A stretch of DNA of 41,898 nucleotides from Ruminococcus sp. (lineage in GTDB: Bacteria > Bacillota > Clostridia > Oscillospirales > Ruminococcaceae), in assembly GCA_017622925.1 (NCBI GenBank), contig JAGAQC010000053.1, forward strand, positions 1 to 41,898, in the 5' to 3' direction. The notes below the pieces were generated by a model, which worked only from the letters and a program-made list of their open reading frames with translations, was not told where the DNA came from and did not search any database. Below, piece after piece: positions 1-41,898 of this stretch. The first letter of the stretch is position 1. Each line of letters opens with the position of its first letter. Position numbers and translations under genes: made by a program.

Positions 1-31
1 ATTTCGGGACGTCGAGGGCGCCGTCCCCTAC
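1..31. repeat. Edge of a GC-rich palindromic intergenic repeat
   Basis: The window opens inside an imperfect palindrome (GGGACGTCG ... GCGCCGTCCC) followed by CTACA. A similar palindrome followed by CTACA lies at 33124-33143, so both may belong to one short repeat family. The left part is cut by the window edge and no gene is visible here. Confidence 0.4.
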
Positions 32-55
32 AAAATTCACTTGCCTTCAAAAAAC

Positions 56-144
56 TTTACAACCCATTCTTTGAAATATTTATGCAAAATGTCCACCAAT
101 TCTTCAAAAAATGGGTTGTAAAATTTTTGTGAACATGATATAAT
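56..144 (+). promoter_or_regulatory. Promoter of the xylanase gene with an overlapping 20-bp inverted repeat
   Basis: A sigma-A-type promoter is visible: TTGTAA (116-121), a 17-bp spacer, TATAAT (139-144), about 100 bp upstream of the ATG at 248. Arms at 56-75 and 103-122 are inverted repeats matching at 19 of 20 positions (TTTACAACCCATTCTTTGAA and its near complement). The right arm covers the whole -35 hexamer, which suggests a regulator-binding operator. No regulator gene is adjacent. The promoter is well supported; the operator role is inference. Confidence 0.65.
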
Positions 145-247
145 ATAAACAAAGAGTACGAATTATACAAAAAGAAATACGGCTTGGGGAATTTTATTGC
201 CTCTTGCTGCTTAAAATTAATTTTTTTAACGAAGGGATGATTAATTT

Positions 248-3214
248 ATGAAACTGCACTCGATCGTATGCAGAATGGTTTCGGCGGCTGCCGCTTCGGC
301 TATGCTCATTACTTGCTTAAATGTCATGCCGCAGAACGACGACATTCTTGAAACATACGCCGCCGACGCTGTCGTTATCGACACCACTACCGAATACCAG
401 ACTATCAGAGGCTTCGGAGGTATCGACCACCCCGAGTGGACGGGTTCGGCTCTGTCCTCATCACAAAGACAGACTGCTTTCGGCAACGGCGCAAACGAAA
501 TGGGACTTACCGTTCTCCGAGTTTTCGTAAATCCTGATAAAAACCAATGGAACAAGGCTGTCGGTACTGCTAAGTTTGTTTCTGATCTTGGCTACACCGT
601 TTTTGCTTCACCATGGGAACCTCCGTCAAATCTCGCCGCTTCAGGCGGAACAGGCGGCTTGAAAGGTAAACTTCATCTTCCTGAATCGAATTACGGAGCT
701 TATGCTCAGCATCTCAACGACTTTGGTACATATATGAAGAATCAGGGCGTTAATCTGTACTCCATCTCCGTTCAGAACGAACCTGACTACGCTGAGGAAT
801 GGACTGCTTGGACTCCCGACCAAACTACGAATTTCATTGCCAACTACGGCGATAAGATCACTTCTACAAGACTTATGTCCCCCGAAACTTTCCAATACGG
901 CGCATGGAACAACGGTAAAGATTACTATAATAAAATTCTCGCTAATTCAAAGGCTATGGCAAACTGCGATGTGTTTGGAACTCATTTCTATGGAACGCCC
1001 AGAAGTAAAATGGATTTCCCCGAGCTTGAAAAATCAGGTAAGGAAATTTGGATGACCGAGGTTTACGTTCCCAACAGCGAAGCCGATTCCGCCAACCGCT
1101 GGCCCGAATCGCTTCAAGTTTCGGAAAATATCCACAACGCTCTCGTTGTCGGCAATATGAGCGTTTACACATGGTGGTACATCAGAAGAAGCTACGGTCT
1201 TATGACTGAGGACGGCAAGATCAGTAAACGTGGATACAACATGGCTCAGTTCTCAAAATGGGTTCGCCCCGGCGATGTTCGTATCGCTGCTACGGAACAG
1301 CCTGCGAAAGACGTTCTCGTTTCGGCTTACAAAAACGACAATAAGCAGGTAACTATCGTTGCTATCAACAAAAGCTCCGAGGGTTACGCTCAGAGCTTCA
1401 ATATCGGCAGCGGCGAAAAAATCGTTGACGTTGACCGCTACAGAACTTCCGCAAACGAAAATCTCGCTCTGACGGAAAATCTCGAAAACGACGGCAGCAA
1501 ATTCTTCGCTCAGCTTCCTGCAAACAGCGTTTCGACCTTTGTCGTTTCTCTCGAGGGCAGCGGCTCGGCAAAAGAACCCGAACCTAACGAATACGGCTGG
1601 TGGTATCAGTGCGGTTTTGAAAACGGCGACGACAACTGGACTAACAGAGGCGGCTGCAAAACTACTGTTTCTGACGCCGAGCATTATACCAAGTACGGCA
1701 ACAAATCCCTCTTAGTCTCCGACAGAACAAGCTCATGGATGGGAGCTTCATATGCTCTCGACCCGAAAATTTTCAAGGCAGGAACTCCTTACAGCTTCTC
1801 AACTCACGTTCTTCAGAAGTCGGGCAAAAACGTTAAATTTATGATGAAGATCGAATATACCAACGGCAGCGGCGAGACTGCTTATGACGAGATCGCTAAC
1901 GTGACCGCTCCCAGCGGCAAATGGGCGCAGCTCATAAACAAGAGCTACACTATCCCTGCCGACGCCTCTGACGTTAAAATTTATATCGAAACGGAAGATT
2001 CCCTCACAGATTTCTACATGGACGAAGCTATCGGCGCAGTTGACGGCACCGGTATTACAGGAGAAGGTCAGCCTGAACTTCCGACTGAACCTCCCGTTAC
2101 CACCGAACCGACCGATCCTCCCGTTATCACAGACCCCACCGATCCTCCCGTAGTCGGCGACTTTACGGCTGGCGACGTTACCCTTGACGGCGTTGTTGAC
2201 GTGTTCGACCTCGTTGCCCTCAGACAGGGACTTGTAGGCAAGTTCGCAAGCAATGTCGCAGAAGCGGCGGCTGATGTTAATGCAGACGGCGATGTTACCG
2301 TCGCTGACGCTGTAAAACTCCAGAAATATCTCCTCGCTGCTGAAAAAGAACTGAAAAAGGGCGAAGTTAAAATTGACTCTCAGCCTGTTACTCAGAAAAT
2401 GAGAACTATTTCGGAATACACTCCTATTGTGGAGGCGCAGGTCAGCGAATATGAATCCGACGATTCAAAAACTCAGAAAGACGGAGTAAATTACGGTACA
2501 CTGGAAAAAAAGAGCTACTACTCAAATTTCTGCGGCAGAAATAAGCCCTACAACGTTCTTCTCCCTGCTAATTACGATAAAAACAAGAAATACCCCGTAC
2601 TTTACGTTATGCACGGCTACTGGGAAGATCAGGACAGAATGATCCTCACAGGCAACGACCACATTCCAACTCAGCAGATCATCGGCAATGCTATCGCTGA
2701 GGGTGCGGCTAAGGAAATGATCGTCGTTTTCCCCTACATCTACTCCAGCAAGACGCAGGATAACTGCTCGGGCATGGACGACGCCAATAATCAGGCATAC
2801 GACAATTTCGACACGGTTCTCACCACGGAGCTTATGCCCCTTATCGAAAAAGAATACAGCGTTGCGACAGGCAGAGAAAACACCGCTATCACAGGTTTCT
2901 CAATGGGCGGACGTGAGTCGCTCATGATCGGCATGAAGCACCCCGATCTCTTTGGATATGTCGGCGCAATATGTGCGGCTCCCGGAGCTACAGGCGGTTT
3001 CAAATTCGCTTCCGAAGAAGCTGCTCCGTCACTCATTTTCCTGACGGCAGGAAGCAACGATCAGACAGTTTACAATACTCCCGAGGGCTACCACAATAAC
3101 TTCAACTCCAACGGAGTTCCCCATATCTGGCACTATGTCAACGGCGGCTACCACGGCGACAATTGCATCCGCGCCCATATCTATAACTTTATCAGAGTTA
3201 TTTTCAAGGCTTAA
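248..3214 (+). CDS. Secreted cellulosomal GH30 glucuronoxylanase - CBM22 - dockerin - CE1 esterase
   Basis: A 988-residue modular xylan-degrading enzyme. Signal peptide about 1-39. GH30 module about 40-435: acid/base Glu178 in QNEP, nucleophile Glu271 in MTEVY, and the YIRRSYG motif typical of subfamily 8, which reads the glucuronic-acid branch of xylan. A CBM22-like xylan-binding module lies at about 448-600, then a Thr/Pro linker (about 612-636). A type-I dockerin follows (about 642-700) with two calcium loops (DVTLDGVVD, DVNADGDVT). A C-terminal CE1 feruloyl/acetyl-xylan esterase fold (about 755-988) has Ser885 in GFSMGG, probable Asp938 and His969. It would cut glucuronoxylan and remove ester side groups while docked on a cellulosome scaffold. 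The dockerin is internal rather than terminal. The start is set by the signal peptide and a GAAGGGA-type RBS. The gene stands alone, with its own promoter and terminator. Confidence 0.93.
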   Translation: MKLHSIVCRMVSAAAASAMLITCLNVMPQNDDILETYAADAVVIDTTTEYQTIRGFGGIDHPEWTGSALSSSQRQTAFGNGANEMGLTVLRVFVNPDKNQWNKAVGTAKFVSDLGYTVFASPWEPPSNLAASGGTGGLKGKLHLPESNYGAYAQHLNDFGTYMKNQGVNLYSISVQNEPDYAEEWTAWTPDQTTNFIANYGDKITSTRLMSPETFQYGAWNNGKDYYNKILANSKAMANCDVFGTHFYGTPRSKMDFPELEKSGKEIWMTEVYVPNSEADSANRWPESLQVSENIHNALVVGNMSVYTWWYIRRSYGLMTEDGKISKRGYNMAQFSKWVRPGDVRIAATEQPAKDVLVSAYKNDNKQVTIVAINKSSEGYAQSFNIGSGEKIVDVDRYRTSANENLALTENLENDGSKFFAQLPANSVSTFVVSLEGSGSAKEPEPNEYGWWYQCGFENGDDNWTNRGGCKTTVSDAEHYTKYGNKSLLVSDRTSSWMGASYALDPKIFKAGTPYSFSTHVLQKSGKNVKFMMKIEYTNGSGETAYDEIANVTAPSGKWAQLINKSYTIPADASDVKIYIETEDSLTDFYMDEAIGAVDGTGITGEGQPELPTEPPVTTEPTDPPVITDPTDPPVVGDFTAGDVTLDGVVDVFDLVALRQGLVGKFASNVAEAAADVNADGDVTVADAVKLQKYLLAAEKELKKGEVKIDSQPVTQKMRTISEYTPIVEAQVSEYESDDSKTQKDGVNYGTLEKKSYYSNFCGRNKPYNVLLPANYDKNKKYPVLYVMHGYWEDQDRMILTGNDHIPTQQIIGNAIAEGAAKEMIVVFPYIYSSKTQDNCSGMDDANNQAYDNFDTVLTTELMPLIEKEYSVATGRENTAITGFSMGGRESLMIGMKHPDLFGYVGAICAAPGATGGFKFASEEAAPSLIFLTAGSNDQTVYNTPEGYHNNFNSNGVPHIWHYVNGGYHGDNCIRAHIYNFIRVIFKA

Positions 3215-3241
3215 TTAAGACATCTTCTAATCATCCCTCAT

Positions 3242-3277
3242 AATGCGGTTACACTTTGGTGTTGCCGCATTTTTGTT
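3242..3277 (+). terminator. Rho-independent terminator of the xylanase gene
   Basis: An imperfect stem (AATGCGG..ACAC paired with GTGT..CCGCATT, two mismatches) is followed by TTTTTGTTT, 28 bp after the stop codon. Confidence 0.8.
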
Positions 3278-3317
3278 TATTAAACAACTGTCCACAATTA
3301 AGCGGGTCTTGTTACCC

Positions 3318-3496
3318 TTTACTTTCTGTTAAAGAGGTAACTTTCGGTGTCCGTTCTCGTGAATTGGATTGTGAAAATCATGAGAACTAACAGCATCAAA
3401 CTAATTCGGAGATTTTCACAGTCCAATTCACGACAACAGAGATTCCAAAGGGGTCACCCCTTTGGCAGGGGGTGTGGGGGACAGAGTCCCCCACTT
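3318..3496 (+). repeat. Family A structured repeat, copy A1
   Basis: Order of parts: TCTGTTAAAGAGGTAAC leader, long hairpin arms at 3358-3379 and 3411-3432 (21 of 22 pairs), then ACAACAGAGATT, hairpin 3445-3465 (CCAAAGGGG/CCCCTTTGG) and hairpin 3474-3494 (GTGGGGGAC/GTCCCCCAC). The same order of parts recurs at six other places here. The arm sequences of this copy differ from the other copies while remaining self-complementary. Confidence 0.85.
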
Positions 3497-3509
3497 AATT
3501 TGTAGGCAG

Positions 3510-3713
3510 AAAAAAAATTGACCTCCGCCTGTTGCTGCGAAGGTCAATTCTATCAAAATACAGCTCTTGCTGTACTCCGACTCTGATTTGCGTTTGTATG
3601 GACTGCCGTAAACCCGACAGCAGTTCCATACGACCGATTCTGCTAAAATCGGTCCCGGCTCTAAATTGAGACCTCTTCCACAGTGAGGTTTCAATTTAAA
3701 GCTCCCCTTTACT
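3510..3713 (-). ncRNA. Putative structured small RNA, family not identified
   Basis: Read on the minus strand, five hairpins follow one another: 3697-3663 (13-bp arms, one mismatch), 3654-3632 (GACCGATT/AATCGGTC, perfect), 3631-3596 (11 bp with one bulge), 3574-3559 (TACAGC/GCTGTA, perfect) and 3547-3518 (11 bp with wobble pairs), the last followed by eight U residues as a terminator. A TATAAT at 3725-3720 would start transcription near 3712; its -35 is weak (TACAAA). No credible reading frame fills the stretch. The layout is that of a free-standing RNA of about 200 nt. It does not fold as the single long rod of 6S RNA, and I cannot place it in tmRNA, SRP RNA or RNase P RNA. Confidence 0.6.
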
Positions 3714-3769
3714 GTTTATATTATAACATTAAAAATAACTTTTTTGTACCTTAAAATTCCGTGAAAATC

Positions 3770-4879
3770 CTATAAAATCCCGACAACTGCAAGGGTCAGA
3801 AGAAGCGTCAGAAGTCCGAAGTTCACCGCCGAAAAAACTGCCATGTATTTTCCCGACCTTGCGCCCTCGGACGCTCGGTAAAATCTGAACGATATGAGAC
3901 TTGCAAGGGACGCTATGATAGTTCCGAGTCCTCCCAAATTAACGCCCAATAAAAGCTCTCTGCCGTTATCCGTAAATCCCGACAGCATTACTGCCGCAGG
4001 AACGTTGCTTATTGCCTGAGAAATAACCGCCGAGACCAAAAGCTCCCTGCCCTCGATTATCTCCGAAACAAATCTGCTTACCGACTCGATTCGCGCAATG
4101 TTACCTACGAAAACAAAAAAGCATACGAATGTCGCAAGCAGTCCGTAGTCCACCTTTAACAGCAATTTTCGGTCACATATAAGGGCGACTGTCACAGCCG
4201 CGATCAGACACAGCCAATCGGGAACTACCCGAAAAACTGTCAACAGGCACAGCACGAATACTCCGAGATATACCGTTCCTTTTACCTTTGAAATTTTCTG
4301 CGGTTCTGCGGTAACTGCGGTACAGTTTCTTTTCGGCAGTATCAAGCAAAGCAACAAAAGTGCCGCAAGACTTACCGCCGCCGACGGGAGCAGCGTTACA
4401 AAAAAGTCCCCCAACGTCAGCTTGTACTTGTCGTAAATATATAGGTTCTGCGGATTCCCGAACGGCGTAACCATGCTCCCGAGATTCGCCGCCGCCGTTT
4501 CAAGCACTATTGTAAATATCCGACTTTTTTCATCTTCTATCTTTTCGTAAACCATTAACGTCAGCGGCACGAACGTGATAAGCGCAACGTCGTTCGTCAC
4601 AAGCATCGAAGTGAAAAAGCATACAAGCGTAAAAATAATTCCAAGCCGCCGAACGCTGCCTGCCTTTCTCAGCAGAACCGCCGAAGCGTTCTCGAAAACT
4701 CCTATGCTTCTGAATCCGCAGACCGCCGTCATAAGACAGAAAAGCTGGATAAGCACCGTCCGATTTATATATCCGCCGTAGCTGCGGTCGGGCGGAATTA
4801 TAAAAACTGTGACTAACGCCGCCAAAAACGCTATCACAAGCACCGACTGCGATTTAATAAACTCCTTTACTTTTTTCAA
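3770..4879 (-). CDS. SLC13/ArsB-type anion permease
   Basis: A 369-residue polytopic membrane protein with about ten hydrophobic segments. It resembles the ion-transporter superfamily that includes SLC13 carboxylate/sulfate carriers, CitMHS and ArsB. The conserved stretches are a TNDVALITFVPL-like loop in the first half (about residues 93-104), GNPQNLY after a helical hairpin, and a related SNVPAAVML loop in the second half, the pseudo-twofold pattern of the family. The substrate cannot be told from sequence. It starts 15 bp after the guanylate kinase-like gene on the same strand, so the two are likely co-transcribed from the promoter at 5517-5545. The length is slightly short for the family, but both halves are present. 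Confidence 0.75.
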   Translation of the reverse strand: MKKVKEFIKSQSVLVIAFLAALVTVFIIPPDRSYGGYINRTVLIQLFCLMTAVCGFRSIGVFENASAVLLRKAGSVRRLGIIFTLVCFFTSMLVTNDVALITFVPLTLMVYEKIEDEKSRIFTIVLETAAANLGSMVTPFGNPQNLYIYDKYKLTLGDFFVTLLPSAAVSLAALLLLCLILPKRNCTAVTAEPQKISKVKGTVYLGVFVLCLLTVFRVVPDWLCLIAAVTVALICDRKLLLKVDYGLLATFVCFFVFVGNIARIESVSRFVSEIIEGRELLVSAVISQAISNVPAAVMLSGFTDNGRELLLGVNLGGLGTIIASLASLISFRFYRASEGARSGKYMAVFSAVNFGLLTLLLTLAVVGIL

Positions 4880-4894
4880 GCTTTCATCTCCAAT

Positions 4895-5482
4895 TCAGCT
4901 TTTTGCCAATATTTCATTTATGTATTCCGTTATCTCGGAAATGCAGTCCTCCATAGCTCCGTCGTTTGAAAAGCGTTTCTCTATGCCTGCCGACTTTATG
5001 TTTTCCTCGGAAAAATCTTCGCTGTCCGCAAGAAATCTCCTGCACAGCTCGGCGTACTTCGGCATCGCTTCAAGACGTTCACGCTCCAATGCGCGACTTA
5101 GCCGAAGTCCGTCCTCGACCTCAATATATATCGGCACAACTGCACTTCCAAAATTTTCCCTTATCTTCACATAGCTTTCAAGCGTTCCGATTCCGAGACA
5201 ACTGCCGCGTTTTATGTCAATGCTGTTTCGGGCTGTGAAATATATCCACTCCCCGTGAACCGTGTTGTACTTTCGCTCCTCGATCACATCGCCCGAGCTT
5301 TTCATTTTTTCAAAGCAGTCACGGCTGACAAAATGATACTCCCTGCCCTCCTGCTCGTTCTCCCTCATCGGTCGGGTCGTGTACAGAACGATCGGGGTCA
5401 GCTTCAGTTCCGACAGCAGCCTTTTATATACGGAGTCCTTGCCGCTTGAGCTTTTCCCTATAATGTAAAAAATCCTGTTCAT
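4895..5482 (-). CDS. Guanylate kinase-like protein
   Basis: A 195-residue P-loop NMP-kinase-type protein. The N-terminus holds a Walker A loop (GKSSSGKDS, about residues 8-16). The GMP-binding region shows YTTRPMRENEQEGREYHFVS-type signatures at about 35-54, which are diagnostic for guanylate kinase. The C-terminal half is divergent, so it could be a paralogue of the housekeeping enzyme rather than Gmk itself. The chosen ATG at 5482 has a GGGAGGAGG ribosome-binding site; an upstream in-frame extension to 5662 runs through the promoter and a parS site and is not credible. First gene of an operon with the downstream permease. Confidence 0.75.
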   Translation of the reverse strand: MNRIFYIIGKSSSGKDSVYKRLLSELKLTPIVLYTTRPMRENEQEGREYHFVSRDCFEKMKSSGDVIEERKYNTVHGEWIYFTARNSIDIKRGSCLGIGTLESYVKIRENFGSAVVPIYIEVEDGLRLSRALERERLEAMPKYAELCRRFLADSEDFSEENIKSAGIEKRFSNDGAMEDCISEITEYINEILAKS

Positions 5483-5516
5483 TACAGTCCTCCTCCCTCG
5501 TTTTCTCACTATATCA

Positions 5517-5545
5517 ATTTTATCATATTCGTTTTTCACTGTCAA
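5517..5545 (-). promoter_or_regulatory. Sigma-A promoter of the guanylate kinase-like/permease operon
   Basis: On the minus strand TTGACA (5545-5540), a 17-bp spacer and TAAAAT (5522-5517), about 35 bp before the start codon. A parS site ends one base upstream of the -35. Confidence 0.75.
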
Positions 5546-5546
5546 G

Positions 5547-5562
5547 TGTTTCACGTGAAACT
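5547..5562. promoter_or_regulatory. parS site
   Basis: TGTTTCACGTGAAACT matches the 16-bp ParB-binding consensus (TGTTTCACGTGAAACA) at 15 of 16 positions. It abuts the -35 of the leftward promoter. The rest of 5563-5750 is without a gene and holds C-rich tracts but no feature I can name. Confidence 0.85.
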
Positions 5563-5750
5563 TGTTTATTGGGGACGCTGTATCTCCCCTGCAATAAAGT
5601 TCAAATTCAGCCCCTCTCCCCCACTCCCCCGCACGTAAAACAGAGAAAAACATTAATTGCAATATAATTCAAGGGGAGTACCTCGGGGGACTTCTCTGCT
5701 GTAGTCCAAATAATTATTTTTTTAATTTTGTTGCAAATGTCACTTTTATT

Positions 5751-5772
5751 TTATACCGTAATATGGTATAAT
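5751..5772 (+). promoter_or_regulatory. Probable promoter of the flavodiiron operon with palindromic -10 region
   Basis: TATAAT at 5767-5772 lies about 70 bp before the start codon. The -35 (TTTTAT, 5744-5749) is poor, which fits an activated or regulated promoter. The -10 is inside a palindrome with 7-bp arms, TTATACC (5751-5757) and GGTATAA (5765-5771). Confidence 0.45.
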
Positions 5773-5844
5773 TATATTGTATTTTGATGTGCGGAAGAAT
5801 ACTTTCCGTCTCAAAACGCATACTAAGAAAGTGAGGAATGTCAA

Positions 5845-7002
5845 ATGAATAACGTTACTAAAGATATTTTTTACGTTGGCGTAAACGACCACAAGATCGA
5901 CCTGTTCGAGGGTATGTACGATGTCCCCAACGGAATGGCTTACAATTCTTATGTCATTGCTGATGAGAAAGTCGCCGTCGTGGACACGGTCGATATTAAC
6001 TTCGGCGACGAATGGCTCGCCAACATCAAGGAAGTCCTCGGAGACCGCTCCCCCGACTACCTTATCATTCAGCACATGGAACCCGACCACTCCGCATGTA
6101 TTGATAAATTTCTCGAAGCTTATCCCAATACGGCAATTGTCGGAAATGCTAAAACATTCGGAATGCTGACAGCATTTTTCCCGAATCTCCAAACGCCCAA
6201 CAAGGTCACTGTAAAAGACGGAGAGAAACTGAACCTCGGTTCTCACGAGCTGACATTTATCATGGCTCCGATGGTTCACTGGCCCGAAGTTATGGTGACA
6301 TACGACAGCGCGGACAAGGTGGTTTTCTCGGCTGACGGATTCGGAAAATTCGGCGCACTTGATGCTGACGAGGACTGGGCGTGTGAGGCTCGCCGTTACT
6401 ACTTCGGAATCGTTGGCAAGTACGGCGCGCAGGTTCAGACGCTTCTTAAAAAATTATCCGCCCTTGAAATTCAGACAATTTGTCCGCTTCACGGTCCTAT
6501 TCTTAAAGAAAACCTCAGCTACTACATCGGTCTTTACGACACTTGGTCAAGCTACGGAGTTGAGTCCGAGGGCGTGTTTATCGCGTACACATCGGTTTAC
6601 GGAAATACAAAAAAAGCTGCCGAGCTTCTCAAAGAAAAGCTCCTCGAAAAGGGTTGCCCCAAAGTCGCTATTGCCGACCTCGCTCGTGAGGATATGGCTG
6701 AATCCGTGGAGGACGGTTTCCGCTACGGCAAACTGGTTCTCGCAACTCCTACCTACAACGGAACTCTTTTCCCATTTATGGCACAGTACATCGACTGGCT
6801 GACCGAAAGAAACTATCAGAACCGCACTATCGGTATCATTGAAAACGGTTCATGGGCGGCGACTGCGGCAAAGTGTATTAAGGCAAAGTTTGAGAACTCC
6901 AAAAATATCACTTGGACCGAGACTACGGTTTCCATAAAGTCCGCATTAAAGCCGGAGAATACTACTCAAATCGAGGCTTTGGCTGACGAGCTTTTAAAAT
7001 AA
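5845..7002 (+). CDS. fprA: Flavodiiron protein (FprA-type A-type flavoprotein)
   Basis: A 385-residue flavodiiron protein, which reduces O2 to water and/or NO to N2O and protects anaerobes. The N-terminal metallo-beta-lactamase-like domain (about 1-240) carries the diiron ligands His77, Glu79, Asp81 (HMEPDH), His145, Asp164 and His216. The C-terminal flavodoxin domain (about 243-385) opens with the FMN phosphate loop TSVYGNT (249-255). Length and ligands are complete. Start: ATG with GAGGAA upstream. It is followed by FTR-like and thioredoxin genes in a tight operon, pointing to electron delivery and redox repair in the same stress response. Confidence 0.93.
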   Translation: MNNVTKDIFYVGVNDHKIDLFEGMYDVPNGMAYNSYVIADEKVAVVDTVDINFGDEWLANIKEVLGDRSPDYLIIQHMEPDHSACIDKFLEAYPNTAIVGNAKTFGMLTAFFPNLQTPNKVTVKDGEKLNLGSHELTFIMAPMVHWPEVMVTYDSADKVVFSADGFGKFGALDADEDWACEARRYYFGIVGKYGAQVQTLLKKLSALEIQTICPLHGPILKENLSYYIGLYDTWSSYGVESEGVFIAYTSVYGNTKKAAELLKEKLLEKGCPKVAIADLAREDMAESVEDGFRYGKLVLATPTYNGTLFPFMAQYIDWLTERNYQNRTIGIIENGSWAATAAKCIKAKFENSKNITWTETTVSIKSALKPENTTQIEALADELLK

Positions 7003-7020
7003 AGGGAGTACAAAATTAGA

Positions 7021-7218
7021 ATGAAGATAACCCTGAATCCCGATAAAGAGGTCGTTGCAAGGCTTAAAGAGGGTTTGAAACGTAAGGACGGCTACTGCCC
7101 GTGCAAGCTTGCAAAGATCCCCGAAAACAAATGTATGTGCAAGGAGTTCCGCGATCAGATCGACGATCCCGATTTCGAGGGCTTCTGCCACTGCATGCTC
7201 TACTACAAGGAGAAATAA
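7021..7218 (+). CDS. Small ferredoxin-thioredoxin reductase catalytic-domain protein
   Basis: A 65-residue protein with six cysteines in three pairs: Cys26-Pro-Cys28, Cys38-Met-Cys40 and Cys56-His-Cys58. This is the CPC/CxC/CHC signature of the ferredoxin:thioredoxin reductase catalytic subunit, which uses a 4Fe-4S cluster beside an active-site disulfide to pass electrons from ferredoxin to thioredoxin. It is shorter than plant and cyanobacterial FTR-beta and no variable (alpha) subunit gene is nearby. It sits 18 bp after fprA and one base before thioredoxin, its probable partner. No conventional NADPH thioredoxin reductase gene is visible in this operon. Confidence 0.85.
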   Translation: MKITLNPDKEVVARLKEGLKRKDGYCPCKLAKIPENKCMCKEFRDQIDDPDFEGFCHCMLYYKEK

Positions 7219-7219
7219 A

Positions 7220-7534
7220 ATGGCTGAAATCACCATTACAAAAGAAAATTTTGACGAAGAAGTCCGCAACTGCAAGGGCGTTGTTCTGCTCGATCTTTGG
7301 GCTGATTGGTGCGGACCGTGCATGATGCTCTCCCCTGCTATTTCTGAAATTGCTGAGGAAATGGTCGGCAAAGTCAAGGTCGGCAAGATAAACGTTGACG
7401 AACAACCTGAGCTTGCCACCGCTTTCCGATGTGAAAGCATTCCGATGCTTGTCGTCGTAAAGGACGGCGCGGTTCACAATATGTCCGTCGGCTACAGAGA
7501 AAAAGACGATATAATTAAAATGTTAAACGTTTAA
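7220..7534 (+). CDS. trxA: Thioredoxin
   Basis: A 104-residue single-domain thioredoxin with the active site WCGPC (about residues 29-33) and the cis-proline region SIPML near residues 75-79. Start ATG at 7220, with AAGGAG upstream inside the end of the FTR gene. A longer in-frame reading from 7109 overlaps the FTR gene and is rejected. It is probably reduced by the FTR-like protein encoded immediately upstream, giving a ferredoxin-driven thiol system coupled genetically to the flavodiiron protein. Confidence 0.92.
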   Translation: MAEITITKENFDEEVRNCKGVVLLDLWADWCGPCMMLSPAISEIAEEMVGKVKVGKINVDEQPELATAFRCESIPMLVVVKDGAVHNMSVGYREKDDIIKMLNV

Positions 7535-7544
7535 TAAATGATTA

Positions 7545-7588
7545 CACCTCCCTGATATAGCGCATACTATATAGGGAGGTGATTTTTT
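7545..7588 (+). terminator. Terminator-like hairpin that also contains the RBS of the next small gene
   Basis: Arms 7545-7560 (CACCTCCCT, bulged G, ATATAG) and 7567-7581 (CTATAT, AGGGAGGTG) are followed by TTTTTT at 7583-7588. It looks like the terminator of the thioredoxin operon. Its 3' arm is, however, a strong Shine-Dalgarno sequence and the U-tract runs into the TTG start at 7587, so the structure would mask translation. Confidence 0.7.
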
Positions 7589-7685
7589 GATTGCTTTTAT
7601 TTTAGGAAGTATGTTCGGCGGAACTATCGGAGTTTTTGCAATGTGCCTATGTACCGCCGCAAAATGGGGAGATCGTTCCGAATAA
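7587..7685 (+). CDS. 32-residue DUF3789-like membrane peptide
   Basis: A TTG-initiated frame of 32 residues: a hydrophobic glycine-rich helix (IAFILGSMFGGTIGVF), a small Cys pair (MCLCTAAK) and a charged tail (WGDRSE). It resembles the short DUF3789 proteins seen in Clostridia; this is from memory of the family pattern. AGGGAGGTG ends five bases before the TTG. A single membrane-spanning peptide is likely; function unknown. The reading frame ends shortly before a bidirectional terminator at 7702-7738. Confidence 0.6.
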   Translation: MIAFILGSMFGGTIGVFAMCLCTAAKWGDRSE

Positions 7686-7701
7686 ATAGAGACAACCTTT
7701 A

Positions 7702-7738
7702 AAAAGGCTGTCGGAGATTTTCCGACAGCCTTGTGTTT
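7702..7738. terminator. Bidirectional terminator between the small peptide gene and serS
   Basis: Stem AAGGCTGTCGGA (7704-7715) with TCCGACAGCCTT (7721-7732), a short loop, T-rich on the right and A-rich on the left, so it can end both the rightward transcript and the leftward serS transcript. Confidence 0.8.
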
Positions 7739-7743
7739 TGGAG

Positions 7744-7759
7744 CGTTCCACGTGAAACA
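7744..7759. promoter_or_regulatory. parS-like site
   Basis: CGTTCCACGTGAAACA matches 14 of 16 parS positions. It lies just past the serS stop codon. Confidence 0.7.
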
Positions 7760-7760
7760 A

Positions 7761-9050
7761 TTATTTCTCGGGAACTGCAATTATATCCTTTCTCATGTAG
7801 GGGCGCAGAGCCTCGGGGATCCTTATACTTCCGTCCTCATTAAGATTGTTTTCAAGGAACGCAATAAGCATTCTCGGCGGAGCAACAACAGTATTATTGA
7901 GAGTGTGCGGTAAATACTTCTTGCCGTCCTCACCCTTTACACGAATCCGAAGTCTTCTTGCCTGAGCGTCGCCAAGATTTGAACAGCTTCCGACCTCGAA
8001 ATACTTCTTCTGACGAGGAGACCACGCTTCTACGTCAATACTTTTTACTTTAAGGTCAGCCAAATCGCCTGAACAGCATTCAAGTGTGCGCACAGGAATA
8101 TCAAGTGTTCTGAAAAACTCAACCGTATAGCTGTAGAGCTTATGGAACCAATCCATGCTTTCCTCAGGCTTGCATACAACGACCATTTCCTGCTTTTCAA
8201 ACTGGTGTATTCTGTAAACGCCGCGTTCCTCAATGCCGTGAGCGCCTACCTCCTTACGGAAACAGGGCGAATAGCTTGTGAGAGTTTTCGGGAGTTCTTC
8301 TTCGGGAATAATCGTATCAATGAACTTGCCAATCATGGAATGTTCGCTTGTGCCGATAAGATAGAGATCCTCGCCCTCGATCTTGTACATCATGTTCTCC
8401 ATTTCCGCAAAGCTCATAACGCCCGTCACAACGCTGCTTCTTATCATGAACGGCGGAATGTAATATGTAAACCCTTTGTCAATCATGAAATCACGCGCAT
8501 AGGACAAAATACAGCTCTGGAGCTGAGCAATATCGCCGCAGAGGTAATAAAATCCCTCACCCGTGGTTCTGCCTGCGCTCTCCTTGTCAAGTCCGTGAAG
8601 CTTCTCCATAATGTCAACATGGTGCGGAACTTCAAAATCAGGTACAAAAGGCTCGCCGAAGCGTTCAACTTCAACATTTTCGCTGTCGTTCCTGCCGATC
8701 GGTACGCTTTCGTCAATGATATTCGGGATAACGAGCATAATTTTATTTTTTTCTTCTTCAAGTTCAGCTTCAAGCTTTTCAAGTTCGGGAAGTTTTGCCT
8801 TAATTTCAGCAACCTCTTTCTTAACAGCTTCGGCTTCTTCTTTTTTGCCCTGAACCATAAGTCCGCCGATCTGCTTGCTGATTTTGTTCATTTTATTGCG
8901 AAGATCATCGCACTCCGTCTTAGTTTTGCGGTACTGCTCGTCAAGTTCAATCACCTTGTCAACCAATTCAAGTTTATCGTCCTGAAACTTCTTTCTGATG
9001 TTTTCCTTTACAATTTCGGGATTTGCTCTGAGAAATTTAATATCTATCAT
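7761..9050 (-). CDS. serS: Seryl-tRNA synthetase
   Basis: A 429-residue class II synthetase that charges tRNA-Ser (and tRNA-Sec where present). The N-terminal antiparallel coiled-coil arm (about 1-105, rich in Lys/Glu heptads) binds the long variable arm of the tRNA. The catalytic core follows, with motif 2 around FRKEVGAHG...GVYRIHQFEKQE and motif 3 near the C-terminus (NNTVVAPPRMLIAFLEN). It starts 11 bp after parB and is likely the last gene of the parA-parB transcript. No T-box leader is seen, as expected for a downstream operon gene. Confidence 0.97.
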   Translation of the reverse strand: MIDIKFLRANPEIVKENIRKKFQDDKLELVDKVIELDEQYRKTKTECDDLRNKMNKISKQIGGLMVQGKKEEAEAVKKEVAEIKAKLPELEKLEAELEEEKNKIMLVIPNIIDESVPIGRNDSENVEVERFGEPFVPDFEVPHHVDIMEKLHGLDKESAGRTTGEGFYYLCGDIAQLQSCILSYARDFMIDKGFTYYIPPFMIRSSVVTGVMSFAEMENMMYKIEGEDLYLIGTSEHSMIGKFIDTIIPEEELPKTLTSYSPCFRKEVGAHGIEERGVYRIHQFEKQEMVVVCKPEESMDWFHKLYSYTVEFFRTLDIPVRTLECCSGDLADLKVKSIDVEAWSPRQKKYFEVGSCSNLGDAQARRLRIRVKGEDGKKYLPHTLNNTVVAPPRMLIAFLENNLNEDGSIRIPEALRPYMRKDIIAVPEK

Positions 9051-9061
9051 ATTTTAACTCC

Positions 9062-9922
9062 TTACTCCTCATCGACAAGCTTCTGCGCGATTGCCGCGAG
9101 GTCATCTTTATCATAGAATTCAAGAACAAGCACGCCCTTATTCTTACCGTAATCGACTTTTACCTTGCGTCCAAGACGTTCTTTAAGGGAAATTTCCATT
9201 TCTACAAAATAATTGTCAATTTTTTTGTCGGACTTCTGTTCGGCTTCATTGGCCGCTTCTGCCGACTTCTGAGCCAACTTTTCCACCTGACGGACTGTCA
9301 TTCCGCCATCAGCCGCCCTGTTTGCTATCGCCAAAAGCATTTCCTCGTCTTCAAATCCGAGCAGAGCTTTTGCGTGACCTGCCGAAAGCTCTCCATTTTC
9401 AAGCATTTTGAGGACTCTCTGCGGCAGGGAAAGCAGACGTACTGCGTTCGCCACGGCTGACCTTGATTTTCCGACCATTTTTCCGACCTGTTCCTGCGTC
9501 ATACCGTAGTTTTCCATAAGTTCGCTGTATCCTGCTGCTTCTTCAACGGGATTGAGATTTTCACGCTGGAGATTCTCAATAATAGCGATCTGCATGGTCT
9601 CGGTATCGGAAATTTCCTTAATATTTACCGGCACTTCGTCTAACCCGAGCATTCTTGCGGCACGCCACCTACGCTCTCCCGCAACTATCTGATAGCCGCC
9701 TGTTGAAAGCGGACGCACAAGTATCGGCTGCAATATTCCGTGGTCGCGTATAGAGTCAGCCAAAGCCGATATTGACTCGGTGCTGAAATGCTTTCTGGGC
9801 TGATCACGATTCGGCTCTATTTCAGAGGTTCGCAGGGTCGATTTTACCTGTATATCGCTTGAATTATCGCTGAACAAGGTGTCAAGACCTGCGCCTAATC
9901 CGCCAATTGCCATATTTTTCAC
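9062..9922 (-). CDS. parB: Chromosome-partitioning protein ParB (Spo0J)
   Basis: A 286-residue ParB CTPase clamp that loads at parS sites. The N-terminal domain has the nucleotide-binding GERRWRAAR motif. The helix-turn-helix domain carries GKSRSAVANAVRLL, with Arg where parS-specific ParBs have it and SAGHAKALL further on. A C-terminal dimerisation segment follows a Lys/Glu-rich linker. The GTG start overlaps the parA stop (GTGA) and is served by AAGGA six bases upstream; an ATG three codons further in is an alternative. Paired with ParA, and near a five-site parS nest. Confidence 0.95.
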   Translation of the reverse strand: MKNMAIGGLGAGLDTLFSDNSSDIQVKSTLRTSEIEPNRDQPRKHFSTESISALADSIRDHGILQPILVRPLSTGGYQIVAGERRWRAARMLGLDEVPVNIKEISDTETMQIAIIENLQRENLNPVEEAAGYSELMENYGMTQEQVGKMVGKSRSAVANAVRLLSLPQRVLKMLENGELSAGHAKALLGFEDEEMLLAIANRAADGGMTVRQVEKLAQKSAEAANEAEQKSDKKIDNYFVEMEISLKERLGRKVKVDYGKNKGVLVLEFYDKDDLAAIAQKLVDEE

Positions 9923-10737
9923 TGCCTTTCCTTTTTAAAGTTAAAGATGCCGCGCCTTTTTTTCTGCGGCAGTTCAAGAGGTTCGCCCAACAGCTCCAAT
10001 CCAAGCAGCGTATAGGATTCTGTTCCCTTTGACGATTTATCGTAGTACATAACAGGCTTGCCGTGGCTGGGAGCTTCTGAAATACGTACATTTCTGGGAA
10101 TTTTCGTCTTAAATACCTTATTCGGGAAGTATTTTTCGACCTCAGAGACTACATCGTTAGCCACATTCAGACGACCGTCAAACATCGTAAACAAAATTCC
10201 CTCAATATCAAGAGCCGGATTGTAGTTATTTTTTACGATTTTAATGCTGTTGACAAGCTGCGACAGTCCTTCGAGGGCATAAAATTCCGCAAGCATAGGC
10301 ACGATAATGCTGTCGCTCGCAACAAGAGCGTTTATCGTCAGCGAACCGAGAGCAGGGGGACAGTCGATAAATATGTAATCGTAGTCGTCTTTTACCGCCA
10401 AAAGCTGCATTTTAAGGCGATTTACCCGATTTTCCATATTAATCAGTTCCAATTCAGCTCCGGCAAGCGTTTCTGTTGCAGGAATTACGGAAACATTTTC
10501 AAATTCAGTAGCAATTACAGCCTCGTTTATGCGATTTTTTCCAATAAGAACGTTGTACGAAGTCACACTAACAGAACGTTTTTTTATTCCGAAGCCTGTT
10601 GTGGCGTTTCCCTGAGGGTCTAAGTCAACGCAAAGCACCTTTTTTCCGCGCGAACCGAGAAATGCGGCAAGGTTCACAACGGTTGTGGACTTTCCTACAC
10701 CGCCTTTCTGATTGGCTACAGATATGGTTTTCCCCAT
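9919..10737 (-). CDS. parA: Chromosome-partitioning ATPase ParA (Soj)
   Basis: A 272-residue deviant Walker ATPase with KGGVGKST (about residues 11-18), the second conserved stretch DLDPQGNATTGFG and IDCPPALG. It cycles on the nucleoid under control of ParB and, in Bacillus, also controls DnaA. The ATG at 10737 is preceded by AAAGGATG; the in-frame extension to 10812 covers the promoter -10 and is rejected. Translationally coupled to parB by a 4-bp overlap. Confidence 0.96.
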   Translation of the reverse strand: MGKTISVANQKGGVGKSTTVVNLAAFLGSRGKKVLCVDLDPQGNATTGFGIKKRSVSVTSYNVLIGKNRINEAVIATEFENVSVIPATETLAGAELELINMENRVNRLKMQLLAVKDDYDYIFIDCPPALGSLTINALVASDSIIVPMLAEFYALEGLSQLVNSIKIVKNNYNPALDIEGILFTMFDGRLNVANDVVSEVEKYFPNKVFKTKIPRNVRISEAPSHGKPVMYYDKSSKGTESYTLLGLELLGEPLELPQKKRRGIFNFKKERQ

Positions 10738-10800
10738 AAAATCATCCTTTCTTTTCATACCTGCTGTCATTACCGACGCTGCAAGCACATCTATGCTAAT

Positions 10801-10829
10801 ATTATACCACATTTTTAAGCAAATGTAAA
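10801..10829 (-). promoter_or_regulatory. parA promoter
   Basis: Minus-strand TTTACA (10829-10824), 17-bp spacer, TATAAT (10806-10801). The parS nest begins 37 bp upstream of the -35, so ParB spreading could affect this promoter. Confidence 0.8.
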
Positions 10830-10865
10830 TACATACGAGGCTGTTTTTTGCTTTTTTTCAAAAAA

Positions 10866-11013
10866 AGTTCCACGTGAAACGCTGTTTTAATGTTTCACAT
10901 GGAACATTTTGTGTTTTGATCTGTTTTCTGTTTCACGTGAAACAAAATTATCCTGAGTTTAAGTGTTTCACGTGAAACAACAGGTGTTTCTCAGGAATGT
11001 TTCATGTGAAACA
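10866..11013. promoter_or_regulatory. Nest of five parS sites
   Basis: Sites at 10866-10881 (AGTTCCACGTGAAACG), 10891-10906 (TGTTTCACATGGAACA), 10929-10944 (perfect), 10964-10979 (perfect) and 10998-11013 (TGTTTCATGTGAAACA). The last ends one base before the noc stop codon. Centres are 25-38 bp apart. This is the densest ParB-loading region of the window and fills the noc-parA gap together with the parA promoter. Confidence 0.93.
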
Positions 11014-11014
11014 C

Positions 11015-11830
11015 TTACGATATTTTCATCGGAATTCTTACACGGTATTCTATGTAATCTTCGCTCTGTATTCTACGGGACTCCGCATGAATCCCCGACG
11101 ACTGCATTGTCTCAATTGCTTTATTGATCGTATTCAGAAAAAAACTCACATGTTGAAACGCTCCCGAACGCTTTTTGCATCGCTGAATATCCTTACGTCT
11201 GCCGATATACTCATCAATGAGCAGTTCGGTTTTCTCAACGTTAAGATTATTCTTGACTATCTTCTCTAAAACGGAGACTCTGTCCTCGGGACTTGCAAGT
11301 CTTAGCAAGGCGCGAGCGTGTCTCTCCGTCAAATTGTATTCCGTGATAATTTTACGTTCATCTGGCGTCAAACGGAGGATTCGGAGTTTGTTAGCCACCG
11401 TACTTTGCGCTCTGCCGAGCTTAACAGCGGCTTCCTCCTGCGTAAGTCCATAATATGTTATAAGCTTCTCAATTGCTGCCGCTTCATCAAAAAAGGGGAG
11501 GTCCTGCCTTTGAATGTTCTCCACAAGGGCTATTATAGCGGAATCCCTGTCATTAATTTCGTGAACTATACACGGTACATACGCCATTTCGCACATTTTC
11601 GCCGCGCGAAGTCTGCGTTCCCCTGCAATCAGCTCGTATTTATCGCCGATTCGTCTGACAGAGAGCGGCTGTAAAATTCCGTTCTGGGAAATTGACTCCG
11701 CCAACGATACTATTTCCGCCTCATTGAACTGCTTTCGGGGCTGATTCGGATTCGGAATAACTCTCCCGATCTCGACCTCGATAACTTTGTTGATTTGTCT
11801 CTCTTTGACTGCATTAAAAAATCCTGCCAT
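11015..11830 (-). CDS. noc: Nucleoid occlusion protein Noc (ParB paralogue)
   Basis: A 271-residue ParB/Noc protein. The short hydrophobic N-terminus (MAGFFNAV) fits the membrane-targeting helix of Noc. The CTP-binding motif is GERRLRAAK. The recognition region reads GRAQSTVANKLRILRL and then LTERHARALL: Gln, Lys and the later Arg are at positions that in published ParB/Noc work switch specificity from parS to the Noc site NBS. Noc blocks Z-ring assembly over the chromosome. The ATG at 11830 has GAGGAA upstream; an extension to 11959 would run through the rsmG terminator. It is separated from rsmG by that terminator. Confidence 0.88.
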   Translation of the reverse strand: MAGFFNAVKERQINKVIEVEIGRVIPNPNQPRKQFNEAEIVSLAESISQNGILQPLSVRRIGDKYELIAGERRLRAAKMCEMAYVPCIVHEINDRDSAIIALVENIQRQDLPFFDEAAAIEKLITYYGLTQEEAAVKLGRAQSTVANKLRILRLTPDERKIITEYNLTERHARALLRLASPEDRVSVLEKIVKNNLNVEKTELLIDEYIGRRKDIQRCKKRSGAFQHVSFFLNTINKAIETMQSSGIHAESRRIQSEDYIEYRVRIPMKIS

Positions 11831-11912
11831 CTTTTTGTTCCTCACATTTCTAATATTAGCCGTTTTTCGGCTATATATAAATAATAACATATTTCGGAAA
11901 TAAATGCTACAC

Positions 11913-11946
11913 AAAAAATCCGCCTGCATTCGAGCGCAGGGCGGAT
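11913..11946 (-). terminator. Terminator of rsmG
   Basis: Minus-strand stem ATCCGCCCTGCG with TGCAGGCGGAT, followed by TTTTTTG. It ends the mnmE-mnmG-rsmG transcript before noc. Between it and noc lies a small hairpin TAGCCG/CGGCTA (11857-11873); I see only a weak noc promoter (TATATA). Confidence 0.85.
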
Positions 11947-11968
11947 AATTCGACATCATTTTATGTTT

Positions 11969-12682
11969 TTACAGGGATTTTTTCTTAATTTGACCGCAGT
12001 TTCGAGGATACTTTGTCGGAGTATGCGATATTTTTTTAATTTCAGCTATATTTCGGAGGTCAGCACCAAGCATATAACCGTGAACCGACTTTATTTCAGC
12101 TCCAAGAATGCCGATCGCATTTTCTGAGTCACTTATACACTCCGAAGGACCTTTCATCGCTATAAAACAGCCTCCAACCTTAACAAACGGAATGCAGTAT
12201 TCAGACAAAACGGACAAATTCGCGACTGCTCTTGCACAGGAAAAATCAAATTTTTCCCTATATTCCGACATTTTCGCAACGTCCTCGGCACGACCGTGAA
12301 TAAATTCGGCTTCTATCTTCAATTTATCACAAAGCTTTTGGAGAAATGTAATTCTTTTGGCAAGACTGTCTAAAAGTGTAATTTTAAGGTCAGGACGCAC
12401 TATTTTTAGCGGAATTGACGGAAATCCCGCGCCTGTTCCTACATCAATAACCGTTGAATTATTAGGAATATTTATATAATTTAAAATCAGGCAACTGTCA
12501 ATAAAGTGCTTTATAAGAATTTCAGTCGGCTCAGTTATTGCCGTCAGATTAACATTTTTGTTATATTCTACAAGAAAATTAGCGTAAACATCGAACTTTT
12601 CGTACATTTCATACGATAAATCAAGAGAATACTTCTTAAATTCATTGCGGCATATATCAAAATCAGGCAGCAAATTCTTCAC
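11969..12682 (-). CDS. rsmG: 16S rRNA (guanine527-N7)-methyltransferase RsmG
   Basis: A 237-residue SAM-dependent methyltransferase for G527 of 16S rRNA. The SAM-binding motif is [15 protein letters not shown], and the family signature VNLTAIT precedes it. The GTG at 12682 overlaps the mnmG stop codon (GTGA) and has AAGGGA six bases upstream. An in-frame ATG at 12703 would add seven residues but lacks a good RBS and would lengthen the N-terminus beyond that of B. subtilis RsmG. Third gene of the mnmE-mnmG-rsmG series. Confidence 0.93.
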
Positions 12683-14553
12683 CCCTTTTCCCTTTTCAGC
12701 CATACGATCAGCATGGAAACATCAGCAGGAGAAACTCCCGAGATTCTCGATGCCTGACCGATAGACGCAGGCTTTATCTTGTTGAGCTTCTCCGCCGCTT
12801 CAAGTCTTAGACCGTGAATCTGACTGTAATCAGTATCATGCGGCAAAAGCCTTTTTTCCAATTTGCGCGTCTGCTCGATTTGGGCAATCTGCTTTTCAAT
12901 ATATCCCTTATATTTTATTTCAAGCTCGACCTGTTCGCACACGTCGTTCGGAAGATTCGGACGTTCAGCGTCATATGGCGCAATATCGCTGTAACCTATC
13001 TGCGGACGGCGTATCAATTCGGCTATCTTGCAGCCGCTTTTCAACGCCGCAGTCCCCTTCGATTCGAGCATTGCATTCAGTTCAGCGGACGGTCTGACTG
13101 TTTCACGTGAAACTCTTTTTATTTCCGCCTCTATCAAACTGATTTTTTTATTCAGTCTGCTTATTCTTTCATCAGATACAAGTCCTATTTTATGACCGAT
13201 TGGCATGAGCCGCTGATCTGCATTGTCTTGTCTTAAAATTAACCTATACTCGCTTCTTGAAGTCATCATTCGATAAGGGTCGGAACACCCCTTGGTAACC
13301 AAATCGTCTACAAGCGTTCCGATATACGAACCCGACCTTTCAAAAATTACAGGTTCACGCCCTTTTATCTTCAATGCCGCATTTATTCCTGCAACAAGTC
13401 CCTGCGCCGCCGCTTCCTCATATCCCGAGCTGCCGTTAAACTGCCCTGCCCCGTAAAGTCCGGAAATACTCTTGAACTCCAACGTTGGCATGAGCTGAAG
13501 TGGATCACAGCAGTCATACTCGATCGCATAAGCAGGTCTCATTATCTCTACGTTCTCCAACCCCTTTATGGTTCGCAGAAACGCAAGCTGAACGTCCTCC
13601 GGCAGCGACGACGACATTCCCTGCAAATAGTATTCTTCCGTGGAAAGTCCCATCGGCTCTACAAATAGCTGATGCCTCGGCTTATCCGAAAATCTGACGA
13701 CCTTGTCCTCGATAGACGGACAGTATCTCGGTCCAACTCCCTCTATCCTGCCTGCATAAAGCGGCGATCTGTCAAGGTTAGACAGTATCACTTCATGAGT
13801 ATTACTATTTGTATAACTTACATAGCAGCTAACCAGATTCTCAAGTCCCTCAACAGGCGTATCAAAAGAAAACGGTACAATATCGCTGTCACCGTCCTGA
13901 CGTTCCATAGCCGAAAAATCAATGCTTCTCTTGTGAACACGGCAGGGCGTACCCGTCTTGAAACGTCTTAATTCTACCCCATTATCGGTAAGACTTTTGG
14001 ACAATCCGATACTCGGGAGCGCAGAATCAGGTCCGCTCTCATAAGAGGACTCACCCACGTGAATCTTTCCCTTTAAATACGTTCCCGTTGCGATAATTAC
14101 AGCTTTTGCGGCGTACTCAGCGCCGAGAGAAGTCACTATTCCCGTTACTTTTCCGTTTTCGGTAAGCAGTTCCGAGACTTCTCCCTGCTTGACAAACAGG
14201 TTTTCCTGTTTTTCGCATACATTTTTCATGTAGTTATGGTACATTACCCTGTCCGCCTGCACCCTCAGACTATGAACGGCAGGACCTTTTCCGCGGTTGA
14301 GCATACGGCTCTGAATGAAGCACTTGTCCGCAGCCTTGCCCATTTCACCGCCGAGAGCGTCTATCTCGCGGACAAGATGCCCTTTTGCAGTACCGCCAAT
14401 TGACGGATTACAAGGCATATTTGCGATCTGGTCAAGGGAGATCGTAAACATTGCAGTCCTGCACCCAAGACGCGCGGATGCCAAAGCCGCTTCGATGCCC
14501 GCATGTCCTGCACCAACAACAATCACATCAAATTCACCCATTTTATAAGGCAT
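12679..14553 (-). CDS. mnmG: tRNA uridine-5-carboxymethylaminomethyl modification enzyme MnmG (GidA)
   Basis: A 624-residue FAD protein that with MnmE modifies the wobble U34 of certain tRNAs. The N-terminal Rossmann motif is [34 protein letters not shown] is the GidA signature, and the C-terminal helical domain is complete. The ATG at 14553 is preceded by AGAGGTGA. A longer frame from 14586 exists only because the parS site at 14570-14585 happens to be open, and it is rejected. A second parS site lies inside the coding sequence at 13099-13114. Confidence 0.96.
13099..13114. promoter_or_regulatory. parS site inside mnmG
   Basis: TGTTTCACGTGAAACT, 15 of 16 matches, within the coding region for the C-terminal part of MnmG. 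Confidence 0.85.
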
Positions 14554-14569
14554 ATTTTCACCTCTTTCA

Positions 14570-14585
14570 TGTTTCACGTGAAACA
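14570..14585. promoter_or_regulatory. parS site between mnmE and mnmG
   Basis: TGTTTCACGTGAAACA, a perfect consensus site, filling the short gap between the mnmE stop and the mnmG RBS. Confidence 0.95.
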
Positions 14586-14589
14586 AACT

Positions 14590-15951
14590 TTATTTTCCCA
14601 CGCAAAACCGTGAAAAAACTTCATCGACAACAGCGTCCGTTATCTTTTCTCCTGTCAATTCAAGCAGACTCTGTTCAGCCTCGTCAAGAAGAACGTTCAC
14701 AGCGTCCAGCATTTCGCCGAAATTTATAGCGTTAATAGCCTCCCTGACTGCTCCCAAAGCCTTTTCAATGCAAAGCTTCTGACGTTCATTTGAAACAGTA
14801 GTCATCGAAAAACTGTCGGGATTCATCTCAAAAATATCATTTACTGCCGATTCGAGTTCGGAAATTCCTGTATTTTCTTTAGCTGAAATATATACTAAAT
14901 GTATAAAACTATCTTTCAAAACAGCTTCGTCAATCACTGTTTCCTCGTCTGATTTATTGACTACAGCAATACATTTTTTATTTTTAATTTTGTTTATCAA
15001 TTCCAGATCGTCCGCCGTGAGAGGACAACTTCCGTCAAAAACGGCAATTACGAGTTCCGCCGCTTCAACCGTTTTCCATGCAATTTCAACTCCGATACCC
15101 TCGATCACATCGTCCGTTTCTCTGATACCGGCAGTATCTGAGAGCCTGAGAGCAATGTCCCCCAGCACGACAGTTTCCTCCACCACGTCACGGGTAGTTC
15201 CTGCGATATCCGTGACAATGCTTCGGCGGCAACCGCTCAGGCAGTTAAACAGGGTCGATTTCCCGACGTTCGGTCTGCCGACTATCGCAGTCGCCACACC
15301 ATTTCGTATAATACGTCCCCTGTCGTAATCGGCAATGAGCGCGGAAAGGTCGCCTGCGATCTCCGAAAGCTCGGCAGAAAGCGCATTCGGCTCGACCTCG
15401 GGAATGTCCTCGTCGGGATAGTCCGTCCACGCCGCAAGACCGCCGAGCAGCTTAATTAACCGAGCCGAACACTTCTGAGCGGCTTTATAAACAGCTCCCT
15501 CACGGAGATTTTCAGCCATTTTCAGCTCGGTTTCGCTCTTTGCGGCGATAATGTCCATGACCGATTCCGCCTGAGTGAGGTCGATTTTTCCGTTAAGATA
15601 CGCGCGTTTTGTAAATTCCCCAGCTTCGGCAATAACCGCGCCGTTTTTCAATGCGGCACGAAGAATTTTCTTTGAGACGAAAAGTCCGCCGTGGCACGAT
15701 ATTTCGGCAATATCCTCGCCTGTGTAGCTGTGAGGACTGCGGAAAACCGTCAGAATGCAGTCGTCGATACGCTCGCCGCCGCTGTGAGCAATCCCGTAAG
15801 CGCAGGTATATCCCTCCATAGTTTCGACGTTTTTTCCGCCGAACGGAGTGAATATCCGCTGTGCCACGTCAATTGCGTTGTCTCCCGAGATTCGGATAAC
15901 GGCAATTCCGCCTGCCGCATTCGGGGTAGAAATTGCAGCAATTGTTGACAT
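14590..15951 (-). CDS. mnmE: tRNA modification GTPase MnmE (TrmE)
   Basis: A 453-residue GTPase partner of MnmG. The N-terminal tetrahydrofolate-binding domain starts MSTIAAISTPNAAGGIAVIR. A helical domain is interrupted by the G domain with GRPNVGKS (G1), IAGTTRD (G2), DTAGIR (G3) and NKSD (G4). The C-terminus is FCVGK, with the catalytic cysteine of the family. RBS CAGGAGA. It lies downstream of jag but is separated from it by 470 bp of repeats. Confidence 0.97.
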   Translation of the reverse strand: MSTIAAISTPNAAGGIAVIRISGDNAIDVAQRIFTPFGGKNVETMEGYTCAYGIAHSGGERIDDCILTVFRSPHSYTGEDIAEISCHGGLFVSKKILRAALKNGAVIAEAGEFTKRAYLNGKIDLTQAESVMDIIAAKSETELKMAENLREGAVYKAAQKCSARLIKLLGGLAAWTDYPDEDIPEVEPNALSAELSEIAGDLSALIADYDRGRIIRNGVATAIVGRPNVGKSTLFNCLSGCRRSIVTDIAGTTRDVVEETVVLGDIALRLSDTAGIRETDDVIEGIGVEIAWKTVEAAELVIAVFDGSCPLTADDLELINKIKNKKCIAVVNKSDEETVIDEAVLKDSFIHLVYISAKENTGISELESAVNDIFEMNPDSFSMTTVSNERQKLCIEKALGAVREAINAINFGEMLDAVNVLLDEAEQSLLELTGEKITDAVVDEVFSRFCVGK

Positions 15952-15987
15952 AATTTTCTCCTGTAAAATTCACTGTCCACAACTTTA

Positions 15988-16163
15988 GCAGGGGGACGCC
16001 GTCCCCCTGACCTCCTGCCAAAGGGGTGACCCCTTTGGAATCTCTGTTGTCGTAAATTCTACTGCATAAAGCCGCCACATAAATCCGAATCCATATTATA
16101 TTATGGCTTTATGTAGTAGAACTTACGATATAGGGTTCAAAAGATTACCTTTCGGCAAAAGAT
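15988..16163 (-). repeat. Family A structured repeat, copy A2
   Basis: Minus orientation. Hairpin arms at 16052-16073 and 16105-16126 (imperfect 22 bp), GC hairpins at 15989-16036, and the leader ends in GGTAATCTTTTGAACCC on the minus strand. It faces copy A3, so the mnmE-jag gap (15952-16422) holds two inverted copies with about 130 bp between them in which I see nothing else. Confidence 0.82.
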
Positions 16164-16290
16164 ACGGGGAGCAATATCCAACTAAGTTGCAGATAATAAT
16201 TTCTTCACATGTAAAAATAACGGCATTAAGCCGTTGGTATTATAAATATAATGTGGTACTCTAAGCAAGAGATTTTGTACCACTTCATTT

Positions 16291-16423
16291 CTTGCCAAAA
16301 GGTAACTTTTTGAACACAATATCGTAACTTTATACCCCTTTTGGGGTATAAAGTTACGAAAACTGAGATTCCAAAGGGGTCACCCCTTTGGCAGGGGGTG
16401 CAGGGGGACAGAGTCCCCCTGCT
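16291..16423 (+). repeat. Family A structured repeat, copy A3
   Basis: The leader hairpin AAAAG-GTAA-CTTTT (16297-16310) has a GNRA-type loop. The long hairpin is replaced by a perfect 16-bp palindrome, CGTAACTTTATACCCC (16323-16338), loop TTTT, complement 16343-16358. The usual CCAAAGGGG/CCCCTTTGG and GCAGGGGGAC/GTCCCCCTGC hairpins follow. The last ends at the jag stop codon and could act on that transcript. Confidence 0.85.
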
Positions 16424-17616
16424 TATAGTTCGATCTTGCCGTACAGTCCGCCCTCCATGGAATCCTCGGGCTTCGGCTTCTTATAATCCTTTTCAAAGCT
16501 CGTGGAAAGACCTGTGGAGAAATCCATAGCCTTTGGCTCGTAATTATCACGGCGTCTGTCGTTTCCACCCTGTCTGCCGCCTCTGCGGTCGTCACGGCGA
16601 GAACCTCTGCCGCCCCTGCCGCCGCGGTTGTTCTTGGGATTTGTAGAGGAAATAATTATCTTTCTGTAAGGCTCTTCGCCGACAGAACGTGAGGAAACTC
16701 CCTCAATTTCGGAAACTGCCGAATGAATAACGCGTCTTTCATAGGGATTCATAGGCTCGAGCTGCTGCGATCTGCCTGTTCTGATGACCGTTCTTGCGAC
16801 CTTTGCCGCAAGCTGTTCGAGAGTTTCCTTTCTCTTGCTGCGGTAGCCGAGACAGTCGATCGTGATACGGAAATAATCCTTATCTCCCTTATTAGCGATA
16901 ATTGAGCAGAGGTACTGAATGGAATCCAGCGTTTCGCCGCGTCTGCCGATTATCGTTCCGTTATTGTTGCTTTCAATATTTATGACCGCGCCCGTTTCGT
17001 TCTGATAAACCTTGAAACTTGCGTCAACGTTCATTGCATTGAGAATGCTTGTGATGTAGTCCCTTGCGATCTTGACCTTGGGATTTACAAGAGCCTCGTC
17101 CTCGATAAGAGTGAACTCCTCCAGAGAAAAATCCTTTTCTTCCTCGTTTGCGGGAACTTCCTTTATCTCCGCAGCCTCCTCGGACTTAGAAACTGCCTTT
17201 ACCTCGACTTTTTTCGGAGCTTCTTCGGACTTAGAAACTGTCTTTACCTCGACCTTTTTCGGAGCTTCTTCCGACTTTGGAACAGCCTTAACTTCAACCT
17301 TTTTCGGAGCTTCTTCCGACTTAGAAACAGCCTTAACTTCGACCTTTTTCGGAGCTTCCTCGGACTTGGAAACAGCCTTAACTTCGACTTTTTTCGGAGC
17401 TTCCTCAGTCTTGGGAGCTTCTTTTTTCACCTCGGGCTTCGGAACAGCGGCAACGTATGTAGCCCTGACCTTTGCGTCGGTCTGACCTATGCCGAAAAAT
17501 CCCTTTTTGCCCTCCTCAAGGACTTCAAATTTTATCTCGCCTGCTTTTTTTCCAAACTTTCTGACCGCCATAGCCTTAGCTTCATCGACGGTTTTAGCAG
17601 TAAATACTTCTGTCAT
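16423..17616 (-). CDS. khpB: RNA-binding protein KhpB (Jag/EloR)
   Basis: A 397-residue protein with an N-terminal Jag-N domain (about 1-55, FGIGQTDAKV), a long Lys/Glu-rich spacer, a KH domain (about 185-260, with NNNGTIIGRRGETLDSIQ) and an R3H domain (about 265-330, ending in RKIIISS). A Gly/Arg-rich tail (RGGRGGRGSRR) completes it. The spacer includes five tandem 15-residue units (PKKVEVKAVSKSEEA type). KhpB binds RNA with KhpA and affects cell elongation in related Firmicutes. RBS GGGAGG before the ATG. It sits 15 bp after yidC, its usual neighbour. Confidence 0.93.
   Translation of the reverse strand: MTEVFTAKTVDEAKAMAVRKFGKKAGEIKFEVLEEGKKGFFGIGQTDAKVRATYVAAVPKPEVKKEAPKTEEAPKKVEVKAVSKSEEAPKKVEVKAVSKSEEAPKKVEVKAVPKSEEAPKKVEVKTVSKSEEAPKKVEVKAVSKSEEAAEIKEVPANEEEKDFSLEEFTLIEDEALVNPKVKIARDYITSILNAMNVDASFKVYQNETGAVINIESNNNGTIIGRRGETLDSIQYLCSIIANKGDKDYFRITIDCLGYRSKRKETLEQLAAKVARTVIRTGRSQQLEPMNPYERRVIHSAVSEIEGVSSRSVGEEPYRKIIISSTNPKNNRGGRGGRGSRRDDRRGGRQGGNDRRRDNYEPKAMDFSTGLSTSFEKDYKKPKPEDSMEGGLYGKIEL
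17183..17407. repeat. Five tandem 45-bp units inside khpB
   Basis: Units begin at 17183, 17228, 17273, 17318 and 17363. They are nearly identical in DNA as well as protein (GACTT..GAAAC..CCTT at each start), so the array is recent and could vary in copy number without a frame change. No spacers differ between units, which rules out CRISPR. Confidence 0.9.
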
Positions 17617-17631
17617 ATTTAATACCTCCCT

Positions 17632-18798
17632 TTATTGATCATCGTTTTCGTTGCTTTCATCGTAAATATCGCCGTATTTTTCAGCCATTTTACGTCTTGC
17701 TTCATTGATAGCGTCACGGTTCTGCTTATTCTGCTCGGAACGTGACATTTTCTCGCCTGAATCGCTTTTTGCCGACGTGCCGTTCTGCTGTTCGAGAGCC
17801 GCCTGCTGTTCAAGCATTCTCTGCATGAACGTTTTCTTTTCGGGGTGCTTTTCAGCGTAGATACGCGCCTTTTCCTTTTCCTTTTCATTAATTGCAACGA
17901 TCTTGTCCTGAGTGAAGTAAAGGTTCAGACCAAGTGTAACAAGGAATGAGAATATAGACGACCATATCCAGTAGAAGCCTACGCCTGCCGGAACTTCAAA
18001 AGCAAACCAAATGGACATTATCGGCATCAGGAGCATCATGACCGTCATACAGCCGCCGCCTGCCTGAGCTGTGGGGTTTACTTTTTTCTGATGTATCATC
18101 GAGTAAAGCGAAACGAGAAGCTGTGAAAGACCTGCAAGGAACGGTATCAGCATGAGAATAACGGCTTCACTGTTCCATTCAGCAGGGTGCAAAGTCGGGG
18201 TCTTGCCGAGATTTGCGCCTAATACCGTGAAATTATCGGAGAAACTTGTAACGACCTCTCGGAAATTCTCGCCGAAATTATTAAATTCATCGGGGTGCTT
18301 GTTGAGCGATTCCATAGTGAGAAGTTCGTTTCTCAGGTTTCCGTTAGTAATGGCGTTTCCGCCGTTGACGTCGCCGAATTTCTCCGCAAGCTCGGAAGCC
18401 TTTGAAATAGCGGCAGTACGTATAGATTTCGTTATGTGAAGTATATGGGTTATCGGCTTGTACACAACGTCGATAACTCCGAAAAGCAGGAACATCTGTA
18501 CAAATGCAGGCAGACACGAACCCATTGGGTTTATGCCCTCCTCCTGATAGAGCTTCTGCTGTTCCTCCTGCAAACGAGTAGGATTGTTTGAGAAGCTTTT
18601 TTGCAGTTTCTGGAGCTTCGGCTGTAGGAGCTGCATTCTTGCAGCGCTTTTCTGCGTCTTGTAGTTGATAGGGAACATCAGCAGCTTTGTTACAAGAGTA
18701 AATATGATTATAGCCCACGCGTAATTCGGAACGAGCTTATATATCCAGCTCATAAGGTATCCGAAAGGGATACCTATAATATCATAAAGTGAATTCAA
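17632..18798 (-). CDS. yidC: Membrane protein insertase YidC/Oxa1
   Basis: A 388-residue insertase of the Gram-positive type. A first membrane segment (about 24-45) is followed by the cytoplasmic coiled hairpin (QLLQPKLQKLQKSF) and the GSCLPAFVQMFLLFGV segment. Three further membrane helices follow, including FEVPAGVGFYWIWSSIFSFLVTL. It has a charged C-terminal tail, and there is no lipobox. Start codon is TTG at 18798 with AGGAGAA upstream. Preceded by yidD, followed by khpB, the usual order. Confidence 0.95.
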   Translation of the reverse strand: MNSLYDIIGIPFGYLMSWIYKLVPNYAWAIIIFTLVTKLLMFPINYKTQKSAARMQLLQPKLQKLQKSFSNNPTRLQEEQQKLYQEEGINPMGSCLPAFVQMFLLFGVIDVVYKPITHILHITKSIRTAAISKASELAEKFGDVNGGNAITNGNLRNELLTMESLNKHPDEFNNFGENFREVVTSFSDNFTVLGANLGKTPTLHPAEWNSEAVILMLIPFLAGLSQLLVSLYSMIHQKKVNPTAQAGGGCMTVMMLLMPIMSIWFAFEVPAGVGFYWIWSSIFSFLVTLGLNLYFTQDKIVAINEKEKEKARIYAEKHPEKKTFMQRMLEQQAALEQQNGTSAKSDSGEKMSRSEQNKQNRDAINEARRKMAEKYGDIYDESNENDDQ

Positions 18799-18857
18799 TT
18801 TACAGTTCTCCTAATCAAAGGCGGAAAATGGGTCGAAAAAAGCGTAAAACCGCAATT

Positions 18858-19157
18858 TCACTCACTTCTGCCCGTATCGTTTTCTTCTGCGGCGGTATCG
18901 CTGTGAAGATCAGCATAGTCGTATTTTTTTACTTTAAACGTAAATTTCTCGGGAACATGATCTATTCCCCCCAGAGACCACGGATTGCACCGAAGTATGC
19001 GCCAACAGGCTAAAGCAGTTCCCCTTACCGCACCGAATCTCTTAACGGCAGTCAGGGCATAGCAGCTGCATGTGGGATAATATTTGCATTTCGGCGGAAA
19101 AAGCGGCGATACAGCCTTCTGATAAAATTTTATCAAGGCTATGAGTAAATATTTCAT
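18858..19157 (-). CDS. yidD: Membrane protein insertion efficiency factor YidD
   Basis: A 99-residue YidD: N-terminal amphipathic/hydrophobic helix, [15 protein letters not shown], and [14 protein letters not shown], the family signatures. The start at 19157 has GAGGAGGTCTA directly upstream. That RBS is the terminal inverted repeat of the 158-bp element C1, so the element ends exactly at the start codon. A longer frame from 19208 lies within the element and is rejected. The C-terminal tail is acidic and of no known role. Confidence 0.92.
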
Positions 19158-19315
19158 TAGACCTCCTCGGGAACTAAAGTGCAGCCGTATGACTAAAGAT
19201 TTTGTCATATGGCAAGGCAGACGACGAAAGCGGGCTGACGCCCTCTGAGGAGGATAACGCAGCCATATGGCAAAAGATTTGTCAGACGATGTGCGTTAGT
19301 TTCCGAGGAGGTCTA
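19158..19315. repeat. Family C inverted-repeat element, copy C1
   Basis: A 158-bp element filling the rnpA-yidD gap. Terminal arms TAGACCTCCTCGGGAACTAA (19158-19177) and its near complement (19296-19315). The complementarity continues inward imperfectly to about 36 bp per side. The left end on the minus strand gives the TAG stop of rnpA, and the other end gives the AGGAGG of yidD. Interior sequence (GGCAAGG..CGGGCTGACGCCCTC) is shared with copy C3. Confidence 0.85.
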
Positions 19316-19669
19316 CTTTTTTAACAGGAGCTTGACAGCCTTATCTATCTCCATGACGCCGTATTTGTCGAAATAAGAACAGTATTCGTCGGACTTTATG
19401 CCGAGTATACCGCTTCTTGCGACAATAACAATATCAATACCGATAGGCAGCTTTATCTCCGAGCTTTGGTAAGCAAGACGGATAAGCCTTTTGGCACGGT
19501 TGCGCGCCACGGCGTTTCCTATTTTTTTTCCTGCGGTGATACCGAAGCGGTTAAACGGTCTGCCGTTTGGCTTAACGTAGATCACCGAGTATTTCGACGG
19601 GATATACCGACCCTTTTTATAGAGGGCGAGAAAATCCTTGTTTTCTTTTAAAATTACAGTATACAGCAT
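19313..19669 (-). CDS. rnpA: Ribonuclease P protein component
   Basis: A 118-residue RnpA, the protein partner of RNase P RNA in tRNA 5' maturation. The RNR signature is present as GNAVARNRAKRLIRLAYQ, and the N-terminus (MLYTVILKENKDFLALYKKG) aligns with the family. Start ATG at 19669 with AGAGGT upstream, which is the end of element C3. The TAG stop lies in the end of element C1. It is separated from rpmH by a terminator, so it probably has a separate promoter in 19830-19875, which I cannot define. Confidence 0.94.
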   Translation of the reverse strand: MLYTVILKENKDFLALYKKGRYIPSKYSVIYVKPNGRPFNRFGITAGKKIGNAVARNRAKRLIRLAYQSSEIKLPIGIDIVIVARSGILGIKSDEYCSYFDKYGVMEIDKAVKLLLKK

Positions 19670-19671
19670 AA

Positions 19672-19829
19672 GGTAACCTCTAAAAACCTCTTTTGACAAA
19701 AATCAGCTATGCACGGCACATGCTGCGTCAAGCACCCTCGGAGGGCGACAGCCCGCCGTCGGGCACTTTCCTTGCCTCTGCCGCACCTATCTGATTTTTG
19801 CTTGACCAAACAGGTTTTTAGAGGTCACC
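19672..19829. repeat. Family C inverted-repeat element, copy C3
   Basis: Also 158 bp. Terminal arms GGTAACCTCTAAAAACCT (19672-19689) and AGGTTTTTAGAGGTCACC (19812-19829) pair at 17 of 18 positions. Interior shares GGCAAGG, CGGGCTGTCGCCCTC and ACGCAGC with C1 on the opposite strand. Its end provides the rnpA Shine-Dalgarno AGAGGT. Confidence 0.82.
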
Positions 19830-19874
19830 ATAAATAATACCGATTCGGCGAGAATTAAAGATATAACGAATTAA

Positions 19875-19907
19875 CAAAAAAGACCACAAAAACGTATTTT
19901 TGTGGTC
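19875..19907 (-). terminator. Terminator of rpmH
   Basis: Stem GACCACAAAAA/TTTTTGTGGTC (19882-19907) with a U-rich tail on the minus strand, 8 bp after the rpmH stop codon. Confidence 0.88.
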
Positions 19908-19914
19908 AGCGTCG

Positions 19915-20049
19915 TCAGTGAGTTAATCTTGCTCTGCCCTTAGATCTTCTACGAGCTAAAACCTTTCTGCCGTTCTTAGTAGCCATTCTCTTCATGAAGC
20001 CATGCTCCTTTTTTCTGTGAAGCTTCTTAGGCTGATATGTTCTTTTCAT
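19915..20049 (-). CDS. rpmH: Ribosomal protein L34
   Basis: A 44-residue, highly basic L34. It starts [18 protein letters not shown] and contains [13 protein letters not shown], the family signature. RBS GGAGGA seven bases upstream. First gene of the leftward origin arm, with a strong promoter and a terminator of its own, so most transcripts are probably monocistronic. Confidence 0.97.
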
Positions 20050-20118
20050 CAAAAATCCTCCTCTCTGAACTACGGATAAGAGAGCCGTTTGGCTCTTATT
20101 TACACATTACACTATAAG

Positions 20119-20147
20119 ATTATACTTCAAAAGCAGGAATATGTCAA
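20119..20147 (-). promoter_or_regulatory. Consensus sigma-A promoter of rpmH
   Basis: Minus-strand TTGACA (20147-20142), 17-bp spacer, TATAAT (20124-20119): both hexamers perfect. A small leader hairpin (GAGCC..GGCTC, about 20080-20096) lies between it and the RBS. The stretch 20150-20255 is AT-rich with no feature I can name. Confidence 0.92.
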
Positions 20148-20255
20148 GGGATTTTTAGAATTTTTTTCAAAAATATAAAATTTTGATACTTTTGAACAAT
20201 TAAAACAAAATTTTTTTAGCACAATTTATATAATTGACAATCAATATCTAAAACT

Positions 20256-20336
20256 TTAGCGGGGGACTCTGTCCCCCTGCACCCCCTGCCAAAGTGACAC
20301 CGTCCCTTTGGGATACCGATGTTAGTTTACTTTAGT
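20256..20336 (-). repeat. Fragment related to families A and B
   Basis: Holds GCGGGGGACTCTGTCCCCCTGC, then GGGTGC-type sequence, a damaged CCAAAG..CTTTGG hairpin, and ends CGATGTTAGTTTACTT, as the complete family B copy at 41520-41756 does. It looks like a decayed or chimeric copy. Confidence 0.65.
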
Positions 20337-20351
20337 TTTTAGTTTAGAGAC

Positions 20352-20567
20352 TGTTGAAAAGTTGAATCCAATGTTTAAAACCTGTGAGATATGTGTAGAT
20401 ACGACGTTTTTCAACAGCCTGCGACAGTATTCGTCATGCCAAAATAACCGTTTTTTCCACATTTTGGAGTTGATTCAACAGTGTTTTCAACAAAGTGTCA
20501 AAAGTGATGTTGAAATCGCGGCTTTTTTCTATGTTTTTTTTTGGAGCAATCCCTTGCTTTTTCAACA
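20352..20567. other. oriC left part: putative DnaA-box cluster upstream of dnaA
   Basis: Exact TTTTCAACA (either strand) at 20352-20360, 20408-20416, 20484-20492 and 20559-20567, with one-mismatch copies at 20472-20480 and 20508-20516. These resemble the DnaA box TTATCCACA with changes at positions 3 and 5. TTTTTTCCACA is at about 20450. The setting between rpmH and dnaA matches the incA/B part of the B. subtilis origin. That these bind DnaA is inference. Confidence 0.65.
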
Positions 20568-20582
20568 AATCTATGCTATAAT
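20554..20582 (+). promoter_or_regulatory. dnaA promoter
   Basis: TTGCTT (20554-20559), 17-bp spacer, TATAAT (20577-20582) with an extended -10 TG. A putative DnaA box (20559-20567) overlaps the end of the -35, as expected for autoregulation. Confidence 0.8.
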
Positions 20583-20652
20583 GGTATTATATTATTATAG
20601 GAGAGTATCGTTATTTTGAAATTTCTCCCCAATTTTTCTACGGAGGTCAAAA

Positions 20653-22026
20653 ATGAATTCATTCAAAGAATTATTTGATAATGTAAAGCAATACTGCCTT
20701 GAAAACGGCAAGATCCCCGCTATCGGTATAAAAACATGGATCGATCCCCTAACGCCCGTAAATTTCGACGGCTCAAACGCTGTTTTCAGCGTAGGTACAG
20801 AATTTCAGAAAAATATAGTCATGGGTACTTACGCTTCCGTCCTCACTGACGCATTTCTCAACCTGCTCGGACTTAATGTAAATATTATAATCAATGTTGA
20901 ATCGGACGCTCCCGAAACTCCTGCGGCTGTTCCCACAGAAGCCGAACTTGAAAAGAAAAACGCCGAGCTTGAAAAAACTTATAAATTCGCAAACTACGAT
21001 TATACCTTCGATACGTTTATTGAAGGTCCGTCAAACAGCTTTGCCCTCGCTTGCAGCAAATCAGTTGCAAAAAACTGCGGAGAACACGAAATATCGGGCT
21101 ATAATCCCCTTTTTATCTACGGTCCGTCGGGAATGGGCAAAACTCACCTCATAACTGCTATCGCAAACGAGGTCAGAAACACCCGTCCCGAATACAACAT
21201 CGTGTATACCACCAGCGAGACCTTCGGAAACGACCTTATAGCGGCAATTCAGAAAAATCAAATCTCCGATTTCCATGAAAAATACAGAAACGCCGATATG
21301 CTCCTTATCGACGATATACAGTTCCTTGCCGGAAAAGAGCGAATGCAGGAGGAATTTTTCCACACCTTCTACAAGCTTCATCAGGAGGGCAAGCAAATCG
21401 TCATCACCTCCGATAAGCCGCCGAAAGAGCTTATTACCCTTGAAGCCCGTCTGAGAACACGTTTTGAGGGAGGTCTTATCGCCGATATTTCCGCGCCTGA
21501 TTTTGAAACACGACTTGCCATCATTACAAGAAAAAGCGAACTGCTCGATCTGAAAATGCCCCCCGAGGTATCGGAATTTATGGCAAACCGCTTAAAATCG
21601 AATATCCGTCAGCTTGAGGGAGCTGTTATCCGCCTTAAAGCCCTTAACCACTTCGCAGGAAGTCCCATAACTATTTCCATGGCGCAGAGCGTTATCAGGG
21701 ACGTTCTCACGGACGAACAGCCTATACCGATAACCGTTGAAAAAATTATCAGCGAGGTTTCCACGGTATACGGAGTATCCCCCGAAGATCTCCGCTCGAA
21801 CAAGCGTTCGCAGCAGATCTCGATCGCCCGAAAAGTGGCTATATACGTAGTCCGCGAGATAACCGACATGCCCCTTGCCTCTATCGGAACGGAATTCGGC
21901 GGACGCGACCACTCTACTATCGTATACTCAGTAAACAGCGTAGTTGCGGCAATTCAAAAGGACGCTAACCTCAATAACCTTGTAAACGATATTATCAAAA
22001 ATATCAGAGATAAGAGCAAGGGTTGA
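20653..22026 (+). CDS. dnaA: Chromosomal replication initiator DnaA
   Basis: A 457-residue initiator. Domain I about 1-80, a short Glu/Lys-rich domain II (85-112), AAA+ domain III with Walker A GPSGMGKTHL (about 157-166) and Walker B LLIDDIQFL (about 217-225), and domain IV with the DNA-binding signature EFGGRDHSTIVYS near residues 415-426. The domain IV signature is standard, so the DNA-contact helix gives no reason by itself to expect an unusual box. RBS GGAGG before the ATG. Flanked on both sides by TTTTCAACA clusters. Confidence 0.98.
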   Translation: MNSFKELFDNVKQYCLENGKIPAIGIKTWIDPLTPVNFDGSNAVFSVGTEFQKNIVMGTYASVLTDAFLNLLGLNVNIIINVESDAPETPAAVPTEAELEKKNAELEKTYKFANYDYTFDTFIEGPSNSFALACSKSVAKNCGEHEISGYNPLFIYGPSGMGKTHLITAIANEVRNTRPEYNIVYTTSETFGNDLIAAIQKNQISDFHEKYRNADMLLIDDIQFLAGKERMQEEFFHTFYKLHQEGKQIVITSDKPPKELITLEARLRTRFEGGLIADISAPDFETRLAIITRKSELLDLKMPPEVSEFMANRLKSNIRQLEGAVIRLKALNHFAGSPITISMAQSVIRDVLTDEQPIPITVEKIISEVSTVYGVSPEDLRSNKRSQQISIARKVAIYVVREITDMPLASIGTEFGGRDHSTIVYSVNSVVAAIQKDANLNNLVNDIIKNIRDKSKG

Positions 22027-22056
22027 TCTCCCTTACTTACCGAAGCTGCGAAAATT

Positions 22057-22231
22057 GGGATTCCAAAGGGACGGTGTCCCTTTGGCGGAGTCCAGAGGCA
22101 GCGCCTCTGGCAGGGTGTGGGACAGAGTCCCACAAAAGCGTTAAGCGCTCCGCAAAGGGTGAATTTCAAAACAGTCCTGTGGACTGTTTTGAAAGAGGGA
22201 ACGCCCTGCAAGAGAGGGCGTTCCCTTAGAA
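22057..22231 (+). repeat. Family B hairpin-chain repeat, copy B1
   Basis: Five main hairpins in a row: 22063-22085 (CCAAAGGGA/TCCCTTTGG), 22092-22110 (CCAGAGGC/GCCTCTGG), 22117-22133 (GTGGGAC/GTCCCAC), 22164-22194 (TTTCAAAACAGTCC/GGACTGTTTTGAAA) and 22197-22225 (GGGAACGCCC/GGGCGTTCCC). Directly downstream of dnaA. No U-tract, so it is not a typical terminator. Confidence 0.88.
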
Positions 22232-22285
22232 AGATACGGTTAAAATGTGGTCTTTGCATTTATGTAGTTCCAAACAGTTTTTTAT

Positions 22286-22745
22286 TGTTGAAAAGGTTTA
22301 TTCCGAGGCTTTCAACAGAGTTTTCAACAGTGTGTTTAAAGTTTGGTTGAAAGCCGAGCGGTCGGAATACTGAGAAATTCAGGAAATATTTTTCCCCCTT
22401 GATATAAGCTTTTGAACCGTGTGAACTTTTCAACAATTGACAGGCTGTGAAGAATTATCGTAAAAATTTAAACCAAAAATCCCGATTCCACAAATTTATC
22501 CACTTTTCATAAACTTCAACTCCACAACCGTAAACCGATTCCACACAAAAACCGCGCCGATTTGCAGCTTTTAACAAACCGAACAATTTCACAACACCCG
22601 TTTGTGGACGAGCTGTCGGCGATTTACAGGCAAAAAACGGACATACTGACTTTTCAACACCTCCTACTACTACGACTATATATTTATATACTTATCTTAT
22701 TATTTTTCTTGCTTTTTCTTCTCTTATTCGTATCACAATTTAGCT
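22286..22745. other. oriC right part: DnaA boxes, DnaA-trio track and AT-rich unwinding region
   Basis: TTTTCAACA (either strand) at 22286-22294, 22321-22329, 22427-22435 and 22651-22659, near copies at 22309-22317 and 22345-22353, and a near-canonical TTATCCACT at 22496-22504. The box at 22651 is followed by CCTC and then CTA-CTA-CTA-CGA-CTA (22664-22678), matching the box, GC-spacer and DnaA-trio order of the Bacillus unwinding element. An AT-rich stretch follows (22677-22760). This makes the dnaA-dnaN gap the likely unwinding site. The remainder to the dnaN RBS has no other feature. Confidence 0.75.
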
Positions 22746-22869
22746 TATCACAGCTTAACACATCACAGTTAAGTCAGCCGAATCTGACAGACATATATTC
22801 GGATAAATTTTGCCTTATCAGACTTTACTTAAATTTAATTAAACCAACTTAAACGGAGGCATACTATTA

Positions 22870-23973
22870 ATGAATTTTATTTGCAGAAAATCAGAACTGA
22901 GCGAAGCTATCAGCAATGTTTCAAGAGCAGTTCCGCAAAAATCCACTATACAGGCTTTGGAGGGTATAAAAGTCAGGGTAACTCCCGGTACTGTCGAGCT
23001 TACCGCATATAACCTCGAAATGGGCATAAGGACCGCTATAAAAGCCGATACGAACGATAGCTGCGAATTTGTGGTTGACGCAAGGCTTTTCAGTGAGTTT
23101 ACAAAGAAAATGGCAGGCGAGGATATAACCGTCGAGATTGACGGCAATAATACCGTGCGCATTTCTTCGGAGGCGGCAGAGTGTACTTTTTCCGTAATGT
23201 CCGCCGAGGAATACCCCGATCTGCCCGTAGTTGATTCAAAACGCAGCTTTACCGTTCAGCAGAATATCCTCCGTTCTATGATAAATATGACAGGCTATGC
23301 AGTCTCGCAGAACGAAAGCAAGCCTATTTTCACGGGCGAGCTTTTCGACATCGAGGGCGGAACGTTTACCCTTGTCGCTATAGACGGATTCAGGCTCGCT
23401 ATCAGGACTGAGGCTATCGACAACGACGAGAAGTTTAATTTCGTAGTTCCGAAAAAGGCTTTGCAGGAGGTCTCGACGCTTATTCGCGAGGACAGCACGG
23501 AAAACTGCACCATCAGCGTAAACGACAGGCATATAATTTTTGAGATAAACGGATTCTTTGTTATTTCGAGACTTCTTGAGGGCGCGTTCCATAATTATAA
23601 AATGAGCATTCCGAACGGTCATAAGACGGAAATTTTCGTCAGCAAGAAGGATTTTTCCGCATGCCTTGAAAGATGCTCACTTATTATCAACGAGAAAAAC
23701 AAAGCTCCAGTTCGCTGCGAGATAGGCGGCGGAGTTATGAAAATAAGCTGCAAAACGGGCATAGGCAAGGTAAACGACGCTATATCGGCGGATATTACGG
23801 GCGAAACCGTTACCATTGGCTTTAATAACCGCCTTGTTCTTGAAGCTCTCAGGGCGGCGGAGGGCGATAAGGTCCGCATACGCCTTAACGGTGCAATGAA
23901 AGTTATCGAAATTCTTCCGCCTATGGGAGAGAGCTATATCTTCCTTGTAATGCCGATACAGTTGAAAAACTAA
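22870..23973 (+). CDS. dnaN: DNA polymerase III beta subunit (sliding clamp)
   Basis: A 367-residue clamp of the usual length with three repeated clamp folds. The N-terminus (MNFICRKSELSEAISNVSRAVPQKST) and the C-terminal YIFLVMPIQLKN are typical; the latter contributes to the partner-binding pocket. It holds polymerase III and many repair proteins on DNA. RBS GGAGG ten bases before the ATG. No strong promoter is seen in the oriC gap, so transcription may read through from dnaA. Confidence 0.97.
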   Translation: MNFICRKSELSEAISNVSRAVPQKSTIQALEGIKVRVTPGTVELTAYNLEMGIRTAIKADTNDSCEFVVDARLFSEFTKKMAGEDITVEIDGNNTVRISSEAAECTFSVMSAEEYPDLPVVDSKRSFTVQQNILRSMINMTGYAVSQNESKPIFTGELFDIEGGTFTLVAIDGFRLAIRTEAIDNDEKFNFVVPKKALQEVSTLIREDSTENCTISVNDRHIIFEINGFFVISRLLEGAFHNYKMSIPNGHKTEIFVSKKDFSACLERCSLIINEKNKAPVRCEIGGGVMKISCKTGIGKVNDAISADITGETVTIGFNNRLVLEALRAAEGDKVRIRLNGAMKVIEILPPMGESYIFLVMPIQLKN

Positions 23974-24007
23974 GCATTTTACGGGGGACGCTAAATAACT
24001 TAAGCGT

Positions 24008-24187
24008 ACTAACATCGGGATTCCAAAGGGACGGTGTCCCTTTGGCGGAGTCCAGAGGCAGCGCCTCTGGCAGGGTGTGGGACAGAGTCCCACAAAAGCG
24101 TTAAGCGCTCCGCAAAGGGTGAATTTCCAAACAGTCCTGTGGACTGTTTGGAAAGAGGGAACGCCCTGCAAGAGAGGGCGTTCCCTT
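24008..24187 (+). repeat. Family B hairpin-chain repeat, copy B2
   Basis: Same layout as B1 directly downstream of dnaN. The fourth hairpin reads CCAAACAGTCC/GGACTGTTTGG where B1 reads CAAAACAGTCC/GGACTGTTTTG, so both sides changed and pairing is kept. Confidence 0.88.
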
Positions 24188-24256
24188 ACTAAAGAAAAAA
24201 TATCTCAATAAGTTGCAGATAATGAAAAAAAGGAGAGAAAAAAAAGGAGAGATTTA

Positions 24257-24706
24257 ATGTTTTTTTATAAATATTATACTTTTTCGCCCCTTGCAACACT
24301 GTGTTCGGTCGGAATAAATCTTGCGGCGGCATTGTTTGCAGTATTTGGTATAGCGCAATTTTCGGATAACGTTATTGTCGGAGTTATCCTTGTGGCGGTC
24401 GGACTTTTTCTGTATTTTTATGTGGGAAAGGTCATACCCGATAAGGTAGCCGAAAAAAACGGAAGAAAAAATATCGAAACCAAGGCTAATTACGCCCTCA
24501 CTTACTGCATTCAGAATCCCGCAGCAGTTGCCGAAATTATGGAGGTAAACGAAAAGTTCGATCAGAAAATGAGAACGGACGTTTCCTACGCTAACAGGAT
24601 AGCGCATTCAAATCCTCAGTATTTTGACGCTCTTGCGGAGATAAATCCAGAGCTTGCGGAAAAATATTTCATAAACGAAAAAGGCAAGGTCGCGAAAATA
24701 AAATAA
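24257..24706 (+). CDS. Small membrane protein of unknown function
   Basis: A 149-residue protein not recognised. Two hydrophobic segments near the N-terminus (about 10-33 and 38-60) are separated by a short turn and followed by a soluble, charged C-terminal part of about 90 residues with an internal NP-rich stretch (NPAAVAEI, NPQYFDAL, NPELAEKYF). RBS AAGGAG seven bases before the ATG. It sits between dnaN and yaaA, where most Firmicutes have nothing, and lies downstream of a family B repeat. Transcription is in the origin-arm direction. Confidence 0.8.
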   Translation: MFFYKYYTFSPLATLCSVGINLAAALFAVFGIAQFSDNVIVGVILVAVGLFLYFYVGKVIPDKVAEKNGRKNIETKANYALTYCIQNPAAVAEIMEVNEKFDQKMRTDVSYANRIAHSNPQYFDALAEINPELAEKYFINEKGKVAKIK

Positions 24707-24733
24707 ATTAATTTTTTATGAAAGGCGGTAGTC

Positions 24734-24949
24734 ATGGCTGAAAATACGGTCAAGATAACAACGGAATTTATAAAGCTCGACGCGCTTTTGAAATTTGCTT
24801 CAATGGTCGGTTCGGGCGGAGAAGCTAAAATGCTGATACAGGACGGTCATGTCAGGGTCAACGGCGAGGTCTGCACCATGAGGGGGAAAAAAATACGCCC
24901 CGGAGATACCGTAGCCGTTGAAGGCTCGGGAGAAGTTCAGGTCTGTTGA
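24734..24949 (+). CDS. yaaA: S4-domain RNA-binding protein YaaA
   Basis: A 71-residue S4 protein: [20 protein letters not shown], then [23 protein letters not shown], the compact RNA-binding fold. YaaA-type proteins lie between dnaN and recF in many Firmicutes and have been linked to ribosome assembly. RBS AAAGGCGG. It ends 12 bp before recF. Confidence 0.9.
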
Positions 24950-24961
24950 CAGGGGGAGCTT

Positions 24962-26083
24962 GTGCTTATAACTTATGCCGAAATAGACGGCTTCAAGAAT
25001 TTATCGAACATATCCTTTGCCCCCGACCTGAAATATAATATCATCGTCGGAGCAAACGCGCAGGGGAAAACGAATCTTCTCGAGGCTTTGTGGATATTGT
25101 CGGGGTGCAGGAGTTTCCGCGGCTCTAAGGAACGGGATTATATCGCTCTGAACGGCAGCCGCATGACCTCGAAAATAAAAATAAGAGATGCCGTTCGCGA
25201 GCAGAAAATAGAGTTTGAAATGATAAAGGCGGCTAATATCGTTAAAAATATTACATTGAACGGCGTGAAGCAAAAGGGTACAAGGGCGTTATTTGACGTT
25301 TTCAAGTGCATTGCTTTCATACCCGACGATGTGGATATTATTAAGGGCGCGCCCGAAAAACGGCGGAATTTCATTGATATGGCTGCTTCTCAGCTTAACC
25401 CTCTTTTTGTCGTTCATATCAACAAAAATAACGCTGTAATGAATCAGCGGAACGCCTTGCTCAAATCCATAATGCAGGGAAATTCGTCCGCCGACGTTCT
25501 TGAAATATGGGACAGACAAGCGGCTCACGAGGGCGCGCTTATCTCATATATGCGCAACGAATACGTTAAAAAAATAAACGGTATATGCGGACGGCTTTAC
25601 GCCGCAATTTCAGGCGGTACGGAGACTTTGGAGCTTGAATACAAGTCGAACGTCTACAAGCCCGAGGACTTCGACGAACCCTGCGATTCGGCTGCCTTTG
25701 ATAAATATTATAACAAGCTCCGTGAAAATTCCGAATACGATATACGCACCGGTTCGACCCATTCGGGGGTGAACCGTGACGAGATACTGATAAAAATAAA
25801 CGGCGTAAGCGCAAAGGATTACGGCTCTCAGGGGCAGATAAAGTCCGCAGCGTTGGTCATGAAGCTCGCTCAGGCGGAAATTTTCATGAGCCGCTGTAAG
25901 GACGCTCCCGTGGTCTTTCTTGACGACGTTATGGGCGAGCTTGACGAAAACCGTCAGCGGTTCGTTTTTGAAATAATCAAGGATATGCAGGTCTTTATCA
26001 CAACGCCCAACGAAAGCGCGCTGCTCCCCGAAATACAGGGGAAGATCATCAGGATAAGCGAGGGAAAAACAGCAGATGAATAA
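24962..26083 (+). CDS. recF: DNA replication and repair protein RecF
   Basis: A 373-residue SMC-like ATPase that helps load RecA at gaps. Walker A GANAQGKTN (about residues 31-39), a CRSFRGSKERDYI stretch, an ABC-type signature near YGSQGQIKSAAL and Walker B VVFLDDVMGELDENRQ near 312-327. Start is GTG at 24962 with AGGGGGAG upstream. It overlaps remB by 8 bp, so the two are translationally coupled. Confidence 0.96.
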   Translation: MLITYAEIDGFKNLSNISFAPDLKYNIIVGANAQGKTNLLEALWILSGCRSFRGSKERDYIALNGSRMTSKIKIRDAVREQKIEFEMIKAANIVKNITLNGVKQKGTRALFDVFKCIAFIPDDVDIIKGAPEKRRNFIDMAASQLNPLFVVHINKNNAVMNQRNALLKSIMQGNSSADVLEIWDRQAAHEGALISYMRNEYVKKINGICGRLYAAISGGTETLELEYKSNVYKPEDFDEPCDSAAFDKYYNKLRENSEYDIRTGSTHSGVNRDEILIKINGVSAKDYGSQGQIKSAALVMKLAQAEIFMSRCKDAPVVFLDDVMGELDENRQRFVFEIIKDMQVFITTPNESALLPEIQGKIIRISEGKTADE

Positions 26084-26339
26084 TGCGATATATATTCATA
26101 TAGGCAATAACTACTCCGTGGACGTTCGTGAGATAATCGGCATTTTCGATATGGACAACACGACCGTTACAGGCTGTACTAAAAAGCTCCTCGACCGCGC
26201 GGAGAAAGAAAAAAAGCTGTTTTTAGCCACTTACGAGCTGCCGAAAACCTTTATCCTGACTTCAAAAAAAATATATATTTCTCAGTTGGCGGCAAGTACG
26301 CTGAAAAAACGTCTTGCCAATGGCGGCGGATTCGTATAA
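26076..26339 (+). CDS. remB: RemB/YaaB-type regulator (DUF370)
   Basis: An 87-residue DUF370 protein (MNNAIYIHIGNNYSVDVREIIGIFDMD, later LTSKKIYISQLAASTLKKR). It is the homologue of YaaB, encoded after recF in many Firmicutes and related to the biofilm-matrix regulator RemA. Its start lies inside the end of recF. DNA-binding activity for this copy is inference. Confidence 0.88.
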   Translation: MNNAIYIHIGNNYSVDVREIIGIFDMDNTTVTGCTKKLLDRAEKEKKLFLATYELPKTFILTSKKIYISQLAASTLKKRLANGGGFV

Positions 26340-26357
26340 TCACTATCTACAACTTTA

Positions 26358-26530
26358 GTGGTGGACTCTGTCCCCCACATCCCCTGCCAAAGGGGTGACC
26401 CCTTTGGAATCTCTGTTGTCGTGAATTTGACTGTGGCAATCTTCCATATCACTATGAAGCTGTTAGTCTCCATGATTTCCGCAGTAAAATTCACGATAAT
26501 GGGTTCAAGAGTTACCTTTTGACAGAAGAT
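26358..26530 (-). repeat. Family A structured repeat, copy A5
   Basis: Minus orientation in the remB-gyrB gap. Hairpin arms 26420-26441 and 26474-26495 (imperfect 22 bp, different sequence from A6-A8), and GC hairpins at about 26360-26407. At its outer end TTGACA-17-TATCTA (26519-26547) could serve as a weak gyrB promoter. The remaining 26548-26690 holds only the gyrB RBS. Confidence 0.82.
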
Positions 26531-26690
26531 AAAGGAGACAATATCTACTAAGTTTTAGATATTGATATGCGGCATCTTATAAAAGATAAGGATACAGCAC
26601 GATCCACAACATAAACGCAGGACATAGCACGAGCCTGTGATAATAAATATCAATTTCCGTAATATTGCGGTAATTTGTTTGGAGGTACAC

Positions 26691-28616
26691 ATGAGTCAGC
26701 AGAATAACAATTACGATGAAAACGACATACAAATTTTAGAGGGACTTGAAGCTGTCCGCAAAAGACCGGGTATGTACATCGGTTCGACAGGTCCGAGCGG
26801 TCTGCATCATCTTGTCTACGAGATAGTTGACAACTCCATTGACGAGGCTCTTGCAGGCTACTGTACCGAGATAAAGGTCGAGATACTAAAGGGGGACATT
26901 ATCCGCGTATCGGACAACGGACGAGGTATTCCCGTAGGAATCCACCCGAAAGAGGGTATTTCGGCAGCTACCGTAGTTTACACGATACTCCATGCAGGCG
27001 GAAAATTCGGCGGCGGCGGATATAAGGTCTCGGGCGGACTTCACGGCGTTGGAGCGTCCGTAGTAAACGCCCTGTCTGAATGGCTCGAACTGACTGTCAA
27101 GGACGGCGAAAACGTATGGTTTCAGCGTTTCGAGAGGGGTCACTACAGCGAGGAGCTTAAAGCTGTCGGCAAGACCTCGGAAACGGGTACAAGCGTAATG
27201 TTCAAGGCTGACGGTGAAATTTTCGAGGATACCGTTTACTCCTACGATGTTCTTCTGCGGAGACTTCGCGAGCAGGCGTTCCTGAATGCAGGAATAAAAA
27301 TTACGTTCTCCGATATGCGAAACGAGGACGATATAAAGGGCGAAACGCTCCACTACGAGGGCGGTATTCGTCAGTTTGTAGAGCATATCCATGAAAAAAG
27401 AGGTCTCGACCCCATAAATAACGAGGTAATTTACATCTCGGGAACTCAGGGGGACTCTTTTGCAGAGATAGCCTTGCAGTACAACACCGATTTCAACGAG
27501 ATAATCATGTCCTTTGCAAATAATATCCACACAAAGGACGGCGGCTCTCACGAGGTCGGCTTCAAAAACGCCCTTACAAAGGTCGTAAACGAATACGGCA
27601 AAAAAATGGGGCTGCTCAAAGATAAGGAAAAACTCAGCGGCGAGGACGTTCGGGAGGGTCTGACCGCCATAATCTCCGTAAAGCTTACCGAGTGCGAATT
27701 TGAGGGACAGACTAAGGGACGTTTAGGCAATCCCGAGGTCAAGCCGTTCGTGGATAAGCTCGTCACCGAGAAGCTTATGAATTACCTTGAGGAAAATCCC
27801 GACATCGCAAAAACTATATTCGATAAAAGCGTATCGGCTCTCAAAGCCCGTGAGGCAGCCAAAAGAGCCCGTGAAGCCGAGCGAAAGAAAAACGCTTTCG
27901 GAAACGCCTCGATGCCCGAAAAGCTTGCGGACTGCTCCGAGCGTGACAACAGATACACCGAAATTTACATCGTCGAGGGAGACTCCGCCGGCGGTTCTGC
28001 AAAGGACGGACGTGACAGACGCTATCAGGCGATTCTTTCACTTTGGGGCAAGATGCTCAACGTTGAAAAATCCCGTATCGACAAGATATACAGCAACGAA
28101 AAGCTTGCGCCTGTCGTTACTGCTTTGGGCGCGGGTATCGGCGAGGATTTTGATATAGAAAAGCTCCGCTACGGAAAGGTCATCATTATGGCTGATGCCG
28201 ATGTTGACGGTATGCACATACGCACGCTGCTGCTGACGTTCTTTTTCCGCTACATGCGGCCGCTTATCACCAACGGCAACGTTTATATCGCTCAGCCGCC
28301 GCTTTTCAAGGTATGGCGCGGAAAGCAGGAGCGTTATGCTTTCTCCGAGGAGGAGCGTGACAGATATATCAGCGAGCTGTCCGATAACGGCAAGTATAAG
28401 CCGGAGGTACAGCGTTACAAGGGTCTTGGCGAGATGGACCCCTTGCAGCTTTGGGAGACCACAATGGACCCCGAACGCCGTACGATCGTGAAAATAAGCA
28501 TGGAGGACGCGTTCAAGGCGGACGAAACTTTCTCGATACTTATGGGCGACAAGGTAGAACCAAGACGTAATTTTATCGAGAAAAACGCTAAGTACGCCAA
28601 TAATCTTGATATTTGA
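26691..28616 (+). CDS. gyrB: DNA gyrase subunit B
   Basis: A 641-residue GyrB. GHKL ATPase motifs: [20 protein letters not shown] and [21 protein letters not shown] motifs: [11 protein letters not shown] and [21 protein letters not shown], and the C-terminal [20 protein letters not shown]. The [10 protein letters not shown] variant of the PLRGKILNVEK segment is present. The ATG at 26691 has GGAGGT; a longer frame from 26637 lacks any RBS. Confidence 0.97.
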
Positions 28617-28643
28617 CCTGCACCAAAAAATAAGGGTGGATAA

Positions 28644-29156
28644 ATGGAAAATAAATTACTTGAAAAAAAATACAAAATTCCCATAGACACGATTCGCGAG
28701 GGATATAAGGCTTACCAGCGGAAATTTGTCAATTTGAGAAGATATATTCTTACTGCGGTGTTCCTGATATTGACGGCGAACTTCGTATACGGCGCGGCAA
28801 AGGACAGCGATAATTATATCGCTTATATACTGATTGTAATATGTCTTGCGTTTGCGTTCAGAGAGTGGTACAATCCCGTGAAGCTCCGAAACAGCGTTAT
28901 AGAAAGCTGCAAAGAGCTGGGAGACCCTCTGTACTGCCTGACCGTGACCGAGGACGAGGTCGTAATATCCACGGAAACAGAGGAAAACGAGCCGCCCGAG
29001 CCTGCAAGACTTCCCGTAAACGATGAGCTGAGCGTCCTCGAATATGATAATTTTTTCCTGATAGTATACGGCAAGCTGATGTTTTATATTGTCCCGAAAG
29101 CAGATTTTTCAGAATCGGAGCTTGATATTGTCAGAAATTTAACTAAAGGGAACTAA
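28644..29156 (+). CDS. Small two-helix membrane protein, possibly YcxB-like
   Basis: A 170-residue protein. Residues about 34-50 and 58-72 are hydrophobic and form a probable membrane hairpin; the rest is a soluble domain with alternating hydrophobic strands (CLTVTEDEVVIST..., DNFFLIVYGKLMFYIVPK). This shape resembles the YcxB-like family, but the match is by eye. It lies between gyrB and gyrA, 27 bp after gyrB, probably co-transcribed. Weak RBS (AAGGGTGG). Confidence 0.75.
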   Translation: MENKLLEKKYKIPIDTIREGYKAYQRKFVNLRRYILTAVFLILTANFVYGAAKDSDNYIAYILIVICLAFAFREWYNPVKLRNSVIESCKELGDPLYCLTVTEDEVVISTETEENEPPEPARLPVNDELSVLEYDNFFLIVYGKLMFYIVPKADFSESELDIVRNLTKGN

Positions 29157-29331
29157 CATTGGGATTCCAAAGGGACGGTGTCCCTTTGGCGGAGTCCAGA
29201 GGCAGAGCCTCTGGCAGGGTGTGGGACAGAGTCCCACAAAAGCGTTAAGCGCTCCGCAAAGGGTGAATTTCAAAACAGTCCAGTGGACTGTTTTGAAAGA
29301 GGGAACGCCCTGCAAGAGAGGGCGTTCCCTT
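29153..29331 (+). repeat. Family B hairpin-chain repeat, copy B3
   Basis: Begins at the stop codon of the preceding gene (ACTAACATTGGGATTCC). Same five hairpins as B1, with the loop of the fourth changed from TGT to AGT. Between it and gyrA are about 100 bp with no other feature than the RBS. Confidence 0.88.
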
Positions 29332-29429
29332 AGAAATGCGAAGAAATGCGAAAAAATTAAGCAGAAAATAAAATTGGAATTGCTGTAATACCAAGTAAAT
29401 AATATCCTGAAATACAGGAGGTAATAAAT

Positions 29430-32063
29430 TTGTTATATAACGATAATTCAAAGATCATTAATTCCGAAATAGTTGACGAAATGGAAAACTCCATGCTTCA
29501 ATACGCCATGTCGGTCATCGTTTCAAGAGCTTTGCCCGATGTTAGGGACGGTCTGAAGCCCGTTCACAGGCGTATTCTGTATACCCTGCACGAAAACGGT
29601 CTTACCCCCGAAAAGGCGTATCGTAAGTGCGCCGATACAGTCGGTGCGGTTTTGGGACGTTATCACCCTCACGGCGACGCGTCTGTTTATGACGCGCTCG
29701 TTCGTCTTGCGCAGACGTTTTCCCTGCGTTATCCCCTTGTTGACGGTCACGGAAACTTCGGTAACATCGACGGCGACAAGGCGGCGGCTTACCGTTATAC
29801 AGAGGCTAAAATGGCGAAGCTCACCCTTGAAATGCTCCGCGACATCAACAAGGAAACCGTTGACTACATGCCCAACTATGACGACCGTCTGCAAGAGCCT
29901 GTGGTGCTTCCGTCACGCTTTCCTAACCTGCTTGTAAACGGCTCTACGGGTATCGCAGTCGGCATGGCGACAAATATTCCTCCTCACAATATGGGCGAGG
30001 TCGTGGACGCTTTGCAGCTCCTCATTGACGACCCCGACTGCACCCTCGACCAGCTTATGGAGCATATCAAAGGTCCTGATTTCCCCACAGGCGGCATTGT
30101 TATGGGAAAATCGGGAATACGCGCGGCATACGGCACGGGCAGAGGAAAGGTAATACTTCGCAGCCGTACCCATTTTGAGGAGATCAAGGGCAGAAACTGC
30201 ATTATAGTTGACGAAATTCCGTACATGGTCAACAAAACGCTTATACTTAAAAATATTAATCAACTTTGCAAGGATAAGCGTATTGAGGGAATTTATGCGC
30301 TCAACGACGAATCAGACAAGGAAGGTCTGCGTATCGTTATAGAGCTTAAAAAGGACGCTATACCCGAAATTGTCCTCAATAAGCTGTTTGCCATGACGAA
30401 GCTGCAAGATACTGTGGGTATAATTATGCTCGCCCTTGTAAACGGCGAACCGAAGGTGCTTACCCTCAAACAGATGCTCAGTCACTACCTTGACTTTCAG
30501 GTTGACGTTATTCAGCGGCGTACACGCTACGACCTGCGTAAGGCTCTTGAAAGGGCGCATATCCTGCAAGGTTTTATACTCGCAGTTGATAATATTGACG
30601 AGGTTATCGCTATCCTGAGAAGCAGCAAGACTATCCCCGAAGCTAAGTCTCGCATGATAGAGCGGTTCAAGGACGTTGACATGTCGAATCTCCTTGACAG
30701 AGCCGAGTACGACCTGTCAAACATTCACCACCTCGAGCATGAAAAAGGTCTTTCCGAGGAACAGGCGGAGGCTATCGTTCAGATGCGTCTTGGTGCGCTG
30801 ACAGGTCTTGAACGTCAGAAAATCACGGACGAATTATACGCGCTGTTATCAAAAATTTCAGACCTTAAAGATATTTTGGCGGACGTTAATCGTGTGTACG
30901 AAATTATCATGGAGGACTTGAACGTTATCCGCAAGAAATTCAGCGACGAACGTCGCACCGATATTGAATCCGTAAGCGGTGAGGTCGATATCGAGGACCT
31001 TATCCCTGTGGAGGACTGCGTTGTCACCCTCACGAATAACGGCTATATCAAGCGTATGCCCGTTTCGGAATATAAGTCTCAGAAACGCGGCGGACGCGGT
31101 ATATCGGGAATGAAACAGCGTGAGGAGGACTTTGTTGAGGAGATGTTTATCTGTGGAACTCATGATAACATTCTCTTTATTTCAAACAAGGGCATCATGT
31201 ACAAGCTGAAATGCTACGAGATTCCCGACGGCTCGAAGGCTTCAAGGGGATTCAATCTTATAAATCTTCTGCCGCTGACCGAGAACGAAAAGGTTACGGC
31301 GATGATAAAGACCACCGATTTCAGCGACGAAAGATTTATTACAATTGTAACAAAAAACGGTAAAATAAAGCGAACAAATCTGTCGCTTTACCGAAATGTC
31401 CGCAAAAACGGTCTTATCGCTATCGGACTTGACGAGGGCGACGAGATCGCGGGAGTTCGCATGACAAACGGTCACGAGCAGATTTTTGTGGCTACTCGCA
31501 ACGGAATGGCTATCCGCATCGAGGAGGACAAGGGCAGGGCGATGTCACGTTCGGCTCACGGCGTAAAGGCTATAAAGCTGCGTGAGGGAGATTACGTGGT
31601 CGGCGTTGCAAGGATCCGCGAGGGAGCTTCGCTTCTGACTGTCACCGAGAACGGCTACGGCAAGCGGACTGAGGTCGAAAGCTATCGAATCCAGAACAGA
31701 GGCGGCTACGGTCTGACGAATTATAAGGTCGATGAAGTTCGCGGTCACGTGTGCGGAATCAAAATTGTCGATGAAAGCGACGATGTAATTATGGTGTCAA
31801 GCGACGGCATAATCATCAGAATACATGCGGCGGACGTGAGAATTATGGGCAGAATCGCCAAAGGTGTCCGTGTGATGCGTGTCGGAGAGGGCGCAAAGGT
31901 GGTCGCCTTTACCAGAACCGAGCGTGACGATTCCGCCGAGACTGAAAAGGTCGAGCAGCTTACCGAGGAGCAGATCAAGGCTGCCGAAGCCGAAGCCGCC
32001 GAGGAAGAAAAGAAAGAGGTCGTGATCGAAGCCGACCCCGAGGACGTCGATAACGAGGAATGA
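29430..32063 (+). CDS. gyrA: DNA gyrase subunit A
   Basis: An 877-residue GyrA. Quinolone-resistance region PHGDASVYDALVRLAQ is present with Ser at the usual 83-equivalent position followed by Val, and the catalytic tyrosine is in AAYRYTEAKM. The C-terminal beta-pinwheel begins with the GyrA box QKRGGRGISG, which marks gyrase rather than topoisomerase IV. An acidic tail (EEEKKEVVIEADPEDVDNEE) ends the protein. TTG start at 29430 with AGGAGGT eight bases upstream; an internal ATG 18 codons on is less likely. Confidence 0.97.
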   Translation: MLYNDNSKIINSEIVDEMENSMLQYAMSVIVSRALPDVRDGLKPVHRRILYTLHENGLTPEKAYRKCADTVGAVLGRYHPHGDASVYDALVRLAQTFSLRYPLVDGHGNFGNIDGDKAAAYRYTEAKMAKLTLEMLRDINKETVDYMPNYDDRLQEPVVLPSRFPNLLVNGSTGIAVGMATNIPPHNMGEVVDALQLLIDDPDCTLDQLMEHIKGPDFPTGGIVMGKSGIRAAYGTGRGKVILRSRTHFEEIKGRNCIIVDEIPYMVNKTLILKNINQLCKDKRIEGIYALNDESDKEGLRIVIELKKDAIPEIVLNKLFAMTKLQDTVGIIMLALVNGEPKVLTLKQMLSHYLDFQVDVIQRRTRYDLRKALERAHILQGFILAVDNIDEVIAILRSSKTIPEAKSRMIERFKDVDMSNLLDRAEYDLSNIHHLEHEKGLSEEQAEAIVQMRLGALTGLERQKITDELYALLSKISDLKDILADVNRVYEIIMEDLNVIRKKFSDERRTDIESVSGEVDIEDLIPVEDCVVTLTNNGYIKRMPVSEYKSQKRGGRGISGMKQREEDFVEEMFICGTHDNILFISNKGIMYKLKCYEIPDGSKASRGFNLINLLPLTENEKVTAMIKTTDFSDERFITIVTKNGKIKRTNLSLYRNVRKNGLIAIGLDEGDEIAGVRMTNGHEQIFVATRNGMAIRIEEDKGRAMSRSAHGVKAIKLREGDYVVGVARIREGASLLTVTENGYGKRTEVESYRIQNRGGYGLTNYKVDEVRGHVCGIKIVDESDDVIMVSSDGIIIRIHAADVRIMGRIAKGVRVMRVGEGAKVVAFTRTERDDSAETEKVEQLTEEQIKAAEAEAAEEEKKEVVIEADPEDVDNEE

Positions 32064-32112
32064 GAAACGCCGATATTTCGGTCTTAACTGCACGACAGGA
32101 GATGTGACATAA

Positions 32113-32275
32113 TAGACCTCCTTGGAAACCGGAAAGCACTGTCTGACTTGTCTTTTTTGTGTTCGGCTTTGTCAGCTTTCCTTGCAATACACAAAGTATT
32201 CCTGCGGAAACCTAACTTTGCCGAACGCAAAAAATCCTGCGCCATACAGCACTTCCCAGTTCCCAAGGAGGTCTA
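32113..32275. repeat. Family C inverted-repeat element, copy C2
   Basis: 163 bp between gyrA and the phosphoesterase. Terminal arms TAGACCTCCTTGG (32113-32125) and CCAAGGAGGTCTA (32263-32275) are perfect, and complementarity continues imperfectly to about 35 bp. The right end supplies AAGGAGGT five bases before the next ATG. If transcribed, the arms would pair and cover that RBS. Confidence 0.85.
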
Positions 32276-32277
32276 AT

Positions 32278-33090
32278 ATGAAAAGAATTATACCAACAGT
32301 ATTATTTTCAGCAGGAATATTTTCTGTCTGTACGCTGACCGAGAATAAATTCATGCTGAGAAAACGCCGTGAAAATTTAGGCGGCGAATTGAAAATATTC
32401 CACATTTCGGACATTCACAAAAAGAACAACTGCATTTTCAATAAAAAAATTTTAAAGCTTGCAGGGGAGGAAATGCCCGACCTGATATTCATTACAGGCG
32501 ACCTTGTATCACGCTACGAGACCGATTTTTCGGAGACTGAGAAGCTTCTCAGCTTACTGGGTGAGATCGCTCCCATATACATGTGCATGGGTAATCACGA
32601 GCAGAGCCTTCTCCCTGATAAGCGGCGTGAATTTATGAAAATGGTGAACCGAACGGCTGCCCGTCTGCTGATAAACGAGAGAGAAAACGTTGACGTGCGT
32701 GGAAAAAAGCTCTGCGTCTGTGGAGTTCAACAAGATTACTCTACGTATAAAAATGACGGCGGCTACGGCAAGCTTGACGGTTTTACACTGAAACAAATGA
32801 AAGCTCTCATGGGCGAACGTCCCGATAGGGAAACGCTTCTTTTGGCGCATAATCCGCTGTTTGCCGAGACTTACGCTCAGTGGGGCGCGGATTTTACGTT
32901 CAGCGGTCACATTCACGGGGGCGTGGTGAGACTTTTCGGAAAAGGTCTGCTTTCTCCCGAAAGACGGTTTTTCCCGAAATATTCCAAGGGCGTTTACAGC
33001 GTGGGACGTATGAAGCTCCTCGTTTCGGCAGGTATCGGCAAGCTCAGATTGTTTAACCCTCCCGAAGTCGTTGTATATAATATTCCCTAA
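32278..33090 (+). CDS. Membrane-anchored metallophosphoesterase
   Basis: A 270-residue calcineurin-type phosphoesterase of the YkuE-like group. An N-terminal hydrophobic segment (about 4-20) is a likely anchor. Metal-binding motifs in order: HISDIH, FITGDLVSR, GNHEQ, AHNPLF and SGHIHGG. All five are intact. Substrate unknown; relatives act on phospholipid head groups or UDP-lipids, which is not shown here. Start ATG at 32278 with the RBS from element C2. A longer frame through C2 is rejected. Confidence 0.87.
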   Translation: MKRIIPTVLFSAGIFSVCTLTENKFMLRKRRENLGGELKIFHISDIHKKNNCIFNKKILKLAGEEMPDLIFITGDLVSRYETDFSETEKLLSLLGEIAPIYMCMGNHEQSLLPDKRREFMKMVNRTAARLLINERENVDVRGKKLCVCGVQQDYSTYKNDGGYGKLDGFTLKQMKALMGERPDRETLLLAHNPLFAETYAQWGADFTFSGHIHGGVVRLFGKGLLSPERRFFPKYSKGVYSVGRMKLLVSAGIGKLRLFNPPEVVVYNIP

Positions 33091-33123
33091 TATGGGGGGG
33101 GAAGCTGTCTATATTTCTAAGAC

Positions 33124-33143
33124 GGACACGGCACGCCGTGTCC
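33124..33143. repeat. Short perfect palindrome downstream of the phosphoesterase
   Basis: GGACACGGC-AC-GCCGTGTCC followed by CTACA, as at the start of the window. No clear U-tract. With family A copy A6 it fills the gap to the ytaF-like gene. Confidence 0.6.
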
Positions 33144-33199
33144 CTACATCGAGAAGGTATTATTGAATTTTTTTATAATTTAAAAGGGCTTTGTTTCCT

Positions 33200-33380
33200 A
33201 TATCTTCTGTTAAAGAGGTAACTCTTAGAACCCTATATCGTAAATTTACCTGTATAAAGCCATGTAAACTTGAATTTACAAATAAACAAGGAGGCTTTAT
33301 ACAGGTAAATTTGCGACAACAGAGATTCCAAAGGGGTCACCCCTTTGGCAGGGGGTTCAGGGGGACAGAGTCCCCCTGTT
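33200..33380 (+). repeat. Family A structured repeat, copy A6
   Basis: Leader hairpin AAGAG-GTAA-CTCTT (33214-33227), long hairpin arms 33239-33261 and 33293-33315 (22 of 23 pairs), then the CCAAAGGGG and AGGGGGAC hairpins. Almost the same as A7, 3.8 kb away in the same orientation. It ends at the stop codon of the convergent ytaF-like gene. Confidence 0.88.
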
Positions 33381-33384
33381 TAAG

Positions 33385-34005
33385 TTATGATAAATTTTCA
33401 AAAATAGCAAATGCGATGAGGGCAGCGCCGCCGAGCCATGAAAGGTCGTGGTTCATGGCGGCGATCTTTCGTCCTGCAAGGCTGCCGAAAATAATAGCCG
33501 CAGATCCCGTAATACAGGCAAAAAGTGTCGATATTACGGGATCAATTTCGTTATAGCCCGTACTTAGTCCCGTTGTTATTGAGTCGAGAGAGCCTGCGAG
33601 AGCAAGGGCGATCGCTTCTTTCAGCGAGAGAACTTTAGAGCAGTCGAAATCGGCGGCGGTGTCGTCGAGATAAAGCTTCACCACAATTCCGCTGCTGCCC
33701 GTATGAAGCGAAAGTTCGCCCCTCTGCGAAAGCCGTCGGACAAGATTGCGTATAAGACTTTTGAAGATCGTAGTTATCCCAATGGCGGTAAGTATGATAA
33801 ATCCCGATATTTCGCAGATTCGCACAGGTATAAAGCCGCTGAGAAAGCTTGAAAAAAGCAGGGAAAGTCCCAGTGAGAGTGCGCTGAATGTGACGACAAC
33901 GGCGGCTGATAGAAAAGGAATTTTTATGCTGCCCGAGCGGTAGGCGGCGGCAGCAAGAAAAGTGTCGATGCTGATTATTACAGCAAGTATAACTTCTTGA
34001 AGCAC
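33385..34005 (-). CDS. ytaF: YtaF/MntP-type membrane protein
   Basis: A 206-residue polytopic protein with six probable helices in two related halves. The first half has ISIDTFLAAAAYRSG and the second has ALAGSLDSITTGLSTGY, the paired acidic motifs of the MntP manganese exporter superfamily. The loop LDDTAADFDCSKVLSLKEAIALA matches the EF-like insert of the sporulation protein YtaF. Cation export or a sporulation role are the family options; neither is shown here. No yybP-ykoY-like leader is visible upstream. Confidence 0.75.
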   Translation of the reverse strand: MLQEVILAVIISIDTFLAAAAYRSGSIKIPFLSAAVVVTFSALSLGLSLLFSSFLSGFIPVRICEISGFIILTAIGITTIFKSLIRNLVRRLSQRGELSLHTGSSGIVVKLYLDDTAADFDCSKVLSLKEAIALALAGSLDSITTGLSTGYNEIDPVISTLFACITGSAAIIFGSLAGRKIAAMNHDLSWLGGAALIAFAIFENLS

Positions 34006-34129
34006 AGTATCACCTCAACTCAGTATATGAAAAGCCGCTCGTGCAGGTGATTGAAAAATTAATAATTTTTAAAAAAACAGAAATAATAGCAATATAATCC
34101 GAAAAAATTTCCACATCAATGTCAATATC

Positions 34130-34298
34130 TTTTCAACAGAGTGTTGAAAGAGCCGTTGAATATTAACGCGGACTGTTGAAAACTCTGTGGAGAGTGTGGA
34201 AAAAGACGTAATATCCATGATTTCACAGGTCGAAATTGTTAAAAACTTGGTGGATAAAAGGGGAAAGTGCGGAAACAATAAAAATGTATTGTGGAAAA
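34130..34298. other. Second cluster of DnaA-box-like sites
   Basis: TTTTCAACA at 34130-34138 and (reverse) 34174-34182, a one-mismatch copy at 34142-34150, TTTTCCACA (reverse) at 34195-34203 and 34290-34298, and TTATCCACC (reverse) at 34249-34257. The intergenic region 34006-34336 is AT-rich and otherwise empty apart from the next gene's RBS. Binding by DnaA is inference. Confidence 0.45.
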
Positions 34299-34336
34299 CA
34301 GTTCTGCAATAACATCACAAAAAGGATTTGATTTGT

Positions 34337-34690
34337 ATGAAAAAGATTTTAATATCTGCCGCACTTCTTTTAACACTTCCTGCGGCTCTCGTTGGCTGCG
34401 GCGCAGACCGTGGAAACACTTCCTCTGAAAGCGGACATTTTGAGGAGCATGACTATGGAAATAACGCCGACGGGAAAGACGACGCAAACAGGGACGATCA
34501 TCCCGTTGAGGACAAGGTTCACGACGCTATAGACGGCGTGGAATCCGCTGCCGACGACATTGTTAGCGGCGCAGGCGATGCCGCAAACGACATTGTTGAC
34601 GGCGTTGACGGAGACCGTGAGGATTCGAGAGACTCATCGTCTGAGGTCACCGAGGATAAGACCGAAAGAAGCTCCGACAATGCTCGATAA
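34337..34690 (+). CDS. Small acidic lipoprotein of unknown function
   Basis: A 117-residue protein with a lipoprotein signal peptide and lipobox LVGC (Cys about residue 20). The mature part is strongly Asp/Glu-rich, with a repeating region VHDAIDGVESAADDIVSGAGDAANDIVDG suggestive of an amphipathic helix. No domain recognised. The ATG at 34337 has AAAGGA ten bases upstream; a TTG three codons earlier is too close to that RBS. Downstream of the DnaA-box-like cluster. Confidence 0.8.
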   Translation: MKKILISAALLLTLPAALVGCGADRGNTSSESGHFEEHDYGNNADGKDDANRDDHPVEDKVHDAIDGVESAADDIVSGAGDAANDIVDGVDGDREDSRDSSSEVTEDKTERSSDNAR

Positions 34691-34745
34691 AAAAGCTGTC
34701 TGAAAATCGCAGCTTTTCAACATTTATACCCGTAAGTGTTGAAAA

Positions 34746-34785
34746 CTCCCCCTGAATCCGATTTGGAAACAGGGGGAGCTTTTTG
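34746..34785 (+). terminator. Terminator after the lipoprotein gene
   Basis: Stem CTCCCCCTG (34746-34754) with CAGGGGGAG (34770-34778), then CTTTTTG. Confidence 0.85.
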
Positions 34786-34850
34786 TGTCAGCCATGATGT
34801 CTTAATAAATGTCAATATATAAAGTTGATACTATGGTGTCCGCAAGCAAA

Positions 34851-36359
34851 TTATTGGTCAATATACCCTTCGTAATAGTAAATGGAGTAGATATAGTTGC
34901 CCTCGCAGTCGTAAAGGTTGAGCTTATAAACTAATTCTTCTGTCTCGCTCGGCTCGGTATACTGGTGATAGTCGTTTCCTTGAAGTACAGACATATCGCC
35001 ATTCGTTTCAATAAATTCGTCAACGTCTATATATCCGTCACCAAAAGCAAGATAGTCAGGCAAAAATTCACGAGATGACTTTGAGATACCGAAAACTGTC
35101 TTATCGGCGTAAGTTTTTCCGCTGCTGTTAGTTTTGAATTCGTACTTCAAGTTAGCGTGTTTTTGTTCGTCATATTCAACGTAATCGTTCATGTCAATTT
35201 CGGGAACGGGTTCGGCATTTTCATTAATTTTAAGGTCGTGAGTAACCAAATAATCGTACAAATTGCCCTGATCGTCGTAATCAGTGTAGGAAATTATCAA
35301 TCCCGTTGCGCAGTCAACGGTCATTGAAAAGGTTGTGGGCGTGTCAAATCTTTCGTAATGAACAGTTGTGCCGTTGATAAGTACGGCGTCACCATACTCT
35401 GTTGACGTAGGCTCAAAGTCCCAGTTTTCAAAGTTTGAAAGGCATGCAACTATTAATTGGATTTTATTTGGGTTGCTGCAAAATGTAGTTGCGCCAAAAC
35501 CAAGCTGCTGCATATCAACAACGGGATCATTTTCCAATGTTTCAAGGAGCTGAGCAACGTTTATTGTATCCGGCAGGGCTACATAATCTTCGCCGAGCCA
35601 ATAATAGCCCTGATAGCCGCGGACGTTCAGCGAATAACATTTTTCGCCGTCGCAATAGCTTTCATCGTGCGTAAATTTTCCGCCTTCCCAGCCCTCGGGC
35701 ATACTGCCGCTGAGAATGTCGTCAAGGCTGTTCGTCAGGTTCAGGCATGAGAGATAAGAGTAAGATTTTCCCGATTTTACGTCATATTGATAGGTGTTTA
35801 TAAACGACATGTCCGTGGTTTGCGGGCAGTAGGCAGTTACATATTTGCCTGAAATGTTATCGTAAAAGTTCTTGCTGTTGAGCATTTTAGCAAAAATTCC
35901 CTCTTTGGTGGACATATCGTAGGTGTTTTCGGGGTAGTCCGCCGCAGGATCATCTTCGGGCGCGTCTGTAGCTTCTTCCTCGGGAGCTTCCGTAGTTTCC
36001 TCCGTAAATTCCTCCGTAAACTCTTCCGTGGCTTCCTGTGAAATTTCCTCGGGAGCTGTGCCGTCGTCAGCCGAAAGCTGCGTAGATGAATTATCAGGGC
36101 TGAAAAGTCCGCTCATTGCCGCAGCCCCTCCCCCGAGAACCGCTATTGCCGTAAAGCAGGCGGCAAACGCTCCGACACGCTTTATCAGGGTAGGCTTTCT
36201 ATGCCTTTCTACGGGGAGTATAAGCGTTTCGCCTGTTTCATCAGTGTCACGCTGATAGTTTTCCTGCGCGAACTTCTGCGCAAGCTCGCGGTTTACGTCA
36301 GGACTGATAGTCGGCGTGTCTTTCAAAGCGTTCCTGATGTCTCTGTCAATTTTATTCAT
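34851..36359 (-). CDS. Putative anti-sigma factor with large extracellular domain
   Basis: A 502-residue protein encoded after, and overlapping, an ECF sigma gene. The N-terminal cytoplasmic part (1-60) is followed by one membrane segment (about 62-86), a Glu/Thr-rich spacer (EFTEEFTEETTEAPEEE, about 105-145) and a 350-residue extracytoplasmic domain of beta-rich character with many aromatic residues. The topology and coupling indicate an anti-sigma factor that senses an external signal. No zinc-finger HxxxCxxC motif is visible in the N-terminus. The extracellular domain is not recognised. RBS GGAGG. Confidence 0.7.
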   Translation of the reverse strand: MNKIDRDIRNALKDTPTISPDVNRELAQKFAQENYQRDTDETGETLILPVERHRKPTLIKRVGAFAACFTAIAVLGGGAAAMSGLFSPDNSSTQLSADDGTAPEEISQEATEEFTEEFTEETTEAPEEEATDAPEDDPAADYPENTYDMSTKEGIFAKMLNSKNFYDNISGKYVTAYCPQTTDMSFINTYQYDVKSGKSYSYLSCLNLTNSLDDILSGSMPEGWEGGKFTHDESYCDGEKCYSLNVRGYQGYYWLGEDYVALPDTINVAQLLETLENDPVVDMQQLGFGATTFCSNPNKIQLIVACLSNFENWDFEPTSTEYGDAVLINGTTVHYERFDTPTTFSMTVDCATGLIISYTDYDDQGNLYDYLVTHDLKINENAEPVPEIDMNDYVEYDEQKHANLKYEFKTNSSGKTYADKTVFGISKSSREFLPDYLAFGDGYIDVDEFIETNGDMSVLQGNDYHQYTEPSETEELVYKLNLYDCEGNYIYSIYYYEGYIDQ

Positions 36360-36882
36360 TGTAAAATACCTCCATTTTCTTTTTGATTTCTTTCCTCGCC
36401 TTGTTGAGCCTGCTTTTGACCGTTCCCTGCGGAATATCGAGCTGCTGGGAAATGTCGGCTACAGGCATTTCGGCGTAGTAGTACATATAGACAACGCTGC
36501 GCAGTCTTTCGGGCAGACCTGCGATTATCTCGCGCAGCTTACTGTGAGCGTATTTCCGTTCGGTATCGCGAACTATGTCCGACCCGTCCAGCGCAGTTCC
36601 TATGAGAACTTCGCCGTTCGGCACAAAAAAGCTGTCTTTGAGCAATTTTTTTCGCATGAGGTTGCTGTTAAGCTTTACGGCAATTCCGATAATATAGTTT
36701 CTTGCCGATTTTAAGCCGTTTTTGGAACTTCCGTCTATCCTGCCCAAAAGCTCGAACGCTTTCAGTACGGCGTCCTGATAGAGATCTTCGGCGGCGTTTC
36801 TGTTGCCCGTGATGTGGCAGCAAAAACCGAAAATCTCGTTTCCGTGCCGTGCAAGGAGCGTTTCAAACTGATCCTGTGTCAT
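36352..36882 (-). CDS. ECF-type RNA polymerase sigma factor
   Basis: A 176-residue sigma-70-family ECF factor. Region 2 (about 10-75) contains NAAEDLYQDAVLKAF, and region 4 (about 115-170) contains LPERLRSVVYMYYYAEMPVADISQQL followed by the HTH IPQGTVKSRLNKARKEI. RBS GGAGG before the ATG at 36882. It overlaps its probable anti-sigma gene by 8 bp. I could not find a convincing GGAAC-type autoregulated promoter upstream. Confidence 0.92.
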   Translation of the reverse strand: MTQDQFETLLARHGNEIFGFCCHITGNRNAAEDLYQDAVLKAFELLGRIDGSSKNGLKSARNYIIGIAVKLNSNLMRKKLLKDSFFVPNGEVLIGTALDGSDIVRDTERKYAHSKLREIIAGLPERLRSVVYMYYYAEMPVADISQQLDIPQGTVKSRLNKARKEIKKKMEVFYNE

Positions 36883-37002
36883 TTATGCACCTCCTTCCGT
36901 GCGCCTTCACTTATATATTGTCACGGAATGGGAAATGGTTCACGTTTTTTTAGAAAAAAGAGAAATTTTTTTTTGCTTATCAAGAGGATTTTGTTTCCTG
37001 CA

Positions 37003-37179
37003 TTCTCTGTTAAAGAGGTAACTCTTAGAACCCTATATCGTAAATTTACCTGTATAAAGCCATGTGAACTCAAATTTACAAATAAATAAGGAGGCTTTAT
37101 ACAGGTAAATTTACGACAACAGAGATTCCAAAGGGGTCACCCCTTTGGCAGGGGGTGTGGGGGACGGCGTCCCCCACTT
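37003..37179 (+). repeat. Family A structured repeat, copy A7
   Basis: Leader hairpin AAGAG-GTAA-CTCTT, perfect 23-bp arms at 37039-37061 and 37093-37115, then CCAAAGGGG/CCCCTTTGG and GTGGGGGAC/GTCCCCCAC. It ends at the stop codon of the convergent dipeptidase gene and fills the gap from the sigma gene. Confidence 0.9.
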
Positions 37180-38440
37180 AATAAGCAGAACAGAGTTCGA
37201 GAATGGCTTCTGCCATGATTTCGGCATTTTTCAGCAGGCTTTCCTCGGTGATGTACTCGTCCGCGCCGTGCATATTTCCGCTGCCGTCGGGATATTCTGC
37301 GCCGAAAGCCACGCCGCCGTCAATTTCGTGGACGTAAGTTCCGCCGCCGATAGTGATACAGCTCCCCTTTTCGCCGCTGACCCTTTCGTAAACTTTAAGG
37401 AGCTTTTGGACAAATTCGCTGTTTTCGTCGGTATAATGGGGTTCGCTGCCCTCGCAGGTGTCAATTGAGAAGCCTGCCGACTGAAGCTTTCCGCATATGA
37501 TACGGCTGACCTCGGCTTTGGAGCGGTCAAGGGGATAGCGTATGTCGATACCGCCCCTGAGAGAGTTTTCAACAGTATTTAACATAGACAATACACAGGT
37601 GAAATTTGCCGAATTATCGCCAAAAATCGCCTTTCCCTCAACATCACCGTGTTGAAAACATTGTTGAATACTTTTAACGACCTGACTGTTTCCACTGTAC
37701 TGTGAGAGAAACTTTGTTATTGCGTTTTCGCCCTGCCAAGGAGTTGACGCGTGAGCCGATTTCCCCCTGTATACGGTCGTTTCGCCGCCAATTTTCACGA
37801 CACATGAAGCAGGGACTGCGTTGATGACTTCTCCTGCCGAGATTTCAACATCATCGTCAAGCATTGTTGAAAAGTACACTCGCAGCATACCCTTTTCGCC
37901 GTTGATGACAGGGTACTCGCCGTCAGGAGTGAACACCATAGGCGGCAGTTTGCGTTTTGTGCGGTAGTACGCAAGGTCAGCCGAGCCGTTTTCCTCATTA
38001 GTGCCGAAAATCAGACGTACCCCCTTTTTCAGCGGTATACCGAGTTCTCGGACGGCTCTTGCGGCAAAAACAGCGGCAACGGCAGGTCCTTTGTCGTCGA
38101 TAGTTCCCCTGCCTACGAGCTTATTTCCGCAGCGTGTAAGTACGAACGGGTCGCTGCTCCAACCCGTGCCTGTGGGTACAACGTCAAGGTGCGTAAGTAT
38201 CCCGAGGGCAGATTCGAGGTCGTTGATGTCTGCCGAGCCTGCGTAGTTTTCAACATTGTCAACAGCAAAACCGAAACGCTCGCAGCTTTCAAGTATTAAT
38301 CTGAGCGCATTGGCAGGAGCTTCACCGAACGGCGTATCTTTTGCGGCTTCTCCCTGAACGCTCGGGACGGCAACGAGTTCCCCGAGAAGTCCGATCATTT
38401 CGTCCTTGTGTTCCTCCAAATATGTTCTTATGGCTGTCAT
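37178..38440 (-). CDS. M20-family dipeptidase (PepV/Sapep type)
   Basis: A 420-residue dinuclear metallopeptidase that would split dipeptides in the cytoplasm. Metal and catalytic motifs: LTHLDVVPTG (first His and catalytic Asp), GTIDDKGP (bridging Asp), GTNEENGS (catalytic Glu pair) and GGGTYVHEIDGGVAFG near the C-terminus. A lid domain is inserted in the middle. RBS AGGAGG. Isolated from ugpC by a terminator. Confidence 0.88.
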   Translation of the reverse strand: MTAIRTYLEEHKDEMIGLLGELVAVPSVQGEAAKDTPFGEAPANALRLILESCERFGFAVDNVENYAGSADINDLESALGILTHLDVVPTGTGWSSDPFVLTRCGNKLVGRGTIDDKGPAVAAVFAARAVRELGIPLKKGVRLIFGTNEENGSADLAYYRTKRKLPPMVFTPDGEYPVINGEKGMLRVYFSTMLDDDVEISAGEVINAVPASCVVKIGGETTVYRGKSAHASTPWQGENAITKFLSQYSGNSQVVKSIQQCFQHGDVEGKAIFGDNSANFTCVLSMLNTVENSLRGGIDIRYPLDRSKAEVSRIICGKLQSAGFSIDTCEGSEPHYTDENSEFVQKLLKVYERVSGEKGSCITIGGGTYVHEIDGGVAFGAEYPDGSGNMHGADEYITEESLLKNAEIMAEAILELCSAY

Positions 38441-38478
38441 AAAAGTTCCTCCTATAGATAAATTTTCCCATATATAGC

Positions 38479-38507
38479 AAAAAACCGCAGGAATACTGCG
38501 GTTTTTT
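38479..38507 (-). terminator. Terminator downstream of the ABC ATPase gene
   Basis: Stem AAAAACCGCAG/CTGCGGTTTTTT with a 5-base loop; U-rich on both strands, so it can work in either direction. Confidence 0.85.
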
Positions 38508-38532
38508 ACTCAGCCGAATTTTCATGCGGCTA

Positions 38533-38594
38533 AGAGCCTGTTTTATATTTCGGTGCGACGTTTTTCGCACACACCGAGATACAAAACAGTCTCT
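38533..38594. repeat. 62-bp inverted repeat after ugpC
   Basis: Arms of 23 bp (AGAGCCTGTTTTATATTTCGG.. and ..CCGAGATACAAAACAGTCTCT), three mismatches, with an inner GCGAC/..CGCAC loop region. It is next to, but separate from, the terminator at 38479-38507. It may be a further small mobile-type repeat. Confidence 0.65.
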
Positions 38595-38627
38595 AAAGAA
38601 AGAAAGGATAAATATGAAAAGAATATG

Positions 38628-39767
38628 TCAATTAACAATAGCTCTCTCTGTTTCCTTGTCAAAGAGATGGATTCTGTTGGGATCAATAGCAACCTTGATG
38701 TCGTCGCCGGGTCTTGCCGTAGTTCTGGGGCTAACTCTTGCAGTAAGGCTGTTGCCCTCGCATGTGAGGTAGAGATAAGTCTCTGCGCCCATCATTTCGG
38801 TGATCTCAACATATGCGTCAATAACGCCTGTAGTAGCGTTAGAAAGATACATTTCCTCATCGTGGATAGACTCGGGACGAATACCGAGAGTAATTTCCTT
38901 GCCAACGTAATTGGGCAGCTCATCGTTTACCTTGGATTCGGGAACAATGATCTGATACTTTACGCCGCGGTGATTCTTGCTGTCCTCAGAGCCGAATTCT
39001 ACGATAAACTGACCGTACTCCTCTTTAAGAACAGCGTCTACAAAGTTCATCTGAGGCGAGCCGAGGAAGCCTGCAACGAACTTGTTTACAGGGTTCTCGT
39101 AAAGATTCTGAGGAGTGTCAACCTGCTGAACGAAACCGTCCTTCATACAAACGATTCTGTCGCCCATTGTCATAGCCTCGGTCTGGTCGTGGGTTACGTA
39201 AATAAACGTAGTACCGAGCTTCTTGTGGATCTTGGAGATCTCGGTTCTCATCTGCGCACGGAGCTTAGCATCGAGGTTTGAGAGAGGCTCGTCAAGGAGG
39301 AATACCTTAGGCGAACGAACTATACATCTACCCAAAGCAACACGCTGTCTCTGACCGCCCGACATAGCCTTCGGCTTTCTGTCGAGGAGGTGTGTAAGGT
39401 CGAGTATCTTAGCAGCCTCGTTTACCTTTCTCTCGATCTCGTCCTTAGGAACTTTACGGAGCTTGAGTCCGAAAGCCATATTGTCGAAAACTGTCATATG
39501 CGGATAAAGAGCATAGTTCTGGAAAACCATAGCTATATCTCTGTCCTTGGGCGCAATATCGTTTACAAGGCGGTCGCCGATATACAGCTCGCCTTCTGAA
39601 ATTTCCTCAAGACCTGCGATCATACGGAGAGTTGTGGACTTACCGCATCCGGAAGGTCCAACAAGAACGATAAACTCCTTATCTCTGATCTCCAAGTTTA
39701 CATCTGTAACAGCAACAACACCGCCGGGGTATTTTTTATAAATATTTTTAAGTGTTAAGCCTGCCAT
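38628..39767 (-). CDS. ugpC: Sugar ABC transporter ATP-binding protein (MsmK/UgpC type)
   Basis: A 379-residue ATPase. Walker A GPSGCGKSTT (about 38-47), Q-loop in MVFQNYALYPHM, signature MSGGQRQRVALGR, Walker B VFLLDEPLSNLDAKLR, and the H-loop VTHDQTEAM. The C-terminal 140 residues form the TOBE/OB regulatory domain typical of MalK/UgpC/MsmK. No permease or binding protein is adjacent, so it is probably the shared ATPase that energises several carbohydrate importers, as MsmK does in other Firmicutes. Own promoter. Confidence 0.92.
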   Translation of the reverse strand: MAGLTLKNIYKKYPGGVVAVTDVNLEIRDKEFIVLVGPSGCGKSTTLRMIAGLEEISEGELYIGDRLVNDIAPKDRDIAMVFQNYALYPHMTVFDNMAFGLKLRKVPKDEIERKVNEAAKILDLTHLLDRKPKAMSGGQRQRVALGRCIVRSPKVFLLDEPLSNLDAKLRAQMRTEISKIHKKLGTTFIYVTHDQTEAMTMGDRIVCMKDGFVQQVDTPQNLYENPVNKFVAGFLGSPQMNFVDAVLKEEYGQFIVEFGSEDSKNHRGVKYQIIVPESKVNDELPNYVGKEITLGIRPESIHDEEMYLSNATTGVIDAYVEITEMMGAETYLYLTCEGNSLTARVSPRTTARPGDDIKVAIDPNRIHLFDKETERAIVN

Positions 39768-39842
39768 TTATTCCTGTCCTCCAGTTCATTTTTCTTGCCG
39801 ACCTGTCTTAACATTTTACAGTACAGTATCAGCTACAATAAT

Positions 39843-39871
39843 ATAATACCACTTTTCTAAAAAAATTTCAA
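39843..39871 (-). promoter_or_regulatory. ugpC promoter
   Basis: Minus-strand TTGAAA (39871-39866), 17-bp spacer, TATTAT (39848-39843). Confidence 0.7.
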
Positions 39872-39895
39872 GATACTAAATTGACAAAGTTACAA

Positions 39896-40675
39896 TTAGT
39901 TGTTTAGCATAAATGCCGAAAATTCGCTAATAAAATCGGTGCAAAAATCGTCGAAATCGGGCGGAGAGAACAAGTTTTCAACATCTTTGTGCAATAATTC
40001 CATACACTCGCCAATCCTCAGTTTTTCGGGAAGAATCAATCCTCCGACAGTTAATCTCATCAATCTTTCAACATGGTTTTCAACAGCCGCAAACATTCGC
40101 TTGACTTGGTGGTATTTGCCCTCGTGAAGCTCTATAAACGCCAATTTATCGGACTTTTCGGCACATTTCAGCTTTGCGGGGAGACATTGCGTACCATCGG
40201 AAAGAATTAGACCATCGTTAAATATGTCAATATATTTACTTTTAAAAGGTTTGTCAAGTTTCACAATATAAATTTTCGGCACATGACTGCGCGGTGAAAG
40301 CAGTCTGTGGGCGAGTTCTCCGTCGTCGGTTATCAGCAGCGCGCCCAGCGAATCCTTGTCCAGTCTGCCTGCGGGAAAAAGCCCTTTTTTCCTGAGTTCG
40401 GGAGGGATAAGCCGCATAACGCTTACGCCGTCGTTTTCCTCGGTGGAGCTGACATATCCGTCGGGCTTATTTAAAAGTATATAGCGGAATTTCGACGCTG
40501 CTACGGGAGTTCCCAGAACTTCCACCGAAGCCGTTTCTGCGTCGATTTTCGTATCGCTTTTTTTGACCGTAACTCCGTTTACTGTTATCTTGCCTTTGGC
40601 GGCAAGTTCTTTGATACGGCTTCTCGAATATTCGGAACGTTCCGAAATATATTTGTCAAGGCGGATCAGCGGCAT
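39896..40675 (-). CDS. RsuA-family pseudouridine synthase
   Basis: A 259-residue protein with an N-terminal S4 domain (about 1-60, LDKYISERSEYSRSRIKELAAKGKI) and a catalytic domain with LLNKPDGYVSS and GRLDKDSLGALLITDDGELAHRL, where Asp of GRLD is catalytic. The family signature has Thr where this one has Ser after the second Asp. Likely target is 16S rRNA U516, by family. RBS AAAGGA before the ATG at 40675; a start 6 codons earlier overlaps the RBS. Confidence 0.88.
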   Translation of the reverse strand: MPLIRLDKYISERSEYSRSRIKELAAKGKITVNGVTVKKSDTKIDAETASVEVLGTPVAASKFRYILLNKPDGYVSSTEENDGVSVMRLIPPELRKKGLFPAGRLDKDSLGALLITDDGELAHRLLSPRSHVPKIYIVKLDKPFKSKYIDIFNDGLILSDGTQCLPAKLKCAEKSDKLAFIELHEGKYHQVKRMFAAVENHVERLMRLTVGGLILPEKLRIGECMELLHKDVENLFSPPDFDDFCTDFISEFSAFMLNN

Positions 40676-40711
40676 GGTTTTTCCTTTCAGCAATCACTGT
40701 CTACAACTTTA

Positions 40712-40893
40712 GCAGGGGGACTCCGTCCCCCTGTACCCCCTGCCAAAGGGGTGACCCCTTTGGAATCTCTGCTGTCGTAAATTTACCTGTATAAAGCCGC
40801 CGAATTTACGTGTAATTTTAAGTTCACATGGCTTTATACAGGAAAATTTACGATAATGGGTTCTAAGAGTTACCTATTTAACAGAAAGTAAAG
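40712..40893 (-). repeat. Family A structured repeat, copy A8
   Basis: Minus orientation. Arms 40776-40798 and 40830-40852 (22 of 23 pairs), GC hairpins 40713-40762, leader ending in GGTAACTCTTAGAACCC on the minus strand. It occupies the gap between the divergent pseudouridine synthase and DUF4830-like genes. Confidence 0.88.
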
Positions 40894-40994
40894 GGTGTCA
40901 AAATCCTCTAAAATTGTAAATAGTGTTTCAGCAAGCATAATTTGAAACGATTTGAACATACTATTGAATGTCAAGAATTTTTTGGAGGAATAAT

Positions 40995-41426
40995 ATGTCA
41001 AAAAAGTTTATTATTGCAGCCATAGCGGCGGCGGTCATATTGGGAGCAGTCATAATAGCCGACCCCGACAATAAAAATGAACAGAATATCCCCGAGAGTT
41101 CGCCTGTTGACGCATCAACGTTAAGCAGCAGGATAGATTATTTTGCGGCTCACGGCTGGGAGGTCGAGGAGCTTTCGGGAAAAGATATAACTATCCCTGC
41201 CGACTTTTCCGAGGGCTACGAGCAGTACGCCGCATTGCAGGATAAGCAGGGAATGCCGCTTCGTGAATATGCCGGAAAATCGGGAAAACTCTACGTTTAC
41301 GAGGTGAAAAACTACAGTCCCGACAATAAAAAAATGCTCGCCGAGCTTATCGTCTGCGACAATACGGCTATCGCTTCAATGGTTTACAGCGACAGCGGCG
41401 ACGGTATGCAAATGAGCGTAAATTAA
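40995..41426 (+). CDS. DUF4830-like exported protein
   Basis: A 143-residue protein with an N-terminal signal anchor (about 4-22, very Ala/Ile-rich) and a C-terminal domain containing YFAAHGWEVEE, FSEGYEQYAALQDKQGMPLREYAGK and LYVYEVKNY. These recall DUF4830, from memory of the family; function unknown. Exported or membrane-tethered. ATG with TTGGAGGAA upstream; a start nine codons earlier lacks an RBS. Confidence 0.75.
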   Translation: MSKKFIIAAIAAAVILGAVIIADPDNKNEQNIPESSPVDASTLSSRIDYFAAHGWEVEELSGKDITIPADFSEGYEQYAALQDKQGMPLREYAGKSGKLYVYEVKNYSPDNKKMLAELIVCDNTAIASMVYSDSGDGMQMSVN

Positions 41427-41519
41427 TTAGCGGCTTAGTGGGGGACGTTGGTTTCAATGTTATCAACTTAAAGAATTATTGTTTCTTTAATAAAGACAAG
41501 TCATGCCATGTTTTTACTA

Positions 41520-41756
41520 AGGGAACGCCCTCTCTTGCAGGGCGCACTTCGTGCCGTCCCCTCTGCCCTTCGGGCATCTCCCCACCCGTGGGGAGTCACC
41601 TCTTTCCAAACAGTCCATCGGACTGTTTGAAAATTCACCCTTTGCGGAGCGCTTAAACGCTATGCAGGGCTTCGCCCCGCACCCCACCAGAGACGCTGCC
41701 TCTGGACTCCGCCAAAGGGACACCGTCCCTTTGGAATCCCGATGTTAGTTTACTTA
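41520..41756 (-). repeat. Family B hairpin-chain repeat, long copy B4
   Basis: Minus orientation, about 237 bp. It has the same end hairpins as B1-B3 plus an extra GC-rich segment (TGCCCTTCGGGCA and CCCCACCCGTGGGG hairpins) inserted between the last two. It ends CGATGTTAGTTTACTTAG. Confidence 0.85.
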
Positions 41757-41757
41757 G

Positions 41758-41898
41758 GGAATCACTGATTAAATATGGTGCGTCAGATGCGCAGTCAGAT
41801 TTTTTGTCAGATTGCATAAAAACGACACAGGCATACTTTGTGTATGGCAAGGAGTTTTTGTGTAATATGACAGAAAATATGCAAGCAGATGACGTGCC
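41758..41898. repeat. Partial family C-like element at the window edge
   Basis: Starts right after B4. GTGCGTCAGATGCGC palindrome, then TACTTTGTGTATGGCAAGG, which matches TACTTTGTGTATTGCAAGG on the minus strand inside C2. The other end is outside the window. Confidence 0.55.

Follow-up and report, generated by a model that had tools for sequence, protein, structure and literature searches.

Copies of a repeat scattered around the replication origin of a Ruminococcus genome carry a central hairpin whose letters differ from copy to copy. A sequence-only reading of one such copy (A3, 16291-16423) took this as a sign of selection on folded RNA or single-stranded DNA, which raises the question of whether the two arms of the hairpin change together and, if so, what keeps them paired. 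We analysed a stretch of 41,898 nt (the window) together with the assembly to which it belongs (2.5 Mb, 76 contigs, completeness 87.8%) and related genomes. The window spans the origin region, with dnaA at 20653, recF at 24962, gyrB at 26637, gyrA at 29430 and, on the minus strand, mnmE at 14590 and jag at 16423. Sites resembling TGTTTCACGTGAAACA near the origin (5547, 10866-11023, 13099 and 14570) are presumably parS, and six 45-bp tandem repeats lie within the jag (EloR) gene at 17110-17461.

The repeat, designated family A, is an element of ~230 nt that, oriented by its core, reads left end (CACTRTCYACAACTTAAG), leader, central hairpin, spacer, core (GATTCCAAAGGGGTCACCCCTTTGGCAG), right hairpin (GGGGGACNNNGTCCCCC) and right end. 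The central hairpin has a stem of 16-24 bp and a loop of ~31 nt, or of a few nt in compact copies, and was sorted into types G, T, Tp, P, Q and compact; mosaics were seen in which leader types and hairpin types are combined variously. Seven oriented copies with their parts in a common order had been reported from the window, and all were confirmed (Table 1). Their central hairpins differ yet remain self-complementary, as had been claimed: each of the seven folds as single-stranded DNA with a z score between -4.03 and -12.31, and none of 200 dinucleotide shuffles folded as well. The arms of the A3 hairpin are indeed perfectly palindromic, forming a 17-bp stem without mismatch around a TTTT loop.

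Table 1. Repeat elements of families A and B in the window.
Feature	Position	Strand	Remarks
Family A copy A1	3285..3510	+	Outer limits approximate; central hairpin 3358-3432; sister species: inverted element with another central hairpin
Family A copy A2	15971..16200	-	Outer limits approximate; central hairpin 16051-16127
Family A copy A3 (locus under study)	16281..16430	+	Outer limits approximate; compact central hairpin 16322-16359; sister species: core degraded, hairpin largely paired
Core 28-mer of A3, GATTCCAAAGGGGTCACCCCTTTGGCAG	16367..16394	+	Near-invariant across copies found
Family A copy A4	26341..26560	-	Outer limits approximate; central hairpin 26420-26495; sister species: T-type hairpin here
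Family A copy A6	33183..33390	+	Outer limits approximate; central hairpin 33239-33315
Family A copy A7	36990..37185	+	Outer limits approximate; central hairpin 37039-37115; sister species: same element at the same site
Family A copy A8	40694..40910	-	Direct flanking repeat TTGCTGAAA; central hairpin 40776-40852; sister species: short palindrome only
Family B element	22036..22254	+	Other interior; own covarying hairpin; members elsewhere in the genome have type I ends
Family B element	23996..24214	+	Sister species: family A element at this place
Family B element	29140..29358	+	
Family B element	41513..41756	-	Nested hairpin insert of ~58 nt

Two further arrangements were observed. A nested insert of ~58 nt (TGACTCCCTACAG...GGTTAGC) occupies the right-hairpin loop of 25 of the 110 family A copies by our own count from the listing (for example L008, L012, L016, L017, L028 and L065); in two of the 25 it is a variant in which both hairpins differ in letters and still pair, and in the window it is also found at 41591-41640, inside a different hairpin of a family B element. 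At 20239-20340, a hybrid repeat joins a family B-like core to a right hairpin and right end of family A-like sequence.

Searching with the core 28-mer at up to three mismatches gave 130 occurrences in the genome itself and 61 in that of a sister species; the 28-mer was present in only 2 of 100 genus genomes examined and, among 119 genomes of the family (118 genera), in this one alone. Copies near contig ends were removed, leaving 99 of 110 copies from the own genome and, in later sets, 135 of 150 and 162 of 171; 25 of the 162 parsed copies were compact or unparsed and were excluded from the arm statistics. A literature query of limited wording returned no paper on these Ruminococcus repeats.

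The arms of the central hairpin evolve together far beyond chance or relatedness. In subfamily G (n = 58), 20.67 of 22 positions paired within copies, against 19.46 with arms shuffled and 19.79 in the best of 1000 shuffles. For subfamily T, all 1000 arm shuffles gave less pairing than was observed, and for subfamily Tp (19 copies) the highest shuffled value matched the observed one. In the enlarged set of 70 G copies, 97.2% of cells were paired against 92.4% after shuffling, both sides had changed in 14 of 22 pairs against 4.2, and 66 cells were changed on both sides against 13.8 (3-18 in slid controls). Thus, the arm changes of the copies collected across the genome are paired more often than random shuffling gives in G, in agreement with the sequence-only reading. 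On a tree built without the arms (means of 20 reconstructions), the 70 G copies showed 50 double changes, 47 to Watson-Crick pairs and 3 to wobble pairs, against 5.2 for slid columns; 61 T and Tp copies, one of 62 having been excluded for misparsed arms, showed 8.8 against 0.7. An R-scape-type check was also run with a home-made substitution-shuffling null over all column pairs, a very strict one, from which two misparsed T/Tp copies were excluded. It bore out covariation (E < 0.05) for one pair only, in the right hairpin of the T and Tp run, and not for the central pairs, which ranked first and second in G with E of 0.21 and 1.9; we therefore rely on the tree-event counts and on the slid and shuffled controls.

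The same coupling appears between orthologues. Across 7 unexchanged copies shared with the sister species (154 pairs; sites L040/L102, L044/L107 and A3/L169 are not among them), we counted 7 double and 10 single changes. Five of the doubles led from Watson-Crick to Watson-Crick pairs, one to a wobble and one to a mismatch, whereas independent arms would give ~0.3 complementary doubles by our own arithmetic (24 side changes over 308 sites). The family B hairpin behaves likewise: in 98 of the 100 listed copies (one short and one long hairpin excluded; some rows are near-identical contig ends, and one copy was possibly counted twice), 1245 of 1274 cells are paired, and shuffling lowers this to 997.

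Other parts of family A differ from the central hairpin. The leader hairpin had been described as covarying around a constant GTAA (GNRA) loop, of which little held up: in G its pairing was 4.10 of 5 against 3.95 shuffled and 4.09 in the best of 500 shuffles, relatedness not being controlled, with 3.76 against 3.55 in T (best 3.84) and 4.59 against 4.58 in Tp (best 4.68). The loop reads GTAA in 111 of 134 copies, a weak indication of constancy given that likeness to GTAA was the criterion by which the loop was placed. The 28-nt core palindrome, unlike the central hairpin, is held by sequence and not by shape in most copies. In G, changes per column numbered 0.14 in the core and 10.4 in the loop, the former figure being biased by collection of the copies through their core match. 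At the 7 shared unexchanged sites, 3 of 238 core positions differed, with flanks at ~4-17%, and the core centre reads TCA in 169 of 171 copies. The core is also partly common to families A and B. An exception to its conservation is the sister copy at A3 (L169), in which the core is degraded.

Family A is a non-autonomous MITE, whose movement by an IS4-family transposase we infer from its anatomy. By permissive matching (at most 6 substitutions for type I ends and 9 for the longer type II), type I ends flank 66 of 99 full-flank copies on both sides and type II ends 17, the remaining 16 being mixed or unclear. The type II ends, of ~40 bp (AAATCAATTTTAAGG...), surround the same interior as type I in 17 copies, including L012, L064 and L021. 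A flanking direct repeat of at least 7 nt was found in 20 of the 66 type I copies, against a mean of 2.1 and a maximum of 6 in 200 flank shuffles, and target duplications of family A measure 9-10 bp. Four orthologous sites were empty (L011/L083, L013/L101, L034/L129 and L059/L128), and at five further sites the sister carries just a short palindrome, whole or in part.

The sixteen leading letters of the end gave 37 matches in the own genome. Some are family B ends, and three lie near contig ends before one identical other sequence, which led us to a complete IS in a congener (L165). This IS encodes a 445-aa transposase (PF01609, 1.1e-17; NF033592 IS4, 1.7e-40), has the same ends as family A and is flanked by a 10-bp duplication (GTTTAGCATC). 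In the own genome, the last 37 residues of a related transposase, 73% identical, stand at a further contig end; the IS interior is unassembled in this genome. The shared ends indicate that both families are non-autonomous and ride on an IS4-family IS, with transposition inferred. At contig ends (L018, L019, L050, L052, L142, L154 and L157), CCC-ending hairpin arms from family A, family B and the nested element are joined to an IS-like end that starts ATATGCACTAACC. Contigs stop at such ends, as expected of a multicopy IS inserting in hairpins, and another end of this kind occurs in L026 and L067. Family A resembles known MITEs of IS4-family IS in terminal inverted repeats common with the IS, 9-10 bp duplications, empty sites and high copy number; it differs from them in that successive palindromes make up the interior, the letters of one such palindrome changing on both arms, and in that some copies were exchanged or inverted in place.

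These exchanges emerged when insertion points were compared with the sister species, as the sequence-only reading had proposed, giving 14 places with family A in both genomes. Type and orientation agree at eight (L014, L021, L023, L045, L053, L063, A7 and A3). Two agree in orientation and have unlike central hairpins (L040/L102 and A4/L122); in L040/L102 the leader and core are unchanged, and both arms and the loop are replaced. At two others, the element is inverted in place, with the same type in L048/L137 and another type as well in A1/L168. The last two were rejected as exchange or inversion: L044/L107 represents two insertions separated by ~10 bp, both with a duplication of their own; L007/L136, in opposite orientation and with unlike outer repeats, looks like separate insertions. 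Both pairs are possible insertion hot spots. Replacement of the hairpin as a block at shared sites implies that wholesale differences between copies arise partly by exchange of blocks; such exchange alone carries no information on selection for the fold.

If such blocks were the whole story, dispersed copies would replace entire hairpins by gene conversion and pairing would be inherited rather than maintained. This fits the differing hairpin type at 3 of 12 shared insertions (L040/L102, A4/L122 and A1/L168) and the mosaic leader and hairpin combinations, but gene conversion is unable to create new paired letters. Among ~40 G branches with double changes, 35 carry a single double, and doubles outnumber those of slid columns about tenfold. 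A paired difference, T-A against G-C, also separates L014 from L096, which are of type Q, with one copy per genome found among the 162 parsed. We therefore consider gene conversion alone quite improbable. The in-place inversions at 2 of the 12 shared insertions, together with family B standing for family A at another site, the ~58-nt insert nested in both families, the IS ends joined to A and B hairpins and the near-invariant core partly common to both, could instead reflect a dedicated recombination system that recognises palindromes and can swap a cassette, invert it or nest it at a fixed socket. Ordinary recombination between repeats gives the same products, and the exchange boundaries differ from case to case, which makes such a system highly improbable in our view. 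A more specific form, in which a protein of host or transposon would recognise the 28-nt core, and the other hairpins would be recognised by single-stranded DNA shape, with cassettes exchanged, inverted and nested at fixed sites and their sequence left free, we regard as a long shot.

Selection is the explanation that the sequence-only reading favoured. Compensatory mutations would maintain the central hairpin as a DNA or RNA fold, in either orientation, through a need of the element or tolerance by the host. The strongly coupled arm changes, the few mismatches (97.2% of cells paired) and the slower change of the G arms (4.3 changes per column; loop 10.4, leader 6.7) speak for it, as does the rarity in G of transversion mismatches as singles relative to doubles (20 of 89 singles against 23 of 47 doubles, p 0.002). 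The T and Tp doubles are, the opposite of G, rich in transitions (6.8 transitions and 2.0 transversions, against 26.5 and 20.0 among singles). For RNA in particular, the expected marks were absent. Single changes from Watson-Crick pairs, counted on the element strand (mean of 20 reconstructions), produced 30 G.T and 22 A.C in G, and 9 and 14, respectively, in T and Tp, showing no wobble strand bias. No link was found between wobble type and transcription direction (p 0.45; 33 sense and 42 antisense copies, a comparison of little power). Among the 127 of 135 copies whose neighbouring genes could be called by simple ORF criteria, the other 8 lacking near neighbours, orientation bias was absent (40 sense, 48 antisense); convergent genes flank 30 of these copies and divergent genes 9, which suggests avoidance of promoter regions and not an RNA orientation. 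We therefore rejected an RNA read from one strand. A known RNA family was likewise rejected, as Rfam at gathering thresholds gave no match in the window, and selection on folded RNA is not supported. Two further observations weigh against selection: a sister copy with a degraded core has kept its hairpin with paired differences, and a loop flip, described below, is unexpected from selection alone. Taken together, selection on the fold appears somewhat unlikely.

Bacterial stem-loop repeat families include bcr1, BOX and REP, and REP/BIME elements with RAYT are recognised by a GTAG/CGTC tag and a TnpA-REP gene. GTAG/CGTC tags are also named in the accessible part of PMC3733652. Family A is like the stem-loop repeat families of bacterial genomes in being short, foldable and present in many copies; it is unlike them in that a possible RNA-level function is proposed by their authors in the accessible text of PMC2267715, whereas no RNA signature was found for family A.

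The explanation that we favour, and that is probably correct, combines a MITE of an IS4-family transposase with template switching between hairpin arms and recombination between copies. The central hairpin would extrude in single-stranded DNA at replication, and the polymerase may occasionally copy one arm from the other. Such copying would convert a one-sided mutation to a paired change and sometimes flip the loop; to judge from the pattern, the stem could stay paired while its letters drift, with RNA function not needed. Recombination between dispersed copies would account for the swaps of whole central hairpins, and recombination between the outer inverted repeats for the elements flipped in place; in both cases the outcome is observed and the route is the one we propose. 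Hairpin formation in DNA is thus likely to be the cause of the joint evolution of the arms. Of the earlier proposal of selection on a single-stranded DNA fold, the fold survives as a plausible mutational cause, with selection on it the less likely reading.

Two outcomes of template switching, arm homogenisation and spacer inversion, are described in the portion of PMC8604942 consulted, and the portion of PMC8794818 consulted proposes that the same process maintains RNA stems; covariation together with loop inversion is the expected product of switching between arms. Loop inversion was indeed observed in the sister copy L084, where the stem is in place and the loop is reverse-complemented. This is the one clear case among 70 G copies, L135 being ambiguous, and a screen of T, Tp, P and Q flagged none. 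Family B gave 7 mirrored (reverse-complement) loop pairs within identical-arm groups, against 4.0 expected (P 0.015). No inverted loop was found in the right hairpin among 120 readable loops of 171 copies, and the TCA at the core centre is nearly constant, though short stems should also switch; these results speak against template switching, as does the slower change of the arms relative to loop and leader. The arms of the type I ends, ~200 nt apart, showed no overall covariation (13.5 against 13.41 of 18 in 56 copies), with single positions deviating both ways; this control took just those ends matching the type I consensus at 13 or more of 18 positions, which limits variation. As the central arms covary and these distant arms do not, coupling seems to need closeness. 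Types I and II differ in their outer ends as paired blocks, which are among the top pairs of the all-column null. The sister copy at A3 (L169) also lacks a right hairpin and has kept the central stem, which differs from that of A3 by two C-G/T-A double differences and two one-sided mismatches; this copy looks dead, and selection for the element's own function is therefore not expected there.

Isolated paired changes, which in the consulted part of PMC8794818 the authors treat as uninformative on the mutation process, are the bulk of the paired changes here, a point against the template-switch explanation. Transversions were favoured in earlier bacterial data, according to the part of PMC8604942 consulted; the transversion-rich doubles of G point the same way, and the transition-rich doubles of T and Tp point the opposite way. 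Our case is like template-switch (quasipalindrome) mutation as described in the available text of PMC8604942 and PMC8794818 in arm homogenisation, loop inversion and the need for short spacing; it is unlike it in extending over more than 100 dispersed copies of a bacterial mobile element, with wholesale exchange of hairpins on top.

In summary, family A is a new family of MITEs belonging to an IS4-type IS, with hairpins in which paired letters drift together; it brings known kinds into a new combination, best explained by template switching and recombination. The near-frozen core inside this fluid element is a separate question. A stem with paired changes is usually held to prove that an RNA is functional; the ~190 copies of the two sister species covary strongly, with no RNA signature found and with loop inversions. 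They offer a natural system for gauging to what extent bacterial hairpins come to covary through template switching alone, and palindromic mobile elements of this kind are a warning to covariation-based RNA discovery.
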